Source: Endomicrobiia bacterium
Lineage (GTDB): Bacteria; Elusimicrobiota; Endomicrobiia; DTEH01
Assembly: GCA_025059805.1 (NCBI GenBank)
Contig: JANXDG010000005.1
Location: 1 to 44,787, forward strand
Direction of reading: 5' to 3'
Length of the DNA stretch: 44,787 bases
Shown here: one piece after another, positions 1 to 44,787 of the stretch
How positions within the stretch are numbered: position 1 is the first letter of the stretch
Layout of the letters: each line of letters opens with the position of its first letter
Made by a program: the position numbers and the translations under genes
The notes under the pieces: generated by a model
What the model saw: only the letters and a program-made list of their open reading frames with translations
What the model was told of the DNA's origin: nothing
Database searches by the model: none

Positions 1-31
1 CATTGTGGTTTAAATCTTTATAATTGTTTGT

Positions 32-60
32 TTGACATAGCAAGGTTGGTAGAATATTGC
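32..60 (+). promoter_or_regulatory. Possible promoter of the hairpin leader
   Basis: A perfect -35 hexamer TTGACA (32-37) is followed after 17 bases by TATTGC (55-60), which matches the -10 consensus at only three of six positions. It lies about 35 bases before the first structured element, so a transcript from here would carry four tandem hairpins before the first coding region. The -35 and spacing are good and the -10 is weak; this is inference. Confidence 0.35.
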
Positions 61-95
61 TTTACAATTACCTGTAGGTATAGATTTTTTATATT

Positions 96-152
96 CCGTG
101 CTGGAGGGGTCTATCTCTACGGGGGTAAGGGATTGGATTTACTTCAGCACGG
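96..152 (+). repeat. Structured hairpin element, copy 1 (TCTACGGGG loop)
   Basis: The arm CCGTGCTG (96-103) is exactly complementary to CAGCACGG (145-152), and the stem continues through G-T, A-T and G-C pairs inward. The interior holds TCTATC, then the shared apical TCTACGGGG at 116-124, then a partly complementary GATTGGA. The outer stem sequence differs from the other copies while the apical sequence is the same, as expected for a folded RNA or single-stranded DNA element. I do not recognise the family. Confidence 0.6.
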
Positions 153-168
153 GAGTTTTGATAACTAT

Positions 169-247
169 GCGGAAGGGGCAGCAGGGGTTCTACTCTCTAC
201 GGGGTAGGAGAGTAAGGTAAGTTATTATCCTTGTTGTTCCCTTCCGC
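169..247 (+). repeat. Structured hairpin element, copy 2 (TCTACGGGG loop)
   Basis: The outer stem pairs 169-177 with 239-247 (9 bp, no mismatch). A second helix pairs 179-186 with 229-236, including two G-T pairs. An inner hairpin pairs TACTCTC (191-197) with GAGAGTA (208-214) around the conserved TACGGGG. Two extra bases precede the shared TCTACGGGG relative to the other copies. A short T run (248-251) follows. The outer arms share GCGGAAGG/CCTTCCGC with copy 4, so the two copies could cross-pair. Confidence 0.65.
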
Positions 248-270
248 TTTTATGTTTGAATAACATAGAT

Positions 271-346
271 GCCAGCAGGTTTCTAAGTAGCACAGGGGTT
301 TACCTCTACGGGGGTATGGTGAACTTCCTGTTGCTACCCTGCTGGC
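271..346 (+). repeat. Structured hairpin element, copy 3 (TCTACGGGG loop)
   Basis: The outer stem pairs GCCAGCAGG (271-279) with CCTGCTGGC (338-346), 9 bp perfect. After an internal bulge, GTAGCA (287-292) pairs with TGCTAC (332-337) and CAGG (293-296) with CCTG (327-330). An apical hairpin pairs 298-304 with 318-324, one pair being T-G, and exposes a 13-base loop starting TCTACGGGG. This is the cleanest copy and serves as the structural model for the family. Confidence 0.7.
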
Positions 347-361
347 AAATGGTTATAAAGT

Positions 362-456
362 TTTTTCTGCGGAAGGATACAGGGCATGGAGGTGCTACCT
401 CTACGGGGATTGAAAAGTCAGGTGGTGCTTTTTCCTGTCCGCCTTCCGCAGAAAAA
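362..456 (+). repeat. Structured hairpin element, copy 4, followed by T8
   Basis: The outer stem is 15 bp without mismatch: 362-376 with 442-456 (TTTTTCTGCGGAAGG against its reverse complement). Inside, ACAGG (379-383) pairs with CCTGT (434-438) and GCTACC (394-399) with GGTGGT (421-426), leaving TCTACGGGG in the apical loop. Eight T residues (457-464) follow directly, so the 3' half also looks like an intrinsic terminator. The start codon of the FN3 gene is about 20 bases further on, so this copy could act as an attenuator as well as a member of the tandem array. Confidence 0.65.
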
Positions 457-481
457 TTTTTTTTGACGGAACAAAAACTTG

Positions 482-1255
482 ATGAATAGATTAAAACAAT
501 ACATAACTTCGGTGATAATACAGGCATTCACTATTGTAAATATTATTGGTTTACCGCCTGTATTTGTTGATGTTGGCAAACCATCGGGTTATGTATTACA
601 CGCTGCGACTGACGCTGGCTATATCCTTGTAAAAATTAAAGGAGAAAAAATACCGCCTGAACGTATCACTAACCTTGTAGCACAGCCAAGATTGGTTACT
701 GGCGTATATCCAGGTGATGAACTTGGCGGTAGAGTAGAACTAAGCTGGAGCGCACCAAAAGATCCAGAAGTGTACGATGTTCATCCTGACACTTATGTGT
801 TTTCGTATATTATAAAGTTTGACACATCAACTCGCGGATATAACCTTGGATATTTAAACCAGTTATGGCAATGGTGGGACAATGCTGAACGTGTAAGAAC
901 AAACCATCTCTGGGTATTACCACAAGAAGCACAGGGTCAAACATTTAAAGAGTATCCGCACGGGTTTGGTATACCAGCACCTGAGGAAAAATTCAGGCTC
1001 AGTTTTGGTATAACAAATAAAATTATAATAACAGGTTTACCAAAGGGTGAAAAAATTTATATAGGCGTATCTTCTCGCGACAGATTTTATAATCAATCCA
1101 CATCTACGGTTGTTTCAGAAGTTTACGTACCCGCGAGTGTTATCCCACCGTGTAAAGTTGCTGACCTGGACGATGTTGCTTCTGGCAATGTTGTTTCTCC
1201 TGGTGAAGGCTGGGTAAGACTTAGTTGGACATCGCCTGCAAACGATAGATACTAA
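482..1255 (+). CDS. Multi-FN3 exported surface protein, N-terminal piece before in-frame TAA
   Basis: This is the first 257 codons of a large exported protein. Residues 1 to about 35 form a signal peptide (basic start MNRLKQ, then a hydrophobic run). Fibronectin type III-like domains follow: GRVELSWSAPKDPE and GWVRLSWTSPAND are strand B/C signatures, and NQSTSTVVSEVYVP is the end of the first domain. A TTG one codon earlier (479) is an alternative start; neither has a clear Shine-Dalgarno site. The frame ends at TAA 1253-1255 in mid-domain. The same frame then stays open from 1256 to 4306 and continues the domain, so this and the next entry are one gene of about 1,275 codons broken by a single stop. 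The likely role is an adhesin or cell-surface scaffold, which is inference. Confidence 0.75.
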   Translation: MNRLKQYITSVIIQAFTIVNIIGLPPVFVDVGKPSGYVLHAATDAGYILVKIKGEKIPPERITNLVAQPRLVTGVYPGDELGGRVELSWSAPKDPEVYDVHPDTYVFSYIIKFDTSTRGYNLGYLNQLWQWWDNAERVRTNHLWVLPQEAQGQTFKEYPHGFGIPAPEEKFRLSFGITNKIIITGLPKGEKIYIGVSSRDRFYNQSTSTVVSEVYVPASVIPPCKVADLDDVASGNVVSPGEGWVRLSWTSPANDRY

Positions 1256-1420
1256 GTTGACGCGTCAACTGGCGAGTATAATTTACATTATGCAAGATAC
1301 TGTATTGCTTATGCGACAACACCACCACCTATAGAATTTTCGCCACAGGAGATCAGTACAAAATGGCCTCAGGCACAGACAATTTATGTTGATACTGACA
1401 CTTTTAAATATCAACCTCAA

Positions 1421-4306
1421 GTGTTCACAATAACCGGTCTTACATTAATGGAGGGAACTACAGCAATAGGTCATTACTTCCTTGTATGGACTTCAGATGA
1501 ATGGTTCGGTAAGAACAACTGGTCAAGACGGTCAAACCTTGCAGTATGGGGACTTGTTGCACCTGACTATGTCACTGATGTTGTAATTACATCTTCTGCG
1601 TCAGTAAGTTTAAGTACCGGTTCATATAGTATAATTTCATGGCGGAACCCGGCCGATACAGATATTCCAATTGAAGGTGTCAAAATCTACTGGTCAACAA
1701 ACGGCTACACTACAAATGAAAATTATTTTGTCAAGGAGACAACCTCACATGGCGAGGTTGTAAGTGTTAATCATGTGCAATTAATACCGCGACACTGGTA
1801 CTACTATGTTTTAATGTCATATAATGCAGCAGGGTCAAGACCATGGTACGGTGCAAATGTTACAGGGAAGGTATATCTCAGTGATGATTTTATCCCACCG
1901 GATCCTGTTAATAACCTTACAGGTTTGTCAGGTGCCTCAGAACAAGATGGTGTATATATTTCACTAAACTGGACACTGCCCGATGCTAATCTGTACCAGA
2001 ACAAAGATTATTATATTGATGGTAGAATAGAAGTTTTATATTCAACAACTTCATTCTCTGGACCATACATAAGCAGTGTCACAATTCCACGAACAAGTAC
2101 AAATGCGCAACTGGTACAACTTTTGTCTTACACTACATATTATATTTCTGTAATCACTGTCGATGGCGGAGGGAATAAGTCCACATCTACGATACAGATC
2201 TATACACCGCTTGATCCGTACGCCCCTGGAGATCCCGTATTGGAGTACCCAAAATATGCAGTGTTTGCTTCTTCGGATGAAAACATAGGTTCGTATGTAA
2301 AATTCTGGATCAAGAATCCGTCAGAACCAGATCTTGACCACGTAAGGATATACTTTAGTACTGTAGCTGGTCAGTATTACAGGTATGTAATTACAAATAA
2401 TACATTGCCAAATCAGAGTTACACATTTGACCTTGTCCAACTTTATCCTAGGACAACTTATTACTTCAGATTAGTTGCAGTAGATAAAACAAACAAATTT
2501 TCCTCTGGACTTGTAGTTGATGGAGTTTATATTGACAAGGATGTTCTTTCACCTGAGCTACCATTATCGTCTTCAATTAGTTTAACCCCTGATGCAAAAC
2601 CTGAATCAAAACCTGACGGTTCATATGTTAAAATTAACTTTATACCACCTGATGTTAATAAATATAGGAATTTTGATCTTATAGGATATGAGATTTATGC
2701 AAGTTCGTCAAATACAGTTCCTTATAACGATAATGCTGCTATTAAAATTGTATCTAACAATCGTGAAATTTCTTATTACGAACTGCTGAATTTACAACAG
2801 CATACAACATATTATGTAACATTACACTCGTTTGACCCTGCAGGAAATAAGTCAACATCTACTGTTTACACAGTATTTACTTATAAAGATCTTAATCCTC
2901 CAATACCTGCTAATGTGAACTTGTCAACAATTAGTGTTTCTTTGGACCCGTCCGAAGGTATAAAAGCAAAACTTAAGATTAAATTTAGTGCTGACAAAGA
3001 CCTTAGCTATGCTATTATTGAATTTTCAAAAGATGAGAATTTTGCAGATGTACTTGTTTCAAGTACGATTGTTAAGTTATATCCGAGCATGGTCAAAGAT
3101 GATTGGTTTGCAGAACATCTTGACTGTGAAAAATATTATGTGAGAATCAAAATTTATGACTGGTCAGGTAATGTTAGTATTTCAACTACTTCGTTTAATA
3201 TAACGATACCTAAAGATGAAACCATACCACTTTCAGCGGTTGGTTTCAGGTTTAAGAAAAACGGCGAGAAACTGGAATTTCAATGGAATAATGTAAAACA
3301 TCAATATAATAAGACATCTTCTAAGATAGAAAAATTTGCTGGTGTAAACAATACTGGTGCTGATAATCCTACAACGTTTGAGCTGTACAAATATAAGGTT
3401 TTCTATAAACAAGATATATTTAACGATGATGAACAATGGCAAGAAGTTATTTCTGTAATTTCAAAATATAATAAATGTGAGATACCATTCAGAAAAGGTT
3501 ACTACAAAGTTGTAAGTTATGATATATGTGGTAATAGTGATGAATCAATAATAGTTGATGACGAAAGCAATTATTATCTAATCAAAAATGGTGTATATAC
3601 AAAATTCGCATCTGCAAATATAGAAGATATTATACCTTCCTACTATTCCGTAGAGGACTATCCAGATGAAGAAAAAGGTATGATTTTACGAGTATATACA
3701 GTCAAAAGAGGAAACCTTGATGATAAAGAAAACAGGATTATTTATTCTGATACTTATAAGTTTAAGAATGACAATTATGTTGGTGTTAGATATACAATTA
3801 TGAATGGTAAAATTAAATTCGCAAGTATAAATAAATCTCTTGAAATTAACCCTGAGCTGATTGAGACACAGGTTGCGTTCTATGTATTTGACGGTAAAGA
3901 TTACATTCGTGCGACAACTTATGTTGATAAAGATAAAAAAGTTGTCTATTTCAAGACTAAGTTTTTAACAAAAGTACAACTGCGTCGTGTCAATACATCG
4001 GGCGAGTTTAAGTTTGCTGAGGTAAAGCCAAGAGTTATAACTCCTGACAGTTCACCTGGTGAGAACGATATTGTGTTCTTTATATTTAATAATCCAAAGT
4101 CTTCAGAAGTGAAGATAAGAATATATGATATAAATTCAATCCTTGTTTGGGAATTGATAACAAGGGATGATTCATCTACACCTGGTAGTTATATTGGTTG
4201 GGACGGAAAAGATTTTGACGGTAAATATGTTTTACCAGGTGTATATGTTTACCAGATAGAAGCCGAAGGTAAAAAATACAAAGGTACCATAGTAATTGCA
4301 AGATAG
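1421..4306 (+). CDS. Multi-FN3 surface protein, C-terminal piece with FlgD-like C-terminal domain
   Basis: This continues the upstream gene in the same frame; the frame is open from 1256, and the GTG at 1421 is only the first possible internal start, with no ribosome-binding site. It contains about six further FN3-like domains whose ends carry a repeated motif of the form GNKSTSTV before a P-rich linker. A less repetitive region follows at residues about 590-870. The last ~90 residues, starting near VITPDSSPGEN and including KIRIYDINS, GWDGKDFDGKYVLPGVYVYQIEA, resemble the FlgD Ig-like fold used as a C-terminal domain in many exported proteins of PorV-containing bacteria. It has no signal peptide of its own, so without readthrough or repair of the stop it would not be exported. 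It may be a pseudogene, a recoding case or a sequencing error. Confidence 0.7.
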   Translation: MFTITGLTLMEGTTAIGHYFLVWTSDEWFGKNNWSRRSNLAVWGLVAPDYVTDVVITSSASVSLSTGSYSIISWRNPADTDIPIEGVKIYWSTNGYTTNENYFVKETTSHGEVVSVNHVQLIPRHWYYYVLMSYNAAGSRPWYGANVTGKVYLSDDFIPPDPVNNLTGLSGASEQDGVYISLNWTLPDANLYQNKDYYIDGRIEVLYSTTSFSGPYISSVTIPRTSTNAQLVQLLSYTTYYISVITVDGGGNKSTSTIQIYTPLDPYAPGDPVLEYPKYAVFASSDENIGSYVKFWIKNPSEPDLDHVRIYFSTVAGQYYRYVITNNTLPNQSYTFDLVQLYPRTTYYFRLVAVDKTNKFSSGLVVDGVYIDKDVLSPELPLSSSISLTPDAKPESKPDGSYVKINFIPPDVNKYRNFDLIGYEIYASSSNTVPYNDNAAIKIVSNNREISYYELLNLQQHTTYYVTLHSFDPAGNKSTSTVYTVFTYKDLNPPIPANVNLSTISVSLDPSEGIKAKLKIKFSADKDLSYAIIEFSKDENFADVLVSSTIVKLYPSMVKDDWFAEHLDCEKYYVRIKIYDWSGNVSISTTSFNITIPKDETIPLSAVGFRFKKNGEKLEFQWNNVKHQYNKTSSKIEKFAGVNNTGADNPTTFELYKYKVFYKQDIFNDDEQWQEVISVISKYNKCEIPFRKGYYKVVSYDICGNSDESIIVDDESNYYLIKNGVYTKFASANIEDIIPSYYSVEDYPDEEKGMILRVYTVKRGNLDDKENRIIYSDTYKFKNDNYVGVRYTIMNGKIKFASINKSLEINPELIETQVAFYVFDGKDYIRATTYVDKDKKVVYFKTKFLTKVQLRRVNTSGEFKFAEVKPRVITPDSSPGENDIVFFIFNNPKSSEVKIRIYDINSILVWELITRDDSSTPGSYIGWDGKDFDGKYVLPGVYVYQIEAEGKKYKGTIVIAR

Positions 4307-4378
4307 AAATATGACAGATTTTACTAACTATAGTAGGAATTTGTTTTCTTAAAGGTTGCACAGATTTTTGTTATTTTA

Positions 4379-4466
4379 GCGGGAGGTGCGGCCGTGGTAA
4401 AAGTTAGGGGTTTACCTCTACGGGGGATGAGGGAAAAACCTTGTAGATTTTTTGCCGCACTCCCGC
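4379..4466 (+). repeat. Structured hairpin element, copy 5 (TCTACGGGG loop)
   Basis: GCGGGA (4379-4384) pairs with TCCCGC (4461-4466) and, after one bulged G, GTGCGGC (4386-4392) pairs with GCCGCAC (4454-4460): 13 bp with a single bulge. Inside, GGTTT (4409-4413) pairs with AAACC (4436-4440) and the apical part again contains TCTACGGGG preceded by TTACC. It lies between the FN3 gene and the PorV-like gene, ending 24 bases before an AGGAGGG ribosome-binding site. Its stem sequence is unrelated to those of the other four copies. Confidence 0.65.
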
Positions 4467-4506
4467 TTGGACAGAAAAATTTTGTAAACTAGGAGGGTAC
4501 AAGATT

Positions 4507-6012
4507 ATGAAAAATTTGATAAAATCTACATCTACAATTTGCAAAATTATGATGTTGTTACTAATAAAATCACAAATGGAAGCTACGGTTTCCGGCTTGC
4601 CAGTAGGTGCCAAATATATTGCCTTAGGAGGACAAGTTTCTGTTACTGAAGATGTATATTCAGTATATTATAATCCAGCATGTGTTGATTACATCGAACA
4701 ACAGCAGGTCGCTGCTGAATACACTATGATGTTTTTAGGTTTATCAGATGGTATCTCACGCGGGTTCTTTGGGTATGGGTTGCCAACAAAGAAATACGGT
4801 AGTTTTGGTCTTTACTGGAATATATTACAGGGTGGTTCACTATACAGTGAAAATGTTTTTGCATTTGTATACTCAAAAAAGCGTATTTTGTCATATTTGC
4901 CATCACTTTCGTTAGGGATAAGACCGAAAGTATATGTTATTACATACGGCAGGGTGGAAGTTTATGACAATGATGGTATGTACGTATCTGACAATGACAC
5001 TGCATTTGCGAAAAATGGAAATTCAAAATCTGTTATGAGCTTAGATATAGGTTTTAGTTATCAACTTGCACAAAATTATATTTTGGGATTACAAATTAAT
5101 GATGTTACTAAACCTAACATTTCTTTGTTTAACAAACAGGATGTAGTGGTACCTATGAAAATTTTAGTTGGTTTGGCAAATGTTAACAAAATCTATGGTT
5201 TAAACTTGGATGTTGGATTTAAAAATATAGATATGATAATATCAGCTGGAGCACAGATCAAACTGTTAAACGAAAAACTTAGACTATACGGTTCTGTAAA
5301 GTACACTTCTAGAAATTATAAGACAAAATCAGTATCACTCGTTGAACCTTCAGTTGGTGCTGAGTTCGTATTTGACGGAGTAAATGTTGCTTACGCGTTT
5401 AATTATCCAATCTCAGGTATAGATGTTTTTGGCAATCATACAGTATCTATATCTTATAGGTTTGGACCTGTTGTAAAACTACCTGAAGATACTTCTGCAT
5501 TATATGCTAAAATTGACAATCTTGAACAACAACTTAAACAGAAAGATGCTGAAATTGAGGAACTAAAGAGAAAACTTGATGAACTGTTGAAGAAACCTCT
5601 ACCTAAGGAAGTTAAACCTGAAGTGAAACCGTCAGTTCAACCCCCGGCAGAAAAACCGCAAGAGAAACAATTGACACCTAAAGAACGATACGAATCATTA
5701 TGGAAACGTTATACAGAAATGAAAGATCAAATGTCTTTTGTTGATAGAATTAAGACAGTTGAGACTATTATAAAACAATTCAAAGGACAAACAGATATTA
5801 CTGCTGCACAGAAAGAGTTAAACGAACTAACAAAACAGAAAGAAGCGATGAATAAAGAATTGCAGACAAGCAAAAATTACTACTTAAAGCTTAAGTCTGC
5901 AAATGTACCAAAGTCGGAATTGAGGACCGTGCTTGAACGAATCAAGAAAAAATATGAAGGTTACGGTCTAGATGTCAATTGGATAGATGAAGAACTGAAA
6001 CAGTTAGAGTGA
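4507..6012 (+). CDS. PorV/PorQ-family outer-membrane protein with C-terminal coiled coil
   Basis: This is a 501-residue predicted outer-membrane beta-barrel of the PorV/PorQ (UPF0164-like) family. After a hydrophobic N-terminus, residues about 30-65 read LPVGAKYIALGGQVSV and VYSVYYNPACVDY, matching the family's characteristic 'GARALGMGGA...D...YYNPAGL' opening. Alternating strands continue to about residue 330 (SISYRFGPVV). A coiled coil follows (about 340-370, EQQLKQKDAEIEELKRKL), then a P/K/E-rich linker, then a charged helical tail to the end. The barrel probably sits in the outer membrane with the tail in the periplasm. AGGAGGG at 4491-4497 supports the ATG. In Bacteroidota PorV shuttles type IX substrates; here it neighbours proteins with FlgD-like C-termini, but no type IX core component is visible, so a secretion role is inference. 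Confidence 0.7.
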   Translation: MKNLIKSTSTICKIMMLLLIKSQMEATVSGLPVGAKYIALGGQVSVTEDVYSVYYNPACVDYIEQQQVAAEYTMMFLGLSDGISRGFFGYGLPTKKYGSFGLYWNILQGGSLYSENVFAFVYSKKRILSYLPSLSLGIRPKVYVITYGRVEVYDNDGMYVSDNDTAFAKNGNSKSVMSLDIGFSYQLAQNYILGLQINDVTKPNISLFNKQDVVVPMKILVGLANVNKIYGLNLDVGFKNIDMIISAGAQIKLLNEKLRLYGSVKYTSRNYKTKSVSLVEPSVGAEFVFDGVNVAYAFNYPISGIDVFGNHTVSISYRFGPVVKLPEDTSALYAKIDNLEQQLKQKDAEIEELKRKLDELLKKPLPKEVKPEVKPSVQPPAEKPQEKQLTPKERYESLWKRYTEMKDQMSFVDRIKTVETIIKQFKGQTDITAAQKELNELTKQKEAMNKELQTSKNYYLKLKSANVPKSELRTVLERIKKKYEGYGLDVNWIDEELKQLE

Positions 6013-6135
6013 GAATCTGGAGGTAGAAAATAAAAATAGATAAATAACAAAAATTCAAGTAAATATAGATTATCCTAGATATTATTATGTAGATTTGCAA
6101 GAGATAGATACTTAGACATAAGGAGGACCTGTGTC

Positions 6136-6513
6136 ATGAAAAAAATATTAATTATTTGTATAAGCATCATAATTTTGAAGACGGTCATATTTGAACAGGT
6201 TAAACTTGAGAGTTATATGCCGAAAATTTTGACTTTAAACTCTGACGGGCATAACGATGTTTTACATATAAAATACGAAAATCTTGAAGGAGAAAATATT
6301 ACATTACGTGTATATGATATTCAAGGTGTATTGGTGGATGAACGTAAACTTACAGGGTCACAAGATGAAAGGTCAGAAGGTAGCATCTATATCTATAGAT
6401 ATAATCCGAGATTGTCTCACCTAAACGATAAATTACAGCCTGGTATTTACATCTTTACTCTTACAACAGAAAACAAAATCATAGGTAAGGGAACGTTTAT
6501 CATTGCAAAATAA
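6136..6513 (+). CDS. Small exported FlgD-Ig-like / sorting-domain-like protein
   Basis: This is a 125-residue protein with an N-terminal hydrophobic signal segment (residues 4-18, ILIICISIIILKTVIF). The rest is essentially one beta-sandwich resembling type IX C-terminal or FlgD Ig-like domains: NITLRVYDIQGVLV near residue 55, then KLQPGIYIFTLTTENKIIGKGTFIIAK at the end. These match the family's 'v.iyd..G..v' and 'l..GvYiyrl' strands. Normally such a domain is appended to a large exported protein; here it stands alone. A strong AAGGAGG (6120-6126) precedes the ATG. It follows the PorV-like gene and shares its fold with the tail of the FN3 protein, suggesting one surface-protein module. It could also be a remnant of a larger gene. 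Confidence 0.55.
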   Translation: MKKILIICISIIILKTVIFEQVKLESYMPKILTLNSDGHNDVLHIKYENLEGENITLRVYDIQGVLVDERKLTGSQDERSEGSIYIYRYNPRLSHLNDKLQPGIYIFTLTTENKIIGKGTFIIAK

Positions 6514-6683
6514 GTGTTGAAATGTACAAATTTTTTTGATAGTAAAACTCGCCAGTTGTCTTAAAATAACTTTATTTCGCAAAACGTTTACCAAAATTTC
6601 TCATTACGAGTTTTTATTTCTACACTTTAATCATAATGAGGTAGCGAATAAAAATAATTTTTAATACGCGAAAGGAGGTCAGA

Positions 6684-7658
6684 ATGAAAAAAGTATTGGT
6701 TACACGACAGTTACCACAACCTGCAATTGACTTGTTGAAACAATATTTTGAAGTAGACCTTTACACAGAAAATCGTGTCATACCAAGAGAAGAATTACTA
6801 CGTCGTGTGGAAGACAAAGATGGTCTTCTTTGTCTGCTTACGGACAATATTGATGCTGAACTTATGGATAAAGCAAAAAATCTTAAAATTGTAGCAAACT
6901 ATGCGGTTGGATACAATAATATTGATGTAGCTGAAGCGACTAAACGTAAAATTCCTGTTACTAACACTCCTGGTGTGTTAACAGAAACCACTGCAGACCT
7001 TGCGTTTGCGTTGCTAATGTCAGTTGCAAGACGGATAGTAGAATCAGACAAATTCTTGCGTGAGGGTAAGTTTAAAGGATGGGCACCAATGTTGTTTTTA
7101 GGCAACGATATTTATGGTAAGACGCTTGGCATCATTGGTTTTGGCAGGATTGGCCAGGCTGTTGCGAAACGCGGGTTAGGGTTTGATATGAAAATTTTGT
7201 ACTACGATACTAATCGTGTTTCGGTTGAAATTGAACAAAAATACAACGCTACTTTTAAGTCTTTGGATGAGTTATTAAAAGAGTCCGACTTTATTTCTAT
7301 TCATGTACCATTGGTTAAAGAAACATATCATTTAATTTCAGATAGAGAATTTTCGCTTATGAAACCAACAGCATATTTGATTAATACTTCGCGAGGACCT
7401 GTGGTTGACGAGAAAGCGCTAGTGCGTGCATTGAAAGATAAAAAAATAGCAGGTGCTGCACTTGATGTTTTTGAGAAGGAACCTGAAGTTGAACCTGAAC
7501 TTATAGATATGCCAAATACTGTGCTTGTACCACATATAGGTTCCGCAACAATAGAAACAAGAACAAAAATGGCATTGATGGCAGCTGAGAACATCATCGC
7601 AGTGCTTGTCCACAACAAAGTGCCACCTAATATTGTAAATCCTGAAATTTATAAATAA
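6684..7658 (+). CDS. D-2-hydroxyacid dehydrogenase (glyoxylate/hydroxypyruvate reductase)
   Basis: This is a 324-residue cytosolic NAD(P)H-dependent reductase, most like archaeal-type glyoxylate reductases (GyaR); the segment REGKFKGWAPMLFLG is characteristic. The Rossmann motif is GFGRIG at 152-157. The catalytic triad of the D-2-hydroxyacid dehydrogenase family is present: Arg237 (NTSRGP), Glu266 (FEKEP) and His284 (VPHIGSAT). The family reduces glyoxylate to glycolate or hydroxypyruvate to D-glycerate. The ribosome-binding site GAAAGGAGGTC is strong. The next gene, 13 bases on, is a glycerate kinase, which argues that the physiological product is D-glycerate. 3-Phosphoglycerate dehydrogenase is less likely because the ACT/ASB extension is absent. 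Confidence 0.85.
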   Translation: MKKVLVTRQLPQPAIDLLKQYFEVDLYTENRVIPREELLRRVEDKDGLLCLLTDNIDAELMDKAKNLKIVANYAVGYNNIDVAEATKRKIPVTNTPGVLTETTADLAFALLMSVARRIVESDKFLREGKFKGWAPMLFLGNDIYGKTLGIIGFGRIGQAVAKRGLGFDMKILYYDTNRVSVEIEQKYNATFKSLDELLKESDFISIHVPLVKETYHLISDREFSLMKPTAYLINTSRGPVVDEKALVRALKDKKIAGAALDVFEKEPEVEPELIDMPNTVLVPHIGSATIETRTKMALMAAENIIAVLVHNKVPPNIVNPEIYK

Positions 7659-7671
7659 GAAGAACGTGTGT

Positions 7672-8829
7672 ATGAAAATACTTGTTGCTTGTAATACTTT
7701 TAAGGAAGCACTTGATTCAATAAAAGTATGTAATTGTATTAAAGAAGGATTGTTGTGTTCGTCAAAGAAATTTGTTATTACAACTTTACCGTTAGCAGAT
7801 GGTGGCACTGGTACTGCAAAAATACTAACAAAATCTTTGGATGGAAGATTTATACATAAACTTGTGAGTGGACCTTTACCAGGACAAAAGGTTAAAGCTA
7901 AATATGGAATAGTTGGACGAGGGAATAAAAAAATTGCAATAGTAGAACTTGCGGAAGCCGCAGGGTTACGTCTTGTACCATGTGATAAAAGGGATCCTTT
8001 GATAACAACCACGAAAGGTGTTGGCGAGTTAATTTATGATACTGTTGTTAATCATAATGTTGATGAAATTATATTAGGTATTGGCGATTCTGCTACGATT
8101 GACTGTGGCATCGGTGCGCTGTCAGTTTTGGGTTTTGGATTTTATGACAGAACCGGTAGGCCTGTGGAAGTAAACTGTTCAGGGTTGTTAAAAGTTAAAC
8201 AAATAGTAAAAGATAAGAATAATTTATTCTTAAAAAAATATTACGGTAAGAATATAAAAATAACTATAGCGTCTGATGTAACAAATCGTCTCACTGGCAA
8301 AAATGGTGTCTTAATGTTCGCAAAACAAAAAGGTGCTAAAGAAAGTATTTACCATGTTATCGCTAACGCGGTAAGTTCTTTCCGCAAAGTTGTAATGAAA
8401 CATTACAAGGTTGACCTTGACAAAATCCCAGGTTCAGGTGCAGCTGGTGGTATCGGTGGAACTTTAAAAGTTTTACTTGATGCAGAAATTAAGCCCGGGT
8501 TTGAAATTATAAGCGAAATTACGAAGTTAGAAGAAAAAATTAGAAATCACGATATAGTAATAACAGGTGAAGGTAAAATTGACGAACAGACTATCCATGG
8601 AAAAACAGTTTTCCGTGTAATACAACTTGCAAGAAAGTATAAAAAACCAATAATTTGTATCGCGGGATGGGTTGAACCAACTGCTAAACTTTTGTATGAC
8701 TATGGCGTAGTTGGTATCTATAGTACAACGATGTATCCTACAACATTACAGGACGCTATAAAAAATACAAGTAATTCATTACGATCCATCGCTGAATCGC
8801 TTGGTAGAACAATAGCTGCTGTATGTTAG
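7672..8829 (+). CDS. Glycerate 2-kinase (GlxK/GarK family)
   Basis: This kinase phosphorylates D-glycerate to 2-phosphoglycerate with ATP, delivering carbon to lower glycolysis. It is about 385 residues, normal for the type I family. Motifs seen are LPLADGGTGTA near residue 40, the glycine-rich GIGDSATIDCGIGAL near 145, GSGAAGGIGGTL near 265 and VITGEGKIDEQT near 305; the last two are family signatures. ATG 7672 is preferred over GTG 7666 because AAGAAG is then about 10 bases upstream. It directly follows the hydroxyacid reductase, so the two make a hydroxypyruvate -> glycerate -> 2-phosphoglycerate module. Four bases separate it from truB. Confidence 0.87.
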   Translation: MKILVACNTFKEALDSIKVCNCIKEGLLCSSKKFVITTLPLADGGTGTAKILTKSLDGRFIHKLVSGPLPGQKVKAKYGIVGRGNKKIAIVELAEAAGLRLVPCDKRDPLITTTKGVGELIYDTVVNHNVDEIILGIGDSATIDCGIGALSVLGFGFYDRTGRPVEVNCSGLLKVKQIVKDKNNLFLKKYYGKNIKITIASDVTNRLTGKNGVLMFAKQKGAKESIYHVIANAVSSFRKVVMKHYKVDLDKIPGSGAAGGIGGTLKVLLDAEIKPGFEIISEITKLEEKIRNHDIVITGEGKIDEQTIHGKTVFRVIQLARKYKKPIICIAGWVEPTAKLLYDYGVVGIYSTTMYPTTLQDAIKNTSNSLRSIAESLGRTIAAVC

Positions 8830-8833
8830 TATT

Positions 8834-9505
8834 ATGTTGTTTACAGAAGGAATTTATAATATATATAAACCACCTGGGATAACTACATACAAAATTGTTG
8901 CTTATGTCAAAAGACATCTAAAAGAAAAATTTAAAGTTGGCCACGGTGGTACACTTGACCCATTTGCCGAGGGTGTTGTTGTGATAGCGGTTGGAAGAAA
9001 ATATACCCGACAACTGCATAATATATTAAACAACTCAGTCAAAGAATACATTGCGTATATATCGTTAGATAAAACTTCTGATACTCATGACATAACAGGT
9101 GAAATTAAACACCTGAACGATATTACACCACCTGAAGAAAAAAATGTCAAAAAAATACTCTCAAATTTCGTTGGCGAAATTGAACAGTTACCACCAGTGT
9201 ACTCAGCAATAAAGTTTCAAGGTGAACGTTTGTGTGATAAAATAAGACTCAAAAAACTTACTTATGATGAGGCGATCAGAGTTCTTAAACCAAAACGAGT
9301 TAGAATTTATAGCCTGGAACTGTTAGAATATAAATTTCCTAAATTAGTTTTAAGAATTGTCTGCAGTTCAGGAACATACATACGTTCACTTGCAAGAGAT
9401 ATTGGTGAGAAACTTAACTGTGGTGGTGTAGTAGAAAAACTTATACGGACAAAAGTTGGAGATTATTCTATTGAAAACTCTATAAGATTGCCGATTTCTT
9501 TTTAG
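8834..9505 (+). CDS. truB: tRNA pseudouridine(55) synthase TruB
   Basis: TruB isomerises U55 in the T loop of tRNAs. Residues 37-46 read HGGTLDPFAE, the TruB catalytic motif with Asp42 as nucleophile. The N-terminal INIYKPPG-type segment (NIYKPPGITTYK) and later PPVYSAIKFQGE and CSSGTYIRSLARDIG are all TruB signatures. At 223 residues it is shorter than the Escherichia coli enzyme (about 314) and ends soon after the catalytic core, so the C-terminal PUA-like domain appears to be missing, as in some bacterial relatives. It is embedded between carbon-metabolism genes rather than in the usual rbfA-truB-rpsO context. Confidence 0.9.
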   Translation: MLFTEGIYNIYKPPGITTYKIVAYVKRHLKEKFKVGHGGTLDPFAEGVVVIAVGRKYTRQLHNILNNSVKEYIAYISLDKTSDTHDITGEIKHLNDITPPEEKNVKKILSNFVGEIEQLPPVYSAIKFQGERLCDKIRLKKLTYDEAIRVLKPKRVRIYSLELLEYKFPKLVLRIVCSSGTYIRSLARDIGEKLNCGGVVEKLIRTKVGDYSIENSIRLPISF

Positions 9506-9518
9506 AAGATTTAATTTA

Positions 9519-10832
9519 ATGAAAAAAATAAACTTTGTCAAAAAACCACTGTTACAAGTAGCGCTGGATTTTGTTGATTTACATCGTGCTGTTAAAACAG
9601 TGAAAGAAATAATTGATGCTGGTGTTGACATTATAGAAGTGGGTACTCCGTTGATAAAATCCGAAGGTGTCCGTGCAATAAGTGAAATTAAAAAGCTTTT
9701 ATCACCGAATATAAAAATTGTTGCGGATATGAAAACAATGGATGTTGGCAGAATAGAAGTAGAAATGGCAGCGAAAGCCGGAGCACATATTGTTGGTATC
9801 TTAGGTGTTGCTGATGATGAAACCATAAAAGAAGCAATTGAAGCTGCAAAAAATTACGGATGTGAGATTATAGTAGATATGATAGAGGTGAAAGATGTTA
9901 TATCACGTGTGAAAGAAGTGTTAAGGTTCGGACCAAGTTATATAGGACTACATATACCGATTGATGAACAAATGAAGGGTAGTATAAAGTTTGATGTTGT
10001 GCGTGAAGTAAAAAAGATTTGTCCTTTGCCTGTATCAATAGCAGGAGGGATAAACTCTGACAATGTAGTGGACGCAGTGGAGGCAGGTGCGGATATAATA
10101 GTTGTCGGTGGCGCAATAATTAAATCTCAAGATGCAAAAGTTGCCACTCAGCAGATAAAAACTGCAATGCTTAAAAAAATGCGGATAAAAACTGAACTTT
10201 ATAAACGTATTAAAGATATTGACGAAGTCCGTAATGTGTTAAAAAAAGTTTCAACTGCAAACATTTCTGATGCGCTACATCGAGGAAAATGTATTGACGA
10301 AGTCAAACCGTTAATAGAAGGTATAAAACTTGTGGGTCCTGCAGTAACAGTGAGGACATATCCTGGTGATTGGTCAAAACCTGTTGAAGCAATAGATCTC
10401 GCTACGGAAGGAGATGTTGTGGTTATAGATGCTGGTGGTGTACCACCAGCTGTCTGGGGTGAGCTTGCAACATATTCTGCTATAGGAAAGAAACTTGCAG
10501 GGGTTGTAGTTTGGGGTGCAATACGTGACATAGTTGAGATTAAAAAATTAAAGTTCCCTGCATTTTCAAAAACAGTGTCACCACAAGCGGGTGAACCTAA
10601 AGGTTTTGGTGAGATAAACATACCGATAAACATCGCTGGGATAAAAATTTTCCCTGGTGACTGGATTGTAGGCGATGATGACGGTGTCGTTGTTATACCT
10701 AAGGATAAACTTATAGAAGTAACAAATCGTGCTATGGATGTGCTAGAAAAAGAAAATAGGATACGTAAAGAAATACAGGATGGTTCCACATTGTCTAAAG
10801 TTCAGGACTTGTTACGCTGGGAGAAGAAATAG
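9519..10832 (+). CDS. Fused 3-hexulose-6-phosphate synthase / RraA-like protein
   Basis: This 437-residue protein has two domains. Residues 1-215 are an OMPDC-superfamily barrel of the 3-hexulose-6-phosphate synthase type: LLQVALDFVD, then DMKTMD at 70-75 with the Asp-x-Lys-x-x-Asp metal and active-site motif, and SIAGGINSDN near 173. The family condenses formaldehyde with ribulose 5-phosphate, or runs in reverse to make ribulose 5-phosphate. Residues about 225-437 are an RraA-like (PF03737) fold with DAGGVPPAVWGEL and GAIRD (333-337) followed by FPAF. The same fusion is known mainly from archaea, where it is often labelled a bifunctional synthase/ribonuclease regulator. The RraA half may be an aldolase or decarboxylase rather than an RNase E regulator. 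No phosphohexuloisomerase or Fae is in view. Confidence 0.8.
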   Translation: MKKINFVKKPLLQVALDFVDLHRAVKTVKEIIDAGVDIIEVGTPLIKSEGVRAISEIKKLLSPNIKIVADMKTMDVGRIEVEMAAKAGAHIVGILGVADDETIKEAIEAAKNYGCEIIVDMIEVKDVISRVKEVLRFGPSYIGLHIPIDEQMKGSIKFDVVREVKKICPLPVSIAGGINSDNVVDAVEAGADIIVVGGAIIKSQDAKVATQQIKTAMLKKMRIKTELYKRIKDIDEVRNVLKKVSTANISDALHRGKCIDEVKPLIEGIKLVGPAVTVRTYPGDWSKPVEAIDLATEGDVVVIDAGGVPPAVWGELATYSAIGKKLAGVVVWGAIRDIVEIKKLKFPAFSKTVSPQAGEPKGFGEINIPINIAGIKIFPGDWIVGDDDGVVVIPKDKLIEVTNRAMDVLEKENRIRKEIQDGSTLSKVQDLLRWEKK

Positions 10833-10833
10833 G

Positions 10834-11670
10834 ATGGTTAAAGTTTTATCTGAATCTCCTGAAATATATATTTTCTCTGATGGGTTTGCAAGTATAGACG
10901 GTGGTGCTATGTTTGGCATTGTACCTAAAGTTTTTTGGCAAAAACATTATAGTGCTGATGAGAAAAATAGGGTTGATATTGCGCTAAACTGTATGCTAAT
11001 TAATGTAAATGATACTAAAGTGTTAATAGACACCGGTATTGGGGATAAATTTGAGTCAAAATATACTGAAATATATAAAATCAGAAAAAAAGAAAATTTG
11101 GTTAAACATTTGAAAGGTTTGGGGTTACAGCCAGATGATATTGATATTGTGATTTTAACACATCTACATTTTGACCACTGTGGGTACAATACGGTGGTAG
11201 ATAATGGAGTTATAAAACCTTTGTTTAGAAAAGCAAGATATATTGTTCAAAAAAGTGAATGGGAATATTCTGTTTCTCCTGATGAAAGGTCGGCTGCATC
11301 GTATATCAAAGAAAATTTTTTACCACTTGACGAATTTAAAGTTTTAGAATTGATAGATGACGATATTGAATTGAAAGATTTAGGTATAAAAATTATTTAC
11401 ACTGGGGGACATTCGGTAGGACATCAGAGTGTTTTAGTTTTGTGTGATGATAAGAAAATTTTTTTCGCTGGAGATCTTTTCCCTGTGGGGTTAAATTTGA
11501 AAGTAAATTATACTAGCAGTTTTGACCTTTTCCCATTGAATGTTATAAAAAAGAAAAAAGAAATTTTAAAAATTGCTGAACAAGAAAATTGGGTATTTGT
11601 TTTACCTCACGAAATTCAGTATCCATACGGCACATTACAAGATTTACAATCTAAATTTTCTCAACAATGA
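10834..11670 (+). CDS. Metallo-beta-lactamase-fold hydrolase
   Basis: This is a 278-residue metal-dependent hydrolase. The signature H-x-H-x-D-H is TH-LHFDHCG with His110, His112, Asp114 and His115. Further ligand regions are GGHSVGHQSVL (near 190) and AGDLFP (near 210), with a terminal LPHEIQYP. It resembles quorum-lactonase/AttM-type members with the 'DTGIGDKF' opening. The substrate cannot be told from the sequence. ATG 10834 follows the previous stop by one base; a start 54 bases upstream in the same frame would overlap the HPS-RraA gene and is unlikely. Confidence 0.75.
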   Translation: MVKVLSESPEIYIFSDGFASIDGGAMFGIVPKVFWQKHYSADEKNRVDIALNCMLINVNDTKVLIDTGIGDKFESKYTEIYKIRKKENLVKHLKGLGLQPDDIDIVILTHLHFDHCGYNTVVDNGVIKPLFRKARYIVQKSEWEYSVSPDERSAASYIKENFLPLDEFKVLELIDDDIELKDLGIKIIYTGGHSVGHQSVLVLCDDKKIFFAGDLFPVGLNLKVNYTSSFDLFPLNVIKKKKEILKIAEQENWVFVLPHEIQYPYGTLQDLQSKFSQQ

Positions 11671-11679
11671 TTGAAGTAT

Positions 11680-12777
11680 ATGAGGACAACACTTATAGGA
11701 AGCGTACCATATGTTGATCCTGAAGTCGCAGTAGAAAAAACTTTTAGTTGTGTGAACATCCCGTGTTGGCCACAACTACCAAAAAGAAGTTTCAAAGAAC
11801 ATATGTGTCCACAATATTCAGAAAGTTTCCCAGGTATAGTTGTTGATGAAAATCAACAGAAAATCTATGTGGATGAAGACGTACTATATTCATTAATGGA
11901 AAAATTTTATCAGAACTATCTTGACAAAAACATTGATTATTTTGCGATCTCTGCACAATATGCTTCAGGATTTTACAAATTTTTAAATACTATAAAAGCA
12001 GTTCGTGATGAAGTTGTAAATTTGAAACTACAAACTACAGGTCCGGTAACATTTGGTTTAACAGTAAAAACAACCCAAGGACAACCATTGTTTTACAATG
12101 AACATTATAGAGATATAATAGTCAAACATTTAGTGATGAAATCTGTATGGCAGGTTAAATGTGTCAAGGAAAATCTGTTTGATCCTATAAATGTTAATCT
12201 TATACTTTTTTATGACGAGCCATACCTTGCTGCGTACGGTTCCGCATTTACAGCAGTAAATAAAGAAGAAATTATAAAATGTTTAGTAAACGCAACTACA
12301 GAAATAAAAATTATGGTCAAAGAATTATGGCAAAATGTAAATCTGCGTGTAGGTGTTCACTGTTGTGCAAATACCGATTGGTCTATTCTTACTTCGGTAG
12401 ATACACTTGATATTATTTCTTTTGATGCATATGATTACTTTGATTCATTTGCATTATATAAAGAAGAAATAAAAAAGTTTGTATCCCGAGGTGGCGAAAT
12501 TGCTTGGGGGTTAGTACCAAACAACGAAAAAATTTTTTCGTTTAATTTATCTTTTAGCACAGTTACAGATGAACAGTTTAAACTTCTACAGCATATAGAA
12601 AAATTTGGTTATGAAGTATTATTATCAAAAATTGATAAACAGCAATATGTATATAGGTTGCCACTTTATTCAATTCTAAGTGATGGTATTGTCACACCGC
12701 AGTGTGGGCTTGGTAATACAACTGAACAAATTACTGACAGAGTGTTAACAGTTTGTCGTCAAATTTCAATTTTATAG
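11680..12777 (+). CDS. Core MetE-like (cobalamin-independent methionine synthase family) protein
   Basis: This 365-residue single-barrel protein belongs to the UROD/MetE superfamily. Opening LIGSVPYVDPE, TTGPVTFGL (near 119), YDEPYL (178-183) and WGLVP (276-280) fit the C-terminal half of MetE. The zinc ligands expected for methionine synthase are present: His227 and Cys229 in VHCCANTDW and Cys342 in TPQCGLG. It lacks the N-terminal MetE half, as in core-MetE enzymes of archaea and anaerobes, which may take methyl groups from a methyl-corrinoid donor instead of methyl-folate. MetK and S-adenosylhomocysteine hydrolase lie about 8 kb downstream. A TTG at 11671 is an alternative start; no ribosome-binding site decides it. 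Confidence 0.7.
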   Translation: MRTTLIGSVPYVDPEVAVEKTFSCVNIPCWPQLPKRSFKEHMCPQYSESFPGIVVDENQQKIYVDEDVLYSLMEKFYQNYLDKNIDYFAISAQYASGFYKFLNTIKAVRDEVVNLKLQTTGPVTFGLTVKTTQGQPLFYNEHYRDIIVKHLVMKSVWQVKCVKENLFDPINVNLILFYDEPYLAAYGSAFTAVNKEEIIKCLVNATTEIKIMVKELWQNVNLRVGVHCCANTDWSILTSVDTLDIISFDAYDYFDSFALYKEEIKKFVSRGGEIAWGLVPNNEKIFSFNLSFSTVTDEQFKLLQHIEKFGYEVLLSKIDKQQYVYRLPLYSILSDGIVTPQCGLGNTTEQITDRVLTVCRQISIL

Positions 12778-12787
12778 GTAACCAAAG

Positions 12788-13360
12788 ATGAATTTGATAA
12801 GTCTTATACAACAACGTTACAGTTGTAGAAAATTTTTACCACTACCAGTTGAAGAAGAAAAAATTGTTCAGTGTATAGAAGCAGCAAGGTTAGCACCGTC
12901 CGCATGTAATGCACAACCGTGGAAATTTGTAGTTGTGAACGAGATCAATTTGAAACAACGTCTTGTTGACGAAGCAACTTCTGGTATTTATAAATTTAGT
13001 AAATTTATCTCGCAAGCTCCTGTTATAATAGTTGTCATCGCTGACCTACCTAGTTTTTTGTCAAAAGTAGGTTCGTTAATAAGAGATGTAAGATTTTATT
13101 TGCTTGATATAGGCATCGCTTGTGAACACATTGTTTTGCAAGCGACGGAACTTGGTTTAGGAACATGTTATGTTGGTTGGTTTTCAGAGAAAGGTGTAAG
13201 AAAGGTGCTTGATATACCTAAAAAGTATAAGATACCTCTGTTGATCTGTATGGGTTATCCCGATGGAAGTTACAAAAATTCTGATTTTATACGTAGAAGG
13301 GCTGGGTCCGATACAAGGAAGGATTTGAAAGAGATACTGTCTTTTAACAAATTTGTTTAA
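12788..13360 (+). CDS. Nitroreductase-family flavoprotein
   Basis: This 190-residue FMN-dependent oxidoreductase has the family opening LIQQRYSCRKFLPLPV, then AARLAPSACNAQPWKFVVV (residues 33-51; the S-x-x-N-x-Q-P-W FMN contact). Later ATELGLGTCYVGWF and PLLICMGYPDG are typical. The substrate is not predictable; relatives reduce quinones, nitro-compounds or flavins, or dehalogenate. It begins 10 bases after the MetE-like gene and is probably cotranscribed with it. It ends just before the strong promoter of the ribosomal operon. Confidence 0.85.
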   Translation: MNLISLIQQRYSCRKFLPLPVEEEKIVQCIEAARLAPSACNAQPWKFVVVNEINLKQRLVDEATSGIYKFSKFISQAPVIIVVIADLPSFLSKVGSLIRDVRFYLLDIGIACEHIVLQATELGLGTCYVGWFSEKGVRKVLDIPKKYKIPLLICMGYPDGSYKNSDFIRRRAGSDTRKDLKEILSFNKFV

Positions 13361-13373
13361 GTTTTTGCTATTA

Positions 13374-13402
13374 TTGACATTAGAAATTTAATGTTGTATA
13401 AT
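13374..13402 (+). promoter_or_regulatory. Consensus sigma-70-type promoter of the rpsP operon
   Basis: TTGACA (13374-13379) and TATAAT (13397-13402) are both perfect hexamers with a 17-base spacer. Transcription would start near 13409, about 30 bases before the rpsP ATG, and the leader contains the ACGGAGGTGG ribosome-binding site. This is the best promoter in the window. Confidence 0.85.
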
Positions 13403-13439
13403 TTATAAAATTATATCTAAAACGGAGGTGGTAGATATA

Positions 13440-13721
13440 ATGGCACTACGTATAAGGTTGCAACGTGTTGGTAAAAAAAATCGTCCTATTTTCAGAGTAG
13501 TAGTAATTGAAAAATCTCGTGCTGTAAGTGGTAAGCCTGTTGATACCATAGGTGACTACGATCCTATAAAACATAAAATTTCTTTAGACGTACAAAAGTA
13601 TGAACAATGGTTAAAATCAGGAGCTGTACCGTCAGACACAGTTCGTGGGTTGTATAAAAAGATATTGAAAAGTAAAAAAATCCAAGATGAGATAATATCT
13701 GCTATATCTTCTACATCTTGA
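13440..13721 (+). CDS. rpsP: 30S ribosomal protein S16
   Basis: S16 binds 16S rRNA and is needed for 30S assembly. MALRIRLQRVGKKNRPIFR at the N-terminus and DTIGDYDP near residue 36 are diagnostic. The length of 93 residues is normal. ATG 13440 is chosen over the in-frame GTG 13428 because GGAGGTGG (13424-13431) is then correctly placed. It is the first gene of the conserved rpsP-khpA-rimM-trmD-rplS operon behind a consensus promoter. Confidence 0.96.
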   Translation: MALRIRLQRVGKKNRPIFRVVVIEKSRAVSGKPVDTIGDYDPIKHKISLDVQKYEQWLKSGAVPSDTVRGLYKKILKSKKIQDEIISAISSTS

Positions 13722-13744
13722 TGATAAAAAGGAGGGGTTAAGGA

Positions 13745-13978
13745 ATGAAAGAGTTGTTACTCACGATTGTGAAAGCCTTGGTTGATTATCCTGAGAAAGT
13801 AGAGGTTAAAGAGATCAGTGGTGATCAGTCACTAATACTAGAGCTCAAAGTGGCTGAGACTGATCGCGGGAAGGTCATCGGCAAACAAGGTAGAATAATA
13901 CGTGCAATACGTACAATAATGGGATGTTCTGCAGCAAAACTTAATAAACGTGTAGTAATTGAAGTAATTGAAAAGTAA
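13745..13978 (+). CDS. khpA: KhpA, small KH-domain RNA-binding protein
   Basis: This 77-residue protein is a single type II KH domain with the RNA-binding loop GKQG (in KVIGKQGRIIRAI, residues 43-55). Members (YlqC/KhpA) bind structured and messenger RNAs, often with KhpB. AAGGAGGGG (13728-13736) is a strong ribosome-binding site. The position between rpsP and rimM is the usual one in Gram-positives and many other phyla. Confidence 0.93.
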   Translation: MKELLLTIVKALVDYPEKVEVKEISGDQSLILELKVAETDRGKVIGKQGRIIRAIRTIMGCSAAKLNKRVVIEVIEK

Positions 13979-14071
13979 AAATGGAGGTTTGACTTACCAA
14001 AGACTTACAGTTTGTATAGACTTTTAATAATTTAATTTTTGTAACCTAACCAAGTTAACTTATCATAAATT

Positions 14072-14593
14072 GTGGAAGTTTGTATTGGTAAGGTTTTAAA
14101 GACAAAAGGGCTTGAGGGTGAGGTATTGGCATATTTTTTTTCGCCAAAGTTGGTTTGTAATGAAGGAACACAATTGTTCTTTGAAAACAGATTTTCAGGC
14201 AAAATAATAGGACCTTATACTGTTGAAAAAATAGTCTATTACAAAACTTATAAAGATAAAGTTGTATATATCTTAAAATTTGTTGGAGAGAATAACATAA
14301 ATAAAGTTGAGAATCTAAAAAGTTGTTATATAATTCAGGAGGTGGAAAGTTTGCCTGATAATTTTTTTCTGAATAAAGATTTGATGTATAGCGAAATAGT
14401 AGTAAAGGAACAAAATGTTAATCTCGGTAAGGTAGTGGATATAATTAAAGTAAAGGAAGATTACAGGATACTCCTTGTGAGAACTACATACAAGGAAGAA
14501 ATTATGATCCCATTTATCAGGCCTGTAATATACAAAGTTGATGTTGCTAATAAACGAATATTCGTTAACAATATTGATGGTATAACTAAATGA
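14072..14593 (+). CDS. rimM: Ribosome maturation factor RimM
   Basis: RimM assists late 30S maturation and binds S19. The opening MEVCIGKVLKTKGLEGEV is the family's 'GkI.k.hGlkGev' start, and a PRC-barrel domain follows from about residue 100 (MYSEIVVKEQNVNLGKV). The 173-residue length is normal. The start is GTG, with no strong ribosome-binding site and an unusual 93-base gap after khpA. The stop overlaps the trmD ATG. The sequence is divergent, but operon position and both domains support the call. Confidence 0.87.
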   Translation: MEVCIGKVLKTKGLEGEVLAYFFSPKLVCNEGTQLFFENRFSGKIIGPYTVEKIVYYKTYKDKVVYILKFVGENNINKVENLKSCYIIQEVESLPDNFFLNKDLMYSEIVVKEQNVNLGKVVDIIKVKEDYRILLVRTTYKEEIMIPFIRPVIYKVDVANKRIFVNNIDGITK

Positions 14594-15345
14594 GGATTGA
14601 CATAATTACTATTTTCCCAACAATGTTTGATGGTATGTTATCGTGTGGAGTTATATCAAGGGCAATAAAAGATGGTAAAATAATGGTTAAGATTTGGGAC
14701 TTACGCGAATTCGCTTTTGATAAACATAAAACTGTGGATGATAAACCGTACGGTGGCGGCGCAGGAATGGTATTGAAGCCAGAACCGTTAATTAGAGCCA
14801 TACGAAAGATTAAAACTGAACATAAACGAGATGAAAACAGTCCTTTCGTAATATATCTTTCACCGCAGGGCAAAATTTTGAACCAAAAGAAAGTGTTAGA
14901 ACTGTATAAAAAAAAATGGCTTGTACTTATATGTGGTAGGTACGAAGGAATAGATGAACGTGTGATGAGATTCGTTAACGAAGAAATTTCAATAGGTGAG
15001 TATGTTCTTACAGGAGGTGAAGTAGCAGCTATGGTTGTTATAGATGCTGTTTGCAGGTATGTAAAAGGTGTGGTTAAAGAAAAAGAGTCATTGCTAAAAG
15101 AATCGTTTATGACAAAATTTCTTGACTATCCACAATATACAAGACCTCAGGTTTATATGAATATGAAGGTACCTGAGGTTCTACTCTCAGGTGATCATAA
15201 AAAAATACAGTTATACAGATTAAAAGAAGCGATTAGAAATACATATAAAAAACGGCCAGATATTCTACACAACATTAGACTTTCAAAATTAGAAAAAAAA
15301 TTTTTAGAAGAAGTAATTACTGAGGAAAATAGGAGGAGAAAATGA
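14590..15345 (+). CDS. trmD: tRNA (guanine-N1-)-methyltransferase TrmD
   Basis: TrmD methylates G37 of tRNAs with S-adenosylmethionine, preventing frameshifts. [15 protein letters not shown] opens the protein; the trefoil-knot S-adenosylmethionine site is [11 protein letters not shown] (near 116) and [12 protein letters not shown] (near 134). DFYPQYTRP-type segment [11 protein letters not shown] lies near 178. The length of 251 residues is normal. It overlaps rimM and rplS by 4 bases each. Confidence 0.96.
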
Positions 15346-15671
15346 AAATAGATCTTGACATGATATCAGTAGATAAAACTAGAAAAATACCAGAGTTTTC
15401 TGTTGGCGATACAATAAAAGTAAGTTTTACTTTCAAAGAGGAAGGTGTAGAAAAAAAACAAACTTTTGAAGGAATAGTTATATCAATTCGTGGCCGCGGA
15501 GTGAATAAAACGTTTACTGTTAGAAAAATTTCTTATGGTGTTGGTGTTGAACGTATTTTTCCAATGTATTCTCCTATTATTGAATCTATCACCGTAGTAA
15601 AGAAAGGCGATGTTAGAAAAGCAAAGTTGTATTATTTAAGAGAAAAAATTGGGAAGGAAGCAACAGTATAA
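15342..15671 (+). CDS. rplS: 50S ribosomal protein L19
   Basis: L19 lies at the 30S-50S interface. [41 protein letters not shown] and [18 protein letters not shown] are the conserved L19 segments. The 109-residue length is typical. GGAGG at 15330-15334 precedes the ATG, which overlaps the trmD stop. Confidence 0.96.
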
Positions 15672-15690
15672 AAAGAAAAAGGTTCTTATC

Positions 15691-16308
15691 TTGACAGACA
15701 AAAATATTTTTTTGTTTGACAGGAGAGTTAGAAGAAAATTTTCAGTGAATGTTATAGCTGGTGTTGATGAAGTTGGTCGTGGATGTTTAAGTGGTCCCGT
15801 AGTATCTGCTGCTGTCGTTTTTGATGAAACAGTTTTCATTCCTCATCTGAAAGAATCAAAAAGTATCTCTCCAGAAAGACGGAAAGTTCTGTTCAAAGAT
15901 ATTATGAAGTTAGCCACCTCAGTAGGGTTAAGTGTCATTTCTGTAAAACATATTAACCAGTTCGGATTACATAGAAGTTGTCAAATATCTGCAGCATATG
16001 CTGTGGAGAAGTTAAGTATAAAACCTGAATTAGTGATTATTGATGGATTTTATAATCCGTATATTACAGAAGTAAAACAGTGTCCTATAGAAAAAGCTGA
16101 TGAGAAAAGTGCTGTGGTTGCGGCAGCTTCTATCGTTGCAAAAGTTGTGCGAGATAGTATTATGCGCATTTATCATAATGTTATTCCGGAATACGACTTT
16201 TTCAACAACAAGGGTTATCCAACAAAAAAGCATGTTGACAGTATAGTTAAATTTGGTCTTTCAGAGTTACATAGATATTTTGCTTACAAATTTATTGTAC
16301 ATGAATAG
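15691..16308 (+). CDS. rnhB: Ribonuclease HII
   Basis: RNase HII cuts RNA in RNA-DNA hybrids and removes misincorporated ribonucleotides. IAGVDEVGRGCLSGPVV contains the first Asp-Glu pair, IIDGFYN the next Asp, and KADEKSAVVAAASIVAKVVRD the last catalytic Asp. TTG 15691 is chosen because AAAAAGG lies 8 bases upstream and the protein then starts shortly before the family core; an upstream TTG at 15649 would overlap rplS. The C-terminus overlaps yraN by 8 bases. Confidence 0.93.
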   Translation: MTDKNIFLFDRRVRRKFSVNVIAGVDEVGRGCLSGPVVSAAVVFDETVFIPHLKESKSISPERRKVLFKDIMKLATSVGLSVISVKHINQFGLHRSCQISAAYAVEKLSIKPELVIIDGFYNPYITEVKQCPIEKADEKSAVVAAASIVAKVVRDSIMRIYHNVIPEYDFFNNKGYPTKKHVDSIVKFGLSELHRYFAYKFIVHE

Positions 16309-16678
16309 AAAACAAATTGGTAATTTCTACGAAGATGTTGCTATTGATTATTTGAGACGAAAAAAGTATAAAATTTTAGATAGAAATTACAAAACTAAGT
16401 TTGGTGAATTGGATATAATTGCGTATGATAAAATGGAAAACTGTTACGTTTTCGTAGAAGTAAGATATAGGACAAATTTAAGTTATGGCACACCACAAGA
16501 AACTGTGAACTATTATAAACAAAGAAGGATAATACTTGCTTCAATGGTGTACATAAAGAGAAATAAACTAAAAAATGTAAATTTAAGGTTTGATATTATT
16601 GCTATAGACTCAAAAAATAATGTAGAGCACATAATAAATGCTTTTCAGACGGATAACAGAGACTATGTTTATTATTAA
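16301..16678 (+). CDS. YraN/UPF0102 family nuclease-fold protein
   Basis: This 125-residue protein has a restriction-endonuclease-like fold. IGNFYEDVAIDYLRRKKYKILDRNYKTKFGELDIIAYD and VFVEVRYR carry the family's Glu, GE-x-D and E-V-(K/R) motifs of the PD-(D/E)XK type. Function is unproven; it is regularly found beside rnhB, as here. ATG 16301 is preferred to a start 48 bases upstream, which would lie deep in rnhB. Confidence 0.88.
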   Translation: MNRKQIGNFYEDVAIDYLRRKKYKILDRNYKTKFGELDIIAYDKMENCYVFVEVRYRTNLSYGTPQETVNYYKQRRIILASMVYIKRNKLKNVNLRFDIIAIDSKNNVEHIINAFQTDNRDYVYY

Positions 16679-18050
16679 ATTTCGTAGGCTAATTAATTTA
16701 TTACGCGAAAACAGATTCGATCTGGCATATAAATTTGGGTTGGAACTTGTTAAAAATTATCCTTTAAAAACTTCAGTTTATACAGTTCTTGCAAAGGTGT
16801 GTCTGAGAAAAAATGACCTAAATGAATGTAAAAAGTGGTTATCTAAACTATTATTGCTGCCGAACTGGTATAATAAAAAAACAGTTCAAGAAATATTAGA
16901 AATTACTAACTGGAAGATGTTAATGCCAAACAAGTATTTTTGTAAAGAACCAAAATTTTCAAATGATGGTGATAAAATTGTATTTGTTTGTGCAACACGA
17001 GATACTAACAATGATGGTGTTATAAACAACGATGATTTTTGTGGTATATATAGTATTGATAGAAATAGTAATAGATTAGAATGTTTAGTAGAAGATAAAT
17101 ACTATAATTCTTCTCCGGTTTTTTCACCTGATGGTAAGTATATATGTTTTCTATCTGCAAGACGTGACACAAATAGTGACAACCGTATAGATTCTAAAGA
17201 TTGGCAAGGGTTGTACTTGTTGAATTTACAAACTGGTGAAGAAAGGTTGTTAGTTGAAGATATATACCAACCTAAACATCCGTCGTTTTTTCCTGATGGT
17301 AGTAAAGTTATCTTTACTTGTTGGAGATCACCTAACGCAAAAAGTGGTGTTTATGAAATAAACCTAAACGATTTCTCATTAAAAACATTGGTACCAGATA
17401 CGTATGAAAGCGTGTTTCCTTCATATTCCCCTGACGGTAAACATATTTTATATTCGTCATTTTGTAAATCTGAAGATGCTGTTGGTGGTCCAGAACACCA
17501 CTGTGCAATAGTGCTAAAAAACTTGTTTACAAGTGAGATAACCTGTATTTGCCCTGCGGAATACATTAGTAGTTTCCCTGTGTTCTCTCATGATGGGAAA
17601 AAGATTGCATATTTATCAAAAAGGCGGGATACTAACAGAGACGGTGTTATTAATTCGCTTGATAATGATGGTATGTACATCTATAATTTAGCAAGAAGAA
17701 AAGAAAGGTGTATACATTCTGATAGATACTATAATAAGTATATAAACTTTACTTATGATGACAAATATATTGTCTTTCTTTCAACTTGGCATAGTAAGTA
17801 TAAAGAAATTGGTAGGGATTTCTTTGAATATAAAGGTATATACATGATAAAAATTACTGGTGGTAAAGTTAGACAAATTGTTTCTGATAAATATTATGGT
17901 AGTCATTCGCCGTGTGTTTCTCCAACGAGGTATGAAGTTGTATATACATCTTTTAGGAAGAACACATTACGTGGTTTATATTTAGCATATTTAGATAGAT
18001 TACCAACCAGAGAAGAAATTGTTGAGATAGTTAATAAGAACTTGATATGA
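16665..18050 (+). CDS. TolB-like beta-propeller protein with dockerin-like calcium loops
   Basis: This is a 461-residue protein. Residues about 5-80 look like one or two TPR-like helical hairpins. Residues about 90-440 hold six PD40/WD40-like blades with repeated SPDGKYI, FPDGSKVIF, YSPDGKHILY and SHDGKKIAY motifs, as in TolB. Three blades carry an inserted D-x-N-x-D-G-x-I-N-x-x-D loop: 113-124, 168-179 and 322-333, matching EF-hand/dockerin calcium sites. There is no signal peptide visible, so it may be cytoplasmic despite the TolB resemblance. Its ATG overlaps yraN by 14 bases and its stop overlaps the sugar transferase start. I do not know its function; a scaffold or ligand-binding role linked to polysaccharide export is possible. 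Confidence 0.65.
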   Translation: MFIIKFRRLINLLRENRFDLAYKFGLELVKNYPLKTSVYTVLAKVCLRKNDLNECKKWLSKLLLLPNWYNKKTVQEILEITNWKMLMPNKYFCKEPKFSNDGDKIVFVCATRDTNNDGVINNDDFCGIYSIDRNSNRLECLVEDKYYNSSPVFSPDGKYICFLSARRDTNSDNRIDSKDWQGLYLLNLQTGEERLLVEDIYQPKHPSFFPDGSKVIFTCWRSPNAKSGVYEINLNDFSLKTLVPDTYESVFPSYSPDGKHILYSSFCKSEDAVGGPEHHCAIVLKNLFTSEITCICPAEYISSFPVFSHDGKKIAYLSKRRDTNRDGVINSLDNDGMYIYNLARRKERCIHSDRYYNKYINFTYDDKYIVFLSTWHSKYKEIGRDFFEYKGIYMIKITGGKVRQIVSDKYYGSHSPCVSPTRYEVVYTSFRKNTLRGLYLAYLDRLPTREEIVEIVNKNLI

Positions 18051-19441
18051 AAAGGTTTAACATTTCAAGAAAAACTTTGTGGGATATTTATATTTTTGCA
18101 AAAGTTACATCAGATATTATCTTATCGTTGGCATCATTTTTTATTGCTTACCACTTGCGGTTTTATAATCCAATATTTACACGTCTAATACCGCCTATTA
18201 AAGGTATACCGGAAATAGAGAAATATTACTATTTTTTACCATTTTTTGTAACACTTTGCTTGTTAAGTTATTCATATAGTGGTTTGTATAAGAAAAATGT
18301 GACAAAAATTTTTGACGAATTTATTGTTTGTTTAAAAGCGAACTTTGTTGCATTGCTATTACTGGTTACTGTTGGTTTTTTTTACAGAAGTTATGAATAC
18401 TCAAGAGTATTTATGTTGACAGCAATATTTGTGAATTTTATTTTTATTTTTCTATGGCATATTTCTTTAGATTATTTTTATCAAAAATATGTAAAATATT
18501 TTTTTGGCAAGCCAAGAGTAGGTTTTATATGTTCTGAAAATACAAAGGCTAAGATATTAAAATATCTTAAACAAAACAAAATGATAAAAAAATTTTTCTT
18601 AGACACAGTAAATAATAAAAATGATATTGAGAACTTTGTAAAAACAAGAAATATTACCGAACTTGTTATTGGATATGAGATATTTACAACGACGACCTTC
18701 CAACAAATCTTGCCTGAACTTGTATCACTGGATGTTCCAATTAGAGTTCTCGTATCATTGCCAGTAAGATTAAGTGATGTGTTGTTAGATTCAACATTAG
18801 GTATACCTGTTGTAACACTACAACCTCTTTCACTTATTGGCGTTAACTTTGTCATAAAGCGTGCAATGGATATTATGATTTCAATTTTAGTATTTTGTTT
18901 TTTATTGATACCATTGCTATTTGTTTGCCTTTTGATTTATCTTTTTGATGGAACACCAATTTTTTTTGTACACAGGCGGGTAGGTTATGGTGGTAAAATT
19001 TTCAAATGTGTCAAATTCAGAACTATGGTTAAAGATGCGCATAAGATGTGGAGAGATTTGTTAAGATATAGTGAACGCGGAAATAAAGTTTTTAAATTAA
19101 AACAAGATCCCAGAGTTACTCCATTAGGTAAACTATTAAGAAAATATAGCATAGATGAAATCCCTCAGTTTTATAATGTTTTAAAAGGCGATATGAGTAT
19201 TGTAGGTCCAAGGCCACAAATCGTTGAAGAAGCTGAGTTTTACGATGCATATGCGAAACGTAGATTGATGATACTTCCTGGACTAACTGGACTTTGGCAA
19301 ATTTCAGGACGTGCAGATGTTGGGTTTGAAGAGATGATTGATTTTGACCTTTACTATATGGAAAATTGGTCTATAGGTTTGGATATTGAGATTATATTGA
19401 AAACAATTTTTGCTATTTTTTCAACAAAAGGTGCTTATTAA
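18047..19441 (+). CDS. Polyprenyl glycosylphosphotransferase (initiating sugar transferase)
   Basis: This 464-residue inner-membrane enzyme transfers a sugar 1-phosphate to undecaprenyl phosphate, starting an exopolysaccharide or O-antigen unit. The N-terminal half has about four membrane segments and a CoA-binding-like domain. A fifth hydrophobic segment (near 280-300) precedes the catalytic domain with KFRTM, RKYSIDEIPQFYNVLKGDMSIVGPRP and PGLTGLWQISGR, all family signatures of the WbaP/EpsE group. The length fits the full-length class. The sugar is not predictable. The neighbouring nucleotidyltransferase may supply the activated sugar. Confidence 0.88.
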   Translation: MKRFNISRKTLWDIYIFAKVTSDIILSLASFFIAYHLRFYNPIFTRLIPPIKGIPEIEKYYYFLPFFVTLCLLSYSYSGLYKKNVTKIFDEFIVCLKANFVALLLLVTVGFFYRSYEYSRVFMLTAIFVNFIFIFLWHISLDYFYQKYVKYFFGKPRVGFICSENTKAKILKYLKQNKMIKKFFLDTVNNKNDIENFVKTRNITELVIGYEIFTTTTFQQILPELVSLDVPIRVLVSLPVRLSDVLLDSTLGIPVVTLQPLSLIGVNFVIKRAMDIMISILVFCFLLIPLLFVCLLIYLFDGTPIFFVHRRVGYGGKIFKCVKFRTMVKDAHKMWRDLLRYSERGNKVFKLKQDPRVTPLGKLLRKYSIDEIPQFYNVLKGDMSIVGPRPQIVEEAEFYDAYAKRRLMILPGLTGLWQISGRADVGFEEMIDFDLYYMENWSIGLDIEIILKTIFAIFSTKGAY

Positions 19442-19442
19442 A

Positions 19443-20474
19443 ATGAAAGCATTCATAATGGCAGCAGGGTTTGGTACGAGGTTAAGACCGTTAACATATT
19501 CCATACCGAAACCACTTGTGCCGATAATGAACTATCCTGTTATAGGTCATCTGATGAATAATTTAAAATCTTATGGAATAAAAGAGGTCGTAATAAATCT
19601 TCATTACCAGCCAGAATTTATAAAGTCTTTTCTTTTAGACGGAACTAGTTGGGGAATTAGAATAAATTATTCATATGAACCTAAACTTTTAGGTACTGCT
19701 GGCGGTGTGAAAATTAAGCAATATTTTTTTGATAAAACTTTTATTGTATTATCAGGTGATGGATTAAGTGATATAAATTTATCAAAACTTATTAAATTTC
19801 ATAAAAGAAAAAAAGCGTTGTGTACTGTTACATTAAAACCGGTTGATATGAAACTTGAGTACGGTGTTGTGTCAATAAGTTCGGATAACAGAATAACGAA
19901 CTTTTATGAAAAACCTTCCATTGGCGAAATTTTTACAAATTTAGTTAATACAGGTATTTACGTTTTTGAACCAGAAATATTTAAGCATATCCCAAAAGGT
20001 AAATCGTACGATTTCGGTAAACAATTATTACCTAAACTTGTCTCTAAATCATTACCTGTGTATGGATATGTAATGGAAGAATACTGGTGTGATGTTGGCA
20101 ACCTTTCAGAATATAAAAAAGCACATTATGACTGTTTAGACGGAAAACTTAAAGTTTACATTAATGCAAAACAAGTTAAAAAAGGTATATGGATTGGGGA
20201 AAATACAAACATAGTGTCATCAGTAAAACTTACACCACCGTGTCTTATAGGAAACAATGTTAAGATAGGTAGGAACGCTATAATAGGAAGTTATACGGTT
20301 ATAGGTGATAATTGTATAATAGGTAACAATAGTAAAATTTACGATTCTATTCTCTGGAATAATGTTATCGTACGTTCTAATGTCAAACTAAGGTCTTGCA
20401 TAATAGGGAATGATGCTGTTGTTTCGGAGAATATCACAATGTTTGAGGGTACAATATTAAACATAGAAATTTAA
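19443..20474 (+). CDS. NDP-sugar pyrophosphorylase with left-handed beta-helix
   Basis: This 343-residue enzyme makes an NDP-sugar from NTP and sugar 1-phosphate. [23 protein letters not shown] is the nucleotide-binding signature; [10 protein letters not shown] includes the metal-binding Asp. From about residue 245 hexapeptide repeats ([28 protein letters not shown]) form a left-handed beta-helix as in eukaryotic-type mannose-1-phosphate guanylyltransferases. GDP-mannose is the likeliest product but glucose or other sugars are possible. ATG 19443 is two bases after the preceding stop. Confidence 0.82.
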
Positions 20475-20493
20475 ACAAAGAAAGGAGAAAAAA

Positions 20494-21675
20494 ATGATCT
20501 ATCCAAAAAATATGTTTTTCAGTTCAGAATCTGTAGCTGAGGGTCATCCAGACAAAGTTTGTGATCAAATATCCGATGCAGTATTGGATGAATGCTTGAA
20601 GCAAGATAAATATTCTCGTGTTGCTTGCGAAACTTTCGTTACAATGGGTTTAGTGATTGTTGGTGGTGAGATAACAACTAAAGGATTTGTAGATATTCAT
20701 CAGCTTGTTCGTAATTTAGTGAAAGATATAGGTTATACATCGCCAAAATATGGATTTGATTACGAAACTGTTGCAATTCTAAACGCAATACATTCGCAGT
20801 CACCAGATATAGCTCAAGGAGTAAACCGTGGTAAAGAAATTGGTGCTGGGGATCAAGGTGGAATGTTTGGTTATGCTACAAAACAAACAAAAGAATTAAT
20901 GCCGTTGCCAATAATACTTGCTCATAAACTTGTTATGCGTCTCGCTGAGGTGAGAAAAAAGAAAATTATTCCTTACTTAGGTCCAGATGGTAAATCCCAA
21001 GTTACTGTTGAATATCGTGATGGGAAACCAGTCCGTGTTGATTATGTAGTTATCGCTGCTCAGCATACTGAAGATGTAGTTACAAAAGATGGCAAGTATA
21101 TGCGTGACGATGCTAAAGAAGAAATTATAGAAAAAGTTGTAAAACCTGTTTTAGGTGAGTATTATGACAAGAATACAAGGATAACAATTAATGGTACTGG
21201 AAAGTTCGTTATTGGAGGTCCACAGTCAGATACTGGTATGACTGGAAGAAAAATAATTGTTGATACCTATGGCGGTTGGACGGTACACGGTGGTGGCGCG
21301 TTTTCAGGTAAGGATCCGACAAAAGTTGACCGTTCAGCTACATATATGGCAAGATATATTGCTAAAAACATTGTTGCTTCTGGATTAGCAGATGAGTGTT
21401 TAATACAATTAGCTTATTGTATCGGTTTGACAGAACCAGTGTCTTTAATGGTTGACACTTTTGGCACAGGCAAACTTTCTGACGAAAAACTTGCAAAACT
21501 TATTCGTAAAGTTTTTCCATTATCACCGAAAGGTATTATTGACCATCTTAAACTACTTAGACCAATTTATAGGAAAACTGCTGTCTATGGACATTTTGGT
21601 AGAGAAGATAAAGATTTTACCTGGGAAAAATTAGATGCTGTGGATGAAATTCTAAATATGGTAAAGAAAATTTAG
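20494..21675 (+). CDS. metK: S-adenosylmethionine synthetase
   Basis: MetK makes S-adenosylmethionine from methionine and [35 protein letters not shown] and [17 protein letters not shown] are the three classic motifs. The 393-residue length is normal. AAAGGAG at 20480-20486 gives a strong ribosome-binding site. It is followed 12 bases later by S-adenosylhomocysteine hydrolase, so production and recycling of the cofactor are coupled. Confidence 0.97.
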
Positions 21676-21687
21676 AAAGGAGTGCGT

Positions 21688-22968
21688 ATGAATTATCATA
21701 TTAAAGATATTAAACTTGCAAGAGATGGACTAAACAGGATAGAGTGGGCATTTCGTGAAATGCCAGTGTTGTGTATGATTAAAGAACGGTTTGATAAAGA
21801 GAAACCATTGAAAGGAATAAAAATAGGATGCTGTCTACATGTTACTACGGAAACTGCTAATCTTATGTTGGTACTAAAATCTGGTGGTGCTGAAGTTTCA
21901 CTTTGTGCTTCAAATCCACTCTCTACTCAAGATGATGTTGCAGCAGCTCTCGTTAAATATTTTAAAATTCCTGTATTTGCAATAAAGGGGGAAAATACAA
22001 GTGTTTATTATTCACATATAAACAGTGTGCTAAATATACAGCCAAATATAACAATGGATGATGGTGCTGATCTTGTATCTACTTTACACAGTTCTCAAAA
22101 GTACAAAGATATAATAAAAAATGTGATAGGTGGAACAGAAGAAACGACAACAGGTGTGATACGATTAAAATCTATGGCTGAACACAATGTGTTAAAATAT
22201 CCGATAATAGCTGTTAACGATGCAAAAACAAAACATATGTTTGATAACAAATACGGGACTGGTCAGTCAACAATTGATGGTATCCTTCGTGCAACTAATA
22301 TTCTTTTAGCAGGGAAGAAATTCGTTGTATGTGGTTATGGCCAGTGTGGTAAAGGTGTTGCTATGAGAGCAAAAGGTATGGGTGCAGAAGTTATTGTATG
22401 TGAGGTTGATCCAGTAAAAGCACTTGAAGCTGTAATGGACGGATATAGAGTTATGAACTTAGACGAAGCAGCAAAAATAGGTGATGTTTTTGTCACTGTT
22501 ACAGGAAATATAAATGTTATAGATGTAAGACATTTTCTTAAAATGAAAGATTCAGCTATAGTAGCTAATTCTGGACATTTTAATGTAGAAATTAACATAG
22601 AAAAATTAAAACAGATAGCGGTCAGGACACGTAGAATAAAACCTTTTGTAGAAGAATTTACATTAAAAAACAACAAACGTATCTATATACTTGCAGAAGG
22701 AAGACTTGTGAATTTAGCTTCAGCAGAAGGACATCCGTCGATGGTGATGGATATGTCTTTTTCAAACCAAGCACTATGTGTAGAGTACTTAGTTAAAAGT
22801 TATGAATCAGGTAAACTTAGAGAAAAACTTGAGAATAAAGTTTATCCTGTACCTAAAGAAATTGATAATAAAGTTGCTGAACTGAAATTAAAATCAATGG
22901 GAGTAAAAATTGATAAATTAACAAAACAACAGATTAAATATCTATCTTCATGGGAGATGGGTACTTAA
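21688..22968 (+). CDS. ahcY: S-adenosylhomocysteine hydrolase
   Basis: This 426-residue NAD-dependent enzyme splits S-adenosylhomocysteine to adenosine and homocysteine. Motifs are [26 protein letters not shown], the Lys/Asp pair in [14 protein letters not shown]-binding [15 protein letters not shown], and NSGHFNVEI. It lacks the roughly 40-residue insertion of the eukaryotic and E. coli-neighbour forms, like enzymes of thermophiles. ATG 21688 with GAAAGGAG upstream is preferred to GTG 21682. With metK and the MetE-like gene it closes a methyl cycle. Confidence 0.95.
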
Positions 22969-22974
22969 AAACTT

Positions 22975-24483
22975 ATGGAGACAAAACAACAGCCAATACA
23001 ACAAATTATTTCAATAAGAAAAGAAAAATTAGAACAAATTATAAAACAAGGATTTAATCCTTATCCAAATTTTTTTAGATATAATTACGATATCTGCAAA
23101 ATACGGGAGAAATATTCTGCTTTAAAACACGAAGAAGTTGCTTCTGACGAAGTGGTTATAACAAAAGGTAGGCTTATGTTACGTCGTGAAATGGGCAAAA
23201 GCATATTTTGTAATATTCAGGATTTTACAGGAAATATACAAATTTATATAAGAAAAGATGTTGTTGGTGACGATAAATTTCAATTTTTTAAAGATTTTAT
23301 TGATATAGGCGATATAATTGGTGTAGAAGGTGAGGTTTTTAAGACTAAGACTGGTGAACTAACAATAAATGTCAGGAGTTTTACACTGCTTGCTAAATCT
23401 TTAAGGCCATTACCTGAAAAATGGCACGGACTAAAAGATATAGAAACACGTTATAGACAGAGATATCTTGATTTGATTGTGAATCCTGAGGTGAAGGAAA
23501 CGTTTATTAAACGCAGCAAGATCATTTCTACTATACGACAACTCTTAAATGAAAAAGGTTTTATTGAAGTTGAGACACCTATGATTCAACACTTGCCTGG
23601 TGGTGCTATAGCAAGACCTTTTAAAACATATCATAATGCCTTAAACGAAGAGTTTTATTTCCGTATTGCTCCAGAACTTTATCTGAAAATGTTGTTAGTT
23701 GGCGGTATGGAGAAAATCTATGAGCTAGGGAAATCCTTCCGAAATGAAGGAATAGACAGATATCACAATCCAGAATTTACAATGGTAGAGATTTATCAAG
23801 CATATGCTGACTATAATGATATGATTGAATTGATGAAAGAGATATTCATCAAATGTTGTGAAACTGTTGGTAATACAGAAAAGATTATTTTCAAAGATGG
23901 AGAGAAAACATATGAAATCTCTACTGTCAACTTCCATAAATTTACTCTTAGTGAACTGTTTAATAAATATGTAGGTATATCTATTGAAGATTTCCTGTTT
24001 GATAGAGTTGACGACAATACTTACAAAAAACTTGGAATAGATGTTTATGAGGAAGATTCTGCTAACTTAAAAAAGAAGAAACCAGTTAAAACTTTGATTG
24101 ACAATGTTTTTGAAAAATATATCCAACCAAATTTAGTTGAACCTACGTTTATAGTTGATTATCCAAAAGAATTATCTCCACTTGCAAAGTATAGCCCCAC
24201 AGATAAAAAAATAACGGAACGGTTTGAATTTTATGTTGCAGGGAAAGAAATTGCTAATGCTTATAGCGAGCTTAATGATCCTGTTGAACAATATGAACGG
24301 TTTCTTAAACAAACAACTGAAGAAGAAAAAATGGCGTTAAACTTAGAGTTTATCACAGCGCTGGAATACGGTATGCCGCCAGCAGGCGGGCTAGGTATTG
24401 GTATTGACAGGTTATGTATGATACTAACAAATAACGACTCCATTCGCGATGTTATTTTATTTCCGCTGATGAAAACCTTATGA
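22975..24483 (+). CDS. lysS: Lysyl-tRNA synthetase, class II
   Basis: LysS charges tRNA-Lys. An N-terminal OB-fold anticodon domain (about 55-145, VVITKGRLMLRREMGK) precedes the class II core. Motif 2 is GKSFRNEGIDRYHNPEFTMVEIYQAY and motif 3 is PPAGGLGIGIDRLCM, both lysine-type. The 502-residue length is standard. Its stop overlaps the ATG of the LolCE-like permease, a linkage of lysS with lolCDE-type genes seen in several phyla. Confidence 0.96.
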   Translation: METKQQPIQQIISIRKEKLEQIIKQGFNPYPNFFRYNYDICKIREKYSALKHEEVASDEVVITKGRLMLRREMGKSIFCNIQDFTGNIQIYIRKDVVGDDKFQFFKDFIDIGDIIGVEGEVFKTKTGELTINVRSFTLLAKSLRPLPEKWHGLKDIETRYRQRYLDLIVNPEVKETFIKRSKIISTIRQLLNEKGFIEVETPMIQHLPGGAIARPFKTYHNALNEEFYFRIAPELYLKMLLVGGMEKIYELGKSFRNEGIDRYHNPEFTMVEIYQAYADYNDMIELMKEIFIKCCETVGNTEKIIFKDGEKTYEISTVNFHKFTLSELFNKYVGISIEDFLFDRVDDNTYKKLGIDVYEEDSANLKKKKPVKTLIDNVFEKYIQPNLVEPTFIVDYPKELSPLAKYSPTDKKITERFEFYVAGKEIANAYSELNDPVEQYERFLKQTTEEEKMALNLEFITALEYGMPPAGGLGIGIDRLCMILTNNDSIRDVILFPLMKTL

Positions 24484-25691
24484 ACTACCAGTTCTATCTC
24501 GCATTGAAGTATCTAAAACCACAAAAAGATAAATTTTTTTCTTATACATCCTTACTAATTTCTATTCTTGGTATTGCAATAGGTGTATGTACTTTAGTTG
24601 TAACATTAGGAATTATGACTGGTTTCCACAAAGAAATCAGAGCAAGATTGGCTACAATATATCCACATATAATTATTACTTCAAACTACTCATTAGATGA
24701 TAATGTTTTGAAATCTAATAATATGATTACTGCATACTCAGAGTTTATATACGGCCAGGCAATAATTAAATTTAATGATAAAGTTAACACTGTTATTGTA
24801 AAAGGGATAAAATATGAAAAAGAAAAGAATGTTACTAATATAAAAAAGATAATTAATTGGATCAATGATAAGGAAATGTTTGATAAAAATTCAGTTTTGC
24901 TAGGAAAAGAGCTGGCAAAAAGTTTAGGTGTAAGTTTAAACGACGAAATTGTTATGGTTTTACCAACACAGATTGTTACACCGTTTGGTAACTTGCCGCT
25001 AACACAGAAGTTTGTTGTAAAAGGTATCCTTTCTTCTGGAGTTTATGAATATGACAGCAGTTTGTGTATAATAGATTATGATATAGCCAAGGAATTATTC
25101 TATGATAAAATTATAGGACAGTTTAACGCAGTGCATGGCTGGGGTGTTAAATTAAAAAATGACAATTATTTGGAATTAGTTACAAATGAATTAAGATCAA
25201 AATTCGGCCCTTTTAGTCGGGTGTTGTCTTGGATAGAATTAAACTATAATCTTTTTTCTGCACTTAAACTTGAGAAAGTAATGATGATAATTATTGTGAG
25301 TTTAATTATTTTGGTTGCATGTTTTATTATAATGTCAAACTTATTATTAAAAGGTGTACAAAAAAGTAAAGATATCGGTATTCTTATGGCAATGGGTCTG
25401 CAAAGAAAAGCTGTTAAAACAATATTTTTTATTCAAGGTATGGTAATAAATCTTACGGGTGTAGTGTTAGGCCTTATCGCTGGTATAATACTAGGATTGC
25501 TGATAAAACAATATCAATTTGTAAAACTTCCAAAAGAAGTATATTATATTGACAGGATACCAGTTTATTTTTCTCTACCAGATATTTTAATTGTTTTATT
25601 AATAACGATAACAGTTGGAATTTTTGCATCAATTTATCCCGCACATAAAATCTCGCAGTTTGATCCAGTTGAGATTATACGTTATGGTTAA
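24480..25691 (+). CDS. LolC/LolE-like lipoprotein-releasing ABC permease
   Basis: This 403-residue inner-membrane protein has one N-terminal membrane segment (about 20-45), a large periplasmic MacB-PCD-like domain and three C-terminal segments (about 262-285, 312-345, 360-385), the FtsX/LolCE layout. The opening LALKYLKPQKDKFFSYTSLLISILGIAIGV is typical of LolC/E, and GILMAMGLQRKAV is the FtsX-domain coupling motif. It probably extracts lipoproteins from the inner membrane together with the LolD-like ATPase encoded next. A single permease suggests a homodimer (LolF-like). Confidence 0.82.
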   Translation: MNYQFYLALKYLKPQKDKFFSYTSLLISILGIAIGVCTLVVTLGIMTGFHKEIRARLATIYPHIIITSNYSLDDNVLKSNNMITAYSEFIYGQAIIKFNDKVNTVIVKGIKYEKEKNVTNIKKIINWINDKEMFDKNSVLLGKELAKSLGVSLNDEIVMVLPTQIVTPFGNLPLTQKFVVKGILSSGVYEYDSSLCIIDYDIAKELFYDKIIGQFNAVHGWGVKLKNDNYLELVTNELRSKFGPFSRVLSWIELNYNLFSALKLEKVMMIIIVSLIILVACFIIMSNLLLKGVQKSKDIGILMAMGLQRKAVKTIFFIQGMVINLTGVVLGLIAGIILGLLIKQYQFVKLPKEVYYIDRIPVYFSLPDILIVLLITITVGIFASIYPAHKISQFDPVEIIRYG

Positions 25692-26370
25692 AGATATGGC
25701 AGACACTATTATAAAGTTAGAAAATATATACAAAAAGTATAAAACTACTCTGGATTGGGTGTTAAAAGATATATCGTTAGAAATAAACGAGGCTGAATTA
25801 ATTTTTATCTGTGGTCCATCAGGTGTTGGGAAATCAACGTTGTTACACTTGGTTGGATTAATGGACAAACCTAACGAAGGTAGAGTTTTATTTTTACAAA
25901 AAGAGATAGATTTTAAGAAAGATAATTTGTCAAAAATTCGGCTTGAACATATTGGTTTTGTATTTCAATTTCATTATTTACTTGAACACTTAACTGTGAA
26001 AGAAAATATTATGTTGCCTTACTGGGTAAAAAATGGTGGTAAAGTGACATCTGACAGTGTTGATTATATAGAAGAATATTTGGATTTCCTTGGGATATCA
26101 AATCTTGTATCAAGATATCCACATGAACTTTCAGGTGGTGAACAACAACGTGTAGCTTTAGCAAGAGCGTTAGTTAATAGGCCAAAAATTATAATTGCGG
26201 ATGAACCTACAGGTAATCTTGATCAAGAAAATGCAAAAAATATTGTATCATTAATAAAAAATTTTGTAAAAAACTACGGTTCTACATGTATCATAGCCAC
26301 TCACAATATTGAACTAACAAAATTTGGTGATAGAGTTTTACATATGAGAGATGGCAAAATTATAAACTAG
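25684..26370 (+). CDS. LolD-like ABC transporter ATP-binding protein
   Basis: This 228-residue ATPase has Walker [11 protein letters not shown]-loop [19 protein letters not shown], signature [16 protein letters not shown], Walker [13 protein letters not shown] and the H-loop ATHN. The FQFHxLL and EPTGNLD wording fits the LolD/MacB/FtsE group. ATG 25684 overlaps the permease by 8 bases; ATG 25696 is an alternative. It is the partner of the upstream permease. Confidence 0.87.
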
Positions 26371-26390
26371 AATTGAGCAAGGAGGGAAAT

Positions 26391-26891
26391 ATGTATCTTT
26401 ATATTGATTACGACAAATGTCGTGGTTGTAAAACATGTGTAATAGTATGTTCTTATCGTTGGAATAAAGTTTTTTCAGAAACACTATCTGCAATTTGTGT
26501 GATCAAAAATGAAAAAAAGGGTAAAAACTTTCCCATAGTGTGTCAACAATGTAGTAAACCACTATGTGTTGATGCATGTCTAAGTGGTGCATTGAAAAAA
26601 GATAAACAAACCGGGATAGTATTGCATTTTCAGGATAAATGTGTTGGCTGTAAAATGTGTGTGATTAGCTGTCCATTTGGAGGAATAGGATATGTAGCTG
26701 AAGTTGGTGTTGCACGCAAGTGTGATTTATGTTCAAGTTTTGATGTTCAACCTGCTGTTGCACAATGTGAAAAAATGTGCCCTTATAAAGCAATTAAAGT
26801 GATAACAGAAGATAAAATCACAAGTGAAATTAAAAAAAATGTAGAAAAATTTCTTCAGCAATTTGGTACATATAGGAGTATTGTAAGATGA
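26391..26891 (+). CDS. Four-cluster ferredoxin-like protein, partner of aldehyde oxidoreductase
   Basis: This 166-residue polyferredoxin has 16 cysteines arranged for four [4Fe-4S] clusters: CRGCKTCVIVC, CQQCSKPLCVDAC, CVGCKMCVISCP and CDLC...CEKMCPYKAI. It belongs to the HycB/DmsB-like group that passes electrons to or from a catalytic subunit. AAGGAGGG (26380-26387) fixes ATG 26391. The stop overlaps the aldehyde oxidoreductase start, so the two are almost certainly a complex. Confidence 0.88.
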   Translation: MYLYIDYDKCRGCKTCVIVCSYRWNKVFSETLSAICVIKNEKKGKNFPIVCQQCSKPLCVDACLSGALKKDKQTGIVLHFQDKCVGCKMCVISCPFGGIGYVAEVGVARKCDLCSSFDVQPAVAQCEKMCPYKAIKVITEDKITSEIKKNVEKFLQQFGTYRSIVR

Positions 26892-28795
26892 AAACAAAAA
26901 ATAAATATTTTGGTTATACCAATAAATACATAAGAGTTAATTTAACGACAGGTAATATTAAAGTTTTACCTACACCGGTTGAATGGCAAGAAAACTATTT
27001 AGGTGGCAGCGGATTTGGAACTAAAATACTTTACGATGAAGTATCTGCAGAAATTGACCCGCTCTCTGAAAAAAATAAACTAATTATTGCAACAGGGCCA
27101 CTTTCAGGTACCTTGTGGCCATCTTCAGGCAGGATAGCAGTTATATCAAAATCTCCACTTACAAACATTTACGGTGATGCAAACAGTGGCGGATTTTTTG
27201 CTCCGGAACTTAAATTTGCAGGATACGATTTTGTAGTTGTTGAAGGAAAATCAAACCATCCAGTTTATTTATACATAGAGCAGAATAGTATAAAACTCTT
27301 AAATGCAGAACATATTTGGGGGAAAACTACATTTGAAACAGAAGAAATTATACGCAAAACTCATAACGATGATGAAATTAAGGTGTTGTGTATAGGTCCA
27401 GCAGGTGAAAACTTAGTAAGATATGCATGTATAATGGTGAGCTACGGCAGGACAGCATCAAGGTCAGGTATGGGTGCTGTAATGGGATCAAAAATGTTGA
27501 AAGCTATTGCAGTACGTGGATACGGCAAAGTAGAAGTTGCACATCCACAAAAGTTTTTTGACACAGCAGTCAAAGCACAAAAGTTAATTTTAGATAATGA
27601 ATTTACTGAAGGAGAATCAAAATATGGTACACCTGCGCTGGTGGAACTTATGAACGAAGTTGGCAGGTTCCCCACACGGAATTATCAACAAGGACATTGT
27701 GATTATGTTGACCAAATCGGATCACAAAGATTGCAGAAAGAGTTTGTAGTGTCACATCTTGCATGTTATTGTTGTCCAATCGGTTGCGACAAATATTATT
27801 TCGTCAAAAAAGGTGAATTTGCTGGAGTTGATACTGTTTCTTTAGAATATGAAACAATATCTGCGTTAGGTTCAAGATGTGATAACAGAAATTTAGAATC
27901 CATAATAAAGATGGACAGAATTTGTAATGAACTTGGTCTGGACACAATTTCCACAGGTGGCGTAATTGCTTTTCTAATGGAACTAAACGAAAAAAAACTA
28001 ATTTCTGCAAGACAGTTTGATAATCTTGATTTATCTTGGGGTAACTACGATACAATGATAAAGTTGATAGAAAAAATTGCATATAGACAAGGGTGTGGGG
28101 ATATGCTTGCTGAAGGTGTTTATCGTTTGTCTAAAATGTTAGGTCCAGAAACTGAATATTACGCTATGCATGTGAAAGGTCAAGAAATACCAGCACAGGA
28201 TGGTAGAGCACAACAGTCAATGGGATTGGCTCATGTAACATCATCTCGTGGTGCTGACCATCTCAAAGGTTTCCCTACAATTGACGAAACGGGTTATCCA
28301 GGTGAAGCTATTAAACGCTACGGTAAAGATAAACTACCTGAAATCGTTGATGGTACACAACCAAAATATAAACCTATGGTAGTAAAAGATGGTGAAGATT
28401 TCTGTGCAGTGCTTGACAGTGCAGTAGTGTGCAAATTTGGTACAATGTTTCCACCAGCACTATATTGGGAAGAGATTACTGAAGGAATTAAGTATGCCAC
28501 AGGAATGGAGATAGATGTTCATAAACTTAAAAAGATTGGTGAAAGAATCTATAATTTACAACGTGTATATAACATAATGTGCGGTATATCAAAAAAAGAT
28601 GATAAACTTCCTGAACGTTTTATTAAAGAAAAATCGCCGTCAAAACGCGCTAAAGGACATATAGTGTATCTTGACAAAATGTTACCTGAATATTACAGAA
28701 TAAGAAACTGGGATGAGAAAACTGGTTATCCTAAAAGAGAAAAACTTGTTGAACTAGGTCTTACCGACGCTGTTAAAAAAATTTACTCAAAATAA
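26888..28795 (+). CDS. Tungsten-type aldehyde:ferredoxin oxidoreductase
   Basis: This 635-residue enzyme oxidises aldehydes to acids (or runs in reverse) with a W/Mo-bispterin and one [4Fe-4S] cluster. The N-terminal domain has LGGSGFGTKILYDEV and TGPLSGT; SRSGMGAVMGSKMLKAIAV (191-209) is the pterin-contact segment. Cluster ligands are Cys293, Cys296, Cys300 (in CYCCPIGC) and Cys515 (SAVVCKFG), spaced as in Pyrococcus AOR (288, 291, 295, 494). The adjacent four-cluster ferredoxin points to an oxygen-sensitive anaerobic system. The aldehyde substrate is unknown. Confidence 0.9.
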   Translation: MKTKNKYFGYTNKYIRVNLTTGNIKVLPTPVEWQENYLGGSGFGTKILYDEVSAEIDPLSEKNKLIIATGPLSGTLWPSSGRIAVISKSPLTNIYGDANSGGFFAPELKFAGYDFVVVEGKSNHPVYLYIEQNSIKLLNAEHIWGKTTFETEEIIRKTHNDDEIKVLCIGPAGENLVRYACIMVSYGRTASRSGMGAVMGSKMLKAIAVRGYGKVEVAHPQKFFDTAVKAQKLILDNEFTEGESKYGTPALVELMNEVGRFPTRNYQQGHCDYVDQIGSQRLQKEFVVSHLACYCCPIGCDKYYFVKKGEFAGVDTVSLEYETISALGSRCDNRNLESIIKMDRICNELGLDTISTGGVIAFLMELNEKKLISARQFDNLDLSWGNYDTMIKLIEKIAYRQGCGDMLAEGVYRLSKMLGPETEYYAMHVKGQEIPAQDGRAQQSMGLAHVTSSRGADHLKGFPTIDETGYPGEAIKRYGKDKLPEIVDGTQPKYKPMVVKDGEDFCAVLDSAVVCKFGTMFPPALYWEEITEGIKYATGMEIDVHKLKKIGERIYNLQRVYNIMCGISKKDDKLPERFIKEKSPSKRAKGHIVYLDKMLPEYYRIRNWDEKTGYPKREKLVELGLTDAVKKIYSK

Positions 28796-28815
28796 CTTAC
28801 CTACTTAGCGATAAC

Positions 28816-29283
28816 ATGGTAAATTACAAACATTACGAAAGAGATAAACATTTTATGTTGATTGCGTTAAAGGAAGCAAAGAAAGCGTATGCGAAAAATG
28901 AAGTACCTGTTGGTGCTATTGTTGTGTGTAAAGATAAAGTAATTTCAAAAGCACATAATTTAAATATAAAACTGAATGACCCTACTGCACACGCTGAAAT
29001 TTTAGCATTAAGAAAGGCATCTAATATATTAAAGAACTATAGGTTAACAGATTGTGAATTATATACAACATTAGAACCTTGCCCAATGTGTGCAGGTGCA
29101 ATGGTATATGCGAGAATTAAACGTTTAGTTTATGCTACCGATGATCCAAAATCAGGTGCTTGCAAAAGTGTTGTAAATATTGTAAATAATAAAAGGTTAA
29201 ATCATAGAATTGAAGTTGTGAGTGGCGTGTGCAAAAAAGAAGCTGAACATCTATTAAAAAAGTTTTTTAAAAACTTGCGCTAG
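28816..29283 (+). CDS. tadA: tRNA-specific adenosine deaminase TadA
   Basis: TadA converts A34 to inosine in the wobble position of tRNA-Arg(ACG). The zinc and proton-shuttle motif TAHAEILAL and the second zinc motif EPCPMCAGAMVYARI are intact. NEVPVGAIVV is the usual N-terminal strand. The 155-residue length is normal. It follows the aldehyde oxidoreductase by 20 bases but has no functional link to it. Confidence 0.92.
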   Translation: MVNYKHYERDKHFMLIALKEAKKAYAKNEVPVGAIVVCKDKVISKAHNLNIKLNDPTAHAEILALRKASNILKNYRLTDCELYTTLEPCPMCAGAMVYARIKRLVYATDDPKSGACKSVVNIVNNKRLNHRIEVVSGVCKKEAEHLLKKFFKNLR

Positions 29284-29363
29284 TACAAAAGTTTAACTTT
29301 CATAAATTTTTTTACATCACTTGCTATATACGAAATATTAACTACTAAATCCCTGTAACATAC

Positions 29364-29734
29364 GGGGGTGATACGGGCTCGACAGGAAGGTAAGAACAAC
29401 TACTGTGCAGGCAGTGGTTGGCCGAAGGGCCACTATAAAAATCGGCCGTAGCATAAGTGCAAACGCTTATGCATATGCTGCATAATTAAGCAGCTATATC
29501 TCGCAGTGACGCCTGTAATTGCGAGATGAACAAAACAGGCTTTTCCTGGAAGTTTCGCACTTTAACTTCTGGGAGAAAAAAAAACAAGTGCTTTGGTACT
29601 GGTGGCCGAGTAGGGCCAAACCAGTACTGAGAGTTAAACCTACTTCCGTGCGCCTCACAACGTTAGATGAGGCTAAGCCTGTAGAACAGTAGTTGTTCAC
29701 TTTCTGGACGCGGGTTCGATTCCCGCCACCTCCA
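29364..29734 (+). ncRNA. ssrA: Transfer-messenger RNA (tmRNA)
   Basis: The 5' end GGGGGTGATACGGGCTCGACAGG and the 3' end CGGGTTCGATTCCCGCCACCTCC are the tRNA-like domain; GGGGGTG pairs with CACCTCC, with A29734 as discriminator. CCA is not encoded and must be added. The tag reading frame runs from GCA 29459 to TAA 29483-29485 and encodes ANAYAYAA, a short tag. GC-rich helices before (GGCC...GGCC near 29419-29432) and after the tag fit the pseudoknots. It is one-piece and of normal size, and rescues stalled ribosomes with SmpB. No convincing promoter was found in the 80 bases upstream. Confidence 0.95.
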
Positions 29735-29776
29735 TGTTTTCAAAACAAGTTTTATTAGTAAGTCAGAACCAAACTT

Positions 29777-31171
29777 ATGGATTTTTTAGTTAGAATACTC
29801 ATCGTTGCTAACGGGATTGTCATTTTCTTTTTTCTTCAATTTGTTGTATATGGAGTCATTAGTTATTTCTACTATCTCAATCAGAAGAAGAAGTTAAAAC
29901 TTACAGTTGAAAATTTGGTACAATATGCAAAAAATCAAAGTAAAGAACTACCTTTTGTTACAGTTGTAATTCCTGCAAAAGATGAAGTGGATATAATTTC
30001 CGCTACAATTGACAGGTTCGTTTCTCTTTGTTATCCAAAACAAAAATTGTGTATATTGTTTATCCTTGACGAAAAAGAATTGCTTGTAAAACCATATAAT
30101 GAAACTACACATTCTATAGTTGAACAAAAAGCAAAATACTATAATAAAAAGTTTGGGGTTGAAATCATAAAATATACTTCTGTACCAGTTGGTTTTGATG
30201 GAAACTACAATGGAATTATATTATCAACACCGGTCAATTCTACTAAACCTCGTGCGTTAAACTGGGCAGTTAAATTTCTACCTAAAGATACTGAGATAAT
30301 AGGTTTCTATGATGCAGATTCACAGCCTGATCCTGATACATTATTGTACGTAGCATATAAGTATTTAACAAAAAAGCATGACGAAAAACTTCTATTACAA
30401 GGTCCAGTGGTACAGGTAAGAAATTATTTTCACCTGCGACCGTTTAACAAAATTTTTGCGTTAGCACAAGCTATCACTCACGAATGGTACCTGCCAACAT
30501 TGATGGCACATTTACCTTTCATCGGAGGAACAAATTTTTTTGTTGAACCTGATTTGTTACATAGAGTTAAAGGATTTAACAATAAAGTATTATCAGAAGA
30601 TTTAGATCTTGGTTGTAGACTATTTGTGGAAACAAACATTTGGCCACAATTTATGCCTTATATTACTACTGAACAAACACCACCAAACTATAAATCTTAT
30701 TTTTACCAACGTGTCCGTTGGGCTTCAGGTTATGTGCAAGTGTTAAAAACAATGCTTACATCAGAAAAATTTTTAAAAAAAAGATTTTTGTTATCCTGTA
30801 TGCTTGTTTTTTATGGTATTTTGCCATGGTTTGCAGCACAGATAGTAGCAGTTACAGGTTTGGGTATTTTTTTCATATCATTATTTGGACTATCACACTT
30901 GTTCGTATTTATTCCACAGACAATAAAATTACTGTTGCTTAGTATTACATTAAGTTATGTAGTATTTCTATTTTATTATTTTAACCATGCAGTTAAAAAA
31001 GTTTACGTGAAAATAGACAATAACAACGGTGTATTGAAAGAGTATCTAAATTTTCTGTTAGTACCGATAGCTGCAACACTTGGTGCTGTACCTTACACTT
31101 ATGGGTTTTTAACTTCGTTTTTTACAAGTCAAAAAGTTGAGTGGAGAAAAACTATACGTACAAAAGAATAA
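29777..31171 (+). CDS. Membrane-bound family 2 glycosyltransferase
   Basis: This 464-residue inner-membrane enzyme resembles cellulose/hyaluronan-synthase-type glycosyltransferases. A membrane segment (about 5-28) precedes the GT2 domain with PAKDEVDIISATIDRF, the DxD region FYDADSQPDPD, the acceptor motif LSEDLDLG and YFYQRVRWASGY, the Q-x-x-R-W that marks processive enzymes. Three or four membrane segments follow (about 335-395, 430-450). The sugar and acceptor are unknown. It lies alone between the tmRNA and tRNA genes. Confidence 0.8.
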   Translation: MDFLVRILIVANGIVIFFFLQFVVYGVISYFYYLNQKKKLKLTVENLVQYAKNQSKELPFVTVVIPAKDEVDIISATIDRFVSLCYPKQKLCILFILDEKELLVKPYNETTHSIVEQKAKYYNKKFGVEIIKYTSVPVGFDGNYNGIILSTPVNSTKPRALNWAVKFLPKDTEIIGFYDADSQPDPDTLLYVAYKYLTKKHDEKLLLQGPVVQVRNYFHLRPFNKIFALAQAITHEWYLPTLMAHLPFIGGTNFFVEPDLLHRVKGFNNKVLSEDLDLGCRLFVETNIWPQFMPYITTEQTPPNYKSYFYQRVRWASGYVQVLKTMLTSEKFLKKRFLLSCMLVFYGILPWFAAQIVAVTGLGIFFISLFGLSHLFVFIPQTIKLLLLSITLSYVVFLFYYFNHAVKKVYVKIDNNNGVLKEYLNFLLVPIAATLGAVPYTYGFLTSFFTSQKVEWRKTIRTKE

Positions 31172-31208
31172 GTTGAAATATTGAATTATCCAGTGAAGTT
31201 TTGTAAGT

Positions 31209-31319
31209 TAAGTTTAACCAAACGGGCGCGTAGCTCAGCTGGCAGAGCGGCGGACTCATAATCCGTTGGTCGGGGGTTCGAATCCCTCCGCGCCCAGAAT
31301 TGCATATCAGTTAAACTTA
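31209..31319 (+). repeat. 10-bp inverted repeat enclosing the tRNA gene
   Basis: TAAGTTTAAC (31209-31218) and GTTAAACTTA (31310-31319) are perfect reverse complements, 5 bases before and 13 bases after the tRNA. In the precursor they could pair and bring both tRNA flanks together. Confidence 0.6.
31224..31296 (+). tRNA. tRNA with CAT anticodon (elongator Met, or Ile2)
   Basis: The acceptor arm GGGCGCG (31224-31230) pairs with CGCGCCC (31289-31295); GCTC begins the D arm, the anticodon loop CTCATAA carries CAT at 31257-31259, and GGTTCGAATC is the T loop. The gene is 73 bases and CCA is not encoded. The loop CTCATAA occurs in both elongator tRNA-Met and the lysidine-modified tRNA-Ile2; initiator tRNA is unlikely because the anticodon stem lacks the three G-C pairs. 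Confidence 0.93.
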
Positions 31320-31342
31320 CCAAAGGAAGTTTTTTTTAAATC

Positions 31343-31371
31343 TTATCAGCATATTGTTTTTTCTTTATAAT
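31343..31371 (+). promoter_or_regulatory. Probable promoter of the bamA-lpx operon
   Basis: TTATCA (31343-31348, 4 of 6 to consensus) and a perfect TATAAT (31366-31371) are separated by 17 bases, about 20 bases before the bamA ATG. The resulting leader would be very short and no ribosome-binding site is evident in it. Confidence 0.55.
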
Positions 31372-31390
31372 TTTAGTAAATTCATAAATT

Positions 31391-33655
31391 ATGAGAAAAA
31401 CTAATTTAATATTTCTTATTTTTTATACATTTGTTTTTTCATCCGTCTTATGGGGTCAAAAAATTGTTGAAGTTCAATTCCAAGGCTTAATTAACGTAAA
31501 GCTATCCGAAATAAAGTCTAAAGTAAAGACGAAAAAAGGAATGGTATTTGTTGCTGAGAATGTTAAAGATGACGTTCAGGAATTGTTGTCCACAGGATAT
31601 TTTGATAATGTTGAAGTTGAATTTGATACAACTACTCGTAGGTTAATTTTTAAACTCTATGAACGACCTTTAGTGACAAAAATTGATATTCGTGGAAACA
31701 AAAAAATTTCTAGTAGAAAGATAAAAGAAGAAATATCACTAAAAGAAAAAGAATTTTATACTGAGGCAAAACTAATAGAAAGTAAAAACAAAATATTAGA
31801 CCTTTATGATGAGAAGGGTTATATATATACTACAGTTGATAGCGAAATTATTACAGATGCTCGTACGAACCATGCAACAGTAATATTATTAGTTAATGAA
31901 GGAAGAAAAGTTATTGCTGAAAAAATTGAAATTTACGGGAACAAAAATTTTTCAAAACGTAAGATTATGTCTTTAATGGAAACAAAACGAAAAAAAGTTT
32001 ATAGAGAAAGTAAGATAATATCCGACATACAAAAAATTAGAGATTTTTATAAAGAACAAGGTTTTTATGATATAGAAGTGTCTTCTCCAATAGTTGAATT
32101 TATAACACCAGAAACTGTCAAATTGGTGATAAACATTGTAGAAGGCGTGAGATATAAGATAAGTGAGATTATAGTTTATGGTAATACTGTATATCCAACT
32201 AAGGCTGTTATGAAACAGGTTACCTTAAAGAAAGGTAAGATATTTAAACAATCTGAACTTCAGTCAACAATACAGGCAATTGCAGAATTGTACGCAGAAA
32301 AAGGTTATTTAAAAGTTAATGTTGAACCTGAGATTGAAAAATCTTCGAAAACTTTTACTATGGCAATAAAACTCAAAATTGAAGAAGGTGAACAGGTTTA
32401 TGTTGACAAAATATGGATTGAAGGTCTTGAAGCTACTAAAGAAGATGTTATCCGCAGAGAAATTTTATTAAAAGAAGGCGATTTGTTCAATAGTAAGAAA
32501 TTAAGACGAAGTTTGGAAAAAATTTATAACTTAGGATTTATTGATGATGTAAACATAAATTTAGAACCCGGTGGTAGAGCTGATAGTGTAGATCTTGTGT
32601 TCACAGTCAAAGAAGGAAGGCCTGGGATGTTATCCGCTGGTGCTGGATATTCAAGTGTAGATAAGTTAGTCGGTAACTTGCAAGTTTCACATCTTAACCT
32701 TTTTGGTAGAGCACAGAGGTTAAACTTACTTTGGGAATTTGGTGCAAGGAGACAAAATTATGAAATTTCTTGGACTGAACCATGGTTTCTAAAAAAACCA
32801 ATGTCTTTTGGTATATCATTGTATGACCTTTTGCGAACGAGAGATTATGCAAATGAGTATAACGCTTATAAGGAACGTAGACAAGGTTTGGAATTTAGGT
32901 TAGGACCACGTATTTCGGATGTATTCAGCCTGTTATTTTCTTACTCTTATGAAACTGTTACAATTTCAGAAAGTAAATTTCCACAAGATGTGCCTGATGG
33001 TACAAAGTTAACCTCCAGTTTCGGATCACAATTAATTTATGACACAAGAGATAATGTTTTTGACGCTTCGCGCGGTATGCGACAGTCGTTATCTGTACAA
33101 GTTGCTGGATGGACGTTGTTAGGTGGCGATGTAAAATATTATAAACCAATTTTGCGTTCATCATTTTTTATCCCGACTTTTTGGAAGTTTGTGTTATCAT
33201 TCAACACTGTTTTTGGTTATATTGAAGGTATAGAAGGATTTGATTTAAATCAGACAAAGTACGAAAAATATTATGTAGGGGGAGCAGATACTGTCCGTGG
33301 TTATGGTTATAGACTGTTAGCACCAGAGGATGGTGGAAGAATTATGTTTGTCTTTAATACAGAATATAAGTTCCCCATAGTTCAAGAAAACAAAAGGACG
33401 ATATTACAAGGAGCAATATTCTACGATATAGGTGGAGCGTGGGAAAACTTTGGCGATGTTGATTTTACAATTGCTTCTACACCTTTATGGGAAGAACAAG
33501 GTAAATGGGATAATAAACTGAAGCATTCAATCGGTTTTGGAATACGGTTTACTACACCTGTGTTCCCTATAAGACTTGATTGGTCATGGCCGTTAAATCC
33601 TCAGAAGGGTAGAGATACATATCAGTTTTGGTTTACTCTTGGACAAATTTTTTAA
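31391..33655 (+). CDS. bamA: Outer-membrane protein assembly factor BamA
   Basis: BamA inserts beta-barrel proteins into the outer membrane. A signal peptide spans residues 1-22 (ending VLWGQ). Five POTRA domains follow (about 24-345), visible as repeated 'V..I.I.GN......I....L' units such as VTKIDIRGNKKISSRKIKEEI and ISEIIVYGNTVYPTKAVMKQV. The Omp85 barrel occupies about 365-754, with the lid-lock motif VRGYGY and GGA..F-type strands. The 754-residue length is normal. It heads an operon with an OmpH-like chaperone and lipid A genes, a classic arrangement. Confidence 0.95.
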   Translation: MRKTNLIFLIFYTFVFSSVLWGQKIVEVQFQGLINVKLSEIKSKVKTKKGMVFVAENVKDDVQELLSTGYFDNVEVEFDTTTRRLIFKLYERPLVTKIDIRGNKKISSRKIKEEISLKEKEFYTEAKLIESKNKILDLYDEKGYIYTTVDSEIITDARTNHATVILLVNEGRKVIAEKIEIYGNKNFSKRKIMSLMETKRKKVYRESKIISDIQKIRDFYKEQGFYDIEVSSPIVEFITPETVKLVINIVEGVRYKISEIIVYGNTVYPTKAVMKQVTLKKGKIFKQSELQSTIQAIAELYAEKGYLKVNVEPEIEKSSKTFTMAIKLKIEEGEQVYVDKIWIEGLEATKEDVIRREILLKEGDLFNSKKLRRSLEKIYNLGFIDDVNINLEPGGRADSVDLVFTVKEGRPGMLSAGAGYSSVDKLVGNLQVSHLNLFGRAQRLNLLWEFGARRQNYEISWTEPWFLKKPMSFGISLYDLLRTRDYANEYNAYKERRQGLEFRLGPRISDVFSLLFSYSYETVTISESKFPQDVPDGTKLTSSFGSQLIYDTRDNVFDASRGMRQSLSVQVAGWTLLGGDVKYYKPILRSSFFIPTFWKFVLSFNTVFGYIEGIEGFDLNQTKYEKYYVGGADTVRGYGYRLLAPEDGGRIMFVFNTEYKFPIVQENKRTILQGAIFYDIGGAWENFGDVDFTIASTPLWEEQGKWDNKLKHSIGFGIRFTTPVFPIRLDWSWPLNPQKGRDTYQFWFTLGQIF

Positions 33656-33678
33656 ATCAATAAGGATAAAAATTATAT

Positions 33679-34323
33679 ATGAAAGTTAAAATACTATTTC
33701 TTTTTTATTTAATCATTTTTGCATCCTTGACTTTCAGCTTAGAAATACAGACATATGATGTCAAGATTATTCGTATAGGTGTTGTTGATATGGACAAGGT
33801 ATTGAAAGAACATCCTGCTGTAGAGAAAGCTCAACAGGATATTGCTCTCTATAGACAGAACAAGACTGCTGAACTTGCAAATATTGAGTCTGAAATTGAA
33901 AAATTACTTAAAGAGAAACTTACTATAATAACTGAAATAGAACAATTAAAAACTCAGTTGGAGAATATAACTAAGTCAACAGAAACAGTGACAAATGTTG
34001 AGATTTCATCTGATACGACAGAAGTAGAAAAACAAATTCAACAGTTAAATTCTTCAATTGAAACAAAACAACGTAATGTTGAACAACTCAATCGCACAAT
34101 TGAAGAAAAAAAACAATATTTAAATCAAAAAAGGCAAGAGTTAGAAGATGAAATTTTAAAAATGAAACAGAAAGCCGAAGTATTACTTTATGCAGAGCTT
34201 TATGAAATTATTCAAAAAATTGCACAACAAGAAGGGTTAAATATAATAATAAATAAATCAGGAATATTGTATGGAGAGCCAGAAGTGGATATTACGGAGA
34301 AGGTAATTAAGAAGTTAAAATGA
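33679..34323 (+). CDS. OmpH/Skp-family periplasmic chaperone
   Basis: This 214-residue protein has a signal peptide (residues 1-20) and IRIGVVDMDKVLKEHPAVEKAQ, the OmpH 'v.vvd...il...p' opening. A long coiled coil (about 45-160, with EIEKLLKEK and QQLNSSIETK heptads) and a C-terminal IIQKIAQQEGLNIIINKSGILYG complete the family. Skp holds unfolded outer-membrane proteins for BamA, encoded 23 bases upstream. It is somewhat longer than E. coli Skp because of an enlarged coiled coil. Confidence 0.88.
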   Translation: MKVKILFLFYLIIFASLTFSLEIQTYDVKIIRIGVVDMDKVLKEHPAVEKAQQDIALYRQNKTAELANIESEIEKLLKEKLTIITEIEQLKTQLENITKSTETVTNVEISSDTTEVEKQIQQLNSSIETKQRNVEQLNRTIEEKKQYLNQKRQELEDEILKMKQKAEVLLYAELYEIIQKIAQQEGLNIIINKSGILYGEPEVDITEKVIKKLK

Positions 34324-35147
34324 ACTATAAAGGTCTAACACAAACTGTAGAGTTTAGCGGTATTGGTATCCATACTGGAGAATTTTCAAAGGTTATGCTA
34401 AAACCTACCAATAACAATAATGTGAATTTTATTACCGAGGGTAAATTTATTTCACCGAATATATCTAATGTCGTAAGTACTAACAGGTCAACTACGATAG
34501 GTATTGGAGATGCAAAAATTTTCACAGTAGAACATTTAATGTCTGCGCTATATTGTTTATATATTACAGGGATCGATATCATAGTAGAAGGTAAAGAAAT
34601 ACCAGCAGCAGATGGAAGTGCGAGAGTTTTCGTAGAAAAGATAGTTATGTCAAAAATTATTGATATACCAAATGAGATTAAGGTAGTAAAGATTAACGAC
34701 TTAATTAAATATCAAATTAATGATGCTTGTTATGAAGTTTTGCCTGCAGATAGTTTCATTATTTCCTGCGAATTAATAACAGATAAATCTAACTTTGTAA
34801 ATAATCAAAAATTGAAGATAAAAATAACACCGGAAACTTACACTAGTCAAATTGCTTATGCGAAAACTTTTTGTTACTTAGAAGAAGTGGAACATTTGTT
34901 ATCATCCGGTTTTGGCAGAGGTGGGAATTTTGAAAATGTAATTTTAATAGATAGAAATAAAGTAATTAATCCTGAAGTTTTAACATATAATGATGATGAA
35001 TGTGTGCGTCATAAAATTTTAGATTTTCTTGGTGATTTATCACTCACAAATTTGTATTACTTAGCTGAATTTAGGATAGTTAACCCATCGCATTATGCGA
35101 ATATTGAGTTTTGTAAGCAATTATTACAAATTTTGCATAGTAATTAG
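34320..35147 (+). CDS. lpxC: UDP-3-O-acyl-N-acetylglucosamine deacetylase LpxC
   Basis: LpxC performs the committed step of lipid A synthesis. Zinc ligands His72 (in VEHLMSAL), His231 and Asp235 (in RHKILDFLGD), the base Glu71 and His258 (PSHYANIE) are all present with spacing identical to E. coli LpxC (79, 238, 242, 78, 265). EIPAADGSA is the substrate loop. At 275 residues it is slightly short. It overlaps the OmpH-like gene by 4 bases and is not fused to FabZ, unlike Bacteroidota LpxC. Confidence 0.94.
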   Translation: MNYKGLTQTVEFSGIGIHTGEFSKVMLKPTNNNNVNFITEGKFISPNISNVVSTNRSTTIGIGDAKIFTVEHLMSALYCLYITGIDIIVEGKEIPAADGSARVFVEKIVMSKIIDIPNEIKVVKINDLIKYQINDACYEVLPADSFIISCELITDKSNFVNNQKLKIKITPETYTSQIAYAKTFCYLEEVEHLLSSGFGRGGNFENVILIDRNKVINPEVLTYNDDECVRHKILDFLGDLSLTNLYYLAEFRIVNPSHYANIEFCKQLLQILHSN

Positions 35148-35163
35148 GAGGTGGAAATAGAAT

Positions 35164-36492
35164 ATGGAAAGTATTAATGAAGCTGTATTTGATATAAAAA
35201 ACGATCATCAAAAAGAAAGAAGTGATATATTAACATTAGATAGGGAACAGATAAAAAGTGTGATACCGCATAGAGAACCTTTTCTTCTAATAGACAAAGT
35301 TGAAATTATAGAAAGAGAAAAATCTGCTGTTGGATATAAACAAGTTACAGGTTTTGAAGATTTTTTCCGTGGGCACTTTCCAGGAAATCCAATAATGCCT
35401 GGTGTTTTAGTAATAGAATCTATGGCGCAAACAGCATGTGTACTTTATTTGTTTAGGCCAGACTTGAGAGGTAAATTTGCATATTTTATGTCTATTGAGA
35501 AAACAAAATTTAGAAAACCAGTAAGACCAGGTGACCTGCTTAGACTTAATGTAGAGGTCGTCAAAGCTCGGGAAAGAGCCGGGAAAGTACGTGGTGTTGC
35601 CTATGTTGACAATACGATAGTAGCAGAATCAGAGTTTATGTTTGTACTTGTTGATAGAGAAGAAGCTGAAAAAGAATTAAAATCTCAGCAATCATCATTT
35701 GTACAAGTACAGATGAACGTTCATCCCACAACTATTGTTCATCCAACAGCTGTTATTCATCCGACTGCAAAGATTGGTCCCTATTCTGTTATAGGACCGG
35801 ATGTAATAATAGAAGAGAATGTACAAGTAGGGAGTTACTGTAATATTGAATATGCAACAATTAAACAAAATACAAGGATTTTTGATAGTGTTTGCATAGG
35901 CACTTTACCACAAGATATCAAATATAAAGGAGAAAAAACACGTGTGATTATTGGAGAAAATTGTGTTATAAGAGAATTTGTTACTATACATCGTGGTACA
36001 ACAACAAAGTTAACTTCGGTAGGCAATAATTGTTATCTTATGGCATACTCACATATAGCTCATGATTGTAGAGTTGGTAATGATGTAACCTTTGCTAATG
36101 GAGGGACGTTAGCTGGCCATGTGATCGTTGAAGATGGAGTTACCATTGGTGGTTTAGTAGCAGTACATCAGTATGTGAGGATAGGTAAGTATTCAATGTT
36201 AGGCGGTGGAGCAATGGTTTCAAAAGATGTTCCTCCGTATGTAATGGTTGTAGGAGACAGAGCAGAACTATGGGGTATCAATGTTATTGGTTTAAGAAGG
36301 AAAGGATTTAGCAAGGATAAAATTAAAGAAATAAAAACAGTATATAAGAAGTTATTCAGGTCTAAATTACCTCTTTCAGAAGCTATAAAATTAGTAGAAC
36401 GCGAAAATAACTATTCGGAAGAAGTAAAGTATATGTTAGATTTTATCAAGAGTTCAAAGCGAGGTATCTGCAGAACACCAAGGAGAAAATAA
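35164..36492 (+). CDS. Fused FabZ / LpxA protein
   Basis: This 442-residue protein joins two enzymes. Residues about 25-165 are 3-hydroxyacyl-ACP dehydratase FabZ, with PHREPFLLIDKV, catalytic His71 (GHFPGNPIMPG) and Glu85 (VIESMAQ). Residues about 185-435 are UDP-GlcNAc acyltransferase LpxA: hexapeptide repeats (HPTAVIHPTAKIGPYSVIG), the catalytic His300 in HIAHDC, GGLVAVHQYVRIG and the C-terminal helical domain from GLRRKGFSKDKI. Both compete for or use 3-hydroxyacyl-ACP. No duplication of either domain is visible in the window. AGGAGGTGG (35146-35154) precedes the ATG. Confidence 0.93.
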   Translation: MESINEAVFDIKNDHQKERSDILTLDREQIKSVIPHREPFLLIDKVEIIEREKSAVGYKQVTGFEDFFRGHFPGNPIMPGVLVIESMAQTACVLYLFRPDLRGKFAYFMSIEKTKFRKPVRPGDLLRLNVEVVKARERAGKVRGVAYVDNTIVAESEFMFVLVDREEAEKELKSQQSSFVQVQMNVHPTTIVHPTAVIHPTAKIGPYSVIGPDVIIEENVQVGSYCNIEYATIKQNTRIFDSVCIGTLPQDIKYKGEKTRVIIGENCVIREFVTIHRGTTTKLTSVGNNCYLMAYSHIAHDCRVGNDVTFANGGTLAGHVIVEDGVTIGGLVAVHQYVRIGKYSMLGGGAMVSKDVPPYVMVVGDRAELWGINVIGLRRKGFSKDKIKEIKTVYKKLFRSKLPLSEAIKLVERENNYSEEVKYMLDFIKSSKRGICRTPRRK

Positions 36493-36508
36493 CAGCATAT
36501 CTTAACTC

Positions 36509-37324
36509 ATGATTTCTTCTTATCACCAACAAGAAAAAATAGGAATAATTACAGGTTATGGATTATTGCCAGAAATTTTCGTCAATAAAGTAAATAATTT
36601 TGATATTTATCTTGTGGGTTTTAAAAGATTTGTTTCAAGAAATATTATACATAAAGTAAAAAAATATAAAATCCTTACTATTTGGAGTCTTAGCGAAATA
36701 ATAGATTTTTTTCAACAGAATGATGTAACTAAATTACTATTTCTTGGTTATGTACCACTTAACATTTTGCTCAAAAATCCTCAGTTAGATCAAAAAGCAA
36801 GCAAGTTATTCAGCCAGATTAACTCAAAAACTGCAATGCAAATATTTCACTCCTTACTTAATGAATTAAGTCAGGCAGGTTTTACTGTAGAACCTATTGA
36901 TAAATATTTAAATGATTGTTTTGCTGAAAAAGGTTCAATTAATTCTCTAACACTTACAGAGGGAGAAATTAAAGATGTTGAGTTTGGATACAATATAGCT
37001 AAAAGTATTGCATCGTTAGATGTTGGTTTGACAGTCGTGGTTAAGAATGGAATTGTTGTTGCAGTAGAAGCGTTGGAAGGGACAGATAGATGTATACTTC
37101 GTGCAGGTAAACTTGCAGGTAGTGGTTGCTGTGTCGTCAAAGTTGCACGGCCACAACAAGATATGAGGTTTGACTTGCCAGTGATAGGTCCAACCACAGT
37201 TAAAGTATTAGCAAGGTCAAAAGCAAACATACTTGCTGTAGAAAGTAACAAAACACTGATTCTTAAAAAAGATGAAGTTATTAAAAAATCATATAAGCTT
37301 GGTATTAAATTATATGGTATATGA
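36509..37324 (+). CDS. lpxI: UDP-2,3-diacylglucosamine pyrophosphatase LpxI
   Basis: LpxI (DUF1009) hydrolyses UDP-2,3-diacylglucosamine to lipid X in bacteria lacking LpxH. The N-terminal KIGIITGYGLLPEIFV and the C-terminal LTVVVKNGIVVAVEALEGTDRCILRAG and DMRFDLPVIGPTTV are family signatures; the last contains the catalytic Asp. The 271-residue length is typical. It lies between FabZ-LpxA and the Gfo/Idh gene, overlapping the latter. Confidence 0.92.
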   Translation: MISSYHQQEKIGIITGYGLLPEIFVNKVNNFDIYLVGFKRFVSRNIIHKVKKYKILTIWSLSEIIDFFQQNDVTKLLFLGYVPLNILLKNPQLDQKASKLFSQINSKTAMQIFHSLLNELSQAGFTVEPIDKYLNDCFAEKGSINSLTLTEGEIKDVEFGYNIAKSIASLDVGLTVVVKNGIVVAVEALEGTDRCILRAGKLAGSGCCVVKVARPQQDMRFDLPVIGPTTVKVLARSKANILAVESNKTLILKKDEVIKKSYKLGIKLYGI

Positions 37325-38259
37325 AAAAAATTAATGTTGGTGTAATAGGTATAGGTAATTTAGGGCAACATCATGCAAGGATATATTACTCTCTAAAAGA
37401 AGATGTTAATCTTGTTGCAATTGCTGATATTGATGAGACGAAGTTACAAAAGTTTAAAAAATTGTATCCAGATGTTTATTTTACCACAGATTATAGGCTG
37501 ATATTGGATAAAGTTGATGCTATAAGTTTAGCAGTACCCACTAGTATGCACTATGAAATTGGAAAAGAGGTTTTATTAAACAATAAGCACCTATTAATAG
37601 AAAAACCTATAACTACAAGATTGCATGAAGCTGAGGAACTTATTAATATTGCCCAAGGTAAGAATCTTACTCTACAGGTGGGACATGTTGAAAGATTTAA
37701 TCCCGTTATTCAAGGGATAAAAAATTTTGTTGTAGAACCTAAATTTATTGAATCTTTAAGGTTAAGCAATTTTGATCCAAGAGTTGCAGATGTTGGTGTT
37801 GTTTTGGATTTAATGATTCACGATATTGATATTGTGCTTTCGTTTGTTAAATCAGATTTAACTTCGGTTGAAGCTTACGGCACAAAGGTGTTTACAGATA
37901 AAGAAGATATTGTGAAAGCACGATTAAGATTTAAAAACGGTTGTATCTGCGATTTAACTGCATCAAGAGTGTCACCTGCAAAATATAGAAAGATGCATAT
38001 ATTTCAAAATGATAGCTATATCTCAGTTGATTTCATACACCAACGTGCTAAGATTTATAGAAAAAAAACAAAAAATCCTAAGTCAGAACAAGATATTGAG
38101 TTTATTCGTCCTAAAATTGTTAAAGATGAACCTTTAAAACTTGAACTACAACATTTTATAAAGGCTGTTGCTGAAAAAAGGAAACCTGTAGTAAGTGGTG
38201 AACATGCGAGAAACGCTTTATTTGTGGCTACGGAAATAATAAAACAACTACATATTTGA
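37321..38259 (+). CDS. Gfo/Idh/MocA-family oxidoreductase in the lipid A cluster
   Basis: This 312-residue NAD(P)-dependent oxidoreductase has the Rossmann motif VGVIGIGNLGQHHARIY and the active-site EKPITT (near 93), then VGHVERFNP and MIHDIDIV. Members located between lpxI and lpxB are frequent, and one described relative, GnnA, oxidises UDP-GlcNAc at C3 on the way to 3-amino lipid A. The GnnB aminotransferase is not next to it here, so that role is only a possibility. It overlaps LpxI by 4 bases and abuts LpxB. Confidence 0.85.
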   Translation: MKKINVGVIGIGNLGQHHARIYYSLKEDVNLVAIADIDETKLQKFKKLYPDVYFTTDYRLILDKVDAISLAVPTSMHYEIGKEVLLNNKHLLIEKPITTRLHEAEELINIAQGKNLTLQVGHVERFNPVIQGIKNFVVEPKFIESLRLSNFDPRVADVGVVLDLMIHDIDIVLSFVKSDLTSVEAYGTKVFTDKEDIVKARLRFKNGCICDLTASRVSPAKYRKMHIFQNDSYISVDFIHQRAKIYRKKTKNPKSEQDIEFIRPKIVKDEPLKLELQHFIKAVAEKRKPVVSGEHARNALFVATEIIKQLHI

Positions 38260-39372
38260 ATGAAACAAGATACAATCTTTTTTTCTTGTGGTGACCGTTC
38301 GGCTGACAATTATCTTTCTTTATTACTTCAGAAATTGTCTCATCTTACAGATAATGTAAAGTTTTCAGTCTTAGCTGGTGAAAAATCAAAACCTTTTGCG
38401 CATGTTTTTCTTGCAAATGTTGTAGATTTTGACGCTCACGGTTTTTTCTCACCATTTACACAATTTTACAGGTTTTTAAAACTTTATTTTATAGTTAAAC
38501 AGTATATAAGAATGGAAAAACCGAAATTGGTTGTCTTACTTGACTTCTACGGATTTAACATCAATATAGCTAGAATAGCAAAAAAACTTGGCTGTAAAGT
38601 AGTGTATTACATAACACCACAAGTTTGGGCATCAAGAATGAATAGAGTCAAGAAGATAAAAAGATATGTAGATTATGTAATCAATATTTTACCATTTGAA
38701 AGCAAAATATTTGTTGAGAAAGGTGTGAACGCATTTTATTTTGGTCATCCGATGGTTGAACTAATAAATTTTACAACACAAAAAAGTAATATTATCGGTT
38801 TATTTCCTGGAAGTAGAAAACAAGTTATTAAGTGGAATTTACCTGTTATGCTAAAAATTGTACAATTTTTTCTGAATAACTATTCAAAGGAGTACGAGTT
38901 TGTAATATTCGGATTTGATAAATATGAAAAACTTTATAAAAATATAGTACAAAAATTTCTCTCCAAAAATTTCCGTCAATATATTAAACTACAAACTTCT
39001 TCGGATAAAAGAACAGAAATAGTATTCGCGTTAACAGTAAGCGGTACGGTAAGTTTAGAGAATGTTTTCTATAATATTCCAATGGTTGTTATATATAATC
39101 TACCCTGGATAATGTATTTTTTACTAAAAAGAATAGTTTATGTTAAACACATTTCATTGCCAAACCTTATTTTAAACGATAAAGTTGTACCTGAGTTTAT
39201 AAAAAATAAAATAAATATTAAAGAAATTTGTGATTATATGAAGACAATCCTGTCTGATAATGAAGAAAGAAATAAAGTATTAAATAGGTATAGTTTAATT
39301 AGGAAAATCCTTGGAGAAAACAAAGATGTCTCTTTAAATGTAGCAAGTAAATTATTGCAAAGTTTAAGTTAA
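38260..39372 (+). CDS. lpxB: Lipid A disaccharide synthase LpxB
   Basis: LpxB (GT19) joins lipid X and UDP-diacylglucosamine into the lipid A disaccharide. LLDFYGFNINIARIAKKLGCKVVYYITPQVWAS, NILPFESKIF, FYFGHPMVE, GLFPGSRKQVI and ALTVSGTVSLENVF are recognisable LpxB segments. The N-terminal motif is CGDRSADNY instead of the usual AGExSGD, which is unusual. The 370-residue length is normal. It starts directly after the Gfo/Idh stop. Confidence 0.88.
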   Translation: MKQDTIFFSCGDRSADNYLSLLLQKLSHLTDNVKFSVLAGEKSKPFAHVFLANVVDFDAHGFFSPFTQFYRFLKLYFIVKQYIRMEKPKLVVLLDFYGFNINIARIAKKLGCKVVYYITPQVWASRMNRVKKIKRYVDYVINILPFESKIFVEKGVNAFYFGHPMVELINFTTQKSNIIGLFPGSRKQVIKWNLPVMLKIVQFFLNNYSKEYEFVIFGFDKYEKLYKNIVQKFLSKNFRQYIKLQTSSDKRTEIVFALTVSGTVSLENVFYNIPMVVIYNLPWIMYFLLKRIVYVKHISLPNLILNDKVVPEFIKNKINIKEICDYMKTILSDNEERNKVLNRYSLIRKILGENKDVSLNVASKLLQSLS

Positions 39373-39375
39373 TAA

Positions 39376-41100
39376 ATGAACAAAATAAAATTTTTGCTGT
39401 CTTATATAAAAGATTACAAAAGCAAGTTTGTTGTGTCAGTTATATGTATGTTACTTACCGCAGGTTTAACTTCCGGCAGTAGATTACTTATAAAACCTGT
39501 AGTAGACAAGATATTTTATATAAAAGATATTAAGATGCTATCAACATTAGTTCTAATAATACCACTGGTATATTTTTTAATTGGTTTGTTTAATTACATC
39601 AAAAATTATACAAACATACAAATAGCAAACGACATTGTCCGGCGAATCCGTCTAGATGTGTTTAAACATTTACAACATATCTCAATTGATTATTTTGTAA
39701 TGAAATCTTCTACTGGTCATACTTTAGCTCGACTTACAAATGATTTAAACAATATGTTTAACATGCTTTCAAAAACGCCATCTGTAATAATTGCAGATCT
39801 GACAACTTTGGTTGGACTTATTTTTGTACTTTTTTACTTATCTGTAAAATTTGCGTTGCTAAGTTTGATCGTTTTGCCTTTAGCCCTTTATCCTGTGTAT
39901 TTTTTTACAAAAAAATTAAGAAATTATTCTAAAAGAATGCAAAAAGAGATATCTGGACTTTACAATAACATACAAGAAAGTATTTCTGCAATTTTTCTTA
40001 TACAAATATTTAACCAACAAGAACGTGAGATAGCAAAGTTTAAAAATTTTAACGATAAAGTGTACACTGCAATTAAGAAATTTGCTCGTGTTGAATATTT
40101 ATCTTCACCTGTAATGGAGTTTATTGGAGCAATTGGTGTAGCTATTATAATTCTTATCGGCGGGAAAGATGTAATTTCAGATAAGTGGACACCAGGTGCA
40201 TTTTTTGCATTTCTTGCGACAGTGCTTTCTTTTTATCAACCTTTGAAACGAATCTCAGAGATTAATCCAACAATACAACAGGGCTTAGTCTCAATTGAAA
40301 GAATAACTGAAATTTTAGAACAGAAAAGTTCAGTAGAAGAAATATCAACCCCATTAGATGCACAGTTTAAGGAGAAGATAGAATTTAGAAATGTAAATTT
40401 TTCGTACACTCGTGATGTAGAGATTCTTAAAAATTTATATTTTGAGATTAAAAAGGGAGAAAGGATTGCTATAGTAGGACCGTCTGGTGCGGGTAAAAGT
40501 ACAATTCTTAATTTACTATTAAGGTTCTATGATGTTCAAGACGGAGAAATATTAATTGACGGTATTAATATAAAAAACTTTTCATTGAAAAGTTTAAGAA
40601 AACTATTTGGTGTTGTGGTACAAGAAACTTTTCTTTTCAACGACACAATATGGTATAATTTAACTTATAGTAATCCTGATGCTACTGAACAAGAAGTAAT
40701 AGAAGCTACAAAAAATGCGGATATCTATGATTTTATTATGAGTTTGCCTGAAAAGTTCAATACCATTGTAGGTGAACGTGGATATACTCTAAGTGGTGGG
40801 GAAAGACAACGGTTAGCCATCGCACGTGCGCTTATTAAGAAACCTGAGATATTATTGTTCGATGAGCCAACTTCAGCGTTAGACGCTGAATCTGAGTCTA
40901 TAGTACTAAATGCAATGAAGAAATTATACTTTACTAAAACAATAATTCTTATAACACATAGGTTAAACTTGGTGACAGATTTTGACAAAATATATGTTTT
41001 TGATAATGGTAAAATTGTTGAACAAGGTTCACATATGGAACTTATGCTGCAAAATGGATTTTACTCTTCATTAGTTAAACTTCAGAATTTACATCATTAA
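39376..41100 (+). CDS. MsbA-like lipid A ABC exporter
   Basis: This 574-residue half-transporter has six membrane segments (about 18-320) and an ATPase domain. Walker A is GPSGAGKST, the signature LSGGERQRLAIARAL, Walker B EILLFDEPTSALD and the H-loop ITHR. The order after LpxB and the length point to MsbA, which flips lipid A-core across the inner membrane as a homodimer. Other ABC exporters look alike, so the substrate rests on context. Confidence 0.85.
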   Translation: MNKIKFLLSYIKDYKSKFVVSVICMLLTAGLTSGSRLLIKPVVDKIFYIKDIKMLSTLVLIIPLVYFLIGLFNYIKNYTNIQIANDIVRRIRLDVFKHLQHISIDYFVMKSSTGHTLARLTNDLNNMFNMLSKTPSVIIADLTTLVGLIFVLFYLSVKFALLSLIVLPLALYPVYFFTKKLRNYSKRMQKEISGLYNNIQESISAIFLIQIFNQQEREIAKFKNFNDKVYTAIKKFARVEYLSSPVMEFIGAIGVAIIILIGGKDVISDKWTPGAFFAFLATVLSFYQPLKRISEINPTIQQGLVSIERITEILEQKSSVEEISTPLDAQFKEKIEFRNVNFSYTRDVEILKNLYFEIKKGERIAIVGPSGAGKSTILNLLLRFYDVQDGEILIDGINIKNFSLKSLRKLFGVVVQETFLFNDTIWYNLTYSNPDATEQEVIEATKNADIYDFIMSLPEKFNTIVGERGYTLSGGERQRLAIARALIKKPEILLFDEPTSALDAESESIVLNAMKKLYFTKTIILITHRLNLVTDFDKIYVFDNGKIVEQGSHMELMLQNGFYSSLVKLQNLHH

Positions 41101-41120
41101 GCGCGATATCTTCTAAAATT

Positions 41121-41858
41121 GTGAAAATAGCTGTAATTTCAGACATACATTCAAACTACGAAGCTTTCATATCTATATTAGACGAAATTAAAAAATTAAA
41201 AGTTGACAAAATTTACTGTTGTGGTGACCTTGTAGGATATGGTCCTGATCCTAACGAATGTGTTGAACTTATACGGAAAAATAACATTGTTTCGGTAGTT
41301 GGAAATCATGATGCTGCGGTTTTTGGTAAAGCAGATCTTAACTGGTTTAGAGAAGAAGCGAAAGAAGCTCTACTTATTAATAAAGAATTAATTACTCCTG
41401 AAAATATCTCATTTATTAAATCTTTAGAGGAAAATATTGTAATCAATGATGTTCTTATCGTACATGGTTCACCTTTGGATAACATTTTTGAGTATTTGTT
41501 CTCAATTAATGCTTTGCACCGAAACATAAGATGTATGAAAGAAAGAGTATGTTTTTGTGGTCACACACACCAACCCCTTGTATATTTTGAAAAAATATCT
41601 TTGTCTACTGGAGAAATTGTGATCCCAACAGAGAAAAAGCAAATAGTTATTGATGATAGATATAAATACATTATTAATGTTGGTTCTGTGGGTCAACCAC
41701 GAGATGGTGACAACCGTGCTTGTTTCGCTATTGTAGATTTAGATAATAAAACTGTTACTTTTCATCGTGTAGCTTACAATATTTCAGCTGTACAGCAACG
41801 AATGCGTTCTTTGTATCTGCCAGAGTTTTTGATTAAAAGACTTGAATTTGGTATTTAA
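41121..41858 (+). CDS. Metallophosphoesterase (YfcE/MJ0936-like)
   Basis: This 245-residue dimetal phosphoesterase has AVISDIHSNYEAF, CCGDLVGYGPDP, VGNHDAAV, VHGSP and CGHTHQP, the five calcineurin-fold motifs, all intact. Related enzymes act on cyclic nucleotides or phosphodiesters; one group has been linked to 2',3'-cyclic AMP. The start is GTG with no strong ribosome-binding site. It follows the msbA-like gene by 20 bases and could be the last gene of that operon, without being needed for lipid A. Confidence 0.87.
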   Translation: MKIAVISDIHSNYEAFISILDEIKKLKVDKIYCCGDLVGYGPDPNECVELIRKNNIVSVVGNHDAAVFGKADLNWFREEAKEALLINKELITPENISFIKSLEENIVINDVLIVHGSPLDNIFEYLFSINALHRNIRCMKERVCFCGHTHQPLVYFEKISLSTGEIVIPTEKKQIVIDDRYKYIINVGSVGQPRDGDNRACFAIVDLDNKTVTFHRVAYNISAVQQRMRSLYLPEFLIKRLEFGI

Positions 41859-41950
41859 TTTTTCCTAAAATACAAAAGTTCATTAGCGATGCTAATATGT
41901 TATTCAATATTTTATATTATTCAATTTTATTCTATTGAGGAGTAGCAAAT

Positions 41951-42409
41951 ATGAAAAGATGTTTAAAGTACATTTTGTTTCTGCTAATACTTTATAATAC
42001 ATATCTAATATCTTCTGAAATATCTATAGGTTTGTCTATAGGTAAACCAACGGGTGTTTCCTGTAATATGAAACTTGCCAATGATAAAACTCGTGGTTAC
42101 GATTTAGGATTTGAAGTTAATACTACAAATTCAAAATTGTATTTTATTTTTGACGTTGTTAAATATAATTATAAAAAAATCACATCTAAAGAGTTAACAG
42201 GAAAAATTCCTGTCTTTTATGGTTTTGGCGTAGGTGTTATAAATTTAGATAGAAAAACAAAATTAGGTATAAGAATCGTAGGTGGTATTGAATACATTTT
42301 TAGTGATATTCCTTTTAATATATTTTTTAAATTAGCACCTGAAGTTTATTTAATTCCTTCAACTTCTGTTGAAGTATCACCTGCGTTAGGGATTAGATAT
42401 ATTTTCTAA
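41951..42409 (+). CDS. Small predicted outer-membrane beta-barrel protein
   Basis: I do not recognise a named family. The 152-residue protein has a signal peptide (residues 1-22) and alternating beta strands such as ISIGLSIGKPTGVSCNMKL, YDLGFEVN and VFYGFGVGVINLD, ending in the aromatic-terminal GIRYIF typical of Bam substrates. This is consistent with a small eight-stranded barrel. TTGAGGAG (41936-41943) precedes the ATG. The 92-base gap before it is AT-rich and contains a weak hairpin. Confidence 0.6.
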   Translation: MKRCLKYILFLLILYNTYLISSEISIGLSIGKPTGVSCNMKLANDKTRGYDLGFEVNTTNSKLYFIFDVVKYNYKKITSKELTGKIPVFYGFGVGVINLDRKTKLGIRIVGGIEYIFSDIPFNIFFKLAPEVYLIPSTSVEVSPALGIRYIF

Positions 42410-42422
42410 ACAATAAAATCTA

Positions 42423-43028
42423 ATGAAAAAATTTGACCTTAGAAAATATTTTATTACTGGTATTATTCTGTTAGTACCACTATGGATAACTGTGTATGTC
42501 ACTTGGTTATTTATAAAACTTATTTCAAATTTGGCATCGCCTTTAGTTGTAACTATAATGTTTTTACTTGAACTACCTCGCGAACCAGTATTAGTTAGGT
42601 TGATAAGTTTTCTTTTATCTATAATTTTCATTTGTTTACTTGGTGGTTTAGCAAATACTATTGTTGGTAGACATACCTTGAAATTTTTTGAACAGTTAAC
42701 ACTTAAAATACCTATACTTAGCGAAATTTACATTTCAATGAAAAAACTGGTAAAGTTTTTTACCGAATACAGAGATGTTAAAGGTAATAAAGTTGTGATA
42801 GTTGAATATCCAAGAAAAGGAACTTATTCTATAGGTATAGTTACAATAGAGACTGATAATAAACTTGGCGTGTTTGTACCATCAACTCCGAATCCTACAA
42901 CAGGATATTTAATTTTTGTTGAAAAAAACGAAATAATTAATACAACACTTACGGTTGAGGAAGCACTACGTATTGTTGTCTCTGGTGGGATAGCTTCAGG
43001 TTCAGAAGAAATCAAAAAATATTTATGA
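42423..43028 (+). CDS. DUF502 family membrane protein
   Basis: This 201-residue protein has two N-terminal membrane segments (about 8-35 and 55-82) separated by a short loop, then a soluble domain. LRKYFITGIILLVPLWITVYV, PILSEIYISMKKLV, GVFVPSTPNPTTGYLIFV and SGGIASG are DUF502 signatures. The biochemical role is not established. It overlaps the Crp/Fnr gene by 4 bases. Confidence 0.87.
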   Translation: MKKFDLRKYFITGIILLVPLWITVYVTWLFIKLISNLASPLVVTIMFLLELPREPVLVRLISFLLSIIFICLLGGLANTIVGRHTLKFFEQLTLKIPILSEIYISMKKLVKFFTEYRDVKGNKVVIVEYPRKGTYSIGIVTIETDNKLGVFVPSTPNPTTGYLIFVEKNEIINTTLTVEEALRIVVSGGIASGSEEIKKYL

Positions 43029-43696
43029 AAAAAATTAATGTTAATATTCATCAGTTGAAACTTGCTTTATACAAATCTATTTTATTTTCAGGACTTGATG
43101 ACGTTTTGATTAATAAAATAGCAAAGTTAATAAAATGTTATTTTATAAAAAAGAAAGAGAAAGTTGTAATAGAAAGACAGAAAGGACAAGATATATTCAT
43201 TGTAGTTTCTGGCAAAATAAATGTTTATTTTCAAAACAATAAAAAACGTTTTTTAGTTACTCGACTTTTGATTGGAGACATTTTTGGCGAGATAGGATTT
43301 TTTACAAAGCAACGTACTGCAAACTGTGAATCTGCAGAAGACACAATTATAGGAGTTATAAAATATAAAAATTTTAGCAAATTCTTGTTCTCGAATAAAC
43401 AAATTATATTTAATTTAATTAAAACTCTAATATCAAGGATACTTGAAACAGACAAAGAAATAAAGAATCTTGTATTTAGGCCTGTTATACAACGGGTAGC
43501 AAATGTTATACTTTCAGAAACATATAGGAAAAAAGCTATCATATTAAACATACACAGCCTGTCACAAAAAACGGCAGCTGCAAGAGAAACAGTATCAAGG
43601 ACAATATCTTTATTAGAAAAAACAGGAATCCTTAAGCGGCAACAAAATATGTTAGTAGTAACAAATAGACAAAAATTAAAAGAAATATTAAGATGA
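43025..43696 (+). CDS. Crp/Fnr-family transcriptional regulator
   Basis: This 223-residue regulator has an N-terminal cyclic-nucleotide-binding-like sensor domain (about 18-125, IFIVVSGKINVYF and GDIFGEIGFFTKQRTANCESAEDT) and a C-terminal winged helix (about 150-215, TAAARETVSRTISLLEKTGILK). The recognition helix R-E-T-V-S-R matches the Crp family. There is no N-terminal four-cysteine cluster as in Fnr, so an iron-sulphur oxygen sensor is not supported; the ligand is unknown. It overlaps the downstream primase-like gene by 4 bases. Confidence 0.88.
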   Translation: MKKINVNIHQLKLALYKSILFSGLDDVLINKIAKLIKCYFIKKKEKVVIERQKGQDIFIVVSGKINVYFQNNKKRFLVTRLLIGDIFGEIGFFTKQRTANCESAEDTIIGVIKYKNFSKFLFSNKQIIFNLIKTLISRILETDKEIKNLVFRPVIQRVANVILSETYRKKAIILNIHSLSQKTAAARETVSRTISLLEKTGILKRQQNMLVVTNRQKLKEILR

Positions 43697-44787
43697 TAGA
43701 CATATTAAAGTATTATAAATCGTCAATAGTACAACAAAGAATGTCAGAATATTGTGGTAGTAAAGATGTAGATCCGTCAAAGTTTACCTGTGAATACTTG
43801 GTTGGAGTAAAAGAAAAAATTACAAATAATGAATTTTACTTATCTGTAGAAAATGACAAATTTTTCTGGTTGTTAGAAATAGGGGCTGATATTTTTAGAA
43901 CCGTTTGGGACAGAGAAGCTACATTGTTTATTTTAGACTTCGAATATTATAACATAGCCTATCCTGCAGAGGCTTACTTTAAACCTTATGATGTATTCTA
44001 TAAAATTGAAGAAATTTACCAACGTGTAAGAGATGTATATAAAAAATTTAATTTAAACTATATTTCTATACAAACAGGACAGGGATATCATTTTGTGTTT
44101 AAAGTACCGTTTGGAACACCACAACATAATAAACTTGTAAGATTAGCATACATAGAACCTACATTACAAGGTAAATATAATTCAATTTCTGGCCGAAGGA
44201 AGAAAAAAGTCTCAGAAGAAACAGGTAAGGGATTCCATATGGCTGGCAGACTTATTGAATATATTTGTCATAAGTTATTGGGAAATTTAAAAGACTATTA
44301 CGGCTTGCCAGTGGTATTCAGTGACGTAAGTATTGGGAAGAACAAAGAAGCTATTGCTTTGGATTTATCAATGTATGCAGATCCTATTTATATGCGGGAT
44401 ATACGTGTTCCGTTTTCTATATATCAAAAACATAGAATATATAATAAATTTAAATTGTCAACACGTAACATACCACATTTTGCAGTGTTAGTTAGAGAAA
44501 ATAATGATACGGAATATTTTAAAAATAACAACGATATACTGGATACAAGAAGCCAACAGGATAAAGTTTTAGAGGTAGCAACTGTAACAAACTGTGAAAT
44601 ACCAAATAATTTAGAAACGTTAGACGATTTATTACAGAATTATCAAAATTCAAAATTACATGAAATTCATAGACAGTTTGATTCATGTGAACACGACCCG
44701 CCTGAAATTTGGCATAAAACATATGATAGATTTAACATAAATATTCTTTCGCCATGTGTTCGTCATTGTTTAATTGAACCTAACGAC
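43693..44787 (+). CDS. Archaeo-eukaryotic primase-like protein, 3' end outside the window
   Basis: This frame of at least 365 codons is open to the window edge. Three motifs fit the archaeo-eukaryotic primase (PrimPol) superfamily: LDFEYYN with Asp82 and Glu84, ISIQTGQGYHF with His133 (the s-x-H motif), and FSDVSIG with Asp211 followed by RDIRVPFSIYQKH (235-247), the third metal-ligand region and downstream basic segment. At residues 352-360 LSPCVRHCL resembles the 'PPCI+' opening of the PriL-type Fe-S domain found in some PrimPols, just before the sequence ends. Its ATG overlaps the Crp/Fnr stop, so they are cotranscribed. Related bacterial proteins take part in mobile-element replication, DNA repair or CRISPR adaptation; which applies here cannot be told. 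Confidence 0.6.
   Translation, partial: MIDILKYYKSSIVQQRMSEYCGSKDVDPSKFTCEYLVGVKEKITNNEFYLSVENDKFFWLLEIGADIFRTVWDREATLFILDFEYYNIAYPAEAYFKPYDVFYKIEEIYQRVRDVYKKFNLNYISIQTGQGYHFVFKVPFGTPQHNKLVRLAYIEPTLQGKYNSISGRRKKKVSEETGKGFHMAGRLIEYICHKLLGNLKDYYGLPVVFSDVSIGKNKEAIALDLSMYADPIYMRDIRVPFSIYQKHRIYNKFKLSTRNIPHFAVLVRENNDTEYFKNNNDILDTRSQQDKVLEVATVTNCEIPNNLETLDDLLQNYQNSKLHEIHRQFDSCEHDPPEIWHKTYDRFNINILSPCVRHCLIEPND

Follow-up and report, generated by a model that had tools for sequence, protein, structure and literature searches.

The window, that is the whole analysed stretch of 44,787 nucleotides (C81:1-44787) from an uncultured member of the Elusimicrobiota, begins with an array of four hairpins which adjoins the contig start. 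The array is followed by genes for a secreted FN3-domain protein and a PorV/PorP-like outer-membrane protein, and a fifth hairpin lies between these two genes. The hairpins will be called A elements. Their E values were obtained with model R2.

94..154, + strand: A element 1, hairpin with a 13 bp outer stem (E 1.8e-8)
169..247, + strand: A element 2, hairpin with the stem GCGGAAGGGGCAGC / GTTGTTCCCTTCCGC (E 0.0015; outside the R1 training set)
270..347, + strand: A element 3, hairpin in hairpin (E 2.8e-8)
362..456, + strand: A element 4, hairpin with a 15-bp outer stem, then TTTTTTTT (E 0.068; outside the training set)
482..4306, + strand: secreted FN3-domain protein gene, 3' of the array, with a T9SS/CHU_C-like C-terminal tail
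4378..4467, + strand: A element 5, between the FN3-protein and PorV/PorP-like genes (E 0.012; outside the training set)
4507..6012, + strand: PorV/PorP-like outer-membrane protein gene (PF11751, 1.2e-8; NF033709, 1.8e-8, which is under the NCBIfam cut-off)

The FN3-protein gene contains an in-frame TAA at positions 1253-1255 (+ strand). Since the frame is open on both sides, this is either a nonsense change or a sequence error.

The word TCTACGGGG is found five times within the window, at 116, 196, 305, 400 and 4417, exclusively on the + strand, while 0.04 occurrences are expected. A previous sequence-only reading had placed five hairpins here. All five are indeed present and fold far better than shuffled sequences, with z-scores of -7.1, -5.5, -6.8, -5.2 and -3.5 for elements 1 to 5; no shuffle was equally stable. 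The same reading had proposed to look for further copies elsewhere in this genome, and there are none: the sole additional match to TCTACGGGG (C41:2621) is located within the hisG coding sequence and was rejected as chance. Thus, all five real copies belong to one locus. The array of the window may be truncated at the contig edge. Arrays are often found at contig ends (position 1 of the window, L041 position 1, L082 position 6489, the end of L160, the start of L174). Apparently, assemblers break there, and copy numbers may be underestimated.

Tandem arrays were also detected in relatives when 96 genomes of the class were scanned for the pattern. Model R2, trained on the window's class, revealed 27 previously unseen copies in family f12, which belongs to a second class. 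With the covariance model R3 element A was found in 15 of 341 Elusimicrobiota genomes representing six families and two classes, so that the search of relatives suggested at the outset was successful. No R3 match was obtained in G006-G009, the nearest relatives of the window's genome. A 13-letter apex word is present in seven of the eight f12 genomes, with one copy in reverse orientation (element B, described below) and 4-9 copies in A orientation; a reversed control pattern gave zero matches in the f12 genomes. With few exceptions, each genome has its A copies at a single locus. Among the exceptions, G103 (f12) carries two additional isolated copies of the apex word. A lone A-like core with an unclear outer stem lies off-locus at about 1464-1540 of L175 (G103:C3:62659) and is either a decayed or a trans copy. 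No arrays were found near other PorV genes in G089, G090, G092 and G093. The searches covered Elusimicrobiota genomes, and viral contigs were screened for exact matches to the pattern. Two viral-contig copies (L172 2526-2544 and L173 3175-3193) lie inside reading frames (V-Y-L-Y-G), have no hairpin and were treated as chance.

The usual order is a gene for a small secreted protein, then the array, a gene for an FN3 protein whose tail is T9SS-like, in many cases one or two further A elements, and a gene for a PorV/PorP-like protein. Relatives also carry A elements at the position of element 5. Two more genes, one of them chaperone-like and the other a second secreted-protein gene, separate the array from the FN3 gene in G094 and G088. 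In G111 a second small secreted-protein gene, 84% identical, is situated between the FN3 and PorV-like genes (L081 8978-9892); it is preceded by two A copies and has no B of its own. For the small secreted protein AlphaFold gave a pLDDT of 54, and searches of the PDB and NCBIfam yielded nothing useful.

In order to compare the copies, anchored sequences and then an iterated covariance model were used, since plain MAFFT misplaced the 3' arms of A. The comparison revealed a constant 5' half, about CAGRRGTYTRCCTYTACGGGG; variation is found in the 3' half and in the outer stem, which nevertheless stay complementary. The outer helix is 98.8% paired when 54 distinct copies are compared, and eight of eight modelled pairs are altered on both sides. 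A covariation score of 0.474 was obtained, compared to 0.189 for shuffled and at most 0.151 for slid alignments; this alignment is model-fitted and includes three B copies, and the controls leave shared ancestry in, but the effect is very large. The selected structure with covarying stems proposed by the sequence-only reading is thus strongly supported. That reading had placed the conserved part near the apex. In fact, the relatives keep the whole 5' half, apex included. The apex itself is identical in the five copies of the window as claimed, but across lineages it reads TNCGGGG, where N is A, G or U.

The mismatches left in the arms after an alignment that allowed only Watson-Crick pairs comprise 106 G.T and 17 A.C, whereas the composition predicts a ratio of 1.35:1. 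G.T equals or exceeds A.C in 15 of 15 genomes; the corresponding p-value of 1e-11 is too small because the copies are related, but the direction is uniform. Since wobble pairs are tolerated on a single strand, A is judged to be selected as a molecule of the gene-sense strand, namely as RNA or, less likely, as single-stranded DNA. RNAfold mostly predicts a GGGG loop over a UAC/GUA or UUC/GAA stem at the apex, and pair 48-95 changes from AU to UA between lineages. A UNCG tetraloop as the sole apex fold was rejected on these two grounds; either apex fold may apply. Peptide-coding repeats were considered as well, because the core can be read as V-Y-L-Y-G. They were rejected owing to stops, frame shifts and 1-nt indels between the copies of an array.

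A second element, B, is found in the relatives as a single reverse copy behind the small secreted-protein gene and upstream of the array, in all 12 genomes with an assembled junction. It keeps the complement of the A 5' half only and lacks the A 3' half. In these 12 genomes each locus contains one B and about 3-9 A. In f12, B forms the end of a conserved region that measures about 250-700 nt and contains the covarying helices P1, P2 and P3. A hand alignment of P1, P2 and both P3 parts has 290 cells, of which 276 hold standard pairs; G.U was counted 39 times and A.C once. This pairing pattern indicates that B, too, is a gene-sense RNA, which is antisense to A. P3 with a UA/CU-type internal loop also occurs in G002, G004, G005 and G094. 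Unrelated palindromic repeats are inserted at hairpin tips of B-RNA or array copies (the P3 region of L160 in G107, L040 6847-6920 in G094, L114 10400-10490 in G088); the outer stems are intact.

In 12 of 12 cases B is followed, after about 30-180 nt, by a terminator-like hairpin and its T-run, and an automatic scan of L081 agrees. Promoters between this B terminator and the array are plausible. Between the stop codon of the secreted-protein gene and the B-RNA, five of seven f12 genomes (G096, G103, G105, G107, G111) carry a boxA-like word, GTTCTTTGA(A/C)A; behind this gene it is absent in G099 and G113. In the f12 genomes whose 16S was found (G099, G105, G107), GTTCTTTGAAA lies 100-175 nt before 16S. 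The boxA word of the f12 B-RNA is therefore the same word as in the rrn leader of the host. Genome-wide it is not enriched over the control, and none was seen in members of Endomicrobia. Element B is absent from the assembly of the window's own genome. Since the contig is cut off at window position 1, the partner was out of sight of the sequence-only reading. It is predicted that a B element with CCCCGTAGA lies immediately 5' of this position, following a gene for a small secreted protein.

One segment of B-RNA is the reverse complement of the conserved A 5' half, apex included. In the window's class the variable base N of C(UNCG)G is A, with G088 (G) as the exception; in f12 it is U. N is uniform within each genome (80 of 80 A copies), and B carries its complement; these independent changes of N amount to two or three events. 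The mean duplex energy of own pairs is -45 to -59 kcal/mol compared to -14 to -26 kcal/mol for shuffled A. With A hairpins of the other class about -24 to -42 kcal/mol was calculated, the exception being G095, whose single copy is rich in GC and binds well to any B. When the unfolding of both partners is taken into account, the modelled net binding of own pairs is -9.7 to -22.8 kcal/mol, with G088 as the weakest (-9.7). It is mostly about -1 kcal/mol with the other class (-6.2 for G002) and 0 for shuffled B. Thus, anti-A and A change together between lineages, and by computation they pair strongly and in a lineage-specific manner. The complementarity could also result from homology alone, if B arose long ago as an inverted copy of A. 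Homology does not explain why B is without the hairpin half everywhere, why it is embedded in a structured sense-strand RNA and why exactly one copy is present.

At the level of sequence, these comparisons establish structure, strand, locus order and lineage-specific complementarity of two conserved RNAs. They suggest an RNA-to-RNA switch that controls a surface apparatus. With chances that we consider evenly balanced, the repeat/anti-repeat RNA pair regulates the Por-like surface locus by base pairing. Among the natures guessed by the sequence-only reading a tandem regulatory RNA fits best, and a protein-binding leader remains a live rival. According to the latter, an RNA-binding protein reads the conserved 5' half with the C(UNCG)G or GGGG apex, the tandem copies serve as operator or sponge, and B acts as a decoy or is a relic. 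Such a protein would be consistent with the constant core shared by the tandem hairpins of a leader, and with a 5' half whose primary sequence is kept though the pairing register of the apex shifts. Csr/Rsm sponges such as CsrB and RsmZ likewise consist of several successive hairpins with a common apical motif. They differ from A, which has a complementary partner RNA and whose array stands before protein genes. The GGA-in-loop motif of CsrA is missing as well: the A apex is TNCGGGG, and GGGGA is present in part of the copies only. In addition, the conserved stretch exceeds the length of a typical loop motif, A and B show concerted changes of N, and B contains the stretch in antisense form, in which it could not be recognised by a protein that reads A as RNA. 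We therefore regard a protein reader as unlikely.

Another explanation dispenses with a specific partner altogether: the hairpins would be stacked intrinsic terminators, or would stabilise the RNA, and would thereby set relative expression within the operon. The hairpins are intergenic and very stable, and a T-rich stretch follows 35 of 77 A copies, including all four in G094. But in 28 of the 77 copies as many T stand before the stem, and T-runs are absent in G002 and G003. Being frequent in some genomes and absent in others, the T-runs indicate that the A hairpins are not primarily terminators. Moreover, the conserved 24-nt 5' half and B would be left without a reason, which makes this explanation distinctly unlikely.

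A DNA-level element (attC-like, REP/MITE, IS200/IS605 ends or an invertible segment between B and A) could account for the inverted orientation of B relative to A, for tandem duplication with varying copy number and for the second secreted-protein gene copy behind A copies in G111, but it is highly improbable in view of the strong G.T over A.C strand bias, the near-confinement of the copies to one locus, the coding, hairpin-free appearance of the two exact viral matches and a B that lacks the 3' half and has an extra hairpin in f12, whereas inversion keeps near-perfect repeats. An invertible segment flanked by B and A was rejected since the two repeats are too unlike. Integron attC sites resemble A in being tandem hairpins of variable sequence and conserved structure. 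They differ in that the conserved letters of A are located at the apex and in the 5' half, not in outer core sites, and in the RNA strand bias. Neither an integrase or transposase in the neighbouring ORFs nor dispersed copies were recognised. For the same reasons the single-stranded-DNA mobile element of the sequence-only reading is not supported.

Comparison with Rfam 15 at the gathering cut-off gave only tmRNA and tRNA in the window. At a permissive threshold nothing plausible was found on the arrays of window positions 60-480 and seven related loci other than those of f12. With respect to Rfam, the earlier impression that the hairpins match no familiar consensus is thus strongly supported. 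Of the refuting conditions named by the sequence-only reading, just the lack of further copies in this genome applies; the copies in relatives, the covariation and the Rfam comparison spoke for it. The open-access literature yielded no description of the element. To our knowledge, there is no precedent outside CRISPR/tracrRNA for n hairpin targets with one anti-target RNA. Like the A/B locus, CRISPR/tracrRNA combines a repeat array with one adjacent structured RNA that has an anti-repeat and a terminator. BoxA occurs upstream of CRISPR arrays (PMC7862264). In contrast to CRISPR, each A repeat is a hairpin whose stem covaries individually, and the array is situated in leaders of surface-protein genes. 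The repeats differ in both arms and are irregularly spaced, so identical repeats with unique spacers of constant length are not present. Inspection of the ORFs around seven arrays, with Pfam/NCBIfam searches of selected proteins, recognised no Cas-like proteins. The rRNA leader with boxA and leader-trailer pairing is comparable as far as the f12 boxA precedes a long untranslated structured RNA that can pair with sequence downstream. However, the A/B locus is without rRNA, and its pairing partners are repeated.

OppZ and CarZ of Vibrio cholerae are autoregulatory sRNAs derived from the 3' UTRs of operons (Hoyos et al. 2020, PMC7398697). They set a precedent for the working principle, an antisense RNA encoded behind a gene that acts upon the locus it comes from. 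The A/B locus shares with them, at the level of sequence, an RNA that follows a gene, ends at a terminator and is complementary to RNA of that locus. B lies behind a coding sequence and is followed by an intrinsic terminator at 12 of 12 junctions, and its complementarity to the own transcript exceeds chance as for 3' UTR-derived antisense sRNAs. In contrast to OppZ and CarZ, 3-9 dedicated tandem hairpin targets are present, with about 20-40 nt of predicted pairing that co-varies between lineages, and B-RNA precedes its locus rather than ending it. As neither Rfam families nor the hallmarks of CRISPR, Csr motifs or mobile elements were found, we regard the A/B anatomy as categorically new. The two RNAs appear to be undescribed families whose evolution resembles that of a lock and its key, in a phylum that is for the most part uncultured.

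For the RNA pair we propose the following mechanism. The A hairpins would be RNA target sites in the leader and intergenic regions of the Por-like surface-protein locus. B-RNA would either be transcribed together with the 3' UTR of the small secreted-protein mRNA or be cut out of it by processing, and the intrinsic terminator would close it. In one family the boxA-like antitermination word before B-RNA may let the polymerase cross the long untranslated region. B-RNA would then invade the A hairpins of the downstream FN3 and PorV RNA, either in trans or in cis within read-through transcripts. FN3 and PorV expression would thereby be tied to the amount of the upstream small secreted-protein mRNA by repression, release or stabilisation, and multiple A copies could provide avidity, a dose threshold or a sponge. 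A wider proposal, which is possible but rather doubtful, is a repeat/anti-repeat RNA system outside CRISPR, in which one RNA, partly preceded by boxA, pairs with many tandem hairpins and the copy number sets the dose response or the pairing physically ties several mRNAs of the surface machine together. If the pairing is functional, it would constitute an antisense regulator whose target copy number can be changed by duplication, and hence a simple evolvable dial for surface-protein stoichiometry. The lineage-specific N offers a ready-made compensatory-mutation test.

G003 and G005 possess extra single A copies in another operon, before a coiled-coil gene and behind a FliG-domain gene. These single copies would suit a trans-acting partner. 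A c-di-GMP-I-GGC riboswitch (71 bits) was detected at L044 4748-4830 (- strand), before the PorV-like/FliG-domain operon of G003 that contains the extra A copy.
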